Part shown: one piece after another, positions 1 through 64,000 of the stretch | How positions within the stretch are numbered: position 1 is the stretch's first letter | How the letters are laid out: each line of letters begins with the position of its first letter | Source: Aurantibacter aestuarii | GTDB lineage: Bacteria > Bacteroidota > Bacteroidia > Flavobacteriales > Flavobacteriaceae | Direction: 5' to 3' | Length of the DNA: 64,000 nt | Assembly: GCF_003008425.1 (NCBI RefSeq) | Contig: NZ_PXOQ01000007.1 | Location: 186,001 to 250,000 of the forward strand | The notes under the pieces: generated by a model | Told to the model about the DNA's origin: nothing | What the model saw: the letters and a program-made list of their open reading frames with translations, nothing else | Databases searched by the model: none | Translations under genes and position numbers: made by a program

Positions 1-15
1 TGCACATCAAGTTTA

Positions 16-426
16 ATGCTTAACTATAATGACATCTATAACGAATGTGTTTTTAAAGCTGTTAGAAGTTCGGGCTCTGGTGGCCAACATGTAAATAAAG
101 TTGCTACAAAAATAGAGGTTTACTTTAACGTAAAAGACTCTCTTGTTTTAAGCGATAATCAAAAAGAAAAAATTTTAGACAAGCTAGAAAACAAACTCTC
201 AAAACTGTCTGAACTTATAATAACCGCTCAAGACACTAGGAGTCAATTTAAAAACAAACAATTGGCGTTTGCCAAACTTTTAGATCTCCTAAATAGTGCT
301 TTAGCAAAAGTTAAAAAAAGAAAACCAACCCAAGTTCCAATAGCAGTAAAAATAAAGCGTTTAAAATTAAAACGCTCAAAGTCTGATATTAAGAAATCCC
401 GACAGAAGCCCAGATTAGATTCATAA
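16..426 (+). CDS. arfB: ArfB-type peptidyl-tRNA hydrolase (ribosome rescue)
   Basis: A 136-residue class I release-factor-like protein. A GGQ motif lies at about residues 22-24, in the context SGSGGQHVNKVATK. This loop hydrolyses peptidyl-tRNA in the ribosomal A/P site. The protein ends in a long basic tail (about residues 95-136, rich in K and R), which in ArfB enters the mRNA channel of stalled ribosomes. The length matches the family. The frame stays open to the window edge, so an upstream start cannot be excluded, but the ATG at 16 gives a normal N-terminus. A bidirectional terminator follows, shared with convergent hemD. Confidence 0.9.
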   Translation: MLNYNDIYNECVFKAVRSSGSGGQHVNKVATKIEVYFNVKDSLVLSDNQKEKILDKLENKLSKLSELIITAQDTRSQFKNKQLAFAKLLDLLNSALAKVKKRKPTQVPIAVKIKRLKLKRSKSDIKKSRQKPRLDS

Positions 427-460
427 AAAAGGCTTACAATAAATATGCAAGCCTTTTTTT
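425..460. terminator. Bidirectional terminator between arfB and hemD
   Basis: The stem AAGGCTT/AAGCCTT is flanked by an A-run on the left and a T-run on the right. It can therefore work for arfB on the plus strand and hemD on the minus strand. Confidence 0.75.
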
Positions 461-480
461 AAAGTTTAAAATACAAATTC

Positions 481-1227
481 TTATTTTTTATTTTCTTTAT
501 CTATATACTTCATTAAAGCCATAGACATACTTGGCGTTTCTGGGGTTGGCGCTGCAATATCCACACGCAAACCTTTTTCCTCAACCGCTTTAATTGTAGT
601 ATTTCCAAACACAGCAATCTTAGTGTCATTCTGCTTAAAGTCTGGGAAATTATGAAATAAAGACTCTATACCACTTGGACTAAAAAATACTAATATATCG
701 TAAAACACATTTTCTAAATCAGACAAATCACTAATAACGGTTCTATAAAAAGTGGCTTGTTTCCAGTCTATTTTTAAATCATTTAAAATTTCTGGTATCT
801 CATCTTTTACTTTATCTGTAGTTGGCAGTAAAAACTTTTCGTCTTTATACTTTTTAATAAGTGGTACCAATTCAGAAAAAGTACGTTTACCCACATAAAT
901 TTTACGCTTTCTGTAAACCACATATTTTTGCAAATAATAAGCAACCGCTTCAGACTGACAAAAATAACGCATGGTATCTGGCACCTTAAACCTCATCTCG
1001 TCCGCAACTCTAAAAAAATGATCTACTGCATTTCGACTTGTTAAGATAATGCCCGTAAACTTGGTTAAATCTATTTTTTCCTGTCTAATCTCTTTTGCAG
1101 GGACACCTTCTACGTGTATAAAAGGTCTGAAATCTATTTTAACTTTATGCTTTTCACTCAAATCAAAATATGGAGAGTTTTCAACTTTCGGTTCTGGCTG
1201 AGAGACTAGTATTGTTTTAACTTTCAT
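481..1227 (-). CDS. hemD: Uroporphyrinogen-III synthase
   Basis: A 248-residue cytosolic enzyme that cyclises hydroxymethylbilane to uroporphyrinogen III in haem synthesis. HemD is poorly conserved, but the typical pieces are here: ILTSRNAVDHFF at about 61-72 in the first domain, a segment FFSPSGIESL near 180, then GNTTIKAVEE followed by PTPETPSM near the C-terminus. The DUF4271 gene lies 30 bp upstream, a hemD neighbour I know from other Flavobacteriaceae, so the two are probably co-transcribed. Other haem genes are not in the window. Confidence 0.88.
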   Translation of the reverse strand: MKVKTILVSQPEPKVENSPYFDLSEKHKVKIDFRPFIHVEGVPAKEIRQEKIDLTKFTGIILTSRNAVDHFFRVADEMRFKVPDTMRYFCQSEAVAYYLQKYVVYRKRKIYVGKRTFSELVPLIKKYKDEKFLLPTTDKVKDEIPEILNDLKIDWKQATFYRTVISDLSDLENVFYDILVFFSPSGIESLFHNFPDFKQNDTKIAVFGNTTIKAVEEKGLRVDIAAPTPETPSMSMALMKYIDKENKK

Positions 1228-1257
1228 AAATGCCTACTTTTTTAAATTTCGTTATTT

Positions 1258-1896
1258 TTATATAATAAGCTTATACAAAATAACATAAGGTGAAATTTCA
1301 AGTGCGCAAAGGTACAAAATAAAATAAAACATATTTTGCTTAATCTTTTCAAAAAAAGGTTTTATTAAAATAATGTAGCTAATCAGGTATAATAAACCTA
1401 AGCCATATAATATCCAAAGTGCATAAACTTTAGAAAAACCGTTATGATAACTTAAGTAAGCCAAAAATGGTAAACTAAAAATCCCAAAAAAATGTCTATA
1501 ACTTATTTTTCTAAAAAAATAGGGTTTAAAGAAAAAATCTAATTGTAAAATCTTAGAAAGCGTCAATTCTAAAACTAATTTCATCCCATAAAACAGAAAA
1601 ACTGCTAAAAATATAATAGTAAATAGTTTAAAATCTGAATTTGTATTAGAGTCTGCTTTTACAAACTGAAAAATAATTGCAGAAGACACGAGATTAAATA
1701 CTAAAAATATAAGACTATTAAAATAGTCAAAAATCTTTAAGTCTTTACTATATCTGTTAACATATTGAGAATTAACTAAAATACCAAAGTAAGTATATAA
1801 TCTTTTTGTGTTGGTGTATTTTGCCAAGGTGATTAGTACTAAACATATTAAAAGCACTATGGTTATTGTGTCGTTAGATAAAGGTGTTCTTAGCAT
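1258..1896 (-). CDS. DUF4271 integral membrane protein
   Basis: A 212-residue protein consisting almost entirely of hydrophobic segments; I count about six or seven likely transmembrane helices, with short basic loops. It matches the DUF4271 family found next to hemD in Flavobacteriia. No catalytic motif is visible and the function is unknown. It lies upstream of hemD on the same strand, 30 bp apart. A link to haem or tetrapyrrole metabolism is only inferred from position. Confidence 0.75.
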   Translation of the reverse strand: MLRTPLSNDTITIVLLICLVLITLAKYTNTKRLYTYFGILVNSQYVNRYSKDLKIFDYFNSLIFLVFNLVSSAIIFQFVKADSNTNSDFKLFTIIFLAVFLFYGMKLVLELTLSKILQLDFFFKPYFFRKISYRHFFGIFSLPFLAYLSYHNGFSKVYALWILYGLGLLYLISYIILIKPFFEKIKQNMFYFILYLCALEISPYVILYKLII

Positions 1897-1976
1897 GCTA
1901 TAAAATTAGCATTTATTAAAAGTAATATTATTGAAATTTTAGACTTTTTTTCAAAAAAAAATGGTTTTAAAAACAG

Positions 1977-1984
1977 TACATTTG
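1977..1984 (+). promoter_or_regulatory. -7 promoter box for the glycosyltransferase operon
   Basis: TACATTTG fits the Bacteroidota -7 consensus TAnnTTTG and lies 22 bp upstream of the chosen ATG at 2007. It sits inside the palindrome GTACATTTGTAC. The -33 element is weak. Confidence 0.5.
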
Positions 1985-2006
1985 TACAAATTTTTTGATT
2001 TTTTTC

Positions 2007-2753
2007 ATGAGTAACAGTATAGTTATAATACCAACTTATAACGAAATAGAAAATATTTCGGCTATAATTCATGCTGTTTTTAATTTGGACAAATCTTTTC
2101 ACGTTTTAGTGGTAGATGACAATTCTCCAGATTTAACTCACAAAAAAGTAGAAGAATTACAACAAGAATTTCCTAATGAGCTTTTTCTGGAAGTCAGAAA
2201 GAAAAAGTCCGGTCTTGGCACTGCTTATATTCATGGTTTTAAATGGAGCTTAGAAAAAAACTACGACTATATATTTCAAATGGATGCCGATTTTTCACAC
2301 AATCCAAAAGACCTTTTAAAATTATATAACACCTGCGCCAACCACAACGCAGATTTAGCGATAGGTTCTAGATATGTCACTGGAGTAAATGTGGTAAACT
2401 GGCCTTTAAGCAGAGTAATATTATCCTATTTCGCATCGGTATATGTTAGGCTTATTACAGGGATGAAAATACACGATACCACTGCTGGTTTTGTATGTTA
2501 TAAAAGAAAAGTTCTTGAAAGATTAAATTTAGATAAGATTGAATTTATTGGCTATGCATTTCAAATTGAAATGAAATTTAAGACATATTTGCAAAACTTT
2601 ATCATAACAGAAATTCCGGTTATCTTTACAGATCGTGTTAAAGGTGTCTCAAAATTAAGTTCTGGCATTATTTCTGAAGCTATATTTGGTGTTATTACCA
2701 TGAAACTAAAAAGTATTTTTAAAACCTCTCAAAATAAAGAAAATGACCTATAA
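2007..2753 (+). CDS. Family 2 glycosyltransferase, polyprenol-phosphate mannosyltransferase-like
   Basis: A 248-residue GT-A fold transferase. VIIPTYNE opens the nucleotide-binding domain, VVDDNSPD follows near residue 35, and QMDADFSHNP carries the metal-binding DxD; GSRY follows. The size and the absence of C-terminal membrane helices suggest a soluble Dpm1-like enzyme that makes polyprenyl-phosphate sugar. I prefer the ATG at 2007 over 1995 because the earlier start gives an atypical N-terminus and crowds the -7 box. Its end overlaps the dihydroorotase start by 11 bp, so the two are translationally coupled. Confidence 0.85.
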   Translation: MSNSIVIIPTYNEIENISAIIHAVFNLDKSFHVLVVDDNSPDLTHKKVEELQQEFPNELFLEVRKKKSGLGTAYIHGFKWSLEKNYDYIFQMDADFSHNPKDLLKLYNTCANHNADLAIGSRYVTGVNVVNWPLSRVILSYFASVYVRLITGMKIHDTTAGFVCYKRKVLERLNLDKIEFIGYAFQIEMKFKTYLQNFIITEIPVIFTDRVKGVSKLSSGIISEAIFGVITMKLKSIFKTSQNKENDL

Positions 2754-4089
2754 AACTACCTTAATTAAAAACGCAAGAATTGTTACCGATGGACGTGTGT
2801 TTGAAGGTGATGTTTTAATTCAAGACGAACGTATTGTAAAAATAGATGATTCAATTAGTGTTAAATCTGCAGACGTATTTGTTTTAGATGCAGAAGGCAA
2901 ATATTTACTACCTGGACTTATAGATGATCAGGTACATTTTCGTGAGCCAGGATTAACTCATAAAGCAAATATTGCTTCAGAATCTCGAGCTGCAGTTGCT
3001 GGAGGAATTACTTCTTTTATAGAAATGCCTAACACTAACCCACAGACAACAACTATTGAAGCTTTTGACCAGAAATTACAAATTGCTTCAGAAAGTGCAT
3101 TTGCTAATTACGGATTTATGTTTGGGGGAACAAACGATAATCTTGAGGAAATAAAAAAATTAGACAAACGCAAGGTTGCGGGATTAAAATTATTTCTTGG
3201 CTCTTCTACAGGTAATATGCTGGTAGATAATCCAGATGTTTTAGAGAAAATTTTTAAAAGTACCGATTTAGTCATTTCAGTACATTGTGAAGATGAAGAA
3301 ACTATAAAGGCAAACACTTCAAAATACATTGCAGAATATGGTGAAGATATCCCTGTTAAATATCATCCAATCATAAGAAGTGAAGATGCTTGCTATATTT
3401 CATCTTCAAAAGCTATAGAACTAGCAAAAAAAACAGGTGCTAGATTACATGTTTTTCACTTGTCTACAGGAAAAGAAACAGAATTATTTTCTAATAAAAC
3501 ACTTCTAAAAGATAAAAAAATCACAGCCGAGGTTTGTATCCATCATTTATGGTTTAATGATAAGGATTATGATACAAAAGGCACCTTAATAAAATGGAAC
3601 CCTGCGGTTAAGACAGAAAAAGATCAACAACAACTTTTAAAAGCATTATTAGCCGATAAAATTGATGTGATTGCTACAGACCATGCGCCTCATACTTTAG
3701 AAGAAAAAAATAACGTTTATACCAAAGCACCTTCTGGTGGGCCATTAGTACAGCACGCTTTACCTGCATTATTAGAAATGCATCATCGAGGATTAATTTC
3801 TATCGAGAAAATTGTTGAAAAAGCTTGCCACAATCCTGCTATATTATTTAATGTTAAAGATAGAGGTTATATAAAAGAAGGCTATTATGCCGATTTGGTT
3901 TTAGTAGATTTAAATCAACCTTGGACTGTTAAAAAAGACAACTTACTTTATAAATGTGGATGGTCTCCTTTTGAAGGCACTACATTTAAATCTAGAATTT
4001 CTCATACTTTTGTAAATGGTCACTTAGCTTATAACAACTTTAAAGTTAACGAAAACCGTTTTGCAAAAGCTTTAACTTTTAACCGATAA
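2743..4089 (+). CDS. pyrC: Dihydroorotase (amidohydrolase family)
   Basis: A 448-residue type I dihydroorotase of pyrimidine synthesis. Visible motifs are PGLIDDQVHFREPG near residue 60, GLKLFLGSS with the lysine that is carboxylated in active enzymes, SVHCEDEE, LHVFHLST and VIATDHAPHT with the catalytic Asp. The first His of the usual HxH metal motif is Gln (DQVH). I recall this as normal in Bacteroidota dihydroorotases, so I still call it a functional enzyme. It overlaps the glycosyltransferase gene and is followed 2 bp later by a lipoprotein gene, forming a three-gene operon. Confidence 0.88.
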   Translation: MTYKTTLIKNARIVTDGRVFEGDVLIQDERIVKIDDSISVKSADVFVLDAEGKYLLPGLIDDQVHFREPGLTHKANIASESRAAVAGGITSFIEMPNTNPQTTTIEAFDQKLQIASESAFANYGFMFGGTNDNLEEIKKLDKRKVAGLKLFLGSSTGNMLVDNPDVLEKIFKSTDLVISVHCEDEETIKANTSKYIAEYGEDIPVKYHPIIRSEDACYISSSKAIELAKKTGARLHVFHLSTGKETELFSNKTLLKDKKITAEVCIHHLWFNDKDYDTKGTLIKWNPAVKTEKDQQQLLKALLADKIDVIATDHAPHTLEEKNNVYTKAPSGGPLVQHALPALLEMHHRGLISIEKIVEKACHNPAILFNVKDRGYIKEGYYADLVLVDLNQPWTVKKDNLLYKCGWSPFEGTTFKSRISHTFVNGHLAYNNFKVNENRFAKALTFNR

Positions 4090-4091
4090 AT

Positions 4092-4535
4092 TTGAAACTA
4101 AACTGCTTGCTCTTAAGTATTACTTTTCTGTTTTTTACATCTTGTTATGATGTACAAAAACCAGAAAAACCTGATCATTTTTTAGATGAAAATGAAATGA
4201 CTCATGTTCTGGTAGATCTAGCCATAATATCTGCTGCAAAGGGTATTGACAAGCGTAAACTTGAAGAATTAAATATTCTACCTAAAGAATATGTGTTTCA
4301 AAAACATCAAATTGACTCAGTAATATTAGCACAGAACAATACTTACTATTCGTATCATTTAGAAAAATATAACTCAATTTATAAAAGAGTGAACGATAGT
4401 TTAAATACACTTAAAAAAATAGCTCAGGATAAAACGTTGATTAAATTAGAGAAATCATCTGTTCTTAAACAAAAAAATCTTAAAAGTTTAAAAGACTCTA
4501 TTCCTAAAAAACCAAGAGCTTTTGGCACTAATTAA
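4092..4535 (+). CDS. DUF4296 lipoprotein
   Basis: A 147-residue protein with an SPII signal peptide and a lipobox ending FFTSC at about residue 18. The mature part begins with the DUF4296 pattern (FLDENEMTHVLVDLAIISA) and ends in a Lys/Ser-rich helical tail. It starts with TTG at 4092, two bases after the dihydroorotase stop; no ATG in the right place would keep the signal peptide. It is probably anchored in the outer or inner membrane. Function unknown. The start codon and tight spacing suggest coupled, low-level translation. Confidence 0.8.
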   Translation: MKLNCLLLSITFLFFTSCYDVQKPEKPDHFLDENEMTHVLVDLAIISAAKGIDKRKLEELNILPKEYVFQKHQIDSVILAQNNTYYSYHLEKYNSIYKRVNDSLNTLKKIAQDKTLIKLEKSSVLKQKNLKSLKDSIPKKPRAFGTN

Positions 4536-4537
4536 AA

Positions 4538-5542
4538 TTACTTAGAAATATATATTTCACAAGTCTGTTCTATTACCTCATTGATGGTTTGAAAACTATA
4601 GTTTAAAGTGTTTTTTATTTTATGAGCGCTATAACTGTCTTTTTTTAAGGCTGTCTTAGCCATACTTTTTGTGAATTTTCTTTTACTATTAAACAAAGTA
4701 TGTTTTAACCAGTCTATTCTCCACGCTATTTCAAGAAGTAACCGAGAAGCCTTTTGCTTTGGTGCAGATTTTTTTAGGCTTTTAGCAATAGCATTAAAAA
4801 ATTCTTTGTAGCTCCAATTCTCGCTTACTAAAACAAAACGTTCATTAATTATACTACTTTTCATAAGTTTTAACATGGCATCTACAACATCATTTACTCC
4901 AACAAAACCAGTTATCCCAGTAGTGAAATAATTTAAACCTTTATCTACTTTTCTAATAAGTGAGCCACTACCTTTATACCAAAACCCAGGCCCAATAATT
5001 ACTCCTGGGTTGACAATTACAGCATTTAATCCTTCTTGTGTGCCACGCCAAACTTCTAACTCGGCACCATACTTGGAAATTGCATATACCGAATTTTTAG
5101 CCTCATTGTTCCAGTGCGTGTCTTCCGTAATCTTGTCATCGTTTAGAGTTGCACCTAAAGTTGCAATACTGCTTACATAACAAAGTTTTGAAACGCCATA
5201 GGACAAACACAAGTTTACTATATTGGCAGTACCTTCAATATTAGTTTTTTTTAAGGCATCAAAATCGGATGGAGTAAATGAAATCATTGCTGCACAATGA
5301 TAAACTTCTTTAACATCTAAAAATGCTTCAGTTAATTGTGGAATATTGGTAATATCTGCCTTAAACCATTCAATTTTAGTAAATATGTCATCGGGATTAG
5401 AAACATAAAATGAAAAACACTTTTTAAGCGCTTCAAAACTATTTTCATCTCTATAAATAGCTTTTACTGACGTATTAGTTTTCACTAATTGTAATAATAA
5501 ATGAGCTCCAACTAAACCTGTTCCACCTGTAACTAATACCAT
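4538..5542 (-). CDS. NAD(P)-dependent epimerase/dehydratase (extended SDR)
   Basis: A 334-residue extended short-chain dehydrogenase. The N-terminus VTGGTGLVGAHL is the Rossmann GxxGxxG motif. A Ser-containing segment CYVSSIATLG and the catalytic pair in YAISKYGAE (YxxxK) follow. The pattern resembles the dihydroflavonol-4-reductase-like SDRs used in nucleotide-sugar, sterol or aldehyde chemistry, but the substrate cannot be read. It is convergent with the DUF4296 gene (2 bp between stops) and divergent from tyrS. Confidence 0.82.
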   Translation of the reverse strand: MVLVTGGTGLVGAHLLLQLVKTNTSVKAIYRDENSFEALKKCFSFYVSNPDDIFTKIEWFKADITNIPQLTEAFLDVKEVYHCAAMISFTPSDFDALKKTNIEGTANIVNLCLSYGVSKLCYVSSIATLGATLNDDKITEDTHWNNEAKNSVYAISKYGAELEVWRGTQEGLNAVIVNPGVIIGPGFWYKGSGSLIRKVDKGLNYFTTGITGFVGVNDVVDAMLKLMKSSIINERFVLVSENWSYKEFFNAIAKSLKKSAPKQKASRLLLEIAWRIDWLKHTLFNSKRKFTKSMAKTALKKDSYSAHKIKNTLNYSFQTINEVIEQTCEIYISK

Positions 5543-5585
5543 AAAACTAAATTAATTAATTATCGGCTAACTAAGCTATTGTTTT

Positions 5586-5593
5586 TATATTTG
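5586..5593 (+). promoter_or_regulatory. -7 promoter box for tyrS
   Basis: TATATTTG matches TAnnTTTG and lies 20 bp upstream of the tyrS ATG. No clear -33 TTG is visible. Confidence 0.5.
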
Positions 5594-5613
5594 TTGTTTA
5601 AATTTTAGTAGAT

Positions 5614-6927
5614 ATGACAACAAATCCTTTAGTAGAAGAATTAACTTGGCGTGGTATGGTTCACGATATGATGCCAGAAACCGATATGCAGTTAAATAAA
5701 GAAATGACTACAGCTTATATTGGTTTTGATCCTACTTCAGATTCGTTACATATTGGAAGTTTAGTCCCAATTATTTTATTGGTTCATTTAGAGAAAGCCG
5801 GACATAAACCTGTCGCTTTAGTAGGTGGAGCAACTGGTATGATTGGTGATCCTTCTGGAAAAAGCGACGAGCGTAACTTGCTGGATGAAGCTACACTTAA
5901 CCATAATGTCGCAGGTATAAAAAGTGTCTTATCTCGTTTTTTAGATTTTAATTCCACTAAAGACAATGCCCCAGTTTTAGTAAATAATTACGATTGGATG
6001 AAGAATTTTAGCTTTATCGATTTTGCTAGAGACGTTGGAAAACGTATTACTGTTAATTATATGATGGCTAAAGATTCTGTTAAAAAACGTTTATCTGGAG
6101 ACGAAGGAAATGTCGGAATGTCTTTTACAGAATTTACCTACCAGTTAATACAAGGTTACGATTTTTACCATTTACATAAACACCTTAATTGCAAATTACA
6201 AATGGGTGGAAGCGACCAGTGGGGAAATATTACTACTGGAACCGAATTGGTAAGACGCATGAATGCTGGAGATGAAAAAGCAAAAGCTTATGCTATGACC
6301 TGCCCGTTAATTACTAAAGCAGACGGTTCTAAATTTGGTAAAAGTGAAGGTGGAAACATCTGGCTGGATGCTGAAAAAACTTCAGTATATAAATTTTACC
6401 AATTTTGGTTAAACACAACCGATGAGGATGCTGAAAAATACATTAAAATTTTTACGTTTTTAGACAAAACCACCATTAACCAATTAATTGCTTCTCATCA
6501 AGCTGAACCTCATCTAAGACAATTACAAAAACGCTTAGCAGAAGAAGTTACCACATTTGTGCACAGTAAAGAAGATTTAGATAACGCCATAAAGGCTTCA
6601 GAAATTTTATTTAGTAAAGATTTCAAAACAGATATTAATGCTTTAAATGAATCTTTATTCTTAGACGTTTTTGAAGGTGTAAAAACTTCAGAAGTTTCTA
6701 GAGACAAAATTGAGGCAGGTATAGATATGATTGCTGCACTCTCTGCAGAAACTAATTTTTTAGCAAGTAATGGTGAAGCCAGACGTGCCTTAAAAGAAAA
6801 CTCGGTTGCCGTAAATAAAGAAAAAGTAACTGAAGATTACACTATTAACAACAGTGATTTAATCCATAATAATTATGTTGTAATTAATAGAGGTAAGAAA
6901 AAAACTTTTATTATTAAAGTCGTATAA
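5614..6927 (+). CDS. tyrS: Tyrosyl-tRNA synthetase
   Basis: A 437-residue class I synthetase. The HIGH-type motif is [10 protein letters not shown] near residue 46 and the KMSKS-type motif is KFGKS near 248, typical of bacterial Tyr[12 protein letters not shown] contributes to the tyrosine pocket. A C-terminal S4-like RNA-binding domain covers about 365-437. Length is normal. It is transcribed alone and ends at a strong hairpin immediately downstream. Confidence 0.97.
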
Positions 6928-6931
6928 ATAG

Positions 6932-6965
6932 AAAAAAGCGCAGTTTTCTAAAACTGCGCTTTTTA
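6932..6965. terminator. Terminator after tyrS, bidirectional
   Basis: A 12-bp perfect stem (AAGCGCAGTTTT/AAAACTGCGCTT) with a 2-nt loop, A-run on the left and T-run on the right. It can stop tyrS on the plus strand and also lies just after the first micro-ORF on the minus strand. Confidence 0.85.
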
Positions 6966-6970
6966 AATAG

Positions 6971-7001
6971 AAAATTAGTAAACCAACCAAAAACTAATTT
7001 T
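6971..7001 (-). repeat. Hairpin repeat copy 1, with micro-ORF
   Basis: Arms AAAATTAGT/ACTAATTTT around a loop AAACCAACCAAAA-type sequence. On the minus strand an ATG at 7004-7002 runs into the repeat and gives MKISFWLVY followed by TAA (7004-6975). The strong stem at 6936-6961 follows, with a T-run on that strand. Copies 2 and 3 are nearly identical. Confidence 0.7.
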
Positions 7002-7034
7002 CATATATAATAGACTATTCAAATGCTTTAATAA

Positions 7035-7065
7035 AAACCTCGACTTAAAGATTAAACCGAGGTTT
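7035..7065 (-). terminator. Terminator-like hairpin between repeat copies 2 and 1
   Basis: Stem AAACCTCG/CGAGGTTT (7035-7042 and 7058-7065). On the minus strand it is followed by a run of five T, so it reads as a terminator for a transcript carrying copy 2. Confidence 0.5.
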
Positions 7066-7072
7066 AAAAAAC

Positions 7073-7102
7073 AAAATTAGTAAACCAACCAAAACTAATT
7101 TT
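7073..7102 (-). repeat. Hairpin repeat copy 2 (one base shorter)
   Basis: Same arms as copy 1, but the loop lacks one base. On the minus strand the missing base shifts the frame after KISF, and a stop lies upstream with no ATG, so this copy does not encode the micro-peptide. Confidence 0.7.
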
Positions 7103-7167
7103 TCTCTTTCACTTCTATATACGTAAATAAATAGGTTAAGGTTTTAATTTTTAACGTTTTATAAGAC

Positions 7168-7202
7168 AAAAGCTCTAATTTTTTCAAATCAGAGCTTTTT
7201 TT
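7168..7202. terminator. Terminator-like hairpin between repeat copies 3 and 2
   Basis: Stem AAAAGCTCT/AGAGCTTTT. The plus-strand T-run is long (seven), the minus-strand one short (four). Direction is therefore uncertain. Confidence 0.5.
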
Positions 7203-7205
7203 AGA

Positions 7206-7236
7206 AAAATTAGTAAACCAACCAAAAACTAATTTT
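7206..7236 (-). repeat. Hairpin repeat copy 3, with micro-ORF
   Basis: Same 31-nt hairpin as copy 1. On the minus strand an ATG at 7245-7243 gives MKKKISFWLVY and TAA (7245-7210). The ORF is 11 codons and shares its last eight residues with copy 1. Confidence 0.7.
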
Positions 7237-7337
7237 CTTTTTCATAATACCTAAGTCGTAGAAATAAGTTTATACTTACACCTACATATATGTTTTTTGT
7301 AATAAAATTAGATACAGATTTTTGGTGACCTATGGTG

Positions 7338-8318
7338 TTATAGAGCCATTAAATTACAACCTCTAATATCACTTGCATCAAAACGACCAACGACTTCAAA
7401 ACAACCATTAGGATGCACTTTACCTAAATCCTGAGTAGCTATAAAACTACAGGAATTAAAGTTTGCAAGATCAATTATGTTAAGACCACCTGTTTTTCCT
7501 TTTTTTTGAATAGATAAAGCATCTTCTGGATCTCTTGTAATTACTTTCATCCAAGAAGGACATTTAAAGATTCCGTTTCCTTTAGAATAGGCTTGACTTA
7601 ATAATTCAGTCATTCCATACTCACTATGTATGCAATCCACTCCAAAACCTTTTGTTAGCACTTGATGAAGTTCTTCTCTAATTAATTCTTTACGCATCCC
7701 TTTCATTCCACCAGTTTCCATTATCGTGGTATGTTGTAATTGAAACTGATAGGTTTCTATTAAAGTTAATAGTGCAAAAGTAACCCCAATAAGTAATGTT
7801 TTTTGACCTTTAGCTTCTAGTTGATTAATCTTGGTTTTAAGTTGCTCGTATTGGTTGAGATAAAAACCACTATCAGGCTGTTTTGAGCGTTTAATTAAAT
7901 CATCTACCATATAGATTAAAGATGATCCTTCACGCTCCAAATAATTTGGCAGAAGCGCTAAAATGACATAATCTTCAATTGGACCATAAAAATGCTTAAA
8001 TGCATTTATATAACTTTCTTCATAAACTGAACAATCGGTTACCAAATGTTTACTAGTTATACTTCCAGTGGTTCCGCTACTGGTAAAAGTTTCTTGAACT
8101 GATTGTTGAGAAGAAATAACTTCATGAGATTTGAAAAACTGAATAGGTAAAAACGGAATATCTTCAACCTTAGAAACAGTGCTTGGATGAATGTACAATA
8201 AGTCACAGAAAGACCTATAAACACTATTGTTTTCAAACTGAAACTTAAACACTTTTAAAGCTTGACGCTCAAAGTCGGCTTCCGTTTGTATACTAAAAAT
8301 ATCCCTAGCGTGTATCAT
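7338..8318 (-). CDS. LuxE/PaaK-family acyl-protein synthetase-like enzyme
   Basis: A 326-residue adenylate-forming enzyme of the LuxE family. TFTSSGTTGS near residue 82 is the phosphate-binding SGTTG loop, and SEYGMTELLSQAY near 235 is the YGMTE adenylation motif. The family activates or transfers acyl groups. No luxC, luxD or luciferase genes are nearby, so bioluminescence is not implied. Genes like this occur singly in Flavobacteriaceae, and a role in activating a carboxylic acid or lipid precursor is inference. It reads towards the hairpin array. Confidence 0.8.
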   Translation of the reverse strand: MIHARDIFSIQTEADFERQALKVFKFQFENNSVYRSFCDLLYIHPSTVSKVEDIPFLPIQFFKSHEVISSQQSVQETFTSSGTTGSITSKHLVTDCSVYEESYINAFKHFYGPIEDYVILALLPNYLEREGSSLIYMVDDLIKRSKQPDSGFYLNQYEQLKTKINQLEAKGQKTLLIGVTFALLTLIETYQFQLQHTTIMETGGMKGMRKELIREELHQVLTKGFGVDCIHSEYGMTELLSQAYSKGNGIFKCPSWMKVITRDPEDALSIQKKGKTGGLNIIDLANFNSCSFIATQDLGKVHPNGCFEVVGRFDASDIRGCNLMAL

Positions 8319-8410
8319 TGTTATTTAAGAACTGTAAAAATATGGAAAATATTTTTGAGAAATAGTGTGACTTTCACTGGAAGCTAATAGAATTAATAAA
8401 CGTATTAAAT

Positions 8411-8446
8411 AAAAAAGGTTGTTTAACAATTACATTAAACAACCTT
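8411..8446 (-). terminator. Terminator after pckA
   Basis: A 12-bp perfect stem AAGGTTGTTTAA/TTAAACAACCTT (8415-8446). On the minus strand it is followed by a T-run. It lies 25 bp past the pckA stop. Confidence 0.85.
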
Positions 8447-8470
8447 CTTATTTATAAACTTAATTAAAAC

Positions 8471-10081
8471 TTACTTTGTGTTTGGCGCTCCTGCTAATAT
8501 TTCATCATTAGCAATATCTTCAAACTTACTAAAGTTATCTTTAAAGGCTTGAGCTAATTTATAAGCTGTTTTATAATAGCCTTCATCGTTATTCCAAGTT
8601 TTTCTAGGACTTAACACTTCAGTAGGAACATTTGGACAAACTCTTGGTTGTTTAACACCAAAAACAGAGTGAATGTGGTAGTTGTCTTTATTGGCAGCCT
8701 CTAAAGAACCGTCCATTGCAGCAGTTATCATTGCTCTAGTATATTTTAAAGCCATACGCTTTCCTACACCATAAGGACCACCTGTCCAACCGGTATTTAC
8801 TAGCCAAACCGTAACTCCTGCATCCTGCATTTTTTTGCTTAGCATTTCTGCATACTTTGTAGGATGTAATGGCATAAATGGCGCACCATAACAAGCAGAG
8901 AAATTGGTAACTGGCTCTGTAATACCAGCTTCTGTTCCTGCTACTTTAGCTGTATAACCAGAGATAAAATGGTAAGCAGCCTGACCAGGTGTTAATTTTG
9001 AAATTGGAGGCAAAACTCCAAATGCATCTGCTGTTAAAAAGAATATGTTTTTTGGATTTTTACCTATAGAAGGCTCTTGTATATCGTTAATATGATAGAT
9101 AGGATAACTTACTCTCGTATTTTGAGTAATCGAAGTGTCTTCAAAATCTACTTCACCTTTATCATTCATCACCACATTTTCTAATATCGCTCCACGCTTA
9201 ATAGCATTAAAAATGTCTGGTTCTTTCTCTTCTGTTAGATCTATCACTTTTGCATAACAGCCACCTTCAAAATTAAAAATGGTGTTATCCTTAGTCCACC
9301 CATGCTCATCGTCTCCAATTAGCTTACGTTCTGGGTCTGCAGATAAGGTGGTTTTTCCTGTTCCTGATAAACCGAAAAATATAGCTGTATCGCCATCTTT
9401 ACCAACATTGGCACTACAGTGCATTGGCAAGGTGTTTTTAAATACTGGTAAAATAAAGTTTAACGCAGAAAAAATTCCTTTTTTAATTTCTCCTGTATAT
9501 CCTGTACCACCAATAAGAGCTATTTTTCTTGTAAAATCTAAAATAGCAAAGTTATGCTGGCGTGTACCGTCTTTTTCTGGGTCTGCCATAAAACCGGGTG
9601 CATTTACAATAGTCCATTCTGGTGTAAAATTTTCTAACTCAGCTTCAGTTGGACGTAAAAACATATTATGGGCAAACATATTGCTCCACGGATATTCATT
9701 AATAACACGAATATTTAATTTATAATCCTGGTCTGCACAAGCATAAGCATCTCTTACAAAAACTTCTTTTTCAGAAAGGTAATTGGTTACTTTATCGTAA
9801 AGTGACTGGAATTGATCCGAATCAAAAGGAATATTTATATTACCCCACCATACTTTATCTTCTGTAATCGCATCTTTTACAATAAAACGATCTTTTGGCG
9901 AACGCCCAGTAAATTCTCCTGTTTGTATAGCTATAGCGCCTGTACTAGACTCCTTTCCTTGTCCTTTTTCTAATATGGTGTCATGAAGTTGGTCTGAAGA
10001 TAATTGATAATGAACCTTAGCATTTTTTATCCCGTATTGGTCTAACGCAATCGATTTCGTAATTTTTGTATGGTTTACCAT
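8471..10081 (-). CDS. pckA: Phosphoenolpyruvate carboxykinase (ATP)
   Basis: A 536-residue gluconeogenic enzyme that converts oxaloacetate and ATP to phosphoenolpyruvate, CO2 and ADP. GLSGTGKTTLS near residue 240 is the kinase-1a P-loop, and GDDEHGW near 262 belongs to the kinase-2 metal site. The N-terminal RSPKDRFIVKD segment binds substrate. The length is that of the ATP-dependent class. It has its own promoter box and terminator, so it is a single-gene unit. fbp at 21 kb is another gluconeogenic gene. Confidence 0.97.
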   Translation of the reverse strand: MVNHTKITKSIALDQYGIKNAKVHYQLSSDQLHDTILEKGQGKESSTGAIAIQTGEFTGRSPKDRFIVKDAITEDKVWWGNINIPFDSDQFQSLYDKVTNYLSEKEVFVRDAYACADQDYKLNIRVINEYPWSNMFAHNMFLRPTEAELENFTPEWTIVNAPGFMADPEKDGTRQHNFAILDFTRKIALIGGTGYTGEIKKGIFSALNFILPVFKNTLPMHCSANVGKDGDTAIFFGLSGTGKTTLSADPERKLIGDDEHGWTKDNTIFNFEGGCYAKVIDLTEEKEPDIFNAIKRGAILENVVMNDKGEVDFEDTSITQNTRVSYPIYHINDIQEPSIGKNPKNIFFLTADAFGVLPPISKLTPGQAAYHFISGYTAKVAGTEAGITEPVTNFSACYGAPFMPLHPTKYAEMLSKKMQDAGVTVWLVNTGWTGGPYGVGKRMALKYTRAMITAAMDGSLEAANKDNYHIHSVFGVKQPRVCPNVPTEVLSPRKTWNNDEGYYKTAYKLAQAFKDNFSKFEDIANDEILAGAPNTK

Positions 10082-10107
10082 AATTTAGTTATGTTGTTAA
10101 TAAGGTA

Positions 10108-10115
10108 CAAAGCTA
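10108..10115 (-). promoter_or_regulatory. -7 promoter box for pckA
   Basis: On the minus strand this reads TAGCTTTG, matching TAnnTTTG, 26 bp upstream of the pckA ATG. Confidence 0.5.
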
Positions 10116-10138
10116 ATAATTATATAAAACAAAAAAGT

Positions 10139-10546
10139 TTATTTTTCGAATAAAATATTTTTTTCCTTTAAAATTGCGAATAATAACAGAAGCCATGCTA
10201 AAATTAACATTAAACCACCTATTGGTGTTAAAAAGCCAATAGCCTTAAAATTAATTCCAGTTAAAACTGAGGTAGTTAATAGGTAAATTGATAAGGAAAA
10301 TAAAATAATTCCTAAAACCGTAAGAATTAAAATGGTCTTTTTATTGTTGCTTGATAAAAATGAAAATTGACTTATGACTAACAAAAAGAAAGCATGATAC
10401 ATTTGGTATTTTACACCTATCTCAAAACTTCTTAAACTAGCTTCAGAAATAGCGTTTTTTAGACCGTGCGACGCAAAAGCACCTAGTATAACACCAATTA
10501 TTCCTAGTAATGTACCTGTAATTAATATCTTTTTATTCATAGTCAT
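10139..10546 (-). CDS. DUF423 small membrane protein
   Basis: A 135-residue protein with four predicted membrane helices. The conserved DUF423 signature is visible: LGAFASHGLKN near residue 21, GVKYQMYHAFF near 44 and FLTPIGGLMLILAW near 105. It matches the YgdD-like family of inner-membrane proteins of unknown function. Two start codons lie close together (ATG at 10546 and at 10540), and either gives an intact first helix. It is divergent from the saccharopine-dehydrogenase-like gene. Confidence 0.88.
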   Translation of the reverse strand: MTMNKKILITGTLLGIIGVILGAFASHGLKNAISEASLRSFEIGVKYQMYHAFFLLVISQFSFLSSNNKKTILILTVLGIILFSLSIYLLTTSVLTGINFKAIGFLTPIGGLMLILAWLLLLFAILKEKNILFEK

Positions 10547-10610
10547 TTTTTTTAATCCCTATTACTATTTTGTACATTCGTGCTTACAAATTTACAGATT
10601 ACTTATCATT

Positions 10611-11975
10611 ATGCGAAACATATTAATTATTGGTTCAGGAAAATCGACCTCTTACTTAATAAAATATTTACTTGACAAATCGGAAACCGAGCAGTTACAA
10701 ATTACCATTGGAGATTTAAATCTTGAAGCTGCAAAAAAAATGACTCAAAATCATAAAAATGCTACAGCTATAACTTTAGATGTTTTTGATGCCGTGTCCA
10801 GAACTGCTGCTGTTAAAAATGCAGATATAGTAGTATCCATGTTGCCTGCACGTTTTCATATTGAAGTTGCTAAAGACTGTATTGCTTACAAAAAACATAT
10901 GGTGACTGCTTCTTATGTAAGCCCAGAAATGGAAGCTTTAAACGATGATGCTATTGCCAATAATCTTGTTTTTATGAACGAAATTGGTGTCGATCCTGGA
11001 ATTGACCATATGAGTGCCATGAAAGTGATTGATGAGATTAGAGAAAAAGGCGGTAAAGTCATTTTATTTGAAAGTTTTACAGGAGGACTTGTAGCTCCAG
11101 AAAGCGATAATAATCGTTGGAATTATAAGTTTACTTGGAATCCAAGAAATGTGGTGGTTGCTGGTCAAGGTGGAGCTGCAAAATTTTTACAAGAAGGCCA
11201 GTTTAAATACATACCATACCAACGCTTGTTTAGAAGAACCGAGTTTTTAGATGTAGAAGGCTACGGACGTTTTGAGGCTTTAGCCAACAGAGACTCTTTG
11301 AAATACCAAGACGTTTATAAATTAGATCATGTTAAAACCCTATATCGAGGTACTATGCGTCGTGTTGGTTTTTCCAGAGCGTGGAATGCATTTGTTCAAT
11401 TAGGGATGACGGATGATACCTACACTATAGATGATAGTGAAAATATGACTTATCGTGATTTTGTCAATGCTTTTTTAGCTTATAGTCCAACAGACTCTGT
11501 AGAACTTAAATTTCGTCATGCTTTAAAAATAGATCAGGACGATGAAGTTTGGGATAAATTTTTAGAACTGGATATTTTTAGCGATACCAAACCTGTAGGT
11601 CTAAAAAAAGCTACACCTGCCCAAATATTGCAGAAAATATTAATGGATAGCTGGACTTTAGCCCAAGAAGATAAAGATATGATTGTAATGTACCACAAGT
11701 TTGGTTACGAAATAAACGGAGAAAAACATCAGATCGATTCTACAATGGTTACTCTAGGAGAAGATCAAACCTATACGGCTATGGCAAAAACTGTTGGTCT
11801 TCCGGTTGCAATAGCAACTATAGCTATTTTAAATAAAAAAATAACCACACCAGGTGTTCAAATTCCAATTTCTAAAGAGGTTTACCAACCAATTTTAAAA
11901 GAATTAGAAGATTATGACATTAATTTTAAAGAGACTAAAGTGCCTTATTTAGGTTACAATCCTTTAAATTTATAA
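10611..11975 (+). CDS. Saccharopine dehydrogenase family protein
   Basis: A 454-residue protein with an N-terminal Rossmann fold (ILIIGSGKSTSYLI, residues 4-17). The saccharopine-dehydrogenase/homospermidine-synthase-like domain carries GVDPGIDHMSA near 130 and ESFTGGLVAPE near 157. The family reversibly condenses amino acids with keto acids. In this phylum the real substrate (lysine, carboxynorspermidine or another) is not certain. An Lrp-type regulator follows after a 128-bp gap holding a structured repeat, which hints at control by amino-acid supply. Confidence 0.82.
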   Translation: MRNILIIGSGKSTSYLIKYLLDKSETEQLQITIGDLNLEAAKKMTQNHKNATAITLDVFDAVSRTAAVKNADIVVSMLPARFHIEVAKDCIAYKKHMVTASYVSPEMEALNDDAIANNLVFMNEIGVDPGIDHMSAMKVIDEIREKGGKVILFESFTGGLVAPESDNNRWNYKFTWNPRNVVVAGQGGAAKFLQEGQFKYIPYQRLFRRTEFLDVEGYGRFEALANRDSLKYQDVYKLDHVKTLYRGTMRRVGFSRAWNAFVQLGMTDDTYTIDDSENMTYRDFVNAFLAYSPTDSVELKFRHALKIDQDDEVWDKFLELDIFSDTKPVGLKKATPAQILQKILMDSWTLAQEDKDMIVMYHKFGYEINGEKHQIDSTMVTLGEDQTYTAMAKTVGLPVAIATIAILNKKITTPGVQIPISKEVYQPILKELEDYDINFKETKVPYLGYNPLNL

Positions 11976-11979
11976 TAAT

Positions 11980-12096
11980 GACGTTACCCTTAGTTTAAAA
12001 AAACTAAGAGTCGCGTTTTACATTGTATCTTTTTCTCGTGCTGAATTTATTTCAGCATCTCAAAAAAGGATACCATTTCAACCGCTAACGCAACAA
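11980..12096 (-). repeat. Structured intergenic repeat, copy A
   Basis: Read on the minus strand it starts TTGTTGCGTTAGCGGTTG and ends near GGTAACGTC. It contains two stems, TGCTGAA/TTCAGCA (12039-12057) and CTTAGTTT/AAACTAAG (11989-12008). Its flanks align with copy B at 28.4 kb, but the stem sequences are different. Confidence 0.75.
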
Positions 12097-12103
12097 TTAT
12101 CTT

Positions 12104-12574
12104 ATGAAAACCAACAACCAGACTATTATAATTGACGGAATAGATAAAAAAATTTTAAGGGCGCTTATGGAAGATGCCAGAACACCAATTTTAGAAATTG
12201 CCCGACAAGTCGGCATTTCAGGTGCAGCTATACACCAAAGGTTACGCAAACTTGAAAAATCTAAACTTTTAAATGGCTCTAAGTTTATTATAAACCCTAA
12301 AGCGTTAGGCTATACTACTATGGCTTTTATAGGTGTTTATTTAGATAAAGCAGTTAGTAACCCAGAGGCCGTAAGAGAATTAAAAAAAATTCCAGAAGTT
12401 ATCGAGTGTCATTACACCACAGGAAACTGGAGTATATTTATAAAGATACTGTGTAAGGATAATGAGCATTTAATGCATTTACTTAACAACGATATTCAAT
12501 CTATAACAGGTGTATCTAGAACAGAGACTTTTATCTCATTAAACCAGCAAATAGACCGACAAATCAAAATATAA
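12104..12574 (+). CDS. Lrp/AsnC family transcriptional regulator
   Basis: A 156-residue regulator. The N-terminal helix-turn-helix covers about residues 10-60 (IDKKILRALMEDAR, then GISGAAIHQRLRKLEKS). The C-terminal RAM/ACT-like ligand domain covers about 75-150, with GVYLDKAVSN and the CHYTTGNWS segment typical of amino-acid sensing. Lrp proteins form octamers that bind amino acids. Its likely targets include the saccharopine-dehydrogenase-like gene just upstream, but no operator was identified. Confidence 0.92.
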   Translation: MKTNNQTIIIDGIDKKILRALMEDARTPILEIARQVGISGAAIHQRLRKLEKSKLLNGSKFIINPKALGYTTMAFIGVYLDKAVSNPEAVRELKKIPEVIECHYTTGNWSIFIKILCKDNEHLMHLLNNDIQSITGVSRTETFISLNQQIDRQIKI

Positions 12575-12608
12575 AAAAAAAGAGCTTCATCACTGAAGCT
12601 CTTTTTCA
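12573..12608. terminator. Bidirectional terminator between the Lrp gene and the T9SS cargo gene
   Basis: Stem AGAGCTTC/GAAGCTCT with a 6-nt loop, an A-run before it and a T-run after it. It serves both convergent genes. Confidence 0.85.
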
Positions 12609-12626
12609 TTATAGAATAGATTGCAA

Positions 12627-13598
12627 TTAGTTAACAATCATTTTTTTAACAATTGAAGAACCTTCAGTAGAAATTGTAATAAAATACAATCCAGTAGTTA
12701 GCTTATTACTTAAGTTTAGAGTCTTATCTGTTTTTACATTATTTAACTTTTCAGTATAAACAATACGACCATTCGCATCTGCTACAGAAATCTTTGTTAA
12801 ACTATTTCCAGAATTTTTTATAGTAAAAGTTCCTTGTGATGGGTTTGGAAAAAGTGCAACGTTACTGTCTAATACTGTAAAACTAGCAGTAGATAAAGTA
12901 GCCATAAAGCTACAAGGTGCTGGCTGGTCAAAAGGAGTTGCATCACTCACGTTCCAATTTGCAGGGTTATGTATCGCGGCTCTTAAAGTAACTGCTGTTC
13001 CTGAAGTTACACTGCAATTGTATATAGCATTATCAACTTCTGGAGCTATAGCTATTGAAGAGTTAGCTAAAGTATCGAAAATTGAAGGTTTAGCAGATTC
13101 ACTTGAACTTGTAGCATCTGCATCCCAGTCGCCATTCATCTGAATAGCCGCAACAAAACCAGATTGGTTGGCATTACTATTTGGTATGTTAGCTGGATTG
13201 TAAGCTAAAATTTGGTCTCCACCAACAGCTAGATTGAGTCCTGAGCCAGTTAAACTTCCTGCGATGTTACCCGAATTGTCTCTAGCTTCAAATGGAATTC
13301 TTGATATAGAAATTTGTACACCTGCACTATAATTACTTGTAAAAGTTAGTACAACAGTACTTTCACCTGTTCTAAAGCCTCCAGCAGCTAACCATCCATT
13401 TTCTGTAAAAGCGATTTGTTCTCCTGCAACCACATTTATTAGTAGTAAGAAAGAAAACTGGTCGTCTTCTCCCGACGGGTTTCCGACGCCATCAGACTGA
13501 TAACCTGTAAAAACAATATCACCAAGCGCAAACTGTGCAAAGCTGGTTTGAAAAGATATTGTCATTAATATAGTAACATAAAGTAGTTTTGTTTTCAT
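12627..13598 (-). CDS. Secreted protein with T9SS type A sorting domain
   Basis: A 323-residue protein from the ATG at 13598. The N-terminal signal peptide (MKTKLLYVTILMTISFQTSFA) is cleaved near residue 21. The mature part has no catalytic motif I recognise. The C-terminal ~75 residues form a type A sorting domain: LFPNPSQGTFTIKN, then VADANGRIVY, then LTTGLYFITI and a basic end (KKMIVN). It is therefore exported by type IX secretion and attached to or released from the cell surface. I reject the upstream ATG at 13625 because it buries the signal peptide behind nine extra residues. Confidence 0.88.
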   Translation of the reverse strand: MKTKLLYVTILMTISFQTSFAQFALGDIVFTGYQSDGVGNPSGEDDQFSFLLLINVVAGEQIAFTENGWLAAGGFRTGESTVVLTFTSNYSAGVQISISRIPFEARDNSGNIAGSLTGSGLNLAVGGDQILAYNPANIPNSNANQSGFVAAIQMNGDWDADATSSSESAKPSIFDTLANSSIAIAPEVDNAIYNCSVTSGTAVTLRAAIHNPANWNVSDATPFDQPAPCSFMATLSTASFTVLDSNVALFPNPSQGTFTIKNSGNSLTKISVADANGRIVYTEKLNNVKTDKTLNLSNKLTTGLYFITISTEGSSIVKKMIVN

Positions 13599-13622
13599 AA
13601 GATGAATTTTTAAAAAATCACG

Positions 13623-13630
13623 CAAATGTA
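13623..13630 (-). promoter_or_regulatory. -7 promoter box for the T9SS cargo gene
   Basis: Reads TACATTTG on the minus strand, matching TAnnTTTG, 24 bp upstream of the ATG at 13598. This also argues against the longer start at 13625, which would lie at the transcription start or before it. Confidence 0.5.
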
Positions 13631-13713
13631 AACCAAAAGCACTATCAATTGTACACTGTAAATATGTTAAAATTTCATAATTTTTTTAATCTAACAAACT
13701 GGTTATAAAAGGC

Positions 13714-14037
13714 TTAATAAAATTTTAAAAAAGCGAATAAAGGTCTATCTTTTAAATAGGTCAAGCAGCTTTCATTTGTGTAAGCTTCTTGTTCAAAACT
13801 TATAGTTCTATATGCTTTATTCCAGTTTTTATACTTTACAACCCTTACCAAAAACTCTATGACGTACCATAAGTAAAATCCAATTACTAAAAGCTCCAAT
13901 TGCTGTTTTAGATGAATCCGTTCATGATTTAATAAAACGGGATTGTTCTTTAATTCCTTTTGCCTTAAAATGATAAAAGGAAATAAAGTAACGGCATTAT
14001 AGCCTTTCATTAAAAGTGCTTTACAAATGATAACCAT
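13714..14037 (-). CDS. Small membrane-associated protein with HExxH motif
   Basis: A protein of up to 107 residues; ATG at 14010 gives 98. It contains LLNHERIHLKQQLELL near residue 37, where HERIH fits the zinc-metalloprotease HExxH pattern and resembles the M56/BlaR-type active site. One hydrophobic segment (LLVIGFYLWYVIEFL) follows. It is far shorter than M56 proteases and no third zinc ligand is obvious, so activity is doubtful. It resembles small uncharacterised proteins I have seen in Flavobacteriaceae. It lies downstream of a terminator that follows the BI-1 gene in the opposite reading sense, so it needs its own promoter. Confidence 0.6.
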   Translation of the reverse strand: MVIICKALLMKGYNAVTLFPFIILRQKELKNNPVLLNHERIHLKQQLELLVIGFYLWYVIEFLVRVVKYKNWNKAYRTISFEQEAYTNESCLTYLKDRPLFAFLKFY

Positions 14038-14049
14038 AGCAGTTTTTAT

Positions 14050-14082
14050 AAAAAAGCCTCTAAAAAATTTAGAGGCTTTTTT
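14050..14082. terminator. Terminator between the BI-1-like gene and the HERIH gene
   Basis: Long perfect stem AAAGCCTCTAAA/TTTAGAGGCTTT with A- and T-runs on either side. On the minus strand it ends the BI-1-like transcript 18 bp past its stop. Confidence 0.85.
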
Positions 14083-14099
14083 AATATATTTTATTCTTG

Positions 14100-14813
14100 T
14101 TAATCTCTAGACATAAAAATTTGAAGCACATACCAGAATAATAACATTAAGGCTGCAAATAAACCTAAAGCTGCAGGTATGTATTGATCTTGCTGGTATT
14201 TATGTATTAAGTTTGAAGTTTGGTACAAAATACTTCCTCCTGCCAATAAGCACATCGCTACAGAAAACCATAAACCTAAGTTAAAGCCAAAAAGGCTTCC
14301 GGCAATAATTAAGCCTATTGCAATAAAAAATCCAACAGTTAAACCTGTTCTTAAAAAAGAAAAATCTTTTTTAGTGATAAAAACTACTGCACTTAATCCT
14401 GTAAATAAGGATAAAGTCACTATGCCTGCTTGTTGCAAAATTTCTGGACCACTTGCGGTAAATGTTGCTGCAATATATATTAAAGGAACAAAAATTACAG
14501 CTTCTGCAAATATATAAGCAGCATAAGCTAAATATTGTAAATTTTTATTCTGAGACTTTAATGCTGTACTTTCCGCATAATGGGTAATAAACATAAATCC
14601 TCCTAAAAGCAATAACCACTTGTAACCATTTGTCATAGACAACATAAAGTTAACCACAGTATCACTTTGTAATAACAGGTATTCAAATAAAATAAAAACT
14701 AAAACGCCGCCTGCAACATGTGCATAAGTTTGCTTGTAAAATGCTACTTGAGCTGCATCATCGGTTTGTGATACCAAAAGTCCTTGGTTGGTTTGGTTTT
14801 GAAATTCTTCCAT
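14100..14813 (-). CDS. Bax inhibitor-1/YccA family membrane protein
   Basis: A 237-residue protein with a short polar N-terminus and seven predicted membrane helices. The pattern matches the bacterial BI-1/YccA family (YAHVAGGVLVFILFEYLL near residue 30, GLSAVVFIT near 137 and a final helix LFWYVLQIFMSRD). Homologues act as pH-sensitive Ca2+ leak channels or interact with FtsH; the role here is not known. It lies 35 bp downstream of the zinc metallopeptidase gene, probably in one transcript. Confidence 0.85.
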   Translation of the reverse strand: MEEFQNQTNQGLLVSQTDDAAQVAFYKQTYAHVAGGVLVFILFEYLLLQSDTVVNFMLSMTNGYKWLLLLGGFMFITHYAESTALKSQNKNLQYLAYAAYIFAEAVIFVPLIYIAATFTASGPEILQQAGIVTLSLFTGLSAVVFITKKDFSFLRTGLTVGFFIAIGLIIAGSLFGFNLGLWFSVAMCLLAGGSILYQTSNLIHKYQQDQYIPAALGLFAALMLLFWYVLQIFMSRD

Positions 14814-14848
14814 CTAATTTAAATTTAAAAGCTAAATATAAATAATTT

Positions 14849-15553
14849 TTAATCGCGACCTCCAAAAACTTGTAAAGCCCAATACAATAATGAAGCAATA
14901 GAACCAATTGCTGCTACTAAATAAGTTCGTGCTGCCCATTTTAACGCATCTTCAGAGCCTTTATATTCGTCTGGAGTTACTATGTTTTTAGCCTTTAACC
15001 AAGCCAATGCACGATTACTCGCATCGTACTCTACAGGTAATGTTATAATACTAAATAATGTTGCAAAAGCCATCATTGCCAAACCTGCAACCGCAACCCA
15101 CCAACCTAAACCTAAGCCTGCTGCTGCACCTAAAGCTAAACCACCAAACACTAACCATTGACTCATACTAGACGTCACGCTTACAATTGGAACTAATTTA
15201 GAACGCATGGTTAAATATTGATATGCTGTGGCGTGTTGCACCGCATGCCCGCACTCGTGTGCTGCAACAGCTGCAGCTGCTGCATTGCGTTGGTTAAACA
15301 CTGCCTCACTTAAATTAACCGTTTTATTTGCAGGATTATAATGATCTGTTAGACGACCAGGAGTAGATATTACCTGTACATCATAAATTCCATTATCTGC
15401 CAACATTTTTTTTGCAATTTCTTCGCCGCTCATTCCATTTCTTAAATGAACTTTAGAATATTTTTCGAATTTACGCTTAAGCTGGTTGCTAACCAGCCAA
15501 CTTACCAGTGCAATTGTACCAATAAGTATATAATAGCCCATCATTCCATTCAT
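14849..15553 (-). CDS. YugP-family zinc metallopeptidase
   Basis: A 234-residue membrane protein with the zinc motif HECGHAVQH at about residues 99-107. An N-terminal helix, two or three hydrophobic segments (VAVAGLAMMAFATLFSIITL) and the YDASNRALAWL segment that completes the site in the YugP family (former DUF) are all present. The active site is predicted to face the cytoplasm. Its substrate is unknown. It pairs with the BI-1-like gene downstream. Confidence 0.88.
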   Translation of the reverse strand: MNGMMGYYILIGTIALVSWLVSNQLKRKFEKYSKVHLRNGMSGEEIAKKMLADNGIYDVQVISTPGRLTDHYNPANKTVNLSEAVFNQRNAAAAAVAAHECGHAVQHATAYQYLTMRSKLVPIVSVTSSMSQWLVFGGLALGAAAGLGLGWWVAVAGLAMMAFATLFSIITLPVEYDASNRALAWLKAKNIVTPDEYKGSEDALKWAARTYLVAAIGSIASLLYWALQVFGGRD

Positions 15554-15656
15554 GATATTTGATTTTTAAAATTTAATTAAAGATAACAAAAAGTAAGCCA
15601 ATTAATGGCTAAGAAATTTTGTCAGTTGTTATGAAAAAATTTATTTACCTTAATAA

Positions 15657-15676
15657 GGTTTCGACTGCGCTCAACC
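15657..15676. repeat. 20-bp palindromic repeat, copy 1
   Basis: GGTTTCGACTGCGCTCAACC is an imperfect palindrome. It is near-identical in inverse orientation to the copy at 45669-45688. It lies in a 136-bp gap just after the TlpA-like gene. Confidence 0.7.
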
Positions 15677-15689
15677 AGAAATTTAACAA

Positions 15690-16991
15690 TTAATACTCCG
15701 CTTTTTCTGTAAAAAACGCCTTTAATGCAGCAACGTCATAAGGCTTCGCTAAAATTTCTTTAGATTTATTTAAAATAAAAAAGGTTGGTGTCGCTTTAAC
15801 ATTGTAAGCGTCCCCAATTGTATTTTCCCATTTACCTTCACCATAAACATGTGTAAAGGTTTTAAATTCCTTAATCTTTTTTGTCCAGAATTCTGGCTCG
15901 CTTTCTAAACCAATTGCAATAACTTCTATTTTATTTTTAGGTTGCTGTTTTACAAAATCTTGAAGTATTGGCATTTCGGTTAAACAATGTCCGCAAGTAC
16001 TACTCCAAAACGCCACGATATAATAGTCGGAGGATTCTAATTGATATAAAGAGGTGTTGTCAAAATCAAAATTTGGTGCTTTAGTTCCAATTGAGGTTTG
16101 TTGTAAAACATTAAGTTCGGCCAATAAAGCATCGTTACTAGTTTCTTTAACAATTTCCAATAAATACTGGTTCGCAATATAATTGGCTATTTCTTCCTTA
16201 GTTGAAGAAAATTGTCGCCACAACAACTCTAGAATTAAATTTTTAAACCCGTTTTGAGCACCAATTTGAGCAACCAAAGTATCTATATTTTCTTTTAAAG
16301 ACGCGTTAACATTATTTGCATCTACAAACGTATAAACATAATCAAACGAGGCTTCCACCAATACACTGGAATTGAGTAACTGGATGTTTTTAAAGTCTAA
16401 ATAATCAAAATAATGAGTCTTTTTTTCTTTAATAAACGTGGCTTCATTTTTATAAGTCGTCGGGAAATAAGGTCTCTTTGCAACTATAAAATTTGATACT
16501 AATTTATTACTCGCCGCTTTTTCATACTCGGTTTGCGTCTGTTTTAGAACCTTTATAAGTTTTAAAAAATTGCTTTCAGATTGATTTTTAGAGTTAAAAA
16601 AGTTTTTTAAACTCTCGTTAACCAAGCGCATACTTTTGTTGTACGATTGCCACAATTTATTTTCTTCGGAAGTTATAAACGTGCTGCCTTTATCGGTTTG
16701 AAAATTTACAACAACATCTTCGTTATTATAAATAACATCAAAATTATACTCTTCTTGTGGCATGGCATACACCACCTTATACATGCCTTTTTCTGCTTGG
16801 TCTTTTATAGTAAGGTGAAACTGACCCAAACTATCTACCGCACTATGGTTTTCATAAACCAATTGCGTAGGAGTTACTTTGTATAAAATGGCAATTTTAT
16901 AATCTTTTGCAGGAGAAAAAACGCCTGAAACCGAATGCTGTGACCACACAAGCATAGGTAAACTGAATACTAAAAAAAATAGTTTTTTCAT
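15690..16991 (-). CDS. TlpA-type thioredoxin-like lipo/periplasmic protein
   Basis: A 433-residue exported protein starting at the ATG at 16991, where the signal peptide KKLFFLVFSLPMLVWSQ begins. The first ~300 residues are a DUF4369-like or helical region of unknown role. The last ~130 residues are a TlpA/ResA thioredoxin domain with the redox motif SSTCGHCLTEMP and the cis-proline segment ATPTFFIL. It probably reduces or exchanges disulfides in the periplasm. The 18-residue longer start overlaps mfd by 11 bp and is rejected because it hides the signal peptide. Confidence 0.85.
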   Translation of the reverse strand: MKKLFFLVFSLPMLVWSQHSVSGVFSPAKDYKIAILYKVTPTQLVYENHSAVDSLGQFHLTIKDQAEKGMYKVVYAMPQEEYNFDVIYNNEDVVVNFQTDKGSTFITSEENKLWQSYNKSMRLVNESLKNFFNSKNQSESNFLKLIKVLKQTQTEYEKAASNKLVSNFIVAKRPYFPTTYKNEATFIKEKKTHYFDYLDFKNIQLLNSSVLVEASFDYVYTFVDANNVNASLKENIDTLVAQIGAQNGFKNLILELLWRQFSSTKEEIANYIANQYLLEIVKETSNDALLAELNVLQQTSIGTKAPNFDFDNTSLYQLESSDYYIVAFWSSTCGHCLTEMPILQDFVKQQPKNKIEVIAIGLESEPEFWTKKIKEFKTFTHVYGEGKWENTIGDAYNVKATPTFFILNKSKEILAKPYDVAALKAFFTEKAEY

Positions 16992-17034
16992 GATTTTGTA
17001 ATATCTTATTTTATAAACAAATACAATGCCTGTT

Positions 17035-20000
17035 TTAGTTTTCAATAGGTTTTAAAACCGCCAATGCTTGTTTTACTGTTCTAATATTTTCAAAAGTTAA
17101 TAATAATCGTAAACCTGCTCTGGTTTGCTTTTCCTTCATTTTACATTTATTTGCATTTTGCTGAACGTATTGTAACACTTTAGTAAAATTAGCACTTTGG
17201 TAAAATGCACTTTGCTGGTCATTTAGGAAGTATCCTATTAACTTATTTTGTTTCATAATGACTTTCTCAATCCCCATTTTAGTGGCTACCCATTTTAATC
17301 TTACCGAATTTAATAAATCTTCGGCTTGCGTTGGTAAATCGCCAAAACGGTCGATTAAGTCTTTTTCAAACTGAAGTAATTCGTCTTCAGTTTTTAGTTC
17401 GTTTAATTTGGTATAAAGTTTTAAACGCTCTGTAATATTATTAATGTAATCGTCTGGAAACAATAGCTCAAAATCACTATCGATAGTAACCTCTTTGACA
17501 TAGACTTTATCTTCAAGATTGGTATCGTATAAATCGGCAAACTCGTTTTCTTTCAATTCTTCAATTGCTTCGGCTAAAATTTTCTGATAGGTATCAAAAC
17601 CAATTTCATTTATAAAACCACTTTGCTCGCCACCTAATAAATCTCCCGCACCACGAATTTCTAAATCTTTCATGGCAATGTTAAAACCGCTACCAAGCTC
17701 GGTAAATTGTTCTAAAGCCGAAATTCGTTTACGAGCATCATCGGTCATTGCAGAATATTCTGGCGTAATAAAGTAACAAAATGCCTTTTTATTGCTTCGT
17801 CCTACTCGACCTCGCATTTGGTGTAAATCACTTAAACCAAAATTATTGGCATTATTTATAAAAATGGTGTTGGCATTGGGAACATCCAAACCACTTTCAA
17901 TAATGGTAGTACTTACCAAAACATCGAAAGCACCATCCATAAATTTTAGCATAAGCTCTTCCAGTTTTTTCCCTTCCATTTGTCCGTGACCAATACCTAC
18001 TTTGGCATCTGGCACCAAGCGCTGTATTAAACCAGCAACTTCCTTAATGTTTTCTATACGGTTGTGGATAAAGAAAATTTGTCCGCCACGTTCTATCTCA
18101 TAACTTACAGCATCTCGTATAGCTTCTTCGCTAAAACGAATAACATGGCTTTCTATAGGATAGCGGTTTGGTGGCGGTGTGGTAATAACCGATAAATCTC
18201 GCGCTGCCATTAAACTAAACTGAAGTGTTCTAGGAATTGGCGTTGCGGTTAGGGTTAACACATCGACATTATCTTTTAAAGTTTTTAGTTTCTCTTTAAC
18301 GGCTACTCCAAACTTTTGTTCTTCATCTACAATTAAAAGTCCTAAATCATTAAACTTAACGTTTTTATTAACCAATTGATGGGTTCCAATGATAATATCT
18401 ACGTGACCTTTTTCAAGTTTTTCTAAGGTTTCTTTTTTTTGTTTTGCAGTTCTAAATCGGTTAACATAATCTACAGTAACCGGAAAATCCTTTAAACGCT
18501 CACTAAAGGTTTTATGGTGTTGAAATGCCAGGATAGTAGTTGGCACTAAAACCGCAACTTGCTTACCATTATCTACTGCTTTAAACGCCGCACGAATAGC
18601 AACTTCCGTTTTACCAAAACCAACATCGCCACAAACCAAACGATCCATTGGTCGCTCGCTCTCCATATCATTTTTTATATCCTGAGTTGCTGTAACCTGA
18701 TCTGGCGTGTCTTCATAAATAAAAGACGCTTCCAGTTCATGCTGATAATGACTATCTGGATTGTACTGGTAGCCTTTTTCTAACTTACGTTTAGCGTAAA
18801 GTTTTATTAAATTGAAGGCAACGTGTTTAACTCTGGATTTGGTTTTTTCTTTAAGTGTTTTCCAGGCTTTACTACCTAATTTATAGACTTTTGGCGGTTT
18901 GCCATCTTTGCCATTAAACTTGGTTATTTTGTGTAAGGAATGAATACTTAAATATAAGACATCACGCTCGCCATAAATTAATTTAATGGCTTCTTGTTTA
19001 CTGCCTTCTACATCTATTTTTTGCAATCCACCAAAACGACCAATACCGTGGTCAATATGCGTTACATAATCGCCAATATCCAAATTGGTTAATTCCTTTA
19101 ACGTAATAGCCTGCTTTTTAGCATAACCATTTTTTATTTTGAATTTGTGGTAACGCTCAAAAATTTGGTGGTCGGTATAAACCGCAACTTTAATATCCTC
19201 ATTTACAAAACCTTGATGTAAAGACAACTGAATGGTTTGGTAATGCACCTTAGCTTCCGCATCGTCAAAAATATCTTTGAAACGCTTGGCTTGTTGCTCG
19301 CTTACACAAGTAATATAATTGGTATAGCCTTTATTATGGTTGCTATTTAAATTATCTATTAGTAAATTGAATTGTTTATTAAATGCCGGTTGTGGCGACG
19401 TATTAAATTGAATAGTTCCTTCGGTAAGCTGAAAATAGTAGTTAGAACCAAATTCGACCAAACTGAAGGTTTCTAGTTGCGAACGTAGTAAGGCAGAATT
19501 ACAAAATAAATCTTTAGGCTCGTTATGTTTTATAGCTTCACTTAAGGTTTTAAACGTTTCTTCGGCTTTACTAAAAAAATCGTCTATTCGAGAACATAAT
19601 ATCTCTGCATTTTTACTAAAAACAACCGTTTTTGAAGATATATAACTTAGGAAACTCTGGCGTGTTTCGTCAAACACTTTTGTAGCTACATTTGGTATAA
19701 TGGTAATTTTCTTGATAGTTTGATTGGACAACTGCGTTTCGACATCAAAAGATCGAATGCTGTCTATTTCATCTCCAAAAAACTCAATCCGGTAAGGCTC
19801 ATCGTTAGAAAATGAAAATACATCTACAATACCACCACGAACTGAAAACTCTCCAGGTTCGGTAACAAAATCTACCCGTTTAAATTTATACTCAAATAAA
19901 ACTTCATTTAAAAAATCGATACTTAACTTATCATTAACCGAAACTTTTAAGGTATGACTATTTAGCTCTTTTCTAGTCACCACTTTTTCAAATAACGCAT

Positions 20001-20376
20001 CTGGATAAGTTACAATTATAGCTGGTTTTTTTCGCGAATTTATTCGGTTTAAAACCTCTGCACGTAATAGTACATTGGCATTATCGGTTTCTTCAATCTG
20101 GTAAGGTCTTCTATAACTTCCGGGATAGAAAAAGACATCTTTCGTATTAATAAGCTGCTCCAAATCGTTTAAATAAAATGCAGCTTCTTCTTTATCATTA
20201 AATATTAATAAGAAAGGTTGCTCCTGTCTCTTAAATACTTCTGAAATAACAAAAGATAGCGACGAGCCTACTAAACCTTTTAAATGTGTTTTAGATTGAT
20301 TTATGGCAATAGCCGATTGCAGATTTTCGGTTTGCGACATCTGTAAAAAGGCTTGCGAGAGATTAGATTTACTCAC
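17035..20376 (-). CDS. mfd: Transcription-repair coupling factor
   Basis: A 1113-residue DNA translocase that removes RNA polymerase stalled at lesions and recruits UvrA. The domains are, in order, the N-terminal UvrB-like region (with YPGSYRRPY), the RNA-polymerase interaction domain (IGDYVTHIDHGIGRF near 430), the RecG-like motor with Walker A CGDVGFGKTE near 590, DEEQ box (IVDEEQKFGV), TATPIPRTL and QMRGRVGRS, then the C-terminal TRCF domain. Length is normal. It has its own promoter box and precedes the TlpA-like gene by 43 bp. Confidence 0.97.
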   Translation of the reverse strand: MSKSNLSQAFLQMSQTENLQSAIAINQSKTHLKGLVGSSLSFVISEVFKRQEQPFLLIFNDKEEAAFYLNDLEQLINTKDVFFYPGSYRRPYQIEETDNANVLLRAEVLNRINSRKKPAIIVTYPDALFEKVVTRKELNSHTLKVSVNDKLSIDFLNEVLFEYKFKRVDFVTEPGEFSVRGGIVDVFSFSNDEPYRIEFFGDEIDSIRSFDVETQLSNQTIKKITIIPNVATKVFDETRQSFLSYISSKTVVFSKNAEILCSRIDDFFSKAEETFKTLSEAIKHNEPKDLFCNSALLRSQLETFSLVEFGSNYYFQLTEGTIQFNTSPQPAFNKQFNLLIDNLNSNHNKGYTNYITCVSEQQAKRFKDIFDDAEAKVHYQTIQLSLHQGFVNEDIKVAVYTDHQIFERYHKFKIKNGYAKKQAITLKELTNLDIGDYVTHIDHGIGRFGGLQKIDVEGSKQEAIKLIYGERDVLYLSIHSLHKITKFNGKDGKPPKVYKLGSKAWKTLKEKTKSRVKHVAFNLIKLYAKRKLEKGYQYNPDSHYQHELEASFIYEDTPDQVTATQDIKNDMESERPMDRLVCGDVGFGKTEVAIRAAFKAVDNGKQVAVLVPTTILAFQHHKTFSERLKDFPVTVDYVNRFRTAKQKKETLEKLEKGHVDIIIGTHQLVNKNVKFNDLGLLIVDEEQKFGVAVKEKLKTLKDNVDVLTLTATPIPRTLQFSLMAARDLSVITTPPPNRYPIESHVIRFSEEAIRDAVSYEIERGGQIFFIHNRIENIKEVAGLIQRLVPDAKVGIGHGQMEGKKLEELMLKFMDGAFDVLVSTTIIESGLDVPNANTIFINNANNFGLSDLHQMRGRVGRSNKKAFCYFITPEYSAMTDDARKRISALEQFTELGSGFNIAMKDLEIRGAGDLLGGEQSGFINEIGFDTYQKILAEAIEELKENEFADLYDTNLEDKVYVKEVTIDSDFELLFPDDYINNITERLKLYTKLNELKTEDELLQFEKDLIDRFGDLPTQAEDLLNSVRLKWVATKMGIEKVIMKQNKLIGYFLNDQQSAFYQSANFTKVLQYVQQNANKCKMKEKQTRAGLRLLLTFENIRTVKQALAVLKPIEN

Positions 20377-20396
20377 GAGATGTGTTTCTTTTTTTA

Positions 20397-20404
20397 CAAA
20401 TATA
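20397..20404 (-). promoter_or_regulatory. -7 promoter box for mfd
   Basis: Reads TATATTTG on the minus strand, matching TAnnTTTG, 20 bp upstream of the mfd ATG. Confidence 0.55.
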
Positions 20405-20546
20405 AGTCTTACAGTTTTTAGTTGGCTTTAAGAATATCTTAAAAATAAAAACAAGCACGATGAAATGTGAAAAAACAGGTTTTGTTCAGGAAAATTAGAC
20501 TTATAAAAAATAGATTGTTTTAGGTATTCGTAATTTTTATTATTTA

Positions 20547-20554
20547 TATATTTG
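20547..20554 (+). promoter_or_regulatory. -7 promoter box for the TerB-like gene
   Basis: TATATTTG followed by C, matching TAnnTTTG, 27 bp upstream of the ATG. Confidence 0.55.
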
Positions 20555-20581
20555 CACGATAATTAAAAAATAAAGTAAAGT

Positions 20582-21013
20582 ATGTCTTTTTCAGATTTAT
20601 TTGATAGTGGTTTTAAAAAACGAAATGAAGATCATTTTGCTGCAATTGTTAGAGTTGCAATGAGTGATGGAGTAATTAGTGATGTTGAAAAAACGTTTTT
20701 AGATCGTTTAGCTCGTAATTTAGACATTAGCGAAAAAGACTACGAAATTATTTTAAAAGACTACAAAACACATCCAATTAATCCACCAAGTGATTACGAT
20801 AGACGACTAGAGCGTTTATTTGATTTAGCACGTATGGTTTGGGTTGACCATATTAACTATGAAGAAAAAATGGTTATTTTAGAGCGTTTATGTGTTGGCT
20901 TAGGATTTAAATCTAGTAATGCTAAATATGTATCAGACAAGGCTATGGAACTTGTAAAACAAGGCGTTGATATTGACACCTTTTCTGATGAAATTAAAAA
21001 TATGAATCGTTAA
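20582..21013 (+). CDS. TerB/DjlA-N-like (tellurite-resistance type) protein
   Basis: A 143-residue all-helical protein. The pattern HFAAIVRVAMSDGVISDVEKTFLDRLARNLDIS at the start matches the TerB fold, whose acidic residues bind metals. It has no signal peptide and is probably cytosolic. No other ter genes are nearby, so tellurite resistance is not implied; the fold is used more widely in envelope stress and phage defence. It is a single-gene unit with its own promoter box and terminator. Confidence 0.82.
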   Translation: MSFSDLFDSGFKKRNEDHFAAIVRVAMSDGVISDVEKTFLDRLARNLDISEKDYEIILKDYKTHPINPPSDYDRRLERLFDLARMVWVDHINYEEKMVILERLCVGLGFKSSNAKYVSDKAMELVKQGVDIDTFSDEIKNMNR

Positions 21014-21030
21014 TACTACGATACCATTAT

Positions 21031-21062
21031 AAAAAAAAGCGACCAAATTGGTCGCTTTTTTT
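21031..21062. terminator. Bidirectional terminator between the TerB-like gene and fbp
   Basis: Stem GCGACC/GGTCGC within A- and T-runs. It serves both convergent genes. Confidence 0.85.
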
Positions 21063-21065
21063 ATT

Positions 21066-22070
21066 TTACTGTTGTCTCATAAATTCCTCTGCTTTTTCCA
21101 CCATGTTTTTGCTACCGCAAATAAATGGTACACGCTGGTGTAATTCGGTTGGCTCGATATCCATAATTCTATTAAAGCCATCACTTGCTTTACCATTAGC
21201 CTGCTCTGCTATAAAAGCCATAGGATTACATTCGTATAATAATCTAAGTTTTCCATTTGGATCTTTAGCGGTTTGTGGATAAATATAAATACCGCCTTTT
21301 ATCATATTTCTATGGAAATCTGACACTAATGAACCAATGTATCTTGATGTGTAAGGTCGGTTACCTTCTTCCATCTGGCAGTATTTTATATAATTTTTAA
21401 TGCCTTGTGGAAAATGCACATAATTACCTTCGTTTACAGAATAAATTTGTCCATCTTCAGAAAACTGCATATCGGGATGTGACAAATAAAAGGTTCCAAT
21501 AGCTGGGTTTAATGTAAACCCATTTACGCCATGACCTGTGGTATATACAATCATTGTGGACGTTCCATAAATAACATAACCGGCAGCTACTTGTGCTTCA
21601 CCTTTTTGTAAAAAATCTTCAATAGTTACTGGTGTACCTACTGGAGTTACACGTCTATAAATTGAAAATATAGTACCTACAGACACATTAACATCTATAT
21701 TACTAGAACCATCTAATGGGTCAATTAACACCACATATTTATTCTGGTTATTTTCATCTTGGCTATTTATAGAAATAAAATCATCTTCCTCTTCACTGGC
21801 AATTCCACAAACAATATTTCTATTTTTTAAGGTTTGTATAAAAATATCGTTCGCATAAACATCTAATTTTTGCTGGTCTTCACCTTGAATATTTTTATCG
21901 CCATGCGCACCAATAATGTCTACTAAACCCGCTTTATTCACATCGTGATTTACCACTTTAGCTGCCAGCCTGATGGAGTTTATTAAACGTGATAATTCTC
22001 CGGAAGTATATTTAAAAGCCGATTGGTTTTCAATAATAAATTCGCCTAAAGTTTTTGCTTTACCTAACAT
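21066..22070 (-). CDS. fbp: Fructose-1,6-bisphosphatase, class I
   Basis: A 334-residue enzyme that removes the 1-phosphate of fructose 1,6-bisphosphate in gluconeogenesis. The metal-binding signature [13 protein letters not shown] lies near residue 118. EEEDDF upstream supplies further acidic ligands, and the substrate segment [15 protein letters not shown] is near 240. The length is typical of class I. It is divergent from the acetyltransferase/aspartate kinase operon. With pckA it makes two gluconeogenic steps in this window. Confidence 0.97.
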
Positions 22071-22142
22071 TTATATCGTTTTTACCTTACAAATATCGTA
22101 TAAAATTTAAGGACTACATCGTTTTCGTAACATAAAAAAGAC

Positions 22143-22172
22143 TTGTACTATTAAACTTAAAATTTATCTTTG
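22143..22172 (+). promoter_or_regulatory. Complete -33/-7 promoter for the acetyltransferase operon
   Basis: TTG at 22143-22145, a 19-nt spacer, then TATCTTTG at 22165-22172. This is the best match to the Bacteroidota consensus (TTG, N19, TAnnTTTG) in the window and sits 17 bp before the ATG. Confidence 0.7.
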
Positions 22173-22189
22173 GTAGAAATACCACAATT

Positions 22190-22669
22190 ATGGATTTTAA
22201 TATACGTTTAGCTACTAAAAGTGATATGTCTTCAGTTTTAGATCATATAAATGCTTTGGCTATTTATGAAAAAGAACCAGATGCTGTTTTAGTTACCGTA
22301 GAAGAGTTACAAGAAAATGGCTTTGGAGAAAATCCATTATTTACGTGTTTTGTTGCTGAACATGAAAACAACATTATTGGTATTGCTTTATGTTATTTAC
22401 GATTTTCTACCTGGAAAGGTAAAACATTACATTTAGAAGATTTAATTGTGAGCGAATCTTACCGAGGTTCTGGAGCAGGCGGCAAATTATTAGATGAAGT
22501 TATTAAGCTTGGACATTCTTTAAAGGTTCGAAGAATTTGCTGGGAAGTTTTAGACTGGAACACTAATGCTATAGCGTTTTATGAGAAAAAAGGTGCTGCT
22601 ATTTTAAAAGAATGGTATCTAGCTCAAATGGATGAAAAAGCAATTTCTAATTATATTAAATCGATATAA
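22190..22669 (+). CDS. GNAT-family N-acetyltransferase
   Basis: A 159-residue acetyl-CoA-dependent transferase. The acetyl-CoA loop VSESYRGSGAGGKLLDEVI lies near residue 88-106 (the R/QxxGxG/A motif), followed by WEVLDWNTNAIAFYEKKGA. This last pattern resembles diamine/spermidine or thialysine N-acetyltransferases, so a small amine or lysine analogue is a reasonable guess at the substrate. Its stop codon shares one base with the aspartate kinase start, so it is co-translated. Confidence 0.88.
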   Translation: MDFNIRLATKSDMSSVLDHINALAIYEKEPDAVLVTVEELQENGFGENPLFTCFVAEHENNIIGIALCYLRFSTWKGKTLHLEDLIVSESYRGSGAGGKLLDEVIKLGHSLKVRRICWEVLDWNTNAIAFYEKKGAAILKEWYLAQMDEKAISNYIKSI

Positions 22670-23919
22670 TGCAAATATTTAAATTTGGTGGTGCATCGGT
22701 TAAAGATGCTAATGGTGTAAAAAATTTAGCGCATGTTTTAGAAACTGTTGGGTATAACAATACTCTTATAGTAGTTTCTGCAATGGGTAAAACCACAAAT
22801 GCTTTGGAAGTCATTATAGATCATTATTTTAATGATCCAGAGCAATTACAAGCAGCATTAAATGATTTATTTACATATCATAATGATATTTTAAAAGATT
22901 TGTTTGAAAATGAAAATCATTCCGCTTTTAACCAATTAAAATCGTGGATTAATGATCTTCAATTGTTTTTGAAACAAAACAAATCGCCAAATTATAATTT
23001 TGTTTATGATCAGGTGGTTTGCTTTGGTGAGCTTATTTCTACGTCTATTATAAGTGCTTATCTTAACGAGAAAAATTTTACAAACCAATGGGTAGATGTA
23101 AGAACACTCTTAAAAACAGATGATTTTTACCGAAGAGCAAATATCGATTGGGATGTGACGCAACAACAAATTTCAGCGACACTTAAAAAAAACACCTTAT
23201 ATATCACTCAAGGTTTTTTAGCGAGCGATAAAAATAATTTCACCACGACACTAGGTCGTGAAGGAAGCGATTATACTGCAGCCATATTAGCTTATGCTTT
23301 AAATGCGACAAGTGTAACTATTTGGAAAGATGTTTCTGGTGTCTTAAACGCAGACCCAAGATATTTTACAGATGCGCAATTATTAGAACATATTTCTTAT
23401 ACAGAAGCTATTGAACTAGCATTTTATGGCGCATCCGTTATTCACCCTAAAACATTACAGCCTCTCCAACAAAAGGAAATTCCTTTACATGTAAAATCGT
23501 TTTTAAACCCAGAAGCTAGTGGCACTTTAGTTAATAAAACTGAAGGTATAACACCTCAATTGCCGTGTTTTATTTTAAAAAAACATCAGGTTCTGGTATC
23601 TATTTCTACTTTAGATTTTTCTTATATTGTAGAAGAAAACATAAGTGAAATTTTTAATTTATTAGCCTTACATAAAATGAAGGTAGATGTTATCCAAAAT
23701 TCTGCGATAAGTTTTTCGGTGTGTTTTGACAATACTTTTAATAACCTAGAGGCGTTATTATTACAATTAAAAGCTAAATTTAAAGTAACTTGCCACGAAA
23801 ACGTAAACCTGTTTACCGTTAGGCATTTTAACACTCAGGTTATAAACGAATTAGAAAAAAATAAAACAGTATTATTAAAACAACAGTTTCAGGAAACTGT
23901 TCAAATTGTTTGTCAATAA
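22669..23919 (+). CDS. Aspartate kinase (monofunctional)
   Basis: A 416-residue enzyme that phosphorylates aspartate at the head of the lysine/threonine/methionine/diaminopimelate pathway. KFGGASVKDANGVKN at the start binds aspartate and ATP. TTLGREGSDYTAA near 205 and WKDVSGVLNADPR near 223 are family motifs. About 120 C-terminal residues hold divergent ACT-like regulatory folds. Flavobacteriaceae usually carry a second kinase fused to homoserine dehydrogenase, so this copy may serve the diaminopimelate branch; that is inference. It starts with overlapping TAATG after the GNAT gene. Confidence 0.93.
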   Translation: MQIFKFGGASVKDANGVKNLAHVLETVGYNNTLIVVSAMGKTTNALEVIIDHYFNDPEQLQAALNDLFTYHNDILKDLFENENHSAFNQLKSWINDLQLFLKQNKSPNYNFVYDQVVCFGELISTSIISAYLNEKNFTNQWVDVRTLLKTDDFYRRANIDWDVTQQQISATLKKNTLYITQGFLASDKNNFTTTLGREGSDYTAAILAYALNATSVTIWKDVSGVLNADPRYFTDAQLLEHISYTEAIELAFYGASVIHPKTLQPLQQKEIPLHVKSFLNPEASGTLVNKTEGITPQLPCFILKKHQVLVSISTLDFSYIVEENISEIFNLLALHKMKVDVIQNSAISFSVCFDNTFNNLEALLLQLKAKFKVTCHENVNLFTVRHFNTQVINELEKNKTVLLKQQFQETVQIVCQ

Positions 23920-23928
23920 CTATAAATT

Positions 23929-25740
23929 ATGGGATTAGTATCTGCTAAGGAAGTCGCAAATGCTATAAATCTGGGGAAATATGGATTTATAGGCACTTTT
24001 ATAGGATGGATATTAATGAAGGTATTAAAAATATCTACGTTAAATGCCATTTACAATCGTAACAAACATTTAAAAGATCTTACCTTTTTAAATAGTCTAT
24101 TGGAAGAATTTGATATTAAATTCGAAATTCCTGAAGAAGATTTAAAACGTTTACCAAAAGATGGTGCATACATTACTATTTCCAATCATCCGCTTGGTGG
24201 TATAGATGGTATTTTACTTTTAAAGTTAATGCTTGAACAACGCGAAGATTTTAAAATTATAGCCAACTTTTTATTACACAGAATAGAGCCTTTAAAGCCT
24301 TATGTAATGCCTGTAAATCCTTTTGAAGATCATAAGGATGCTAAATCAAGTATTGCTGGCTTTAAAAATGCCATTACTCATTTAAGAAATGGTCACCCAC
24401 TTGGTATTTTCCCTGCCGGAGAAGTTTCTACTTACAGAGATGGAAAATTAGTGGTCGACAAACCTTGGGAAGAAGCTGCTATGAAACTGGTACAAAAAGC
24501 TAACGTACCCGTGGTTCCTATTTATTTTCATGCGAAAAACAGTCCGCTTTTTTACAAATTATCTAAAATTAGTGACATTTTTAGGACTGCTAAATTACCT
24601 TCAGAATTACTTACCCAAAAGCGTCGCGTGATAAAGGTTAGAATTGGTAAGCCTATCTCTGTTGCCGACCAGAATGAGCACACTAATTTAAATAGTTTTA
24701 CAGATTTTATACGTAAAAAAACGTATATGTTGGCTAACTCGTTTGCGCCTAAAGAGAAAATAATAGATACAATTTCACAAAGTTTAAAAACCATAAAACC
24801 TCCAAAAAAAATAGTTACGCCTATAGCAAAGGAAACAATGATTAGTGAGGTTAATGCTTTAAGAGAGAGCGATGGTAAACTTTTAACTAGCAAAAATTAT
24901 GAAGTCTATTTAGGTACTGCTGCTCAAATTCCAAATATTTTACAGGAAATTGGACGACTAAGAGAGATTACGTTCCGTGAAGTAGGTGAAGGTACTAACG
25001 AGGCTACCGATTTGGATAAATTTGATATGTATTACCACCATATGTTTTTATGGGATAGTGATACAGAACAAATTGCAGGAGCTTACAGAATGGGACTTGG
25101 CGCACAAATTTTTAAACGCTTTGGAATAGACGGGTTTTATCTTCAAGATTTATTCCGTTTTGAGCCGGAGCTTTATAAAATGATGAGCGAGTCTATAGAA
25201 ATGGGACGTGCGTTCATTATAAAAGAGTATCAGCAAAAACCAATGCCTTTATTTTTACTATGGAAAGGTATTGTAAATATTACCTTACGTTATCCAGAAC
25301 ATAAATTTTTAATTGGCGGGGTAAGTATTAGTAATCAGTTTTCAAATTTCTCGAAATCTCTTATGATTGAGTTTATGAAATCACATTACTACGATCCATA
25401 TTTGGCGCAATATGTTCATCCTAAAAAAGAATTTAAAGTCAAGCTAAACGATGCTGATAAAGACTTTGTATTTGATGCTACAGAAGCCGATTTAAATAAA
25501 TTTGATAAGATCATTGACGAAATAGAGCCTGGTGCATTACGCCTACCTGTTTTACTTAAAAAATACATTAAGCAAAATGCACGTCTGGTTGCTTTTAATG
25601 TTGACCCTTTATTTAACAATGCAGTAGACGGTTTAATGTATATTAAAATTGCAGATCTTCCAGAAAGTACGGTAAGACCTGTTATGGAGGAATTTCAAGC
25701 TGAGCTAGAGGAAAAACTATCGGGTTCTAACGACAATTAA
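23929..25740 (+). CDS. Fused lysophospholipid-type acyltransferase / GNAT N-acyltransferase (amino-acid lipid synthase candidate)
   Basis: A 603-residue two-domain protein. Residues ~60-300 are a PlsC-type O-acyltransferase with ISNHPLGGIDG, a variant HPxxxxD motif in which the catalytic His and Asp are kept, and FPAGEVSTYRDG. Residues ~310-580 are an OlsB/hemolysin-like N-acyltransferase (FREVGEGTNEATDLDKFDMY, then AGAYRMGLG and SIEMGRAFI). Such pairs make ornithine or glycine lipids: the GNAT domain acylates the amine and the PlsC domain adds the second acyl chain. The order is the reverse of the OlsF fusion known from Serratia. It follows aspartate kinase by 9 bp. Confidence 0.85.
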   Translation: MGLVSAKEVANAINLGKYGFIGTFIGWILMKVLKISTLNAIYNRNKHLKDLTFLNSLLEEFDIKFEIPEEDLKRLPKDGAYITISNHPLGGIDGILLLKLMLEQREDFKIIANFLLHRIEPLKPYVMPVNPFEDHKDAKSSIAGFKNAITHLRNGHPLGIFPAGEVSTYRDGKLVVDKPWEEAAMKLVQKANVPVVPIYFHAKNSPLFYKLSKISDIFRTAKLPSELLTQKRRVIKVRIGKPISVADQNEHTNLNSFTDFIRKKTYMLANSFAPKEKIIDTISQSLKTIKPPKKIVTPIAKETMISEVNALRESDGKLLTSKNYEVYLGTAAQIPNILQEIGRLREITFREVGEGTNEATDLDKFDMYYHHMFLWDSDTEQIAGAYRMGLGAQIFKRFGIDGFYLQDLFRFEPELYKMMSESIEMGRAFIIKEYQQKPMPLFLLWKGIVNITLRYPEHKFLIGGVSISNQFSNFSKSLMIEFMKSHYYDPYLAQYVHPKKEFKVKLNDADKDFVFDATEADLNKFDKIIDEIEPGALRLPVLLKKYIKQNARLVAFNVDPLFNNAVDGLMYIKIADLPESTVRPVMEEFQAELEEKLSGSNDN

Positions 25741-25774
25741 AACTAGTCTGTTTATTGTAAATCTATTTTAAGTT

Positions 25775-26158
25775 TTATAAGATATTGTCTATAGGCTCCC
25801 AAAGTTCTATTTTACGACCTTCATTATCTAAAATCCAACCGAATTTTCCGTAGCTGTATTCTTCCATTTTACCTACAATGGTAACACCTTCATTTTTTAA
25901 AGTCTCAAGAAGCTCTACCAGATTTTCTACGCGGTAATTAAACATAAAATCTTCTTTTGAAGGCTCAAAATAGGTAGTATCGTCTTTAAAAGGACTCCAT
26001 TGTGTTGTTGCTTCATCACCATTATCCTTCTTCCATCTAAAAGTTGCTCCATAATCATCGGTATGAAAACCTAAATGTTTTTGATACCAGTCTTTTGAAG
26101 CTTTTGGGTCTTTAGATTTAAAAAATACGCCACCTATTCCTGTAACTCGATTTTTCAT
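25775..26158 (-). CDS. VOC-family (glyoxalase/bleomycin-resistance fold) protein
   Basis: A 127-residue protein of two βαβββ modules. GIGGVFFKSKDPKASKDWYQKHLGF opens the first and FGWILDNEGRKIELWEP closes the second, whose Glu is a usual metal ligand. The fold covers glyoxalases, dioxygenases and resistance proteins, and the substrate cannot be read from the sequence. It is convergent with the acyltransferase fusion and divergent from the glycosylase gene. Confidence 0.85.
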   Translation of the reverse strand: MKNRVTGIGGVFFKSKDPKASKDWYQKHLGFHTDDYGATFRWKKDNGDEATTQWSPFKDDTTYFEPSKEDFMFNYRVENLVELLETLKNEGVTIVGKMEEYSYGKFGWILDNEGRKIELWEPIDNIL

Positions 26159-26221
26159 GTTGTTATAATTTTAAATAAATATATTAAAACTTATATTGAA
26201 CTTCCTATTATTGAAGCTGAA

Positions 26222-26839
26222 ATGACACCTATTGTAAATTCTACAGACATCCATAAACTTATTGCGTTAGATCCTGTTTTTAAATCTATTTATGAAACCC
26301 ATGGAACTCCTGAAAATTACGAAAGAGCTGAAGGTTTTGAAACACTTTGCCGAATTATTTTAGAACAACAAGTCAGTTTAGCATCTGCTAAAGCACACTA
26401 TTTAAAACTAAAAAATCATATAAGCATTTATACGCCAGAACAGCTTTTAAAATTAAGTGATGTCGAATTTAAAAACTGTTTTATAAGCAAGCAAAAAGCC
26501 ACTTATTTAAGAGCATTATCTAATGCTATACTAACAAATCAAATAGATTTAAGTTTATTAAGCAGTCTAAGCGAAGCTGAAATTAGATTACAATTAACGG
26601 CAATAAAAGGAATTGGAAGCTGGACTGCAGATGTTTATTTAATGTTCTGTTTACAACACAAAAATATATTTCCTATTGGTGATATTGCTATACGACAAAG
26701 TATAAAAACCTTATATCAAATTGAAGATAGAGAAGTTATGATACAACGTGCTGAAACGTGGAAACCCTACCAATCTCTTGCTTGTTATTTTTTGTGGCAT
26801 TTTTATTTAAAATCCCGTAATAGACCCGTTATTACATAA
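26222..26839 (+). CDS. AlkA-like DNA-3-methyladenine glycosylase II
   Basis: A 205-residue HhH-GPD base-excision glycosylase. The helix-hairpin-helix LTAIKGIGSWTADVYLM lies near residue 126-142, followed by FPIGDIAIRQ, which supplies the catalytic Asp. It has only the glycosylase core and lacks the extra N-terminal domain of E. coli AlkA, as usual in this phylum. It removes alkylated purines. A second, unrelated 3-methyladenine glycosylase (tag) lies at 44 kb. Its stop is one base from the convergent DUF1801 gene. Confidence 0.9.
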   Translation: MTPIVNSTDIHKLIALDPVFKSIYETHGTPENYERAEGFETLCRIILEQQVSLASAKAHYLKLKNHISIYTPEQLLKLSDVEFKNCFISKQKATYLRALSNAILTNQIDLSLLSSLSEAEIRLQLTAIKGIGSWTADVYLMFCLQHKNIFPIGDIAIRQSIKTLYQIEDREVMIQRAETWKPYQSLACYFLWHFYLKSRNRPVIT

Positions 26840-26840
26840 T

Positions 26841-27296
26841 TTATTTCTTAATGGCTTTCTCATAAATTTCTATCCACTCATTTACGGTTAATTTTTTACA
26901 CAACTCGCCAATAAGTTCTAAAGGAATGTCATCCATTTTTTTAAAACGTACACAACTTTTACCCATATCTAATTTGCGTTTACTGTGTTTTGGAAATTCT
27001 GCCACAAACCAATCATGAATTTCCGGAACTGCGTAGATGCCTGAATGGTATAAATTCACAGAGTTTTTTTGAGACGCAAAACTCATAAATGGCAAAGGTT
27101 CTTTAGTGTTACAATGGTAACCATCTGGATATATGGAATGAGGCACATAATAACCAATCATACCATACTGCATACCTTCCTCAAACCCTTCTGGTAAATT
27201 TGTATTGATTACTTGTCTAAGCTGATTTAAATAAGCTTGCCTTTCTTCGGGTGCTTCTGCTATATATTGTTCTGGAGTTGTTGCTTTTGATGTCAT
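26841..27296 (-). CDS. DUF1801 (YdhG-like) protein
   Basis: A 151-residue cytosolic protein. It begins with TPEQYIAEAPEERQAYLNQLRQVI and contains GMQYGMIGYYVP and GKSCVRFKKMDDIPLELIGELC, the normal DUF1801 landmarks. The fold is like the iron chaperone frataxin/YdhG, and no activity is established. It lies 12 bp after the hydroxyacid dehydrogenase gene, so they probably share a transcript. Confidence 0.85.
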   Translation of the reverse strand: MTSKATTPEQYIAEAPEERQAYLNQLRQVINTNLPEGFEEGMQYGMIGYYVPHSIYPDGYHCNTKEPLPFMSFASQKNSVNLYHSGIYAVPEIHDWFVAEFPKHSKRKLDMGKSCVRFKKMDDIPLELIGELCKKLTVNEWIEIYEKAIKK

Positions 27297-27308
27297 TTTA
27301 TTTTCAAT

Positions 27309-28253
27309 TTAAGATGAACAAAATTCCGCTTTAATTTTATCTACTATGGTTTGAGCCAGTTTTTCTTTACTTTCTATAGTCCAACCTGCTACGTGTGGTG
27401 TTAACAAAACATTTTCAGCTTCAATAAGATATTGAAAGGCGTCTGGTAAGTTCTTGTCTGTAAACATGTTTTCAAACGAAGATTTTTCGTACTCTAAGAC
27501 ATCTAAACCTGCGCCTAAAACTTTTCCATTTTTTAAAGCTGAAACTAGATCTTTAGTCATTACACTTTTACCTCTTGCCGTATTTATAAGCCAAAATGGT
27601 TTTTTAAAGGCGTTTATAAATTCAGCATTTATCATGTTTATAGTTAATGATGTTTCTGGCGTGTGAAGACTTAACACATCTGCTTTGTCTTGTAATTCTT
27701 CCAAGCTTACTTGTTTTGCGTTTTGGTCTCCAACATTTGGTTTTAAGTCGTAGCACAAGACCTCAACATCAAAACCACGTAGTTTTTTTGCAAACGCTTT
27801 ACCCATATTTCCATAACCAATTAAACCAACCGTTTTTCCGTCTAATTCTAAACCACGACTATCTTCTCTTAACCATTTGCCTTGACGCACTTCTTTATCT
27901 GCTTTATTAAGTTTATTAAATAAGCTTAATAACATTGCTAAACTATGCTCGCCTACTGCATTACGATTGCCTTCTGGTGATGCAATTAGAGCAATGCCTT
28001 TTTCTTGCGCATAATTACCATCTATATTTTCTAATCCTGCGCCAACGCGACCAATAAATTTAAGATTAACTGCTGCATCTAAAAAAGTTTTATCGATACT
28101 AAAACGGCTACGTATAATAATACCATCATAGTCTTTAATTATTTTTAAGATAGCTTCTTTAGGTGATGTATAATCGGTATGATTCTCGAAGCCTAATGCA
28201 TTTAATTGCTGTAGCATAAGCTCATGATTGGAATCGATATGAAGAATTTTCAT
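27309..28253 (-). CDS. D-2-hydroxyacid dehydrogenase (SerA-like)
   Basis: A 314-residue NAD-dependent dehydrogenase. GYGNMGKAFAKKLRGFDVEVLCYD is the Rossmann motif with a terminal acidic residue that selects NAD. The catalytic triad is visible: Arg in INTARGKS, Glu in LDVLEYEK and His in LTPHVAGWT. It lacks the C-terminal ACT domain of feedback-regulated phosphoglycerate dehydrogenase. Serine synthesis is possible but a general 2-ketoacid reductase is equally likely. The gap upstream of it holds structured repeat copy B. Confidence 0.88.
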   Translation of the reverse strand: MKILHIDSNHELMLQQLNALGFENHTDYTSPKEAILKIIKDYDGIIIRSRFSIDKTFLDAAVNLKFIGRVGAGLENIDGNYAQEKGIALIASPEGNRNAVGEHSLAMLLSLFNKLNKADKEVRQGKWLREDSRGLELDGKTVGLIGYGNMGKAFAKKLRGFDVEVLCYDLKPNVGDQNAKQVSLEELQDKADVLSLHTPETSLTINMINAEFINAFKKPFWLINTARGKSVMTKDLVSALKNGKVLGAGLDVLEYEKSSFENMFTDKNLPDAFQYLIEAENVLLTPHVAGWTIESKEKLAQTIVDKIKAEFCSS

Positions 28254-28388
28254 TACTTATTTCTAATTTTATTGGTTTAAAGTTAATGAAATTAAGGTGT
28301 TTTTTAGGTAAGGGTTTATAATTTTAAAAAATTCTAGATACATTTTGCTCCTACCTCAAAAAACGCTCGAACTGACAGTAAAACTCTT

Positions 28389-28483
28389 GTTGTTGCGTTA
28401 GCGATTGGAATGGCATCCTTTTTTTGCTTTGAGAAATGGCAAAAAAAGATAGAATGGAAAGCGCGACCTGAAAGGTAACGCCC
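28389..28483 (+). repeat. Structured intergenic repeat, copy B
   Basis: Conserved left flank TTGTTGCGTTAGCGATTGGAA, a hairpin ATCCTTTTTTTGC/GCAAAAAAAGAT (28416-28450), then GCGCGACC/GGTAACGCCC with the short stem ACCT/AGGT. It lies in the 237-bp gap between mgtE and the dehydrogenase. The rest of that gap has nothing I recognise. Confidence 0.8.
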
Positions 28484-28490
28484 TAATTAT

Positions 28491-29864
28491 TTAAAAGCCT
28501 AAAATACATTTAGCAATTAGAAAGTAGATTAATATCCCAAATACATCGTTGCTAGTTGTTATGAATGGTCCTGTTGCTACTGCGGGATCGATGCCTCTTT
28601 TATCTAAAAATATTGGGATAAAGGTTCCTATTAAAGCTGCCATTACGATAACACTTATTAAAGCGATACCTATAGTGATAGACACAATATATGGGGTTCC
28701 AAATACAAAATGTGTAACCAATAAAGCTATACATGCTATGGCAACACCATTTACCAAGCCTAATAAAAATTCTTTAAATAACTGATTTAAAATATTACCG
28801 TCAATGGTTCCGTTTGCTAATCCTTGCACCATAATGGCAGACGACTGTACACCAACATTTCCTGCGGTTGCTTGAATTAATGGCACGAAACTTAATAAGA
28901 CAATAAAGTCTCCCATACTACCATTAAACTGCTCTATGATACTGGCTGCACCCAAACCACCAAACATTCCTATTAATAACCATGGAAGTCGGGCTTTGGT
29001 AAGTTTTAAGATACTATCATCTGCCTCGACATCTTGCGAGATACCTGCTGCCATTTGGTAATCTTTATCGGCTTCTTCACGAATGACATCGACAATATCA
29101 TCAATAGTAATACGTCCTAAAAGGATTTTATTATGGTCTATTACAGGTATAGCTTCCAAATCGTATTTTGCCATAACTTTGGCAACGTCTTCAGAATCTT
29201 CGTTAACGTACACACTGTCTACGTTAGATATATATATTTCGGTTATTTTTTGTTTGCTTTTTGCTGTAACCAAATCTTTTAAAGACAAGCGACCAATAAG
29301 TTGGTCCTGATTATTTACCACATAAATAGAATGTACTCTTTTTACGTCTTCTGCCTGTGTTCTAATTTCTGTAATACATTGCTCTACGGTCCAATCTTCA
29401 TAAACGCGCACCAGCTCTTTTGCCATTAAACCACCTGCAGTATCCTCGTCATACGCTAAAAGCTCCTGAATTTCTGCTTTGTGCTCTAAATCTTCTATTT
29501 GGCTAATAACTTGCTCTTGGCGTTCTTCGGAAAGTTCGGCTAATATATCGGCTGCATCATCGGTATCCAGCTCGCCAATTTCTTCGGCAATTTCTTTAGC
29601 CGATAATTGTTTTAATATTTTCTCACGAACGTCCTCATCAACTTCCATAAGGATTTCTGATGTGGTTTCAGAATCCAAAAGTTTTATGACATAAATAGCC
29701 TGCTCTAAGTCGACCTCATCTAAAATTTCGGCAATATCGGCATAGTGAAATTCCTGTAGTAACTCCTGTAAGGCAACATCATTTTGGTTTTCGATATAAG
29801 CAATAACCTCTTGAGTTAACTCTTTGGTTAACTGAAACGATGTATTTTGGTTTTCTGTGCTCAA
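28491..29864 (-). CDS. mgtE: MgtE-type magnesium transporter
   Basis: A 457-residue Mg2+ channel. An acidic N-terminal superhelical domain (about 20-135, with LDTDDAADILAEL) is followed by a CBS pair (about 140-260) and five membrane helices at the C-terminus, with PLIQATAGNVGVQSSAIMVQGLANG forming the pore. The cytosolic domains sense Mg2+ and close the channel when it is plentiful. Length and order are standard. It follows rsmA by 14 bp on the minus strand. Confidence 0.95.
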   Translation of the reverse strand: MSTENQNTSFQLTKELTQEVIAYIENQNDVALQELLQEFHYADIAEILDEVDLEQAIYVIKLLDSETTSEILMEVDEDVREKILKQLSAKEIAEEIGELDTDDAADILAELSEERQEQVISQIEDLEHKAEIQELLAYDEDTAGGLMAKELVRVYEDWTVEQCITEIRTQAEDVKRVHSIYVVNNQDQLIGRLSLKDLVTAKSKQKITEIYISNVDSVYVNEDSEDVAKVMAKYDLEAIPVIDHNKILLGRITIDDIVDVIREEADKDYQMAAGISQDVEADDSILKLTKARLPWLLIGMFGGLGAASIIEQFNGSMGDFIVLLSFVPLIQATAGNVGVQSSAIMVQGLANGTIDGNILNQLFKEFLLGLVNGVAIACIALLVTHFVFGTPYIVSITIGIALISVIVMAALIGTFIPIFLDKRGIDPAVATGPFITTSNDVFGILIYFLIAKCILGF

Positions 29865-29878
29865 ATCTTTTAGAAATT

Positions 29879-30736
29879 TTAGAGATTTAGATCTTTTTGA
29901 ATGTTTACGGTTAAATCGATAAACATTTGAACCGATAGCTGTTCTGGTCTTTGCCCAAATATAGCATCTTCTCTTAAATTATCGCTTAATTCCATTGTTT
30001 TTAAACTATTTCTTAACGTTTTACGACGTTGTTGAAATGCTAGTTTAACCACTCTAAAAAACAACTTTTCGTCGCAAGGTAAGCTATAATCTGTTTTACG
30101 TGTTAAACGCAACACGCCAGAATCTACTTTTGGTGGCGGATTAAACACATTAGGTGGCACCGTAAACAAGTATTCTGCAGTATAAAATGCCTGAGCTAAA
30201 ACCGATAATATTCCGTAAACTTTTGAACCTTCTTTACTACAAATACGCTCTGCAACTTCTTTTTGGAACATTCCTGTAAATTCCGGAATCTGGTCTCTAA
30301 GTTCTAAGGTTTTAAATACAATTTGTGTTGAAATATTATAAGGAAAATTTCCTGTTATGGCAAATGGCTCTTCTGCAAACACCTCACTAACGTCGTATTT
30401 TAAAAAGTCTTTTTCAATAATACGAGGCGCTAAGCTTAAGTAGTTACTTTTTAAATAGTCTACCGATTCTGTGTCGATCTCTACCACATAAGTTTCAAAA
30501 TCTTTATTTTGAAGTAAGTATTTGGTTAAAACGCCCATTCCTGGACCTATTTCCAACACTTTTTTATAACCCTTACCGGTAAGTGTCTCTGCAATACGTT
30601 GTGCTACGGTTTCATCTTCCAAAAAGTGCTGCCCTAAAAACTTTTTAGCTTTAACCAAATTTGGATCTTGTGGTTTTTTTGCGTTCGATTTCTCGTAGCT
30701 TTTTCCCGATGCTTTTTTAAAGTTTTTCTTAGCCAT
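29879..30736 (-). CDS. rsmA: 16S rRNA (A1518/A1519-N6)-dimethyltransferase
   Basis: A 285-residue methyltransferase that dimethylates two adenines in helix 45 of 16S rRNA during small-subunit maturation. The lysine-rich leader (residues 1-30) precedes [12 protein letters not shown]. The S-adenosylmethionine site is [15 protein letters not shown] and the catalytic NFPYNIS variant of NLPYNIS follows near residue 129. It heads the rsmA-mgtE pair, with the DUF4286 gene 27 bp upstream. Confidence 0.95.
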
Positions 30737-30763
30737 TTTTGTGATGTTTAAATATAAGTATGC

Positions 30764-31090
30764 TTATTTAAAGTCTACTTTATACGTGTCTATTACTTCC
30801 AACTCGGTTCTAAACGCCAGCATTTTATCGCCAAAACGTTTTAATCCATCTGTTTTTAAATTCTCTGCATCGTCTCGATAATAGGCGTCTAATGCTTCTC
30901 TGGAATAAGATTTATATTGAATGGAATAGGTTTGTCCGCCCATTTCTTCTTCTACCAAAACTTTTGTCATTAGCGCACTTTCAAATTTCCCTGTAGAAAG
31001 TACTTGTGGAATATGTTCTTTAATCCAAATTAACCATTCGTCATGAACTTCATTAGCTATATTTACTGTAACGTTATATATAATTTGCAT
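30764..31090 (-). CDS. DUF4286 family protein
   Basis: A 108-residue protein. MQIIYNVTVNIANEVHDEWLIWIKEHIPQVL opens it, and the ferredoxin-like pattern ends with GDKMLAFRTELEVID. This matches DUF4286, a Bacteroidota family of unknown function often upstream of rsmA. It is small, soluble and has no signal peptide. It is likely to be the first gene of a transcript with rsmA and mgtE, from its own promoter box. Confidence 0.85.
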   Translation of the reverse strand: MQIIYNVTVNIANEVHDEWLIWIKEHIPQVLSTGKFESALMTKVLVEEEMGGQTYSIQYKSYSREALDAYYRDDAENLKTDGLKRFGDKMLAFRTELEVIDTYKVDFK

Positions 31091-31110
31091 GCTATAATAT
31101 TTTACTGCTG

Positions 31111-31118
31111 CAAAGGTA
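31111..31118 (-). promoter_or_regulatory. -7 promoter box for DUF4286-rsmA-mgtE
   Basis: Reads TACCTTTG on the minus strand, matching TAnnTTTG, 20 bp upstream of the ATG. Confidence 0.5.
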
Positions 31119-31196
31119 GTATTTATGTTTGGGTTATAAGAGTTTTAAAAAGCTTAGATAAGCTCAAAGACAAATTTATATTTAAACACTAATTTC

Positions 31197-31228
31197 TTGT
31201 TTAAGTAATTAAGGATAGATTATTTTTG
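31197..31228 (+). promoter_or_regulatory. Promoter for the outer-membrane-type protein
   Basis: TTG at 31197-31199, a 21-nt spacer and TATTTTTG at 31221-31228 match the -33/-7 consensus. The ATG lies about 67 bp further on, so a 5' leader of about 60 nt is expected. Confidence 0.5.
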
Positions 31229-31295
31229 CACTTATCAGAATATAAAATAATTGAATTAAGTATTTATTCCTGTCCTTATCACAAATTATAATGCT

Positions 31296-31886
31296 ATGAA
31301 GCGTATATTATTATTGTTACTATTAACTACTTTTTTGACAAAACCTTGTTGGTCCCAAACAGAAGAAGATAAAAAAATTACATTTTTTAATATTACAAAA
31401 GTTTCTTATTCATCTTTACATAAAGCGAGAGCTGATCGATTTGTAGAAGGTGAAGGTAATTTCATTACAGATGTTAACGACTCTGGTTCTATTTGGGGTC
31501 TTAACACGGTAACTGGTGTGTTTTTATTTAAAAAGTTAAGTTTAGGCGTTGGTTTAGGTTTGGATGGTTATAGCGACCCAAATTTAAATACCATGCCTGC
31601 TTATTTTGATTTGCGTTACTATTTAAAAGAACAAAAACGAGGCTTAAATACTTATATAAATATTGGTCCAGCAATAAATCCTTTTGGAGAAAACTCTAGA
31701 TTAAGAAAAGGAACCATTCTAAATTTGGGAGCTGGTTATGTTATTGAAGCTGGAGAATCTACCAATTTAATAGTAGATATATTTTACAACCATAAAACAC
31801 TAAGCTTAACACCAGAAAAATTAAAAGATACCGACACTACAATCGTATTAGACGCGTTTGGTTTTGGAATAGGTATTGTTTTTTAA
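31296..31886 (+). CDS. Predicted outer-membrane β-barrel-like protein
   Basis: A 196-residue exported protein with a signal peptide ending near residue 20 (LLLTTFLTKPCWSQ). The rest alternates short strands with glycine turns: LSLGVGLGLDGY, NTYINIGPAINPFG, LNLGAGYVIEAG and a final FGFGIGIVF with a terminal aromatic residue, as expected of an outer-membrane barrel. No enzymatic motif is visible and I do not recognise a named family. It is a single-gene unit ending at a strong hairpin. Confidence 0.7.
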   Translation: MKRILLLLLLTTFLTKPCWSQTEEDKKITFFNITKVSYSSLHKARADRFVEGEGNFITDVNDSGSIWGLNTVTGVFLFKKLSLGVGLGLDGYSDPNLNTMPAYFDLRYYLKEQKRGLNTYINIGPAINPFGENSRLRKGTILNLGAGYVIEAGESTNLIVDIFYNHKTLSLTPEKLKDTDTTIVLDAFGFGIGIVF

Positions 31887-31904
31887 ATAATATTATCATA
31901 ATTT

Positions 31905-31935
31905 AAGGTCTCGCTTAAAGGTGAGACCTTTTTTA
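31905..31935. terminator. Terminator after the barrel-type protein
   Basis: Stem AAGGTCTC/GAGACCTT with a T-run on the plus strand. It abuts the stop of the convergent TPR gene. Confidence 0.8.
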
Positions 31936-33711
31936 TTGCAAGTTATCGCCCCTTAACGTTCTGTATTTTTTTCTTGCTTCAGTAAAGTAAATACTATCGT
32001 CGTGTTCAAAAATGATGGTTTCAAAGCCTTTTTTAGCTTCATCTGGATTATTTAATTGGTTTAATTGAAGCATAGCCAAAGCAAAAATGGCATCGTCTGC
32101 CAAAATACTGTCTTTATAGTTTGTTATTAAAGTGATATAATTTTCTTTCGCTTTTTCAAAATTTAATTGCTTTTCATAAAGCTGTGCTTGTTTTAAAAGA
32201 ACTTGAGCGATAATGCTTTTAGTCTTATGCTCTTGCTTTATAGTTTCCAAAAGTGAAATTGCTCCTTCGGTTTTATTTTGAAACGCCATTAAATCGGCTT
32301 TTGCGTATTGAGTTAATGCCACTTGCAAGCTGTCTTCTTGTCTGTTGTCGCTTATTAACAATTTTAAATCTAAAGCGTCGTTTGCGGTTAATTGCGATAC
32401 AGAGGATTTTAAGATTTTTAACTGACTTTCCGCCCAATCGAAATCGCCTTTATAATAACTAGCTTTGGCAACTTTAAAACGTGCCACCTGAGAAAGTGTA
32501 CTGTTTTTTAAAGTTTTTTGAACCTGAGAATAATAAATTAAAGCTTCGTTAAAACGTTCTTCAAACACTAGAATATCGCCTAATTCAATCTTAATCTCTG
32601 CCTTTTTGGGCTCTGAAACTCTTAAGTCTAATGATTCTTTTAAAACTGAAATGGCTTTGTTGGTATCTTTTAAATAGAATGCTAAAAAGTGAGCGTAACT
32701 CACAGTTAAGTCTATACTTTCCGAGGTTTTACCATAAGTTTTTAACAAAGATTCATAAATGTTATTAATCTCATCATAATCTTTTACCGTAGCTGTTTGT
32801 GTTTTTATTTCTAATATGCGCTGATTGGCAAATAACAACAATGCAGGATTTTGTGCATTTTCTATTACATAATTAAAAATCTCTAGAGCCTTGCTATAGA
32901 CCTCATCGATTTTAGCAGTTTCTGCCAAATCGACCAATCGTGTCAAATCCTGTTGCGGATCTCTTTTAAACAAAGCCTTCTCTTGCGCAAATGCTTTATC
33001 GTACTGTTTTTGTTGCACAAATAACCAGCTCAACATATCACTCCAATATAAGTCTGGTTGACTTTGTATACGCTTTAACAACACTTTACGCAGTAAAGTA
33101 TTATTAACATCATCTGGGTTTTCGCTTATAAATTCCCCAATAAATCGCTTTATGGCATCTCGACTACCTTCATTAGTTAATCCAAAGTTTAAATAACTAT
33201 TAAACATTTGGTCAATCTGACCTTTTTCGCCATAAATTGCGGCTAATTGCATATTAAACTCTATAGCAGGTTCAATTTGCATGGCCAGCTCATAAGTTGC
33301 AATAGCTTCATCTAACAACGAGTATTCCTGAAATTTCCGACCAACACCATAAGCATAGTTGGCGCGCTCGTTAATGGAGATTATTGCCAAATCATAATTT
33401 TTTTGAGCGTTTAAAGTATCCTTTTGGAGTTGATAATTATACCCCAACTCAACGTAATTCACGGGATACTGAGAAATTTTAAGTCGTTCTTTTAGTACAG
33501 TTTCTGCAGTAGTATAGTCTTCCAATTGCTGGTAACAGGTAACTAACTGGGATACATAATAAGAGTTGGTTGGTTTTTCTTCATGAAGTTTTTTGTAAAT
33601 CACCAAAGCCTTTTCAAAAGCGCCATTATTTATGTATTCTCTTGCCAGTAAGTCATCCTGTGCCTGCACATAAAAGGAACAACTAAATAAAAGAATTAAA
33701 AACCAACGCAT
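31933..33711 (-). CDS. Tetratricopeptide-repeat protein, exported
   Basis: A 592-residue protein with a signal peptide (RWFLILLFSCSFYVQA). The rest is helical TPR-type repeats: LVIYKKLHEEKPTNSYYV near 37, then several A/Y/P-patterned pairs such as YELAMQIEPAIEFNMQLAAIYGEKG, and KAKENYITLITNYKDSILADDAIFALA near the end. The last repeats resemble BamD/YbgF-type units. It is probably a periplasmic scaffold. Partners are not known. It follows serS on the minus strand, but a terminator separates them. Confidence 0.8.
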   Translation of the reverse strand: MRWFLILLFSCSFYVQAQDDLLAREYINNGAFEKALVIYKKLHEEKPTNSYYVSQLVTCYQQLEDYTTAETVLKERLKISQYPVNYVELGYNYQLQKDTLNAQKNYDLAIISINERANYAYGVGRKFQEYSLLDEAIATYELAMQIEPAIEFNMQLAAIYGEKGQIDQMFNSYLNFGLTNEGSRDAIKRFIGEFISENPDDVNNTLLRKVLLKRIQSQPDLYWSDMLSWLFVQQKQYDKAFAQEKALFKRDPQQDLTRLVDLAETAKIDEVYSKALEIFNYVIENAQNPALLLFANQRILEIKTQTATVKDYDEINNIYESLLKTYGKTSESIDLTVSYAHFLAFYLKDTNKAISVLKESLDLRVSEPKKAEIKIELGDILVFEERFNEALIYYSQVQKTLKNSTLSQVARFKVAKASYYKGDFDWAESQLKILKSSVSQLTANDALDLKLLISDNRQEDSLQVALTQYAKADLMAFQNKTEGAISLLETIKQEHKTKSIIAQVLLKQAQLYEKQLNFEKAKENYITLITNYKDSILADDAIFALAMLQLNQLNNPDEAKKGFETIIFEHDDSIYFTEARKKYRTLRGDNLQ

Positions 33712-33750
33712 AACAATCTGTTTTGATGTAAATATAACAACTCTATTGCA

Positions 33751-33781
33751 AAAAAAATGCCCGATTGTAATCGGGCATTTA
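33751..33781. terminator. Terminator after serS
   Basis: Stem ATGCCCGATT/AATCGGGCAT with a T-run on the minus strand (eight A on the plus strand). It separates serS from the TPR gene. Confidence 0.85.
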
Positions 33782-33799
33782 TAATTTATGAATATCGCT

Positions 33800-35071
33800 T
33801 TAATTTATCATCTCAAAACCACAATAAGGCACCAACACTTTTGGTACTTTAATCCCTTCTGGTGTTTGGTAATTTTCTAAAATACTTGCTAAAATACGTG
33901 GTAATGCTAAAGAACTTCCGTTTAAAGTATGTGCTAGTTCATTTTTACCATCGCTATTTTTAAAACGTAGTTTTAAACGGTTGGCTTGAAAGGTTTCAAA
34001 ATTAGACACACTAGACACTTCTAACCATTTCTCTTGTGCTGTAGAAAACACCTCAAAATCGTAAGTTAATGCCGATGCAAAAGTTACATCGCCACCACAA
34101 AGCGTTAAAATACGGTAAGGTAATTCTAATTCTTTTAAAATACCTTGTATGTGTGCGACCATACCATCTAAAGCTTTGTAAGAATTTTCCGGATGCTCTA
34201 CACGAATAATTTCTACTTTGTCAAACTGATGTAAACGATTTAAACCACGCACATGTGCTCCATAACTTCCCGCTTCACGTCTAAAACAAGGCGTGTAACC
34301 TGTAATGGTAATTGGCAAATCGCTTTCATTTAATAAGGTGTCTCTAAAAAGATTAGTTCCAGGCACCTCAGCTGTTGGGATAAGGTACAAGTTATCTTCA
34401 GTCACGTGGTACATTTGACCTTCTTTGTCTGGTAATTGTCCTGTACCAATTCCAGAAGCTTCGTTAATTAAGTGAGGTAATTGGTACTCGGTATATCCTG
34501 CTTTGGTATTTTTATCTAAAAAATAAGCAATTAAAGCACGTTGTAAACGCGCCCCTTTACCAATATATACAGGAAATCCAGCTCCGGTAATTTTATTACC
34601 CAACTCAAAATCTATAATATTATAATCTTTAACCAGTTCCCAATGTGGTTTTGCATTTTCGTGTAGTATAGGGAAATCGCCTTCTCTAAATGTCTCTACA
34701 TTATCCGCATCACTATTTCCTGCTGGCACCTTTTCATTTGGAACATTAGGTATTTTGTATAAAAGTTGTGTTAACGCATCTGCCGTTTCATTTAAGAGAT
34801 CTCCTAACGTCTTAGACTGCTCTTTTAATTCGCCTGTTTTAGTTTTTAATGCATTAGCTTCATCTGCTTTACCAGACTTATATAACGCTCCAATGTCTTT
34901 AGAAATTTTATTAGATTCTGCTAAAACACCATCTAACTCTGCCTGAATAGATCGGCGTTTTTCATCTAACACTAAAACCTCTTCAATTAAAGGTTTTGCG
35001 TCTAAATTTCTTATGGCAAGACGTGCCACAACAGCATCTTTATTTTCTCTAATAAATGGAACTTGTAACAT
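33800..35071 (-). CDS. serS: Seryl-tRNA synthetase
   Basis: A 423-residue class II synthetase from the ATG at 35071 (MLQVPFIREN). The N-terminal ~110 residues form the antiparallel coiled-coil arm that binds the tRNA long arm. Motif 2 is PCFRREAGSYGAHVRGLNR and motif 3 includes TLNGSSLALPR. The 14-residue longer start is rejected: it reads through the end of a dispersed repeat (copy C) and adds no conserved residues. The HTTM gene lies upstream, across a 177-bp gap. Confidence 0.95.
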   Translation of the reverse strand: MLQVPFIRENKDAVVARLAIRNLDAKPLIEEVLVLDEKRRSIQAELDGVLAESNKISKDIGALYKSGKADEANALKTKTGELKEQSKTLGDLLNETADALTQLLYKIPNVPNEKVPAGNSDADNVETFREGDFPILHENAKPHWELVKDYNIIDFELGNKITGAGFPVYIGKGARLQRALIAYFLDKNTKAGYTEYQLPHLINEASGIGTGQLPDKEGQMYHVTEDNLYLIPTAEVPGTNLFRDTLLNESDLPITITGYTPCFRREAGSYGAHVRGLNRLHQFDKVEIIRVEHPENSYKALDGMVAHIQGILKELELPYRILTLCGGDVTFASALTYDFEVFSTAQEKWLEVSSVSNFETFQANRLKLRFKNSDGKNELAHTLNGSSLALPRILASILENYQTPEGIKVPKVLVPYCGFEMIN

Positions 35072-35083
35072 AGTATATATTTT

Positions 35084-35186
35084 GGCGTTACCTTTCAGGT
35101 CAGGCTTTCGCAACTCGCTTTTTAGTTATAATTTCTTTAAAAGAATAACTAAAAGAGCTCAAACATATTGCTCAATCCTTAACGCT
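35084..35186 (-). repeat. Structured intergenic repeat, copy C
   Basis: GGCGTTACCTTTCAGGTC is identical to the reverse complement of the right end of copy B. An internal hairpin AGTTAT/ATAACT (35124-35150) replaces the poly-T stem, and the far end is CAATCCTTAACGC. It lies only 12 bp upstream of the serS ATG, so it may be part of the serS leader. Confidence 0.75.
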
Positions 35187-35248
35187 TTAAGGTTTCATAT
35201 AATTTGCTGTAAAAATAGAAAGATTTATCGTGTTTTGGCTATAAAAAT

Positions 35249-36559
35249 TTAATTAGATGGTAAGAGCCATGTAGTATGTGAGAAATAGCTCCAGTCTTGG
35301 GCAGCCAAATCGACCTCCGGATTTATAAGTTGCTTATAAGGTTTCCCATTTACGCTTACAAGACAGTTTACATAAACCGATATATCCTGTCCTTTTTCTT
35401 TGTAAATACGCTTTAAGCGTTGCGAAAACTGCCAGATCACATCTGGTTTTGTACTCGCTAAACGCTGTTGTTTTTTTGTAAGATACTCATCTAAATTTAC
35501 GTTAAACGATTCTTTTGTGGTATGATTTACAATTTTGTAAGACGTACTTCCACTTTTAGAACGCAACATCATACGCCATGACAAGCGATGCCCTTCTTCA
35601 GTCCATAATACATCATCTGGTATAACATGGTGTCGCAATGGTAACAGTATTTGAACCACAAAGTAAACAGCACTCACACCAACAAGTAAAGGCTTGTAGG
35701 ATGGGATAATTACATCGTTGCCTGTATATAATGGCTTGCGCTTTAAAAACCAGCGGTTAATTTTTTCAGCTTCAAAAAAGAACAAACTAAACGCTAAAGC
35801 TAAATATGGAAATATCCCTACCTGAAACACAATAGAGTTAAACATATGGAAAAAAATAGAAGCAAAAAATGCTATTTTTCGCGTACGTTTCCATAGTAAT
35901 AATGGTATAATTAATCCATCGTACAAAATACCACCATAGGCTACTAAATAAGGAATAAAATCATTTTGTAAAAACGACCCAATTACTGGGTAATTCCTTT
36001 TACTTTCCATAAGTAATTTTGGAGTACTTAAATCTAACCAATCTGGATAGATTTTAGCAACCGATGCGTAAGTGTAAACAATAAATAACTGAAGCACAAA
36101 AATCCACTTACACCATGCAGGCATTTGTATAGATTTTATACTCGGGTTAAGTTTTGCATCTAGAGAAGCAAACCTATGTGCTGGTAAAATGGCCATAATA
36201 GCACAAAGCAAAATAAGTAAGTAGTAGTGGTTATTGTAAGAAGATTTCTGCATAAAGTAAACACCACACCACATTAATGTAAAACTAATAATACTTACCC
36301 GATATTTATAGCCTAGCATTATGCCCAAACCAAAAATACCCATTACAAAATAATAGTAGTACATAAGGTCGCCAGGTAAAGGCTGTAAAAAATCGAAACC
36401 AATAAAATTAAAAGTAAAGTCGGGATCAATTAATGTGCGTTTAACCCAGCCAGTAAATATTGCCCCTACAGATTCCAAGAAACACAACAGCCCAAAAATA
36501 ATTCGAAAAACTACAAGTGCAGAATTGTCTATTTGTTTAAAAAGAAATCTATTTAACAT
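35249..36559 (-). CDS. HTTM domain membrane protein (γ-carboxylase-like)
   Basis: A 436-residue protein with about seven or eight membrane helices in the first ~300 residues, including GIMLGYKYRVSIISFTLMWCGVYFMQKSSYNN. The C-terminal ~130 residues form a soluble domain (EEGHRLSWRMMLRSKSGSTS). This is the HTTM family, related to vitamin K-dependent γ-carboxylase, whose bacterial members have no proven substrate. Its start overlaps the end of ribF by 11 bp, which implies coupled translation. The ribF-HTTM-serS order is familiar in Flavobacteriaceae. Confidence 0.85.
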   Translation of the reverse strand: MLNRFLFKQIDNSALVVFRIIFGLLCFLESVGAIFTGWVKRTLIDPDFTFNFIGFDFLQPLPGDLMYYYYFVMGIFGLGIMLGYKYRVSIISFTLMWCGVYFMQKSSYNNHYYLLILLCAIMAILPAHRFASLDAKLNPSIKSIQMPAWCKWIFVLQLFIVYTYASVAKIYPDWLDLSTPKLLMESKRNYPVIGSFLQNDFIPYLVAYGGILYDGLIIPLLLWKRTRKIAFFASIFFHMFNSIVFQVGIFPYLALAFSLFFFEAEKINRWFLKRKPLYTGNDVIIPSYKPLLVGVSAVYFVVQILLPLRHHVIPDDVLWTEEGHRLSWRMMLRSKSGSTSYKIVNHTTKESFNVNLDEYLTKKQQRLASTKPDVIWQFSQRLKRIYKEKGQDISVYVNCLVSVNGKPYKQLINPEVDLAAQDWSYFSHTTWLLPSN

Positions 36560-37445
36560 TATTAATAAAATCTAGAGTAAACTTCTGGTCTATTGCTATT
36601 TGAGCTTTAAGATCGGATAAGGTATTAAATTTAATTTCATTTCTAATCCGCTTTATAAGCTCTACTTGAAGTGATTTATTATAAAGGTCGTCCTTAAAGT
36701 TTAAAAAATGAACCTCAATAGTTTTGTGCTGTCCATTAACGGTAGGATTAAAACCTATATTCATCATACCATAAACTTCGTTGTTATTAATTGTAGATTT
36801 TACAATATACACTCCATTTTTTGGAATAAGCTTATAATCTTCTTCAATCTGTAAGTTAGCGGTAGGATAGTTTATAGTTTTCCCTATTCCTTTTCCTTTT
36901 ACCACTATACCGCTAAGCATAAATTTATAATTTAAAAACGTATTAGCGGTTTCTATATCTCCTTCTTGTAAAGCAGTTCTAATTTTTGTAGAACTTACAG
37001 CAACATCATCTACATCTTGCGCAGAGATTTCTTCTACAGTAAAATTATAGACTTCTCCAAACTTTTTTAAATCGTCTATATTGGCATTTCGGTTTCTACC
37101 GAAATGATGGTCATAGCCAATAATAACATGTTTGGCTTGTAATTGTTGTACTAAAATTTGTTCTACAAATTCTTCAGCAGTTAATCTGGAAAAAGCTTTG
37201 GTAAATGGATTAACAACCAATTTTGATAAGCCAAAAGATTTTAAAATTGCTTCTTTCTCTTCAATAGTGTTAATTAATTTAATATTAGCATCTTTTTGAA
37301 GTACCATTCTTGGGTGCGGAAAAAAAGTAAGAACTACAGATTCTAACTGTCTGGATTTAGCTTCTGCAACCAACCTTTTAATTATTTTTTGATGTCCAAG
37401 GTGGACTCCATCAAATGTGCCAATAGTAACAACAGTTGGTCCCAA
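36549..37445 (-). CDS. ribF: Bifunctional riboflavin kinase / FAD synthetase
   Basis: A 298-residue enzyme that phosphorylates riboflavin to FMN and adenylates it to FAD. The N-terminal FAD synthetase domain has VTIGTFDGVHLGHQKI with the HxGH-type nucleotide site, then YDHHFGRNR. The C-terminal riboflavin kinase domain has GKGIGKTINYPTANL and GVYIVKS. Only a TTG at 37445 is available as start: the frame is closed by TAA a few codons upstream, and no ATG exists. Relatives usually have about 10-15 more N-terminal residues. A -7 box at 37489-37496 supports transcription starting close to this TTG. Confidence 0.9.
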   Translation of the reverse strand: MGPTVVTIGTFDGVHLGHQKIIKRLVAEAKSRQLESVVLTFFPHPRMVLQKDANIKLINTIEEKEAILKSFGLSKLVVNPFTKAFSRLTAEEFVEQILVQQLQAKHVIIGYDHHFGRNRNANIDDLKKFGEVYNFTVEEISAQDVDDVAVSSTKIRTALQEGDIETANTFLNYKFMLSGIVVKGKGIGKTINYPTANLQIEEDYKLIPKNGVYIVKSTINNNEVYGMMNIGFNPTVNGQHKTIEVHFLNFKDDLYNKSLQVELIKRIRNEIKFNTLSDLKAQIAIDQKFTLDFINNVK

Positions 37446-37488
37446 TATATTAGTTTTTGTTTACAGAATTTAATTGAAGTGCTTCACA

Positions 37489-37496
37489 CAAAAGTA
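37489..37496 (-). promoter_or_regulatory. -7 promoter box for ribF-HTTM
   Basis: Reads TACTTTTG on the minus strand, an exact fit to TAnnTTTG, 43 bp upstream of the TTG start. Confidence 0.5.
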
Positions 37497-37527
37497 AAAA
37501 AAATGTTGCGGTATTTGGTTTTTAATC

Positions 37528-37986
37528 CTAATTATTAAACACACGGATAATATTTCCACTAACCTCTACAGAATAACGTTTTAAAGGAAATTGAGAATTT
37601 GTTCCATTTAAAGCCAAACCGGTTACAATACTAAAGCTCTTTTCATCATCACAATTGCACGTTGCTGCACCTTGACTAACACTAAGGTTTGAGCAATCTG
37701 ATAAAGGGTGACTAGGATCACTAAGTTCAAAAGCACTATAGTTGATGCCACCTGCATAATACACCACCACGCCATTTATACCATAAGTATTACCTAAAAC
37801 CACAGAGTTCCCTGCAAATTGCATTTGATTATACTGTGGTAAGTTGGTATTTATTAATCCTCCAGTATCGAATGCCACATTTGGTATGTTTTGATTTTGA
37901 AGATCATCGTTATTATCATCATCCTTTTTACATGATGTTGCTAATCCAACAAATAAAACGACCATTAAAAAATGTTTAAGACTCAT
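37528..37986 (-). CDS. Rieske-fold-like lipoprotein lacking the iron-sulfur histidines
   Basis: A 152-residue lipoprotein from the ATG at 37986; the lipobox LATSC ends near residue 20. After an Asp/Asn-rich linker the C-terminal ~110 residues follow a Rieske order: YYAGGINYSAFELSDPSHPLSDC, then CNCDDEKSF, then a final FPLKRYSVEVSGNIIRV strand pair. In real Rieske proteins the ligands are CxH and CxxH; here CNCDDE lacks the His. Cluster binding therefore looks lost, and it is probably a structural or binding protein. It is divergent from greA. Confidence 0.7.
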   Translation of the reverse strand: MSLKHFLMVVLFVGLATSCKKDDDNNDDLQNQNIPNVAFDTGGLINTNLPQYNQMQFAGNSVVLGNTYGINGVVVYYAGGINYSAFELSDPSHPLSDCSNLSVSQGAATCNCDDEKSFSIVTGLALNGTNSQFPLKRYSVEVSGNIIRVFNN

Positions 37987-38040
37987 AGTTCTTTTTTCTT
38001 TGCAATTTAACACAAAAAGTGATTTCATGTAATTATTTTA

Positions 38041-38048
38041 TATATTTG
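38041..38048 (+). promoter_or_regulatory. -7 promoter box for greA-HIT
   Basis: TATATTTG matches TAnnTTTG. It lies 89 bp before the greA ATG, leaving a leader of about 80 nt that begins with a terminator-like hairpin. Confidence 0.5.
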
Positions 38049-38053
38049 TAATC

Positions 38054-38077
38054 AATCTCGTTTGCGCGAGATTTTTT
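38054..38077 (+). terminator. Leader terminator/attenuator-like hairpin upstream of greA
   Basis: Stem AATCTCG/CGAGATT (38054-38073) with a 6-nt loop, followed by a T-run to 38077. It is oriented with greA and starts right where transcription from the -7 box would begin. It cannot be a terminator for the divergent lipoprotein gene. Confidence 0.6.
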
Positions 38078-38137
38078 GCGTTTAACCTTAAATTATTATT
38101 TATTTGGGTAGGACGCTAATATTTAAACGAAAAAAAT

Positions 38138-38611
38138 ATGAGTAACGTATCTTATTATACACCAGAAGGTTTAAAAAAACTTAGAGATGAGCTTAGGCAT
38201 CTTAAAGATGTTGAGCGTGTAAAAGCATCTGACGCTATAGCTGAAGCAAGAGATAAAGGTGATTTAAGTGAAAATGCAGAGTATGATGCTGCAAAAGAAG
38301 CACAAGGCATGCTGGAAATGCGTATCTCTAAATTAGAAGAAGCTCTAGCTGGTGCTAGAATTATAGACGAATCTAAACTAGACACCTCAAAAGTCTTAGT
38401 GCTTTCTAAGGTTAAGATTAAAAACCAAACTAACGGAGCAGAGATGCTTTATACTTTAGTTGCAGATGGTGAAGCCGATTTAGCATCTGGAAAAATATCG
38501 GTAAACTCTCCTATAGGCAAAGGTTTATTAGGTAAAAGTGTTGGTGATGTAGCCGAGATTAGTGTTCCAAGTGGTGTTATGAAATTTGATATTATTGAAA
38601 TCTCACGTTAA
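38138..38611 (+). CDS. greA: Transcription elongation factor GreA
   Basis: A 157-residue cleavage factor that reactivates backtracked RNA polymerase. The N-terminal coiled coil (about 5-75) carries the acidic tip ARDKGDLSENAEYDAAKEAQ, whose Asp and Glu reach the polymerase active site. The C-terminal FKBP-like domain has SPIGKGLLGKSVGD. Length is normal. The HIT gene follows 2 bp later. The leader contains a terminator-like hairpin. Confidence 0.97.
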   Translation: MSNVSYYTPEGLKKLRDELRHLKDVERVKASDAIAEARDKGDLSENAEYDAAKEAQGMLEMRISKLEEALAGARIIDESKLDTSKVLVLSKVKIKNQTNGAEMLYTLVADGEADLASGKISVNSPIGKGLLGKSVGDVAEISVPSGVMKFDIIEISR

Positions 38612-38613
38612 TT

Positions 38614-39003
38614 ATGTCTAGTATTTTCACAAAAATTATTTCTGGTGAAATCCCTTCTTACAAAGTCGCAGAAACAGAAGATTTTTTAGCGTTTTTGGAT
38701 ATTAATCCTAATGCTAAAGGACATACACTTTGTATCCCTAAAAAAGAAGTTGATAAATTATTCGATTTAGATGAAGCTTCCTATACAAAATTACTTCAGT
38801 TTTCTAGAAAAGTAGCTATAGCTATAGAAAAAGCTATAGAATGTAAACGTGTTGGCATGACAGTTATTGGTTTAGAAGTCCCACATGCACATGTTCATCT
38901 TATTCCATTAAACACTATGGATAATGCTCGCTTTATCGAGAAAGTTAAACTAAGCCCTGAAGAATTTGAGGCTATTGCAAAAGCAATAAACAGCTATTTA
39001 TAG
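38614..39003 (+). CDS. HIT-family nucleotide hydrolase/transferase
   Basis: A 129-residue histidine-triad protein. The N-terminal IFTKIISGEIPSYKV and the catalytic triad motif HAHVHLIP near residue 93-100 identify the Hint/HIT branch, which hydrolyses aminoacyl-adenylate-type or AMP-lysine substrates. It is a close second gene after greA. Its last six bases overlap the end of the convergent histidine-kinase gene. Confidence 0.93.
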   Translation: MSSIFTKIISGEIPSYKVAETEDFLAFLDINPNAKGHTLCIPKKEVDKLFDLDEASYTKLLQFSRKVAIAIEKAIECKRVGMTVIGLEVPHAHVHLIPLNTMDNARFIEKVKLSPEEFEAIAKAINSYL

Positions 39004-40149
39004 ACTTTTGTAAGAGATTTTAAATGTTGTACCTTTATTAATCTCAGAATGTTCTACTTTGATTTTCCCATCATGAAAATCTTCCACAATACGCTTGGTT
39101 AAAGATAAGCCCAAACCCCAACCTCTTTTTTTGGTAGTGTAACCAGGCTCGAAAATTTTAGTAAATTTATTTTTCTCAATACCTTTTCCAGTGTCGGATA
39201 TAGTGATATATACATGATGCTCTAGCTGCCATAGTTTTAAATGAAGTTTTCCTTTACCTTTCATAGCATCAACGCCATTTTTTACGAGATTCTCTATAGT
39301 CCAGCTGTGTAATTGTTCGTTAAGATTAACTATAATGGGATGTTCTGGAACTTCAATAGTAAACTCTACCAATTTAGATAATCTTGAAGTTAAATAAATA
39401 AACGTTTGTTCTGTTTGCTGTACAATATCTAAACCTTCTAAAGTTGGTAAAGAACCTATTTTACTAAAGCGCTCTGTTATGGTTTGTAATCGGCTGATAT
39501 CCTTCTCCATTTCTTCTACATAAGACTGGTCAATCTGTTCTGTTTTTAAAATTTCCATCCAACCAATTAGAGAGGATAATGGTGTCCCAATCTGGTGCGC
39601 GGTTTCTTTTGCCATTCCAGACCACAATTTATTTTGCTCTGCGGTTTTAGAACTTTTATAAAAGAAATAGGCTACCGCTGCAAACAAGAAAATAATTAAA
39701 AGTAGTGCTAACGGATAGTATTTAAGTTTGTTTAATGTGTCTGAATTTCCGTAGTAAATAGTACCATAAAAATTATCTCCATATTTAACTTCTATAGGAG
39801 AATTTTCAGATGTAAATTGGTTCTGAAGTTTCTCAAGATACTTATCGACATCACTTACCATGGTGGTGTCTATATTTTTTAAATTAATTAAGTCTTTATT
39901 TTCTCCAATCATAATCATTGGAGTTGTAGAAGTCGTATCCAGCAATATCATAGAAGTTACTGGATTAACATCACTATCCAAATCGTTAAGACTTTTTATA
40001 AAATCGCTTTGAGCAGCAGACCAGCTTTGCATTTTAACCCGTTCGTCTACTTTAAATTTTTGGAAAAAGGCATAGGTATTCCACAAAATAAGTGAAATAA
40101 CTAAAAAAGAACTTATAATAATAATCCACCTAAAAAATGTTCTATTCAT
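38998..40149 (-). CDS. Membrane-bound sensor histidine kinase
   Basis: A 383-residue kinase. It has two membrane helices (about 8-28 and 146-164) flanking a ~115-residue sensor region. The dimerisation H-box is KETAHQIGTPLSSLIGWM with the phospho-accepting His. The ATPase domain has an N-box NLVKNGVDAM, a G1 box DTGKGIE and WGLGLSLTKRI. No response regulator lies beside it, so it is an orphan here. A -7 box is not obvious. It is convergent with the HIT gene. Confidence 0.92.
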   Translation of the reverse strand: MNRTFFRWIIIISSFLVISLILWNTYAFFQKFKVDERVKMQSWSAAQSDFIKSLNDLDSDVNPVTSMILLDTTSTTPMIMIGENKDLINLKNIDTTMVSDVDKYLEKLQNQFTSENSPIEVKYGDNFYGTIYYGNSDTLNKLKYYPLALLLIIFLFAAVAYFFYKSSKTAEQNKLWSGMAKETAHQIGTPLSSLIGWMEILKTEQIDQSYVEEMEKDISRLQTITERFSKIGSLPTLEGLDIVQQTEQTFIYLTSRLSKLVEFTIEVPEHPIIVNLNEQLHSWTIENLVKNGVDAMKGKGKLHLKLWQLEHHVYITISDTGKGIEKNKFTKIFEPGYTTKKRGWGLGLSLTKRIVEDFHDGKIKVEHSEINKGTTFKISYKSL

Positions 40150-40249
40150 AGAAATTAAATAAACTTTCTGTGTTCAATATAATGCAAATCTGTTAATAAT
40201 ATTGTGTTTAACTCTTCGTAATTCATTTTTAAGACCAAGACATAATAAC

Positions 40250-40257
40250 TACCTTTG
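40250..40257 (+). promoter_or_regulatory. -7 promoter box for the flavin reductase operon
   Basis: TACCTTTG matches TAnnTTTG, 15 bp upstream of the ATG at 40273. Confidence 0.5.
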
Positions 40258-40272
40258 TAAAAATACCATTTT

Positions 40273-41118
40273 ATGAAATCTTTTGCACCAAAAGACCTAA
40301 CAACTCCTCAGTTACACAGCTATTTACTAAGTGCAGTTGCACCTAGACCAATTGCTTTTGCAAGCACTATAGATGCAGAAGGTAAACCTAACCTTTCGCC
40401 ATTTAGTTTTTTTAATGTGTTTAGTGCAAATCCGCCTATATTAATATTCTCTCCAGCCAGACGTGTAAGAGATAATACCACTAAACATACACTAGAAAAT
40501 GTGGAGGCCGTAAAAGAAGTGGTCATTAATGTGGTAAATCATGACATTGTACAGCAAATGTCTTTAAGCAGTACAGAATATGCTTTAGGTGTTAACGAGT
40601 TTACTAAGGCTGGTTTAACTATGCTTAAAAGTGATGTGGTTAAACCCTTTAGAGTAGCCGAAAGTCCTGTACAAATGGAATGTAAGGTAAATGAAATTGT
40701 AAAATTAGGAACCGAAGGTGGCGCAGGAAACTTAATTATTTGTGAAGTGGTTAAAATGCATATTAACGAGGCTGTTTTAGATGATAATGGCGCCATAGAC
40801 CAAGTTAAATTAGATTTGGTATCTCGTGCAGGCGGCAGTTTTTACAGCAGAGCAAAATCTGGTTTTTTTGAAATTCCAAAACCACTAAGCACTTTAGGTA
40901 TTGGGGTAGATGCATTGCCAGAAGACATTAGAAACAGTACCATTTTATCTGGAAACGATTTAGGATTGTTAGCAAATGTTGAAAAATTACCTTCTAAAAA
41001 CGAAATAAAAGCCTTTAATTGCGGCTTTAAAAATCAAACTGAAAAGCATCAAGAAGCCAAAAGACTTCTGGAATCTGAAATGGTTACCGAAGCCTGGTTA
41101 ACACTGCTTTCAGAATAA
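40273..41118 (+). CDS. Flavin reductase-like domain protein
   Basis: A 281-residue protein with an FMN-binding split barrel in its first ~190 residues: VAPRPIAFASTIDAEGKPNLSPFSFFNVFS, then FSPARRVRDNTTKHT and VVNVVNHD. The remaining ~90 residues are a less conserved helical extension seen in Bacteroidota relatives. It probably binds FMN and uses NAD(P)H, but its partner oxygenase is unknown. The DUF3127 gene follows 27 bp later on the same strand. Confidence 0.88.
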   Translation: MKSFAPKDLTTPQLHSYLLSAVAPRPIAFASTIDAEGKPNLSPFSFFNVFSANPPILIFSPARRVRDNTTKHTLENVEAVKEVVINVVNHDIVQQMSLSSTEYALGVNEFTKAGLTMLKSDVVKPFRVAESPVQMECKVNEIVKLGTEGGAGNLIICEVVKMHINEAVLDDNGAIDQVKLDLVSRAGGSFYSRAKSGFFEIPKPLSTLGIGVDALPEDIRNSTILSGNDLGLLANVEKLPSKNEIKAFNCGFKNQTEKHQEAKRLLESEMVTEAWLTLLSE

Positions 41119-41145
41119 ATAAGACGAATACTAATAATAGATATA

Positions 41146-41514
41146 ATGGAAGTACAAGGAAAAATTAAAATGATTGGAGAAACTGAAACTGTTGGTAACA
41201 ATGGTTTTAGAAAAAGAGATGTTGTTGTAACTACAGAAGAGCAATACCCACAACACATATCTGTACAATTTGTACAGGATAAAACAGATCTTTTAAACAA
41301 CTATCAAGTTGGTCAAGATGTTAAGGTAAGTATTAATTTAAGAGGAAGAGAATGGACAAGCCCTCAAGGCGAAACCAAATATTTTAACACCATACAAGGT
41401 TGGAGAATTGAAAGCGTGCAAGCTAATGCACCACAAGGTCAAACACCTCCACCACAAGCTTTCGAGCCAGCAACCGATTTAAATGAAGAAGATCACGACG
41501 ATTTACCGTTTTAA
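41146..41514 (+). CDS. DUF3127 protein (OB-fold, single-strand DNA-binding-like)
   Basis: A 122-residue protein. The first ~85 residues follow the DUF3127 pattern (GKIKMIGETETVGNNGFRKRDVVV, then KTDLLNNYQVGQDVKVSINLRGREW), like a short OB fold. The tail is Gln/Pro-rich and ends in acidic residues EEDHDDLPF. An acidic tail ending in Phe recalls SSB C-termini that bind partner proteins. A DNA-related role is inference. A terminator-like hairpin follows. Confidence 0.85.
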   Translation: MEVQGKIKMIGETETVGNNGFRKRDVVVTTEEQYPQHISVQFVQDKTDLLNNYQVGQDVKVSINLRGREWTSPQGETKYFNTIQGWRIESVQANAPQGQTPPPQAFEPATDLNEEDHDDLPF

Positions 41515-41541
41515 TCTTTACAATGTTATAAATTACACAAG

Positions 41542-41570
41542 CCTCAATAGTTTTCTATTGAGGTTTTTTT
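41542..41570 (+). terminator. Terminator between the DUF3127 gene and aat
   Basis: A 9-bp perfect stem CCTCAATAG/CTATTGAGG with a 4-nt loop and seven T, ending 10 bp before the aat ATG. TATCTTTA immediately follows the T-run (41570-41577), one base off TAnnTTTG, so aat may have its own very short or absent leader. Confidence 0.8.
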
Positions 41571-41580
41571 ATCTTTAAAA

Positions 41581-42213
41581 ATGATTTATTTACGTCCAGA
41601 AGATGACTTTCCAGAACTTTCTCAAGCCACAAAAGATGGTTTGTTGGCTATTGGCGGCAATTTAACTTCTAGCAGATTAATTAGTGCTTACCAAAAAGGT
41701 ATTTTCCCTTGGTTTGAAGATGATGAGCAACTATTGTGGTGGTCTCCAGACCCACGATTTGTACTTTTTCCTGAAGAATTGAAAGTCTCTAAAAGCATGA
41801 AACAGTTTTTAAAAAACTGCAATCTTGAAGTCACCATAAATAAAGATTTCAATGCAGTAATTACAGCTTGTTCTAAAATAAACCGACCAGGTCAAGAAGG
41901 CACTTGGATTACAATAGGCATGATTAAAGCTTATACAGAATTGCATGAGCTAGGTTTTGCTACCTCGGTAGAAGTTTGGCAAGAAGACAGTCTAGTCGCT
42001 GGTTTGTATGGTGTCGACTTAAATAATGGTGTGTTTTGTGGCGAAAGTATGTTTAGCACCATAAGTAATGGCAGTAAAGCTGGCTTTATAACGTTTATAC
42101 AAAACACCAATTACAAATTAATAGATTGCCAAGTCTACACCAACCATTTAGAAAGTCTTGGCGCTAGAGATATTTCTAGAGAGGCGTTTTTGAAGTTCTT
42201 AATTAAGGATTAG
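41581..42213 (+). CDS. aat: Leucyl/phenylalanyl-tRNA-protein transferase
   Basis: A 210-residue enzyme that attaches Leu or Phe from tRNA to proteins with N-terminal Arg or Lys, marking them for ClpAP degradation. The family pattern is visible: GLLAIGGNLTSSRLISAYQKGIFPWFE, WWSPDPRFVLFP, then GTWITIGMIKAYTELHELGFATSVEVW and GVFCGESMFS. Length is normal. It lies 10 bp after a strong terminator, and the accessory insert begins just beyond its stop. Confidence 0.95.
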   Translation: MIYLRPEDDFPELSQATKDGLLAIGGNLTSSRLISAYQKGIFPWFEDDEQLLWWSPDPRFVLFPEELKVSKSMKQFLKNCNLEVTINKDFNAVITACSKINRPGQEGTWITIGMIKAYTELHELGFATSVEVWQEDSLVAGLYGVDLNNGVFCGESMFSTISNGSKAGFITFIQNTNYKLIDCQVYTNHLESLGARDISREAFLKFLIKD

Positions 42214-42237
42214 TATATAAATTAAGTTTTTTATTAC

Positions 42238-43196
42238 TTATATTCTGGTGTTGGGTAACGTTTTTATTCTTTCAAGTTCTTCGGTAAATAGAAAGCCCGA
42301 TTCAAACGAACCTTCCGTAATTATTTTTTTCTGTTTCGGACAATATGTGAAAAACGTATATTCAAAATCTAAATCTTTACACCAATAGCCAACCATTATT
42401 ACATATTCACTATTTTTATGTCTAATATGAACATTAATTGGAATACTAATAACTTGAACTAAAACTTGGTCAGATTTATTAGACATCGAATATTTTTTAC
42501 CCAAAGAATCATCAAAAAATCTAAATTTATAATCGCTCACAACTTGTTCTACATTGTAAATGTCAATTATAAAAGAAACTTTGTCAGCAGGAATAACTGA
42601 CTCATTTCGGATTCTAACTTCAATTTCATCAGAAGTTCTGTCTTTATCAGAAATACTTATGTCAGCTATTAATTTGGGCTTTCTACGTTTATCAAATAAT
42701 GCCTGAACTATTCCGTGAGGTGCTGGTTTAGCTTCTCTTTCAAGTCGTATGTAATATTTTCCATCTGCAGAGCTTTGATGTGGTGGAATTGAACTTTGTG
42801 AAACATCAATTAAGAAAATTCCTCCTTCCTCTGTTATAAATTCTACTATTTTTAAATCAGTTGGTATTGGTGTAATGTTTGATGCTATTTTTTGATAAAT
42901 CCAATCTTTATTTCTGAAATTTGAATAAGTTAAATCTCCTTCGCATATTGTGATTTCATTTTTATTTCGTTTTTCTCTTCGTTCTCGAGGTGAACCAATA
43001 ATTAATAGACCACCTTCAGTATTTAAAAAAAAGCTGTAATCTCTTTGTATACATCTATAATCTCTACATTACCACTTTTAAATTCTAATACAGAGGTTTC
43101 CTCTTGAGGGGTAGAAAAAAAACTTTTAATATCTTCCAAAGTAATTTCTTCTCTGTCTTTATTGAAAATATTAAGTATGTAGTTTGAATTATTCAT
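42238..43196 (-). pseudogene. Schlafen AlbA_2 domain protein, frame interrupted at a T8 run
   Basis: The ATG at 43196 opens a 57-codon frame (MNNSNYILNIFNKDREEITL...) that stops at TAA right after eight T (plus-strand A8 at 43025-43032). The adjacent frame is open for 262 more codons to 42238 and continues the same fold: ETSVLEFKSGNVEIIDVYKEITAF, then NTEGGLLIIGSPRE and YYIRLEREAKPAPHG, all AlbA_2 landmarks. Adding one T would restore a 319-residue protein. It may be a broken gene, a sequencing indel or a −1 shift (see findings). The family is common in defence islands. The second frame has no ATG, only a GTG at 42540. Confidence 0.8.
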
Positions 43197-43212
43197 TGTT
43201 CTTTCTAAATGT

Positions 43213-43348
43213 TACCCAACGTTCTCGTATAAGAATAGTTGCGGTTTTGTATGCGAGGATTTTCCCCAGGAAAATCGGACGTAACAAAATTGCAACTACC
43301 TTTGGTTAAGCACTAATGTAGCAATTATTTTTATACATTGTTGGCAAC
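43213..43348 (-). repeat. Nested palindrome resembling an integron attC site
   Basis: Pairs from outside in: CCAAC/GTTGG at the ends, TAGTTGC/GCAACTA, TTTTGT/ACAAAA and a central GATTTTCC/GGAAAATC. On the minus strand the box next to the AlbA_2 gene is GTTGGGT, an exact GTTRRRY core. It starts 8 bp past the Abi_C stop. The opposite box (GCCAAC) departs from RYYYAAC. Confidence 0.5.
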
Positions 43349-43355
43349 TGGCTTT

Positions 43356-44081
43356 TTACATAAATGTCAATAACATTCTAATTTGAGAATTTACTAAATC
43401 ACGTATATAAATTGCAAGCCATCTTTGTGTTTCTTCTCCGAAATGAGCTTCACTAAATTGATTTCTCGTTCTGTCAACAGTGTGAGTTATATTACTTAAT
43501 AAGGATAAAGCTTCGTCGGGATAATTTTTAATATTTTGTCGTAAGTAAGTTCTAATAATTCTTGCTAATCTAATAATTTCATTTACGCTACTTTGGTCAG
43601 GTATATTTGCGTTAACAAAAGATTTAAAAAAACCTTCAAGACAAGTATAACTTAAGGTCGTTGCTCTTTCATAATTTCCTTGTGAAATCGAATTATCAAT
43701 TTCACTTAAATATCTTGTCAACCTTTCAGCGTTCCATAATTCTTCTGCTATTACGGCATTAGGTACAACGTTGGCTCCATTTAGTAATTCTCTTATTCTT
43801 TGAATATTATCATTTTCTTTATTTTCTAAATCCTCTATTATAGAATTTATTATTCCGATTTGAATATCAGGACTAAAGCTTTCTAAAATTTCTAAATAAT
43901 AATCCTTCCGACTTTTTAATTCGTTTTTTGACCTCATTATGTCAATATATTGAGGATAAGTTGGATGACTTTCATCGAATTCTCTAACCTTTTCTATAAA
44001 TCTTTTACCAGAAAAATAATCAGGATTTTCTTGAATATTAATTAATGGAAAAAGTAGGTTGTAAATTCTAATTAAGTTCAT
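43356..44081 (-). CDS. Abortive-infection (Abi_C) family protein
   Basis: A 241-residue protein. The N-terminal ~120 residues are helical and not recognised. The C-terminal ~110 residues match the Abi_C/HEPN-like fold: LSYTCLEGFFKSFV near 150, then LARIIRTYLRQNIKNYP and ITHTVDRTRNQFSEAHFG, where the RNxxxxxH (RNQFSEAH) is the typical HEPN catalytic-type motif. Such proteins act in phage defence by RNA cleavage. No signal peptide. It lies just upstream of the AlbA_2 gene on the same strand, across the attC-like palindrome. Confidence 0.75.
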   Translation of the reverse strand: MNLIRIYNLLFPLINIQENPDYFSGKRFIEKVREFDESHPTYPQYIDIMRSKNELKSRKDYYLEILESFSPDIQIGIINSIIEDLENKENDNIQRIRELLNGANVVPNAVIAEELWNAERLTRYLSEIDNSISQGNYERATTLSYTCLEGFFKSFVNANIPDQSSVNEIIRLARIIRTYLRQNIKNYPDEALSLLSNITHTVDRTRNQFSEAHFGEETQRWLAIYIRDLVNSQIRMLLTFM

Positions 44082-44251
44082 TGATGATTATGTTTTCAGC
44101 TTGTTGTACAACTCGTTATATCACAACTTTTATTACCGATATCGCGTTAAATTTTAGGGCTATCGAAATGTTATGATTACTGTTATCTTGTAAATATAGT
44201 TTTTTAAAACAGTTCCCAAAAGACTATTTTTTAACTTATTTACATAAAAAA

Positions 44252-44815
44252 TTAAACCTCGTGGTATCTAAAACAATCAACTTCGTGGTCGTTAACCATA
44301 CCGGTAGCTTGCATGTGTGCATAAATAACAGTTGAGCCTACAAATTTAAATCCGCGTTTTTTTAAGTCTTTACTTATAGCATCGCTAATTGGTGTATTAG
44401 CTGGTGCTTCTTTATAATTTTCAACCTTATTTTTAATAGGTTTTCCGTTTACAAACGCCCAGATATAGTTTGAAAATGAACCAAACTCTTCTTGTATTTT
44501 TATAAAGTTTTGCGCGTTTGTAACTGCCGATTTTATCTTCAACTTATTTCTAATAATACTGGCGTTGTTTTGTAGTTCGTTAAGTTTATCTTCTGTGTAA
44601 TGAGCTATTTTTTTATAGTCAAATCCATCAAACGCAGCTCTAAAATTTTCGCGTTTACGCAAAATAGTAATCCAACTTAAACCAGCTTGAAAGGTTTCTA
44701 AAATTAAAAATTCAAACAAAGTGGCATCATCATAAACGGGTTTTCCCCATTCTTGATCATGATAGGCTTCATATAAATCATCGCCAATACACCAACCACA
44801 TCTATGCTTTTTCAT
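44252..44815 (-). CDS. tag: DNA-3-methyladenine glycosylase I
   Basis: A 187-residue base-excision enzyme that removes 3-methyladenine. It opens with HRCGWCIGDDLYEAYHDQEWG, whose Cys and His help bind the structural zinc. LFEFLILETFQAGLSWITIL is the HhH-type core. The C-terminal HEVDCFRYHEV completes the zinc site. Length is normal. It lies at the right edge of the accessory insert and is unrelated to the AlkA-like glycosylase at 26 kb. Confidence 0.95.
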   Translation of the reverse strand: MKKHRCGWCIGDDLYEAYHDQEWGKPVYDDATLFEFLILETFQAGLSWITILRKRENFRAAFDGFDYKKIAHYTEDKLNELQNNASIIRNKLKIKSAVTNAQNFIKIQEEFGSFSNYIWAFVNGKPIKNKVENYKEAPANTPISDAISKDLKKRGFKFVGSTVIYAHMQATGMVNDHEVDCFRYHEV

Positions 44816-44921
44816 ATTTATAAGCTATTTTTTCACCTAAACTAAAAGCAGTTTTAATTTTAAGTTCTTGTAAGTAATAATTTTTTTTGCAACTAAGATA
44901 TAGAATTATTAGTTTTAAATT

Positions 44922-45536
44922 ATGGAAATAAACACCTTGACCTTGGAAGATATTCTTAATATAAGTCTTCAAAAAGGGATGAATTATTCGGCTTACAGAA
45001 CTTTGGTTTCGCAATTAGTAGGGCAAAATAGCACCACTGGAAAGGAAAAAACCGAAGCCTTAGCCAATTATACCAAGCTTAACGACAAACGTATGAAGCG
45101 TTGGGATAAAACCGTTAAAATTCCTGAAGCGCTTCAACAAAAAATTATAAATTATCCGCACCACCTCAGTTTTTTAGTACTAACTGAAAGTTGGTGTGGT
45201 GATGCTGCACATATAATTCCGGTTTTAAATAAAATAGCGGTTTTAAATCCTAAAATTGAATTAAAACTGGTGTTAAGAGATGATAATGAACCTTTAATGA
45301 ACCACTTTTTAACCAATGGTGGAAAAGCCATACCAAAACTTATAGCTCTAAACCAAGATAAACATATACAATTTACCTACGGACCAAGACCAAAAGAAGC
45401 GACGCAATTAGTTAATAACTATAAAACACAACATGGCGCTCTAACTCCAGAATTTAAAGAAGAGTTACAGCACTGGTATAATAAAAATAAGGGACAAGCC
45501 GTTTTGGAAGATTTAGAAGCGCTTTTAGAAATATAG
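44922..45536 (+). CDS. Thioredoxin-fold protein with a single-cysteine motif
   Basis: A 204-residue protein. After a helical N-terminus (about 1-90) the thioredoxin-like domain has FLVLTESWCGDAAHIIPVLNKIA. The usual CxxC second cysteine is Ala here (WCGDAA). The cis-proline segment is KAIPKLIALN. The family is common in Flavobacteriaceae; with one cysteine it cannot be an ordinary disulfide reductase and may bind or mono-thiolate partners. It is divergent from tag. Confidence 0.82.
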   Translation: MEINTLTLEDILNISLQKGMNYSAYRTLVSQLVGQNSTTGKEKTEALANYTKLNDKRMKRWDKTVKIPEALQQKIINYPHHLSFLVLTESWCGDAAHIIPVLNKIAVLNPKIELKLVLRDDNEPLMNHFLTNGGKAIPKLIALNQDKHIQFTYGPRPKEATQLVNNYKTQHGALTPEFKEELQHWYNKNKGQAVLEDLEALLEI

Positions 45537-45668
45537 TTAACCGGCGTCTAATTAGAATTATGATTTAAGGAAAAAGCCGTTTTTATATAAATTTTTTAAC
45601 TAAGCTATATACCTTTCTACTACGCTCGCGGAGACGTAATATTAAATACTATAGTCTGTTTCTTGTCT

Positions 45669-45688
45669 GGTCGAGCGAAGTCGAGACC
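45669..45688. repeat. 20-bp palindromic repeat, copy 2
   Basis: GGTCGAGCGAAGTCGAGACC, three substitutions away from the reverse complement of the copy at 15657-15676. It lies in the 184-bp gap after the thioredoxin-fold gene, which also holds a GC-rich CTCGCGGAGAC segment near 45627. Confidence 0.7.
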
Positions 45689-45720
45689 TATTTATAATAC
45701 AATAGACCTCTTAGTAAAAT

Positions 45721-46437
45721 CTATTGGAATAAATAGGTAATGGTACCTAATTGACTTGAAGTTGTTGCGGTACTAAAATTAGCACGTTTGGCATATTTTA
45801 AAGCTTGTTCTTGCAAACAGCCGTTTGAAGAAGACAAACTACTATTTACTTTTGCGTTAGTAACTTTACCGGAACCATTGACTTCTATACTTATTACAAT
45901 TTTTCCGCCACCATCACATAAATAAACAGGAATTGGTAAATGGTTAGCAGTTCTATTTACTAAAGAATAGCTTACCGTACTATTTTTATTAGCATTGGAG
46001 ATGTTGTTGCTTTTTTGCTGCTCTAAAATTCGGTTGGCTTTATCGTAAGCATTGACCTTTTTTTTATCTATTGCAGCTACTTTTTTCGTCTTATTCTCGG
46101 TAATGGTATTAGTTTCAGAGAAATCATCTTCCGTTTCGGTAGTTTCTTCTTCTGCCGATTCAAATTTAAAATCTTCAGCTGGAGGAACAACGTAAGCTTG
46201 AGCTAAAGCTTTCTGTGTTTCATTAAACGCCTGGTTAGTTTGAGATTCCTGATTGATATCTTGTTCTGTTTCTTCTGTGGGGTCTTCTGGCACTTCTTCA
46301 ACTACAGTTTCAACTTCAAAAAATTCAATAACAGTACTTCTTTTATCTATAAAAGCCACATTAATTAATAACATAAGCAAGCACACACTTATGCCAAGTG
46401 AGATGAGTAATGCCTTATGTTCTCCAGATAATTTCAT
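45721..46437 (-). CDS. TonB-like energy transducer family protein
   Basis: A 238-residue protein with one N-terminal membrane helix (about 10-29). A long Glu/Thr-rich low-complexity linker (about 40-150) follows, then a C-terminal β-domain (LPIPVYLCDGGGKIVISIEVNGSGKVTNAKV) like TonB C-terminal domains. The linker lacks the Pro-Lys repeats of classical TonB. It may energise an outer-membrane receptor, or it may be an anchoring protein; no receptor gene is nearby. It lies at the end of the truB-uppP block. Confidence 0.7.
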   Translation of the reverse strand: MKLSGEHKALLISLGISVCLLMLLINVAFIDKRSTVIEFFEVETVVEEVPEDPTEETEQDINQESQTNQAFNETQKALAQAYVVPPAEDFKFESAEEETTETEDDFSETNTITENKTKKVAAIDKKKVNAYDKANRILEQQKSNNISNANKNSTVSYSLVNRTANHLPIPVYLCDGGGKIVISIEVNGSGKVTNAKVNSSLSSSNGCLQEQALKYAKRANFSTATTSSQLGTITYLFQ

Positions 46438-46472
46438 TATAATACAACTTTAAAGTTAGTTTAAAAGTGTAC

Positions 46473-47162
46473 TTAATGCGTTAAGTTTTTTATAAATTCT
46501 TCTATGCTAACCGCATTATTCACATTAAAATCGCCAATTTTTGTACGTCTTAGAGCAGACAAATGGGCTCCAGAATGTAAGGCTTTTCCAAAGTCGTGTG
46601 CCAAGGAACGGATATAGGTACCTTTACTACACACCACCTTAAAATCTAAAAAGCGGTCATTAATCTGAGTAATTTCGAAACTTTCAATGGTAATTTTACG
46701 AGACTTTATTTCCACACTTTCTCCTGCACGCGCAAATTCATATAAACGCTTGCCTTCTTTTTTTATGGCTGAAAATATGGGTGGATACTGATTTATTTCT
46801 CCTGTAAATTGTTTTGTGGTTTCGTGAATTAAGTCTTCTGTAATATGCGAGGTGTCGAAAGTTTGGTCAATTTCGGTCTCGAGATCATAAGAAGGTGTGG
46901 TAGCCCCTAAAACAATAGTTCCTGTATATTCTTTAATTTGACCTTGGAACGTATCAATTTGCTTTGTCATTTTACCAGTACAAATCACCAGTAAACCGGT
47001 TGCTAAGGGATCTAAAGTACCGGCATGACCTACTTTTATTTTTTTTATGTTGAAGGCTTGCCGTATTTCCCATCGTAATTTATTAACCGCTTGAAAAGAC
47101 GTCCAATGTAATGGTTTATCTATAAGTAATACTTGTCCTGCCTGATAATCGTCTCCTGTCAT
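46473..47162 (-). CDS. truB: tRNA pseudouridine(55) synthase
   Basis: A 229-residue enzyme from the ATG at 47162, which makes Ψ55 in the tRNA T-loop. LLIDKPLHWTSFQAVNKLR opens it, KVGHAGTLDPLATGLLVIC contains the catalytic Asp, and GTYIRSLAHDFGKAL is the family motif. The longer start (47216) overlaps uppP by nearly 50 bp and adds an unrelated Cys-rich segment, so it is rejected. Its ATG is 5 bp after the uppP stop. Confidence 0.95.
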   Translation of the reverse strand: MTGDDYQAGQVLLIDKPLHWTSFQAVNKLRWEIRQAFNIKKIKVGHAGTLDPLATGLLVICTGKMTKQIDTFQGQIKEYTGTIVLGATTPSYDLETEIDQTFDTSHITEDLIHETTKQFTGEINQYPPIFSAIKKEGKRLYEFARAGESVEIKSRKITIESFEITQINDRFLDFKVVCSKGTYIRSLAHDFGKALHSGAHLSALRRTKIGDFNVNNAVSIEEFIKNLTH

Positions 47163-47167
47163 AGTTC

Positions 47168-47962
47168 TTAACTTAGTATTGAAAATCCTATTGCAATACA
47201 ACCTACAATAGCACAATATATAGCAAAGTAAGACAATTTACTTTTTTTAACCAGAGAAATCATCCAAGTACATGCCACTAATCCCGCTAAAAAAGCAGCA
47301 ACAAATCCTGCCGATAGTGCTAAGGTATTTTGTCCATCTAAACTTAAATCGCCTCCAATAATATCTTTAGCAATCTTTCCAAAAATTAAAGGAATAACCA
47401 TTAAAAAAGAAAAACGAGCCGCTTTAGTTTTATCGTTTCCTAATAATACCGATGTAGAAATAGTTGCGCCAGATCTAGAAATACCTGGAAGCATAGCAAT
47501 AGCCTGAGAGATTCCTATAATAAAAGCATCTTTAAAGTTTACCGGTTTATTCGTGCTTTTAGCTTTATCTGCAAAAAATAATAATACAGCTGTTATTAGC
47601 AACATACAGCCTACAAATAAAATATTTGCTCCAAAAAGATCTTCCAATTGTTTTTCAAAAAGTAAACCAATAATTACCGCAGGAATCATTGATACAATAA
47701 TTTTAACTATAAACTGCGTGTCTTCATCCCAAGAGAACGAGAATAAACTTTTTAAAATACTTAAAATATCTTTTCTAAAAACAACTACGGTACTTAATGC
47801 AGTTGCAAAGTGTAATAATACAGTTAACAGTAAACTTTCTTCAGGTAAGGATTGATCGCCAAGAATGGCTTTACCTAATTCCAAATGCCCACTTGAGGAT
47901 ACGGGTAAAAACTCGGTTAAACCTTGTATAATACCTAAAATAATTGAATCTAAAATGTCCAT
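47168..47962 (-). CDS. uppP: Undecaprenyl-diphosphatase
   Basis: A 264-residue membrane enzyme that recycles the lipid carrier of peptidoglycan and O-antigen synthesis. The catalytic boxes are visible: LTEFLPVSSSGHLELGKAIL near 16 and LPGISRSGATISTSVLLG near 158. Seven or eight hydrophobic helices. Length is normal. The -7 box is only 4 bp upstream of the ATG, so the transcript may be leaderless. It precedes truB in a tight pair. Confidence 0.96.
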   Translation of the reverse strand: MDILDSIILGIIQGLTEFLPVSSSGHLELGKAILGDQSLPEESLLLTVLLHFATALSTVVVFRKDILSILKSLFSFSWDEDTQFIVKIIVSMIPAVIIGLLFEKQLEDLFGANILFVGCMLLITAVLLFFADKAKSTNKPVNFKDAFIIGISQAIAMLPGISRSGATISTSVLLGNDKTKAARFSFLMVIPLIFGKIAKDIIGGDLSLDGQNTLALSAGFVAAFLAGLVACTWMISLVKKSKLSYFAIYCAIVGCIAIGFSILS

Positions 47963-47966
47963 GACA

Positions 47967-47974
47967 CAAAAGTA
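47967..47974 (-). promoter_or_regulatory. -7 promoter box for uppP-truB, very close to the start
   Basis: Reads TACTTTTG on the minus strand, matching TAnnTTTG, just 4 bp before the uppP ATG. Transcription would start at or next to the ATG. Confidence 0.45.
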
Positions 47975-48009
47975 TTAAAAAGAAAGATTAATACTTCAAA
48001 TATATAACA

Positions 48010-48261
48010 CTAGACGTCTTTTTTGTCTTCTTTACGCGTTAATATAGCATAAACCTGTATGCCAAACCCTATTATAATTAAAGCTGGAGCCAAACGAATA
48101 CGTCTCCATGAAAATATCGCATCGCTAAACACATTAGGGTCGTCACTGCCTCCGCCAGACATTAAAATAAAACCTAAAGCCATTACTGCAAGACCAATAA
48201 ACATAAATTTATAGTTGCGTTTTCCAAAAACAAATTCCTTTTCCTGAGAAGATTTAGCCAT
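48010..48261 (-). CDS. DUF3098 small membrane protein
   Basis: An 83-residue protein with two membrane helices. KYNFMFIG-like FGKRNYKFMFIGLAVMALGFILMSGG opens it and IRLAPALIIIGFGIQVYAIL closes it, matching DUF3098. It lies between ftsX and uppP, the usual place in Flavobacteriaceae, suggesting an envelope role. Function unknown. ftsX is 33 bp upstream. Confidence 0.85.
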   Translation of the reverse strand: MAKSSQEKEFVFGKRNYKFMFIGLAVMALGFILMSGGGSDDPNVFSDAIFSWRRIRLAPALIIIGFGIQVYAILTRKEDKKDV

Positions 48262-48294
48262 GATTTAATTTTTTAAACGATAAAAATACTATAA

Positions 48295-49170
48295 TTAATA
48301 CAATTGATCGGTTTTTAGATTTAAAAAGCGTTGCGTTGCTAAGAACGTTGAAAACCACGTAATTAAAATACCTAACAAAAAGACTCCAGCAAACAGCGCA
48401 ATTAAATAGACCTGATTGGTTAATAGGGTTAATTCTGGGAATGTTTTATCTATATAATACAATACAAAGCCCATGCCTATTAAAGCAATAATTGCACCTA
48501 TAATTCCCAACTTAATACTATTTAAAATAAATGGCCATCTAATAAAACGTTTTGTGGCTCCAACCATTTGCATGGTTTTTATGGTAAATCGTTTTGAGTA
48601 GACCGAAAGTCTTATAGAACTATTTATTAATAACACCGCAATTAAAGTAAAAATACCGCTTAATAATAGTACCCAGAAGCTAATTTTCCTAACATTATCG
48701 TTCATTAAGTTTACCAGGTCATTATCGTAACTTACTTCGGCTACAAAGTTTTTAGACAAGGCATCTTTACTAATTTCTTCCAATTTTTCAGAAGTTACAA
48801 AATCGGCTTTTAAATTAATATCTATAGAGTTTTGCAGCGGATTAAACCCTAAAAACTGCATAAAATCTTCGCCATTTTCAGCTTTTAAAATTTCTGCAGC
48901 TTGTTCTTTAGACACGTAATTAGTAGATTTTACATAATCTGCAATTGCCAAACTTTTTTCTAATTGCTTAATTTCTATGTCTTTTGCAGTATCTTTTAAA
49001 TAAATAGTTACGGTAACCTGCTCTCTAAAATGATTGGCTACTTTATTGGCATTAATAACTAAAAGACCTAAAAGACCCAATAAAAATAATACAAGTGCAA
49101 TACTTAATACTACAGAGAAATAGGACGAAATTAATTTACGTTTTTGAAATTTATCAAAAGAGGAACTCAT
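48295..49170 (-). CDS. ftsX: Cell-division ABC transporter permease FtsX
   Basis: A 291-residue membrane protein with four predicted helices and a large periplasmic loop between the first and second (about 50-170, including VTIYLKDTAKDIEIKQLE). The FtsX signature SVYSKRFTIKTMQMVGATKRFIRWPF is near 200. With FtsE it activates peptidoglycan hydrolases at the septum; no ftsE is in the window, as usual in this phylum. It is divergent from leuS. Confidence 0.93.
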   Translation of the reverse strand: MSSSFDKFQKRKLISSYFSVVLSIALVLFLLGLLGLLVINANKVANHFREQVTVTIYLKDTAKDIEIKQLEKSLAIADYVKSTNYVSKEQAAEILKAENGEDFMQFLGFNPLQNSIDINLKADFVTSEKLEEISKDALSKNFVAEVSYDNDLVNLMNDNVRKISFWVLLLSGIFTLIAVLLINSSIRLSVYSKRFTIKTMQMVGATKRFIRWPFILNSIKLGIIGAIIALIGMGFVLYYIDKTFPELTLLTNQVYLIALFAGVFLLGILITWFSTFLATQRFLNLKTDQLY

Positions 49171-49258
49171 AGAAACTTAATTATTAGGTAAAAATAAAAA
49201 GAATTTAATTCTTATAATGATTACAACGTATAATCTTTTAATCTTCTTATAATAAGTT

Positions 49259-49266
49259 TAAATTTG
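49259..49266 (+). promoter_or_regulatory. -7 promoter box for leuS
   Basis: TAAATTTG followed by C, matching TAnnTTTG, 27 bp before the ATG at 49294. It overlaps the alternative TTG start at 49264, which is therefore rejected. Confidence 0.55.
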
Positions 49267-49293
49267 CGTCTTATTAAGCTGAAAAAACAACTC

Positions 49294-52200
49294 ATGCACT
49301 ATAATTTTAACGACATTGAAGCCAAATGGCAAAAATATTGGAATGACCACCAAACGTTTAAAGCCTCTAATAACTCAGATAAACCGAAATATTATGTTTT
49401 AGACATGTTTCCTTATCCGTCTGGAGCAGGTTTACATGTTGGGCATCCGTTAGGATATATAGCAAGCGATATTTATGCGCGTTACAAGCGTCACCAAGGT
49501 TTTAATGTACTTCACCCGCAAGGTTATGATAGTTTTGGATTACCTGCAGAGCAGTATGCCATACAAACAGGACAACATCCAAAAAATACCACGGAAATCA
49601 ACATTGATGGTTGTCTGGACAATGAAGGAAATTTGATAAAAAAATATCTTAAGGATGATGGGACTATAAAAGACTCAGCTTTAATTGAAAAAGGCAAAAT
49701 TATTTCAGTTAAAGATGAAAATTATCAAAATTATGTCATCAAAGGATACAGAAGACAGCTAGATAAAATTGGTTTTTCTTTCGATTGGTCTCGAGAAGTG
49801 CGCACCAGCGACCCAGACTATTACAAATGGACACAGTGGATTTTTATTCAGTTATTTGAGTCTTGGTATAACAACGAGACTAATAAGGCAGAACCTATAG
49901 ATAGCTTAACTGCAATATTTTCTTCGGAAGGAAATGCAAACGTTAACGCGGTTTGCGATGAAGATATTGAAGCCTTTACTGCAGACCAATGGAATGCGTT
50001 TTCTTCTGAAAAACAACAAGATATTTTATTACAATACCGCTTAACTTATTTAGCCGAAACTGAAGTTAATTGGTGTCCGGTTTTAGGAACCGTATTAGCT
50101 AACGACGAAATTGTTAATGGCGTTTCAGAGCGTGGTGGACATCCCGTTATTCGTAAAAAAATGACTCAATGGTCTATGCGTATTTCCGCTTATGCCGAAC
50201 GTTTATTACAAGGTTTAGAAACCGTAGATTTTACAGAATCGCTAAAGGAAACACAACGTAATTGGATTGGAAAATCTCAAGGCGCAGAAGTAGAATTCAG
50301 AATTCAGAATTCAGAATTCAGAATTTCCGTTTTTACGACGCGACCAGACACTATTTTTGGCGTTAGTTTTATGACATTGGCGCCAGAACACGACTTGGTA
50401 AACAAAATTACCACACCAGAACAACAACAAGCGGTTAACGACTATATAGAAGCTACCGCAAAACGTAGCGAACGCGATAGAATGGCAGATGTAAAAACCA
50501 TTTCTGGTGTATTTACAGGTGCCTATGCAGAACATCCATTTACTAAAGAGCCCATTCCAGTTTGGATAGGCGATTACGTGTTAGCAAGCTACGGAACTGG
50601 AGCAGTTATGGCAGTACCTTGTGGCGACCAACGTGATTACGATTTTGCCAAACATTTTAATATTCCTATTCCTAATATTTTTGAAGGTGTAGACATTTCT
50701 ACCGAAGCTTTTACAGGAAAAGATAACGTTGTTATTGCCAATAGCGGTTTCCTAAATGGTTTAAACTACAAAAAAGCCACTAAATTGGCTATTTACAACT
50801 TAGAACAATTAGGTCAAGGAAAAGGAAAAACCAATTACCGCTTACGTGATGCTGTTTTTAGTCGTCAACGTTATTGGGGCGAACCATTTCCGGTTTATTA
50901 TGTAAATGGCAAACCACAAATGATTGCTACAGAACATTTACCAATTGTATTACCAGAAGTAGAAAAATATTTACCAACCGAAGAAGGCGAGCCACCATTA
51001 GGTCGCGCCGATGTTTGGGCTTGGTGTACAAAAACAAATAAAGTGGTCAGTAACCAGTTAATAGACCATAAAACAGTATTTCCTTTAGAGTTAAATACTA
51101 TGCCAGGTTGGGCAGGAAGTTCTTGGTATTTCTTTAGATATATGGAAGAAAAAGCCAATAGAGACCAAGCTTTTGCAAGTGAAGACGCGCTTAACTATTG
51201 GGAAAGTGTCGATTTATACATTGGTGGTAGCGAGCATGCTACGGGACATTTACTATACTCTCGTTTTTGGGTAAAATTCCTAAAAGATAGAGGTTTTGTA
51301 AACATTGAAGAACCTTTTAAAAAGCTCATTAACCAAGGAATGATTTTGGGGACAAGTGCTTTTGCAAGTATACTTAAGTTCGACCCTATAAACATTAGCG
51401 AAAATCAAATGGAAGATATTTCGAAATTAATCAAAAGAATCGGAAGTATCTTTATTAGTTATGATTATAAAAAAATAATCCCAAATTCAACTAAACAATT
51501 AAGTCTTGAAGAATTAAAAAATATTGATGAAAATTTATTCAACAATATTGATGAATTAATTGATTTAGATAGTTTACCGACTCTAAGGACAAATGAAATA
51601 TTTATTTATATTGAGCCATTTTACCCTATTAATATAAATTTTGTAGATACTTCAAACAAAATTATATTTAATCAAAACTTTTTAATTGACCACATGTATT
51701 TAAACTTCAAGAAAAAAGCTATTTTAAATTCCGAAAATGAATTTATAGTTTCTCGTGAGGTTGAAAAAATGTCGAAATCTAAATATAACGTTGTTAGTCC
51801 AGATGCCATTTGTGCCGAATATGGTGCCGATAGTTTACGTTTATACGAAATGTTTTTAGGACCATTAGAGCAATACAAACCTTGGAATACAGCAGGCATT
51901 ACAGGTGTGCATGGTTTCCTTAAAAAACTTTGGAAATTATATATAGACGATAATGGTGTAAAAGTAACCGATGCAGAGCCAACAAAAGACAACTTGAAAA
52001 CGTTACATAAAACCATTAAAAAGGTACAAGAAGACATAGAGAATTTCTCTTTCAACACGTCGGTTTCTACCTTTATGATTGCGGTTAACGAGCTTGGTGC
52101 TCAAAAATGCACCAGTCGTGAGATTTTAGAACCGTTATTGGTATTAATTTCGCCTTATGCGCCACACATTGCTGAAGAACTATACAGTTTGTTAGGTCAT

Positions 52201-52449
52201 ACAACTTCTATTTCTACAGTTACTTTTCCAAAATTTGACGAAAGTCACTTAATAGAAAGCAGCAAAGTGTATCCGGTATCTTTTAATGGTAAAATGCGTT
52301 TTACTATGGAGCTACCATTAGATCTTAGTAAAGACGAAATTGAGAAAATTGTTATGGCAGACGAAAGAACCCAAAAACAATTAGACGGAAAAACACCTAA
52401 GAAAGTAATTATTGTTCCAGGTAAAATTATCAACCTAGCTGGTTTTTAA
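49294..52449 (+). CDS. leuS: Leucyl-tRNA synthetase with two atypical insertions
   Basis: A 1051-residue class I synthetase from the ATG at 49294. The HIGH motif (PYPSGAGLHVGHPLG) is near residue 40, and the editing domain contains FTTRPDTIFGVSF. KMSKS is at 825-829. Relatives as I recall them are shorter: residues 105-151 (49606-49746) are an extra segment between TTEINI and YRRQLDKIGFSFDW, and about 691-818 (51364-51747) replace the usual pre-KMSKS segment with a longer, Ile/Asn-rich one. Both inserts are AT-rich and in frame. A 7-bp tandem repeat lies in the editing domain. Core motifs are intact, so activity is expected. A terminator follows. Confidence 0.95.
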   Translation: MHYNFNDIEAKWQKYWNDHQTFKASNNSDKPKYYVLDMFPYPSGAGLHVGHPLGYIASDIYARYKRHQGFNVLHPQGYDSFGLPAEQYAIQTGQHPKNTTEINIDGCLDNEGNLIKKYLKDDGTIKDSALIEKGKIISVKDENYQNYVIKGYRRQLDKIGFSFDWSREVRTSDPDYYKWTQWIFIQLFESWYNNETNKAEPIDSLTAIFSSEGNANVNAVCDEDIEAFTADQWNAFSSEKQQDILLQYRLTYLAETEVNWCPVLGTVLANDEIVNGVSERGGHPVIRKKMTQWSMRISAYAERLLQGLETVDFTESLKETQRNWIGKSQGAEVEFRIQNSEFRISVFTTRPDTIFGVSFMTLAPEHDLVNKITTPEQQQAVNDYIEATAKRSERDRMADVKTISGVFTGAYAEHPFTKEPIPVWIGDYVLASYGTGAVMAVPCGDQRDYDFAKHFNIPIPNIFEGVDISTEAFTGKDNVVIANSGFLNGLNYKKATKLAIYNLEQLGQGKGKTNYRLRDAVFSRQRYWGEPFPVYYVNGKPQMIATEHLPIVLPEVEKYLPTEEGEPPLGRADVWAWCTKTNKVVSNQLIDHKTVFPLELNTMPGWAGSSWYFFRYMEEKANRDQAFASEDALNYWESVDLYIGGSEHATGHLLYSRFWVKFLKDRGFVNIEEPFKKLINQGMILGTSAFASILKFDPINISENQMEDISKLIKRIGSIFISYDYKKIIPNSTKQLSLEELKNIDENLFNNIDELIDLDSLPTLRTNEIFIYIEPFYPININFVDTSNKIIFNQNFLIDHMYLNFKKKAILNSENEFIVSREVEKMSKSKYNVVSPDAICAEYGADSLRLYEMFLGPLEQYKPWNTAGITGVHGFLKKLWKLYIDDNGVKVTDAEPTKDNLKTLHKTIKKVQEDIENFSFNTSVSTFMIAVNELGAQKCTSREILEPLLVLISPYAPHIAEELYSLLGHTTSISTVTFPKFDESHLIESSKVYPVSFNGKMRFTMELPLDLSKDEIEKIVMADERTQKQLDGKTPKKVIIVPGKIINLAGF
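50294..50321 (+). repeat. Four-copy 7-bp tandem repeat inside leuS
   Basis: The unit AATTCAG is repeated four times without mismatch, followed by a partial unit. The encoded peptide is EFRIQNSEFRIS. Since 7 is not a multiple of three, gain or loss of one unit would shift the frame. Confidence 0.9.
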
Positions 52450-52466
52450 TACAGCATATTATAAAT

Positions 52467-52496
52467 AAAAAAGAGCGCCATGTGCGCTCTTTTTTA
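52467..52496. terminator. Bidirectional terminator between leuS and the nuclease-family gene
   Basis: Stem AGAGCGC/GCGCTCT with A- and T-runs on the two sides. It serves the convergent genes leuS and the exonuclease/phosphatase-type gene. Confidence 0.85.
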
Positions 52497-53450
52497 TTTT
52501 TTAAAAATACTATATACGGGAAAGTGGTCGCTATAACCACCTTTATAACTTTTCCCCACATAGGTTCGGTAAGGTGTTCCCTTATAATCACCTTCCTGTT
52601 GTTTTAAAAATTCAGGGTCAAAGATATTTGCGGTATCAAATTTTAAGCTGTTTTTTTTACGTTCAAAACAGTTTATAGATAAAATAATCTGGTCAAATAA
52701 GTTCCACTCGCCACGATGTACCGTAGTACCACGATCTATAGACAGTAAGGTATCCATCGGGTTGTACAACTGATTGTTATTAACTAGATTTTTTACACTT
52801 TCACTACTCGGATCGTCGTTAAAATCGCCCATTATAATAATCTTAGCCTGTTCATTTTTACTTCTAATATTTTGTATGGTTTCTGAAACAAGATTTGAAA
52901 CCTCTAGTCGTTTGGTACCATTTTCATTATCACTACGTTTAGATGGCCAATGGTTGACTAACACATCTAATTTTTCGCCCATAAACTTTCCGTAAACATG
53001 TAAAATATCTCTGGTATAATCGACATCTCCATTAGCTTCTTCAAACACAATTGCTTTCACTTCAGCATGAATAACTTCAAATTTTTCAGAATTATACAGT
53101 AAAGCCACGTCAATACCGCGCTCATCTTTAGAATCGAAATGCACGTATTTATAATTGCCATTTGCTAATGCTTCAGCCTGAATTAAATCGTTTAAAACTT
53201 GTTTATTTTCAACTTCAGCTAAACCAACTATTACTGGCAAATCCTGTGTTTCTGCTATACCAATCTGAGAAATCGCATAACTAATTTTTTTAATTTTATT
53301 CTTGTAGCGTTTTAAAGTCCAACGCATTTCCGAGTTTTCGGTAAAATCGGAATCATGTTTTAATTTATCGTTATAAATATCAAACAGGTTTTCAATATTA
53401 TAAAATGCAAAACAATAGCGTTTTTTGCTGCGAAATGGGTTTTTTATCAA
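52494..53450 (-). CDS. Endonuclease/exonuclease/phosphatase family protein
   Basis: A 318-residue protein of the EEP superfamily. The metal-site motifs are in order: FYNIENLFD near residue 17, GLAEVENKQVL near 75 (catalytic Glu), GDFNDDPSSESV near 210 (DxN) and GGYSDHFPVYS near the C-terminus (SDHxP). It has no signal peptide. Substrate unknown: DNA, phosphoinositide-like lipids or nucleotides are possible. It is divergent from hflX. Confidence 0.88.
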   Translation of the reverse strand: MIKNPFRSKKRYCFAFYNIENLFDIYNDKLKHDSDFTENSEMRWTLKRYKNKIKKISYAISQIGIAETQDLPVIVGLAEVENKQVLNDLIQAEALANGNYKYVHFDSKDERGIDVALLYNSEKFEVIHAEVKAIVFEEANGDVDYTRDILHVYGKFMGEKLDVLVNHWPSKRSDNENGTKRLEVSNLVSETIQNIRSKNEQAKIIIMGDFNDDPSSESVKNLVNNNQLYNPMDTLLSIDRGTTVHRGEWNLFDQIILSINCFERKKNSLKFDTANIFDPEFLKQQEGDYKGTPYRTYVGKSYKGGYSDHFPVYSIFKK

Positions 53451-53505
53451 AGTTAAATATTTTGTAAGGTTTAAAAATACAAAATAATAAGTCTAAGCAA
53501 ATGAT

Positions 53506-53513
53506 TAACTTTG
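53506..53513 (+). promoter_or_regulatory. -7 promoter box for hflX
   Basis: TAACTTTG matches TAnnTTTG, 17 bp upstream of the ATG. Confidence 0.5.
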
Positions 53514-53530
53514 TAGTCTTATTATAATCT

Positions 53531-54757
53531 ATGTTAGAAAAAAAAGATATTAGTTTAGAACGTTGCGTTTTAATTGGAGTAATAACCCAAGAACAAGACG
53601 AAGTAAAATCCAAAGAATACTTAGACGAGTTAGAGTTTTTAACCTATACCGCTGGTGGAGAAACCATAAAGCGTTTTACCCAGAAAATGGAGATGCCTAA
53701 CCCTAAAACCTTTTTAGGAACAGGTAAGTTAGATGATGTTAGGCAATTTATAGAATCTAATGATATTGGAACCGCTATTTTTGATGATGAATTATCGGCT
53801 TCTCAACAACGTAATATTGGTGAAATATTACAATGTAAAGTTTTAGACAGGACCAATCTAATCTTAGATATTTTTGCACAACGTGCACAAACTAGTTATG
53901 CGCGTACACAGGTAGAATTAGCACAATGCGAATATTTGCTACCAAGATTACGAGGAATGTGGACGCACCTTGAACGTCAAAAAGGTGGTATTGGTATGCG
54001 TGGACCTGGTGAAACAGAGATTGAAACCGATAGACGTATTGTAAGAGATAAAATAGCGCTCTTAAAAAAGAAAATTGAAGTCATAGACAAGCAGCAAGCT
54101 GTACAACGAGGAAATCGCGGTAAAATGGTTCGTGTGGCTTTAGTAGGTTACACCAATGTTGGAAAATCTACTTTAATGAATACTATTAGTAAAAGTAAAG
54201 TTTTTGCCGAGAACAAGCTTTTTGCAACTTTAGATACGACTGTTCGTAAAGTCGTTATTCAGAACCTGCCATTTTTATTAAGTGATACGGTTGGGTTTAT
54301 TAGAAAACTTCCTACACAATTGGTGGACAGTTTTAAGAGTACTTTGGATGAAGTGCGTGAAGCCGATTTACTGTTACACGTGGTAGATATTTCTCATCCT
54401 AATTTTGAAGATCATATCGCATCTGTAAATAAAATTTTAGGCGAAATACATTGTGCAGATAAAGCTACAATCATGGTGTTTAATAAAATTGATGCTTATG
54501 AAGCGGAACCTTTTGACGAAACCGATTTAATAGCGATAAGAACAAAAGCACATTATAGTTTAAGTGAATGGAAAAAAACTTGGATGAATAAAATTGGAAA
54601 TAATGCTTTATTTATTTCTGCAACAAACAAAGAAAATCTTGAAGATTTTAAAGCCAGAGTTTACCAAGAAGTAAGAGATATACACGTAACACGTTTTCCG
54701 TACAACGAATTTTTATATCCGGATTACGATTATGACAATATGGGTGAAGAAGAATAA
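53531..54757 (+). CDS. hflX: Ribosome-splitting GTPase HflX
   Basis: A 408-residue GTPase. The N-terminal HflX domain (about 20-190) includes TFLGTGKLDD and LPRLRGMWTHLERQKGGIGMRGPGETEIE. The G domain follows with G1 VGYTNVGKSTLMN, G3 DTVGFIRKLP and G4 NKID. The C-terminal ~50 residues are helical. It rescues stalled ribosomes and acts in heat stress. It is a single-gene unit with its own promoter box and a terminator right after it. Confidence 0.96.
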   Translation: MLEKKDISLERCVLIGVITQEQDEVKSKEYLDELEFLTYTAGGETIKRFTQKMEMPNPKTFLGTGKLDDVRQFIESNDIGTAIFDDELSASQQRNIGEILQCKVLDRTNLILDIFAQRAQTSYARTQVELAQCEYLLPRLRGMWTHLERQKGGIGMRGPGETEIETDRRIVRDKIALLKKKIEVIDKQQAVQRGNRGKMVRVALVGYTNVGKSTLMNTISKSKVFAENKLFATLDTTVRKVVIQNLPFLLSDTVGFIRKLPTQLVDSFKSTLDEVREADLLLHVVDISHPNFEDHIASVNKILGEIHCADKATIMVFNKIDAYEAEPFDETDLIAIRTKAHYSLSEWKKTWMNKIGNNALFISATNKENLEDFKARVYQEVRDIHVTRFPYNEFLYPDYDYDNMGEEE

Positions 54758-54778
54758 CCATTCTTTATCTTTTCAAAA

Positions 54779-54812
54779 TAAAAAGCCACACTAAATAGTG
54801 TGGCTTTTTATT
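54779..54812. terminator. Bidirectional terminator between hflX and the DUF3078 gene
   Basis: Stem AAAAGCCACACTA/TAGTGTGGCTTTT with A- and T-runs. It serves both convergent genes. Confidence 0.85.
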
Positions 54813-54833
54813 TTTAATCAGATTGAAAGGGAT

Positions 54834-55739
54834 TTAAAAAGTATAGTTAAACCCTAAACCAAACACTTCTCTAATCTGAAACCCTTTAGAGCCATCGTTA
54901 GTAATAACGTTATCATCATAAATAGCTTGAAATGCGATGTTAGCCGACATAAATTTATTAATCTTCATAGCTAAATTCATGGTGTAATCGATATCTACAT
55001 TTTGTGGCTTATCTAAGTAGTTAGAATATAAGTTTAAAATGTTTTCCATAGTTACATTCTCTACCAATTTAAGCTTGTAATACGCGTTTAAAGAGGCTCC
55101 AAATTCAAAACGAGAGGTTTCATTAGCTTCTACACCAAAATAACCACCAGCATCGTTAAATTCATCTTCAAAACCAGGCGCAACCGCAGTAAATTCATCA
55201 TGTACAAATATAAAACGTGCTGTAGCAGGCGCTATGTTTACACTTAAATTATTAGATTTTTTCCATAACATTCCAGGTCCAACCTGTAAATAAGCAGGAG
55301 AGAAAAAGTGAGTTATTTTTTCTCCGTCCTCATTGAAACCAGAATCCATTTGTGTTTTAAAGTTTAAAAAAGCTGAATAAAACCAAGTTGCACTACCTTT
55401 TACTTCCTTTCCTAATAAAGACGTAAACTCTAAGCGGTCATCTGTTTTTGTAAAGTTTTCAGCATCGTCTATTTTTGTAACACCGTAAGCTACAATAAAT
55501 CTGTTATCCCAGATAATATCATCATTTACATAGTTAAAATCGTAATTTAAAGATAAGTTACCTGCAATACTAGATACACCACCTGCAGTCCAGTTATTGT
55601 TAAATGCCGATTGGTTAAACAATACTTGAAATTGCCCAGATCTAGTCCATCCTTGCTTTGTAGAATCTGCTTCTTTGTCTTGCGCATTCATTGAAACCAG
55701 TCCAACAAATAATGCCATAATAAGTGTTAGTTTTTTCAT
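54834..55739 (-). CDS. DUF3078 exported protein
   Basis: A 301-residue protein with a signal peptide (KKLTLIMALFVGLVSMNAQ). The mature part is β-rich with the DUF3078 pattern: GWTRSGQFQVLFNQSAFNNNWTAGG, a central AYGVTKIDD, and a barrel-like aromatic end GLGFNYTF. It is likely to be an outer-membrane barrel. It closes the SUF-linked block on the minus strand, a place familiar in Flavobacteriaceae, although a role in Fe-S assembly is unlikely. A -7 box lies at 55761-55768. Confidence 0.85.
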   Translation of the reverse strand: MKKLTLIMALFVGLVSMNAQDKEADSTKQGWTRSGQFQVLFNQSAFNNNWTAGGVSSIAGNLSLNYDFNYVNDDIIWDNRFIVAYGVTKIDDAENFTKTDDRLEFTSLLGKEVKGSATWFYSAFLNFKTQMDSGFNEDGEKITHFFSPAYLQVGPGMLWKKSNNLSVNIAPATARFIFVHDEFTAVAPGFEDEFNDAGGYFGVEANETSRFEFGASLNAYYKLKLVENVTMENILNLYSNYLDKPQNVDIDYTMNLAMKINKFMSANIAFQAIYDDNVITNDGSKGFQIREVFGLGFNYTF

Positions 55740-55760
55740 GTCTTTTTAATTTTGAAAATG

Positions 55761-55768
55761 CAAAAGTA
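55761..55768 (-). promoter_or_regulatory. -7 promoter box for the DUF3078 gene
   Basis: Reads TACTTTTG on the minus strand, matching TAnnTTTG, 21 bp upstream of the ATG. It would separate this gene from the sufE-SufT-DUF2480 transcript. Confidence 0.5.
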
Positions 55769-55832
55769 CTATTTCTTTATAGTTTAGAAAATAGAAAAAT
55801 GTCTTATTTCTGAAAAGTCTATAACTATCTTA

Positions 55833-56339
55833 TCACTTACGCTTATATAAAGGCACAGCAGAACAAGCTTCTCCAAACATGATGGATTTAGCAATTGGTT
55901 TTAATAAGTTGGTTGCCATAATATAAGCACTATTAGGTACCGGCTTTTTAGCACAGCCTTTTATAATTACGGGCTTATCCTTAAACTCGGTAAGATCTAA
56001 ATCTTGTAATTGATTTTGATATAATGTGGTTTCTAGTGCTACTAAATCTCCTGAAGCAGTGTAAGCAGAATGAGGCTGCAATGCAATAGCAATTAACATA
56101 TAAGCCCAATCTGGCACTATGGCATCTGTACTACAATATATAGCAACATAGCAAGACTTATACTGTTCCCAATTATGAGTTTTAACGCGTTCTCTAAAAT
56201 CTTTTTCTCTAAGAATTAACTCATGTTCCAACCAATCTTTTAAGTCAATAACAATACGTGGTCCAGGCACATAATAATCTTCAAGGTCAAAAACCTTTAA
56301 AACACTATTGGATACGCGATTTATAATTTCGTCTGGCAT
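55833..56339 (-). CDS. DUF2480 family protein
   Basis: A 168-residue soluble protein. It opens EIINRVSNSVLKVFDLEDYYVPGPRIVIDLKDWLEHELILREKDFR-like and contains CYVAIYCSTDAIVPDWAYML and KPVIIKGCAKKPVPNSAYI, matching DUF2480. The conserved cysteines near the C-terminus and its position right after the SufT-like gene suggest a link to Fe-S assembly, but no role is established. 30 bp separate it from the SufT-like gene. Confidence 0.82.
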   Translation of the reverse strand: MPDEIINRVSNSVLKVFDLEDYYVPGPRIVIDLKDWLEHELILREKDFRERVKTHNWEQYKSCYVAIYCSTDAIVPDWAYMLIAIALQPHSAYTASGDLVALETTLYQNQLQDLDLTEFKDKPVIIKGCAKKPVPNSAYIMATNLLKPIAKSIMFGEACSAVPLYKRK

Positions 56340-56369
56340 ACTAAAAAGAAGTGGTTATATTAATACAAA

Positions 56370-56696
56370 TTAAAGCATTCCTAATTCCAGCTTAGCTTCT
56401 TCACTCATTAAGTCCTGAGTCCAAGGTGGATCGAATGTAATTTCTACTTCTGCGTCGTTAACATCTTTTAAAGATCTTACCTTATCCTCTACTTCTTTTG
56501 GTAAAGTTTCGGCTACCGGGCAATTAGGTGTGGTTAAAGTCATTAAAATTTTAACATCGTAATCTTCATTTACAAACACATCATAGATTAATCCTAGTTC
56601 GTATATGTCTACAGGAATTTCCGGATCAAAAATGGTTTTTAAAACTTTTACAATTTTTTCACCTAATTCTGCTGTATCTATAGTTGTTTCGCTCAT
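56370..56696 (-). CDS. SUF-associated MIP18/DUF59 protein (SufT-like)
   Basis: A 108-residue protein of the DUF59/MIP18 family. IFDPEIPVDIYELGLIYDV near residue 22 and LTTPNCPVAETLP near 56, with the conserved Cys, are the family motifs, ending in EITFDPPWTQDLMSEEAKLELG. It assists maturation of Fe-S proteins alongside SUF. It lies between sufE and DUF2480, about 30 bp from each, in one likely transcript. Confidence 0.92.
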   Translation of the reverse strand: MSETTIDTAELGEKIVKVLKTIFDPEIPVDIYELGLIYDVFVNEDYDVKILMTLTTPNCPVAETLPKEVEDKVRSLKDVNDAEVEITFDPPWTQDLMSEEAKLELGML

Positions 56697-56726
56697 GTTA
56701 TTATAAATTTAATCAATTAAAAAACT

Positions 56727-57152
56727 TTAATTAACTTGGGTTTGGTATGCAATAGCATACATTTTTAATTGCTTAATCATGCTGACTAGGCCATTTGCTC
56801 GTGTTGGAGACAAATGTTCTTTCAGTCCAATTTCATCTATAAAATCGGTATTGGCTTCCATGATAGCCTTTGGAGATTGGTTTGAAAATACACGGATAAG
56901 TATAGCAATAATCCCTTTGGTAATTATGGCATCACTATCTGCCGTAAACTCAATTTTATTATCATTAAATTCGGCATGAACCCAAACTTTACTTTGGCAA
57001 CCTTTTATAATATTATCTTCCGTTTTAAATTGCTCGTCTATTAAGGGTAATGTTTTACCAAGATCTATCATATACTGGTAACGCTCTTCCCAATCTTCAA
57101 ACATAGAAAATTCGTCAATAATATCTTCCTGTATCTCTTGTATGCTTTGCAT
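56727..57152 (-). CDS. sufE: Fe-S assembly sulfur acceptor SufE
   Basis: A 141-residue protein that takes the persulfide sulfur from SufS and passes it to the scaffold. The active cysteine is in NIIKGCQSKVWV near residue 50. FSMFEDWEERYQYMIDLGKTLP opens the fold, and GLKEHLSPTRANGLVSMI ends it. Length is normal. It heads the sufE-SufT-DUF2480 group, but a lipoprotein and a protease gene separate it from sufS. Confidence 0.95.
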   Translation of the reverse strand: MQSIQEIQEDIIDEFSMFEDWEERYQYMIDLGKTLPLIDEQFKTEDNIIKGCQSKVWVHAEFNDNKIEFTADSDAIITKGIIAILIRVFSNQSPKAIMEANTDFIDEIGLKEHLSPTRANGLVSMIKQLKMYAIAYQTQVN

Positions 57153-57210
57153 GTCTAAAACTTCATTTTAAGTATTCAGTGCAAAATTAATGAAAAGCCT
57201 TGTAATGACC

Positions 57211-57699
57211 TTAGTTTTTAGATGGTATTAACGACATCATTTTATCAATAATGGGAGCAATAGCTTTATGAGGGTTTCCAGCATCAAAAGTTGGAGTTTG
57301 AAGACCTTCTTCATCTTTTTGTACATATATTGAAAAAGTTGCGTGTGCAGCGCCATCATATTGGTGCGCTTTGCTTGGAGCTTCTAAACTCGGTATTGTT
57401 TTAACATCTAAGTCTGCCATAAGTAGCATCAAGTCGTTCCAATTTTTTTCTGTATTTGAAATAGCTATTAACTCGTCATTACGATTTAGTTTATAGTTTA
57501 TAAATTTTTCTGTAATTCTAACCAAAATATGAGAACCTCTTGAGTTTGCTGTATATTCTAACATTTGTATGTTATTAATCATGTCTCTTTTTTCTTGGGT
57601 TAGACTACTATAATTATCACCAGTGTTTGAAGCTAAATCTTTAGAGCCTCCACAGGCATTTATCATAATGGTACTGAATATTATTAGTATAAATTTCAT
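57211..57699 (-). CDS. Small lipoprotein of unknown function
   Basis: A 162-residue lipoprotein with a lipobox MINACGG at about residue 16. The mature part has β-strand patterns (MLEYTANSRGSHILVRITEKFINYKL and AHATFSIYV) and no motif I recognise. It lies between sufE and the M43 protease gene. Its promoter is not clear. Terminator-like sequence at 57729-57757 lies upstream of it. Confidence 0.7.
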   Translation of the reverse strand: MKFILIIFSTIMINACGGSKDLASNTGDNYSSLTQEKRDMINNIQMLEYTANSRGSHILVRITEKFINYKLNRNDELIAISNTEKNWNDLMLLMADLDVKTIPSLEAPSKAHQYDGAAHATFSIYVQKDEEGLQTPTFDAGNPHKAIAPIIDKMMSLIPSKN

Positions 57700-57728
57700 A
57701 AGAATAGTTTTTGTTCTCTTAATAATAC

Positions 57729-57757
57729 AAAAAAGACGCCAAAAATGGCGTCTTTTA
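57729..57757. terminator. Terminator after the M43 protease gene
   Basis: Stem AAAAGACGCC/GGCGTCTTTT with a T-run on the minus strand. It separates the protease gene from the lipoprotein and sufE. Confidence 0.8.
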
Positions 57758-57775
57758 CTTTAAAGTATTTTATAA

Positions 57776-58855
57776 TTAATTTGCCATAGCTGCTCTTGGT
57801 CCACCTGAAGCAAAAATAGAACGCATTCTTACTTTTTGACCACTAGAGAACATACTCATACAAGCATCATTTGTGTAATCCATATAATTCATGGTCATAT
57901 CATTAGATCTACAGTTTACAGTAGGATAAGATGGGCATCCATAATTTGGACCGTCTGAGCTTGGTGTATCTGCTACAAAATCATCCTGACGACATCTTCC
58001 ATCTCCCCATATGTGGCGTAAGTTTAAATAGTGTCCAACTTCATGTGTTAAAGTTCTACCACCATCAAAAGGTGCTGCTACATAACCCGTTGTCCCAAAA
58101 TACTGAGGTGAAACTACCACTCCATCTGTACTCGCTGGACCTCCTGGAAATTGTGCGTATCCTAAAATACCACCACCAATATTACATACCCAGATGTTTA
58201 AATGCGTATTTGGAGATACAGGTGGATAAGCTATTTTCATAGCATCATTTGTACCCCATGAAGTTCTAGAGTTTGAATATCTAAATGTATTGGCTAGCGT
58301 AAAGTTAATTTCTGAATCTGCTGCTAAACCAGAAAATTCACTAGGAATTGAGTTGGCATCAGAGTTCGTTTTTCTAAAATCTTGATTTAAAACATTTATT
58401 TGTGAATTAATTTGAGAACTACTAATGTTTTCATTAGAGTTACTATAAATAACATGTACATAAACTGGAATATTTATTACTCCTAAATTATCTGAAGTGT
58501 CACCACCACCAGTTCCTCCATCAGAACCACCGCCTCCATTATTTCCATTTCCATTTCCGTTTCCAGGTTTCATGTTTGCAGCAAATACTCTAGAATTGTA
58601 TTCGATATCATACATTTTTTTATTTAAACCTTTATTCTCATTTAACAAGCGGTTTAAGTTAACCATAGAATAACACGAAGATTTTCCGTTAGCCATTCTA
58701 TTTTGTTCATCTATATCTGCGTCTGTATAAAGGTAGAAATCGGACATATCTACTTTATTCTGCGTATCGGTATTTGCGATTTCATCAGATTTGTCATCGC
58801 TACAAGATGTAGCAAATAAACCTAGTGCTGTTAGAATTAAAAATGTTTTTTTCAT
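57776..58855 (-). CDS. M43 (pappalysin-like) zinc metalloprotease, lipoprotein
   Basis: A 359-residue protease with an SPII signal ending ATSC near residue 18. A Gly/Asn-rich linker (about 97-125) precedes the catalytic domain. The extended zinc motif HEVGHYLNLRHIWGD (HExxHxxxxxH) is near 268, and the Met-turn MTMNYMDYTNDACMSMFS follows near 325. It has no T9SS domain. The lipidated enzyme probably sits on the outer membrane and cleaves extracellular protein. It lies between sufS and the small lipoprotein gene. Confidence 0.9.
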   Translation of the reverse strand: MKKTFLILTALGLFATSCSDDKSDEIANTDTQNKVDMSDFYLYTDADIDEQNRMANGKSSCYSMVNLNRLLNENKGLNKKMYDIEYNSRVFAANMKPGNGNGNGNNGGGGSDGGTGGGDTSDNLGVINIPVYVHVIYSNSNENISSSQINSQINVLNQDFRKTNSDANSIPSEFSGLAADSEINFTLANTFRYSNSRTSWGTNDAMKIAYPPVSPNTHLNIWVCNIGGGILGYAQFPGGPASTDGVVVSPQYFGTTGYVAAPFDGGRTLTHEVGHYLNLRHIWGDGRCRQDDFVADTPSSDGPNYGCPSYPTVNCRSNDMTMNYMDYTNDACMSMFSSGQKVRMRSIFASGGPRAAMAN

Positions 58856-58972
58856 AAATAATTATATTTAATTAATATTCTCTATGAACTTATTAATTAT
58901 TTATGAGTTTTGTTGTGAATTTATCTCATTTATGATATCATTAACGTTTCGTTAACAATTAAAAAACATCCT

Positions 58973-60187
58973 TTAACTCAACATCATTTTTGCTTTTTTA
59001 ACTCCTGCTACTAATGCATCTACCTCATTTTTAGTGTTGTAGAAAGCAAATGAAGCTCTTACGGTTCCCGGAATATTATAAAATGTCATAATTGGTTGTG
59101 CACAATGGTGACCTGTTCTTACCGCAATACCCATTTTATCTAGTAAAGTTCCAACATCGTAGGGATGAATATCTTCCAGATTAAATGATATTACAGAGGT
59201 TTTGTCTTTTGAGGTTCCAAATATTTTTAGTCCTTCAATTTTAAGTAATTCTGACGTGGCATAGTCTAAAAGTTCATGCTCGTAAGTGGCAATGTTATCG
59301 AAACCTATCGCATTCATATAATCTATTGCCGCTCCAAAAGCAATACCACCACAAATGTTTGGAGTTCCAGCTTCAAATTTATGAGGCAAACCTGCATAGG
59401 TGGTTTTTTCAAAACTCACTGTTGCAATCATTTCTCCTCCACCTTGGTAAGGTGGCAATTTTTCCAACCATTCTTGTTTCCCGTATAGCATACCAACGCC
59501 GGTTGGACCGCACATTTTATGGGCAGAGGTCACATAAAAATCGACATCTAAAGCCTGAACATCTGGTTTTAAATGCGGACAAGCCTGAGCACCATCTATT
59601 AAAACCGCTGCGCCCACCTGACGCGCTTGTTTTATGATGTAATCGATAGGGTTTATAGTTCCTAACGCATTTGAAATATGGTTGGTAAACACCAACTTGG
59701 TTTTAGGGTTTAGTAAACTGTTATAAGCATCCATATCTAAAGCACCTTCCAATGTCATAGGAATGACCTTTAAAATTGCTCCAGTTTTCTCACAAAGCAT
59801 TTGCCAAGGGACAATATTACTATGATGTTCTAAAGCCGAAACAATGATTTCGTCTCCTTTTTCTAATAGCGAAGCAAAGCCATGTGCCACTAAATTGATG
59901 CTCTCTGTTGTTCCTGAAGTTAGAATAATTTCGTAAGCTTCTTTAGCATTAAAATGCTTTTGGATTTTAAGACGTGCTTCTTCATATTTATCGGTTGCTT
60001 CTTGACTTAAACTATGCACACCACGATGTATATTAGCATTGTAATTACTATAATAATCTACAATAACATCTATTACCTGTTGTGGCGTTTGGGAAGTTGC
60101 ACCATTATCTAAATAGACTAATGGCTTACCATTAACTTCTCTTTTTAAGATTGGGAAATCTTCTCTTATTTTCTTTACATCTAGCAT
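58973..60187 (-). CDS. sufS: Cysteine desulfurase SufS
   Basis: A 404-residue PLP enzyme that supplies sulfur for Fe-S clusters. The PLP lysine is in FYVTSAHKMCGPTGVGML near 225, ALEHHSNIVPWQ near 122 and IDGAQACPHL near 200 belong to the active site, and the catalytic cysteine is in VRTGHHCAQPIM near 361, in the group II context. Length is normal. A -7 box lies 4 bp upstream of the ATG, so this gene has its own promoter and may be leaderless. Confidence 0.96.
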   Translation of the reverse strand: MLDVKKIREDFPILKREVNGKPLVYLDNGATSQTPQQVIDVIVDYYSNYNANIHRGVHSLSQEATDKYEEARLKIQKHFNAKEAYEIILTSGTTESINLVAHGFASLLEKGDEIIVSALEHHSNIVPWQMLCEKTGAILKVIPMTLEGALDMDAYNSLLNPKTKLVFTNHISNALGTINPIDYIIKQARQVGAAVLIDGAQACPHLKPDVQALDVDFYVTSAHKMCGPTGVGMLYGKQEWLEKLPPYQGGGEMIATVSFEKTTYAGLPHKFEAGTPNICGGIAFGAAIDYMNAIGFDNIATYEHELLDYATSELLKIEGLKIFGTSKDKTSVISFNLEDIHPYDVGTLLDKMGIAVRTGHHCAQPIMTFYNIPGTVRASFAFYNTKNEVDALVAGVKKAKMMLS

Positions 60188-60191
60188 ACTA

Positions 60192-60199
60192 CAAAAATA
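60192..60199 (-). promoter_or_regulatory. -7 promoter box for sufS, very close to the start
   Basis: Reads TATTTTTG on the minus strand, matching TAnnTTTG, only 4 bp upstream of the sufS ATG. It would uncouple sufS from sufBCD. Confidence 0.45.
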
Positions 60200-60241
60200 C
60201 GCTTTGTTAGTTTAATAGAGAATTTTTTTATGGATTTCGAG

Positions 60242-61045
60242 TTAAAAATAAGTGTACGCGTTACTACTAGAGGTACATCTTACCACATTACCATAGGCGT
60301 CATATTCTGGATTTTTGCAAACTATAGATTGTGCATTTGCAGAATAACCATTCTCTTTAACCAATTCATCTATAAGTGTCCCATTTTGGTTGTAGGTTTG
60401 ATTAATAATGTAGTAACCATTACCTCTAGAATATGTTATTTTACCATCTTTAAAATTTGAATAATCATAGCTATTGTAAAAGCCTGTGTTTTCCTCATTA
60501 TCCGACCATAATCTGCTTTCAACAAGTCTTTTATTATCGTCATATGTATAGGTCGCTATTTCGTTTTTAAAACTATAGTTATGTACCGATTTATCTGTTA
60601 TTTCTTTTACTAATAGATTGTTTTTATACTCAAAAGTCATTGGATCTATTTGGTAGTAATCTGGTAAATTTTCTGACTCTAGAAGTTTAAAATTAGTGAT
60701 AAAGTCTTTTTCGTTTTTAGTGTATTCAGTTTTCATCCAACCATTATCTTCTACATAAGAAACTTTATGAATGGTGTTGTTATTAGGATAAAAATAGGCT
60801 TCATTTAGAGTTTTATTTCCTTCGCTGTCTATAACGTAAACTTTATCTAATTGCTTTTGTGCATTAAACTCGTAATAATAATACTGATTTATATGTGCTG
60901 TTTTTACTGGACCTTTTAAGTTAAAATGTTCTAGCTTATATTTTAAAGCTACTGGGTTAAAAGGCGCTTTTGCAATTGAAGGGTTTTGTTGTGCATTAAC
61001 GTTTACTATAAAGAAAACGATTAAAATTTTAACGATAGTTTTCAT
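60242..61045 (-). CDS. Exported YD/RHS-like repeat protein of unknown function
   Basis: A 267-residue protein with a signal peptide (KTIVKILIVFFIVNVNAQ). The rest has repeated Tyr-rich strands such as YEFNAQKQLDKVYVIDSEGN, YDDNKRLVESRLWS and YDAYGNVVRCTSSSN, loosely like YD/RHS β-repeats. It is probably a surface or periplasmic protein. Partners unknown. It interrupts the suf order between sufD and sufS. Confidence 0.65.
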   Translation of the reverse strand: MKTIVKILIVFFIVNVNAQQNPSIAKAPFNPVALKYKLEHFNLKGPVKTAHINQYYYYEFNAQKQLDKVYVIDSEGNKTLNEAYFYPNNNTIHKVSYVEDNGWMKTEYTKNEKDFITNFKLLESENLPDYYQIDPMTFEYKNNLLVKEITDKSVHNYSFKNEIATYTYDDNKRLVESRLWSDNEENTGFYNSYDYSNFKDGKITYSRGNGYYIINQTYNQNGTLIDELVKENGYSANAQSIVCKNPEYDAYGNVVRCTSSSNAYTYF

Positions 61046-61118
61046 GCTTTTAGATTTTAATATAAACCTCTAAAAAACTCGATGAATAAACCATACGTCA
61101 ATTGTCGTATTTTTTTAG

Positions 61119-61194
61119 CCTTGATAGAAGCGGCATCCTTTTTTTGCTTTGGCAAATGGCAAAAAAAGATTTAGTGGATAGCAAGATGAGCTCC
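61119..61194 (+). repeat. Structured intergenic repeat, copy D
   Basis: Shares with copy B the core GGCATCCTTTTTTTGCTTTG and GGCAAAAAAAGAT, forming the same poly-T/poly-A stem, but has a different far end (GATGAGCTCC). It lies in the 204-bp gap between sufD and the YD-like gene. The rest of the gap is only the sufD terminator. Confidence 0.75.
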
Positions 61195-61199
61195 AAATA

Positions 61200-61230
61200 A
61201 AAAAGCAGCTACTTAAAAGTAACTGCTTTA
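61200..61230 (-). terminator. Terminator after sufD
   Basis: Stem AAAGCAG/CTGCTTT extended by CTACTT/AAGTA. On the minus strand it is followed by a T-run. It lies 20 bp past the sufD stop. Confidence 0.75.
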
Positions 61231-61249
61231 ATATATAAGTTTTAAGCTT

Positions 61250-62563
61250 TTACAAATCAAAACCTATTTTAACCGCTAATTTGTTTGCAATTAATTTGGT
61301 GATGCGTTGTTTTAATTCTGGTATTTTAACAGAGCTTAATACGTTGTTACTAAAGGCATACATTAATAAGGCTTTAGCTTCTTTTTCTGGAATACCACGT
61401 TGTTTCATGTAAAACAATGCACTTTCGTCTAGTTGTCCAATAGTACAACCATGAGAACATTTAACATCGTCTGCAAAAATTTCTAATTGTGGTTTTGTAT
61501 TAATAGTGGCTTTATCGCTAGTTAATATGTTATTATTAGCTTGGAAAGCGTTGGTTTTTTGTGCTTCTTTTTCTACTAAAACCTTACCATTAAATACACC
61601 GGTAGAATTATCGTTAAAAATTCCTTTATAATCCTGGTGACTTTCGCAATTTGGCTCGATATGGTGAACCAATGTATTATGGTCTACGTGTTGTTTATCT
61701 CCAATAATAGTAATTCCTTTCATGGTCGAGTCTAAATACTCTCCATTTTGATAGAAATTTAAATTATTACGAGTTAATTTACCACCAAATGAAAACGTGT
61801 GTACCGATGCAAAACTTTTATCTTTTTGCTCTACAAACGTACTATCTATTAATGAAGCTTCTTGATTATCGTTTTGAATTTTATAGTAGTCTAACTGGGC
61901 ACTTTTATTTACAAATATTTCGGTTACAGAATTTGTAAATACGGGATTACTGGTTAAACTCTGGTGACGCTCTATAATTTGAACTTGTGCATTCTCCTCG
62001 ACTACAATTAAGTTTCTGGGTTGCAGCATTAAAGCCGACTCATTTCCTGTTGAAAAGTGTACAATCTGAATTGGTTTTTCAACCACTTTATGTTTTGGAA
62101 TATGAATGTATGCGCCTTCCTTAGAAAAAGCAGTGTTTAAAGCTGTTAAGCTGGTTTGCTTAGCTACTTTATTAAAATATTGATTGACAGTCGCTTTATA
62201 TTTTTCTTTTTCTAATGCTGAAGACATTAAACACACATCGATACCTTCATGAGTAGTTTGAGAAAGATGTGAAGAATATTTACCGTCTATAAATACAATT
62301 TTATAGGTGTCTATATCATGAATAAAGTATTTTTTTACATCGCTATACTCTATGGCATTTTCCTGCTTAGGAAATACACTGTAATCTTGCTTTGTAATAC
62401 TTTTAAGTGATGTATACTTCCAGTCTTCTTCCTTTTTAGATGGAAAACCTTGAGTTTCAAATATTTTTATTGCCTCACTTCTGATGTCATGAATACTAGA
62501 GTGTACGTCGACATGATCTTCAAACGCTAAAAACGAGGTTAATATTTTATCTTTTAAATCCAT
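61250..62563 (-). CDS. sufD: Fe-S cluster assembly protein SufD
   Basis: A 437-residue scaffold subunit that works with SufB and SufC. The β-helix core contains VVEENAQVQIIERHQSL near 187 and NNFYQNGEYLDSTMKG-like segments. The C-terminal motif DDVKCSHGCTIGQLDESALFYMKQRGI near 368 carries the conserved Cys and His. FLAFEDHVDVH opens it. sufC lies 141 bp upstream. A strong terminator follows, so sufD ends its transcript. Confidence 0.95.
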   Translation of the reverse strand: MDLKDKILTSFLAFEDHVDVHSSIHDIRSEAIKIFETQGFPSKKEEDWKYTSLKSITKQDYSVFPKQENAIEYSDVKKYFIHDIDTYKIVFIDGKYSSHLSQTTHEGIDVCLMSSALEKEKYKATVNQYFNKVAKQTSLTALNTAFSKEGAYIHIPKHKVVEKPIQIVHFSTGNESALMLQPRNLIVVEENAQVQIIERHQSLTSNPVFTNSVTEIFVNKSAQLDYYKIQNDNQEASLIDSTFVEQKDKSFASVHTFSFGGKLTRNNLNFYQNGEYLDSTMKGITIIGDKQHVDHNTLVHHIEPNCESHQDYKGIFNDNSTGVFNGKVLVEKEAQKTNAFQANNNILTSDKATINTKPQLEIFADDVKCSHGCTIGQLDESALFYMKQRGIPEKEAKALLMYAFSNNVLSSVKIPELKQRITKLIANKLAVKIGFDL

Positions 62564-62704
62564 TGTTTTGAGTCTTCAGTAAACAGTCTGTAGTATATTC
62601 TACAAAAAACTGTATTCTTTTACTTATTTTATAATAGCTTTAGTTGATATCTGTAATTGGCAAAATTTCAAATTTGCCAAAAGAAATTAAACAACTTAAA
62701 CCTA

Positions 62705-63457
62705 TTATGCTTTCATTTCTTCTTTAATCCAGTCGTAACCTTTTTCTTCTAGCTTTAAGGCTAAAGAGGCATCTCCAGATTTAACAATTTTACCATCCAT
62801 TAAAACATGTACAAAATCTGGTACAATATAGTCTAATAGTCTTTGGTAATGGGTGATAACAATAACAGCATTGTCTTTACTCTTTAGTTTATTAACACCA
62901 TTTGAAACAATTCGCAAGGCATCGATATCTAAACCAGAATCTGTTTCATCTAAAATAGCCAGTTTTGGTTCCAGCATAGCCATTTGAAAAATTTCATTAC
63001 GCTTTTTCTCTCCTCCAGAAAACCCTTCATTTAAAGAACGAGATAAAAACTTACGGTCAATTTCTAAAAGTTCTGCTTTTTCCTTTATCATTTTAAGCAT
63101 TTCATTAGCAGGCATATCTTCTAAACCTTTAGCTTTACGCGTTTCATTAATTGCTGTTTTCATGAAATTGGTTACAGAAACACCAGGAATTTCTACTGGA
63201 TATTGAAATGACAAGAAAATCCCTTTATGTGCACGCTCTTCAGCCGATAAATCTTCAATATTTTCTTTGTCTAAAAGAATTCTTCCTTCTGTAATTTCGT
63301 ACTCTTCTTTACCTGCCACTACAGAAGCTAAAGTACTTTTACCAGCACCATTAGGTCCCATAATAGCATGAACTTCTCCAGGTTTAACGTCTAAATTAAT
63401 TCCTTTTAAAATGGCTTTATCACCAATATTTGAGTGTAAATTTTCTATTTTAAGCAT
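62705..63457 (-). CDS. sufC: Fe-S cluster assembly ATPase SufC
   Basis: A 250-residue cytosolic ABC-type ATPase that powers cluster assembly on SufBD. Walker A is [12 protein letters not shown] near 36, the Q-loop is FQYPVEIPG, the signature is [10 protein letters not shown] near 149 and Walker B is [12 protein letters not shown]. Length is normal. A small lipoprotein gene lies 27 bp upstream, where sufB would be expected, and sufD follows. Confidence 0.97.
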
Positions 63458-63484
63458 TATAATTTGTTTCGTTTATTTTAAAAC

Positions 63485-63892
63485 TTATTGTTTTTCTAAT
63501 GTAATAACTTCGTTTTCTTTTGCTGGTAAAGCCTCCACAGAAATAATTTTTTTAATATTTATTCTAAAATCCCAGCCTTCTTCTCCTTCAGGTTTTTTTT
63601 CAATAAGTCCTTTAACTCGTGCTTTTACCATATCGGTATCTTGTTTTTTTAAAGGCTTAGCCATATTTACAAGTTCCTGACTTTTTTCATTCATAACAAC
63701 CCCAAACAAGCTTGTTGGTGTTTGAAAAACTGCAGCATCTGCATAGTAAATAAAATTACCTTCTAAAAGTGTAAAACCATCATTTTCGTCTTCAGAAGTG
63801 TTTACCACTTCATCTTGATTGTTTTCTTTTTGATCTGTCTTACACGCGGTTGCTATAAGGCATAAAACAATTAAAGTAATTACTTTTTTCAT
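63485..63892 (-). CDS. Small lipoprotein upstream of sufC
   Basis: A 135-residue lipoprotein with lipobox IATAC near residue 17. An acidic linker (TSEDENDG) is followed by GNFIYYADAAVFQTPTSLFGVVM and ARVKGLIEKKPEGEEGWDF, a compact β-rich domain I do not recognise. It sits between sufC and the partial gene at the window edge, so it is probably in the same transcript as sufC. Position suggests nothing specific about function. Confidence 0.7.
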   Translation of the reverse strand: MKKVITLIVLCLIATACKTDQKENNQDEVVNTSEDENDGFTLLEGNFIYYADAAVFQTPTSLFGVVMNEKSQELVNMAKPLKKQDTDMVKARVKGLIEKKPEGEEGWDFRINIKKIISVEALPAKENEVITLEKQ

Positions 63893-63902
63893 GATTTACT
63901 TA

Positions 63903-64000
63903 TTAATACATACGTCTGTTATACGTGTTGAAATCATTTAAGTCATGCTGAATGATTACACGTGCATTTTTACTTTCTACAAATGTTTCAAAATCTTCAA
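63903..64000 (-). CDS. C-terminal end of an unrecognised protein, cut by the window edge
   Basis: The last 31 codons of a minus-strand frame are present, reading EDFETFVESKNARVIIQHDL and then NDFNTYNRRMY before TAA at 63905-63903. This does not look like the SufB C-terminus I would expect here. The frame is open to the edge, so the gene continues beyond the window. Confidence 0.5.
   Translation of the reverse strand, partial: EDFETFVESKNARVIIQHDLNDFNTYNRRMY

Follow-up and report, generated by a model that had tools for sequence, protein, structure and literature searches.

Introduction

To our knowledge, few regulatory RNAs are known in the Flavobacteriaceae. MicL of E. coli is described as a sigma-E-dependent small RNA of 80 nt, released by processing of a roughly 300-nt precursor whose start lies inside the cutC gene (PMC9438474). 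In Fusobacterium, FoxI and FoxJ (the latter about 156 nt) are reported as sigma-E-dependent small RNAs with demonstrated regulation (PMC11005410). FopS and GibS are presented as paralogous small RNAs of Bacteroides, one FopS RNA being derived from a 3'UTR (PMC11697453). The structured small RNAs Rfp11 and Rfp18 of F. psychrophilum are described as conserved beyond the species, and the same report assigns an ECF-type motif whose -10 box reads CGT to type IX secretion genes, to an ECF-sigma/anti-sigma pair and to Rfp11 itself (PMC9723704).

Here we analyze a tandem array in Aurantibacter aestuarii, located in a 64,000-nt stretch of contig NZ_PXOQ01000007.1 (hereafter, the window) to which the array coordinates below refer. 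Judged by its sequence relatives, the array is a real, conserved RNA element. We consider it probable that the array and its relatives form a Flavobacteriaceae small-RNA family that is ECF-driven and MicL-like, with read-through into promoterless duplicates and a loop that would act in trans.

A three-copy array downstream of a LuxE-like gene

The array lies between two genes. Its upstream neighbor on the minus strand is a LuxE-like gene (7338..8318; Pfam LuxE PF04443, 57.6 bits), and a convergent gene on the plus strand (5614..6927) is, by its sequence, presumably tyrS. The first-pass annotation had described three near-identical inverted repeats, spacers without common sequence, a one-base deletion in copy 2 and a terminator-like stem for every copy, all of which are borne out. 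The hairpins occupy the minus strand at 6970..7002 (unit 1; 47 bits with model R2), 7073..7103 (unit 2; 36 bits) and about 7204..7237 (unit 3; 55 bits, loop UUUUUGGUUGGUUU); copy 2 lacks one A as read on the plus strand, so that its minus-strand loop is one U shorter, and the spacers of about 70 and 102 bp have no evident likeness. The terminators, all on the minus strand, lie directly to the left of the copies as read on the plus strand: that of unit 1 (6933..6964) is palindromic and fits a tyrS terminator on the plus strand as well, that of unit 2 (7035..7065) is a terminator-like stem, and that of unit 3 (7168..7199) is possibly leaky because its T run is short and interrupted. All three units have the same order on the minus strand, the hairpin first and an intrinsic terminator no more than a few nucleotides after it, and the element folded together with its terminator gives z scores of -3.4 to -8.6 against shuffled sequences (six foldings: three units, both strands).

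Unit 3 carries a -35-like box GTAAG (7275..7279, minus strand) and a -10-like box CGAC (7255..7258, minus strand) in a GTAAG-N16-CGAC pattern. The boxes and the terminator would set the ends of a predicted small RNA of about 85 nt (7163..7249, minus strand; fold z -4.5). No promoter-like boxes were found for units 1 and 2. The array is best read as one unit with a putative promoter of its own plus two duplicates that lack an evident one; three copies are the highest number met among the loci examined.

A genome-wide search with the repeat, proposed in the first-pass annotation, found the 16-mer AATTAGTAAACCAACC exactly three times in the 2.9-Mb genome, each time in the array; when up to 3 mismatches are allowed, its sites are no more numerous than expected from the reversed control (102 versus 93). 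Model R2 likewise has three matches in this genome, all of them array copies, so the element is not a general terminator part. REP-type repeats, expected as many dispersed copies, were rejected given three copies in one place.

Relatives at the LuxE-like/tyrS locus

A 27-nt pattern, allowing up to 3 mismatches, occurs in 6 of 299 family genomes, including that of A. aestuarii, and its reversed control in none. Five of the six carry it at the LuxE/tyrS locus; the sixth, G245, has it elsewhere (L034) and was excluded from the models. An exact degenerate pattern run over the genome collection returned 33 stretches, from which ten were dropped by eye as belonging to other phyla or lacking a terminator and synteny. 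The 23 kept loci come from Lacinutrix, Olleya, Bizionia and other Bacteroidota, and the invariance of the pattern letters among them is built in, because the search pattern was exact. L042, a short near-copy of L062, was excluded from the alignments.

A LuxE-like gene lies upstream of the element in 23/23 kept loci, with an apparently broken frame in L054, and in some of them a YHS-like gene (Pfam YHS match below the cut-off) follows the LuxE-like gene and precedes the element and its terminator. Convergent tyrS is found in 21 of the 23, the exceptions being L053 and L070, and in L056 one gene intervenes. Apart from the three copies in the window, there are two in G193, the one other genome of this genus in the collection, and two in Lacinutrix mariniflava. 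Tandem multiplication of the unit is seen in three lineages. In Lacinutrix, the unit is duplicated along with a piece of the 3' end of the YHS-like gene (L053:2902-3177; L043 near 3056-3150).

A second locus behind a lipoprotein gene

With model R1, 31 of 397 family genomes gave a match at E 0.05, and the search pointed to a second locus, where the element stands on the 3' side of a lipoprotein gene and, in many genomes, a LysM gene comes next. Model R2, built from both loci, matched 53 of the 397 at E 0.02. The nominal numbers of chance matches are about 20 for R1 and about 8 for R2, and a weak match was accepted only if synteny and a terminator backed it. The 27 newly found loci that were examined comprise 23 at the lipoprotein locus, two of which (L159 and L173) have no lipoprotein gene, three at the LuxE locus and one after an asparagine synthase gene. 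In that last case, a like hairpin and terminator stand at L181:1534-1579, the gene being assigned by Pfam. Two matches were judged to be chance: L089 lies inside a coding sequence and L184 lacks the motif. At the level of the order, R2 matched 3 of 296 genomes at E 0.005, namely A. aestuarii itself, a member of the family and a match that lacks the motif.

The lipoprotein gene is present in 80 of 120 family genomes (one per genus), although the protein (L133:1501-2454) matches no Pfam or NCBIfam family. After setting aside G083, where the gene is cut by a contig end, and G010 and G013, where it is decayed, 77 genomes were analyzed, and the exact motif TTGGTTGGTT was found downstream of the gene in 56 of these 77 genera. 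A. aestuarii has the lipoprotein gene with no element at it, while G061, G049, G044 and G071 carry the element at both loci. In genus g128, probably Flavobacterium to judge by the size of the genus, 10 of 11 genomes lack the lipoprotein gene and all 11 lack an R2 match.

The element core recurs at two conserved loci and in one further case with the same loop. It is neither absent elsewhere nor drifting freely, the outcomes named beforehand as telling against selection, but is retained in other genera. A motif-like element was also seen in L095/L300, 3' of an ECF-sigma gene that is followed by an outer-membrane barrel-domain gene (L300:1061-3178 and the following stretch); it gave a single weak R1 match in L095 (E 0.019) and is absent from the R2 matches at E 0.02. 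A gene upstream of this arrangement is presumably recA.

Promoter-like boxes

At the LuxE locus, GTAAG-N16-CGAC precedes 20 of 40 distinct units, unit 3 of the window included, and GAAAG-N16-CGAC precedes 11, where by eye it sits inside the 3' end of the YHS-like gene. Neither pattern is found in nine units: units 1 and 2 of the window, the second G193 copy and six others. The strict GTAAG pattern, itself spotted by eye in these very sequences, occurs in none of 9200 shuffled upstream stretches. The distance from the end of CGAC to the loop motif varies from 32 to 65 nt, so the boxes do not merely travel with the hairpin. In letters and spacing they resemble ECF-sigma promoters; the Bacillus sigma-X promoter, for example, reads TGTAAC/CGAC. 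A GTAAG-N16-CGAC regulon is not apparent in the A. aestuarii genome (4 occurrences versus 8 in the control).

At the lipoprotein locus, the candidate boxes lie within the gene. Synonymous-site conservation among 26 lipoprotein genes peaks in the last third, where a CGTT box is found; the excess codon homozygosity at the peak is 0.23, against a mean of 0.085 over 248 codon columns, and the next highest value, 0.19, falls in the signal peptide. The CGTT box is present in 52 of the 56 genera with the motif versus 7 of the 21 without it (Fisher p 2.7e-7, phylogeny ignored), and the upstream box TTAACATTAGATTATGA averages 15.8 versus 13.7 of 17 letters in the same comparison (p 3e-4, phylogeny ignored). 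L170 has a hairpin without the CGTT box and L263 the box without the motif; L133 and L170 are exceptions to a strict box-motif rule. A house-keeping promoter was considered and rejected: the pattern TTG-N17-23-TAnnTT(T/A)G occurs in one (L091) of seven loci scanned, the window copies being judged by eye.

Proposed function

According to the model we favor, each unit would be transcribed from the minus strand as an RNA of about 85 nt that begins with a short A-rich stretch, continues with a hairpin whose loop holds UUUU(A/G)GUUGGUU and closes with an intrinsic terminator. Unit 3 would have its own promoter of the ECF-sigma type, GTAAG-N16-CGAC, shortly after the LuxE-like gene, and transcription would get to units 2 and 1, which have no evident promoter, by reading through leaky terminators. 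At the second locus, the promoter would sit within the 3' end of the lipoprotein gene and serve an RNA at that same end. The loop would be the working part, acting in trans through base pairing or protein binding. Sequence comparison shows the conservation of the element, its strand, structure and terminator, the promoter-like boxes and, at the lipoprotein locus, its survival without the host gene. Transcription, ECF dependence, trans action and read-through are steps that we infer, and a trans-acting small RNA is favored because the plan matches MicL, with FoxI/FoxJ as a precedent outside the Proteobacteria.

Searches for partners gave no site specific to the element. Loop-complementary sites before ATGA are about twofold over the reversed control both in carriers (146 versus 73) and in non-carriers (90 versus 48), with no carrier-specific excess among the 120 genomes compared (64 carriers and 56 non-carriers, of 149). 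The sequence AACCAACYAAAA itself stands shortly before ATGA about twice as often as its reversed pattern, with or without the element, and is perhaps a general leader feature. In the A. aestuarii genome, the loop complement with up to two mismatches has 230 sites against 244 for the control, the best ones mostly inside genes.

Tentatively, and with less assurance than for the small-RNA family itself, we suggest that the element may be a family-wide noncoding arm of an ECF-sigma response concerned with the envelope or type IX secretion: the core lies 3' of unrelated genes, has its own ECF-type promoter by sequence, outlives its host and, in one genome, possibly stands 3' of an ECF-sigma operon. 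Retained at the lipoprotein locus in 56/77 genera tested, and having promoter-like boxes and a loop open to mutation, the motif offers an entry to post-transcriptional control in the phylum and to what its ECF sigma factors do. It also bears on how 3'-end small RNAs outlive their genes of origin.

Structure, persistence and alternative explanations

The U-rich sequence UUUU(A/G)GUUGGUU, conserved on the minus strand, stands just before the terminator and often forms the loop of a stem rich in A and U. When the LuxE locus is taken by itself, stem covariation is unexceptional: 2 cells have changes on both sides, a number that 154 of 500 shuffles also attain. Between loci the stem is exchanged, AAAATTAGT/ACTAATTTT against GAAACTAAA/TTTAGTTTC, around the same loop, and comparison across loci by five measures gives 30 such cells and a covariation score of 0.434, values that none of 500 shuffles attains. 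Two of the measures, pairs changed (5/9) and pair types, are unexceptional, with 239 and 262 of the 500 shuffles attaining them. Not every copy has the hairpin: many of those at the lipoprotein locus retain UUUUGGUUGGUUA without the 5' arm. In genus g132, two genomes (L264 and L265, immediately behind the lipoprotein gene) have the motif paired instead with a following arm, which would sequester it. The constant part of the element, as aligned, is the loop sequence, which is steadier than the stem.

A loop steadier than its stem, together with tandem multiplication in three lineages, would also suit an RNA whose tandem U/G-rich loops titrate an RNA-binding protein in the manner of CsrB. The CsrB/RsmZ sponges carry GGA in their hairpin loops; the loops here read (A/G)GUUGGUU, with no GGA of the CsrA kind, and membership in that group was rejected. 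The element is also mostly single-copy per locus. We regard titration as unlikely, though a protein binding the U/G-rich loop is a live alternative.

Slightly less probable is a cis-acting 3'UTR element that stabilizes, processes or regulates the upstream mRNA only, with no free small RNA. The position of all 23 kept LuxE-locus elements 3' of LuxE-like or YHS-like genes would agree with it, as would the several units without promoter boxes, but the same loop occurs beside unrelated host genes at different loci, and five genomes retain the element although their lipoprotein gene is lost or decayed. In L091, L092, L100, L159 and L173 the lipoprotein frame is lost while hairpin and terminator remain; a lipoprotein match is absent in G009 (L159) and G040 (L091), and G013 (L100) has a remnant with a stop. 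The boxes persist in the decayed genes of L091, L092 and L100 and, by eye, in L173 and weakly in L159. Between L091 and L092, the 67 nt of element plus terminator are the same and the box region is 88-93% identical, compared with 30-45% over four 40-nt blocks elsewhere and 72% and 80% over two. Comparison of these genomes shows an element that outlives its host gene at the lipoprotein locus.

The near-invariant, palindromic arms at the LuxE locus could point to a regulator that binds a palindrome in the DNA, or the RNA could run on the plus strand. Over the inner eight pairs of 65 distinct hairpins, with the register chosen strand-blind and related sequences counted several times, there are 440 Watson-Crick, 63 G-U, 3 A-C and 10 other pairs; without 12 poorly paired hairpins the counts are 388, 32, 1 and 1. 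The excess of G-U over A-C argues against both proposals, neither of which would favor G-U. The terminators are placed for the minus strand, following 63 of the 65 hairpins versus 29 of 1300 shuffles, and the element survives with its terminator only; we consider these two readings very improbable. Selection on the core as RNA, in the form of tandem small RNAs, which the first-pass annotation had entertained, is supported by its spread over many genera, the stem exchange, the G-U asymmetry, the terminators and the promoter-like boxes.

Two further suggestions from that annotation did not hold. A leader system is judged unlikely because the element is 3' of its neighbor gene and next to a convergent gene. 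The minus-strand micro-ORFs MKISFWLVY and MKKKISFWLVY are open in window copies 1 and 3 as described, but a micro-peptide family MK(KK)ISFWLVY has next to no probability, since an ATG frame runs through the loop in 4 of 45 distinct units and gives this peptide in the two window copies (2/45), the other two frames being an unrelated one of 38 residues and one of 3.

Comparison with known systems

The element is best read as a putative small-RNA family without an Rfam match. No Rfam family, Flavo-1 included, reaches its gathering score in window positions 6800-7400, in five loci or in four loci of a further run; the matches in the window and the five loci all fall below that score and look like terminator look-alikes, the four-locus run giving none. 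A search among plasmids gave only three short matches (E 0.03 to 0.4), and no title or abstract describing the element was found among open-licence papers, which is weak evidence.

As far as the published descriptions go, the element shares with FopS/GibS its place in the Bacteroidota and the plan of paralogous short small RNAs ending in a terminator. FopS is set apart, by description, through its single-stranded 5' seed in place of a loop, canonical house-keeping promoters and 14 copies, and no Rfam match bearing the FopS or GibS name appears at E up to 10 in window positions 6800-7400, the presence of such a model in Rfam 15 being unconfirmed. Compared by description only, Rfp11 and Rfp18 are likewise structured flavobacterial small RNAs found in other species too, and Rfp11 has an ECF-type promoter. 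FoxI/FoxJ, as reported, offer a noncoding arm of an ECF response outside the Proteobacteria, which the present element would parallel in a different phylum.

The likeness to MicL is one of plan. Unlike MicL, the core recurs at several loci and in tandem at one. An ECF-type promoter is found, by sequence, in or just after the host gene, except for window units 1 and 2, and an intrinsic terminator directly follows the conserved core. At the lipoprotein locus, the ECF-type promoter would lie inside a coding gene with the RNA at the gene 3' end, and the precursor, at an estimated 300 nt or so, and the conserved part of about 80 nt would both be as in MicL.
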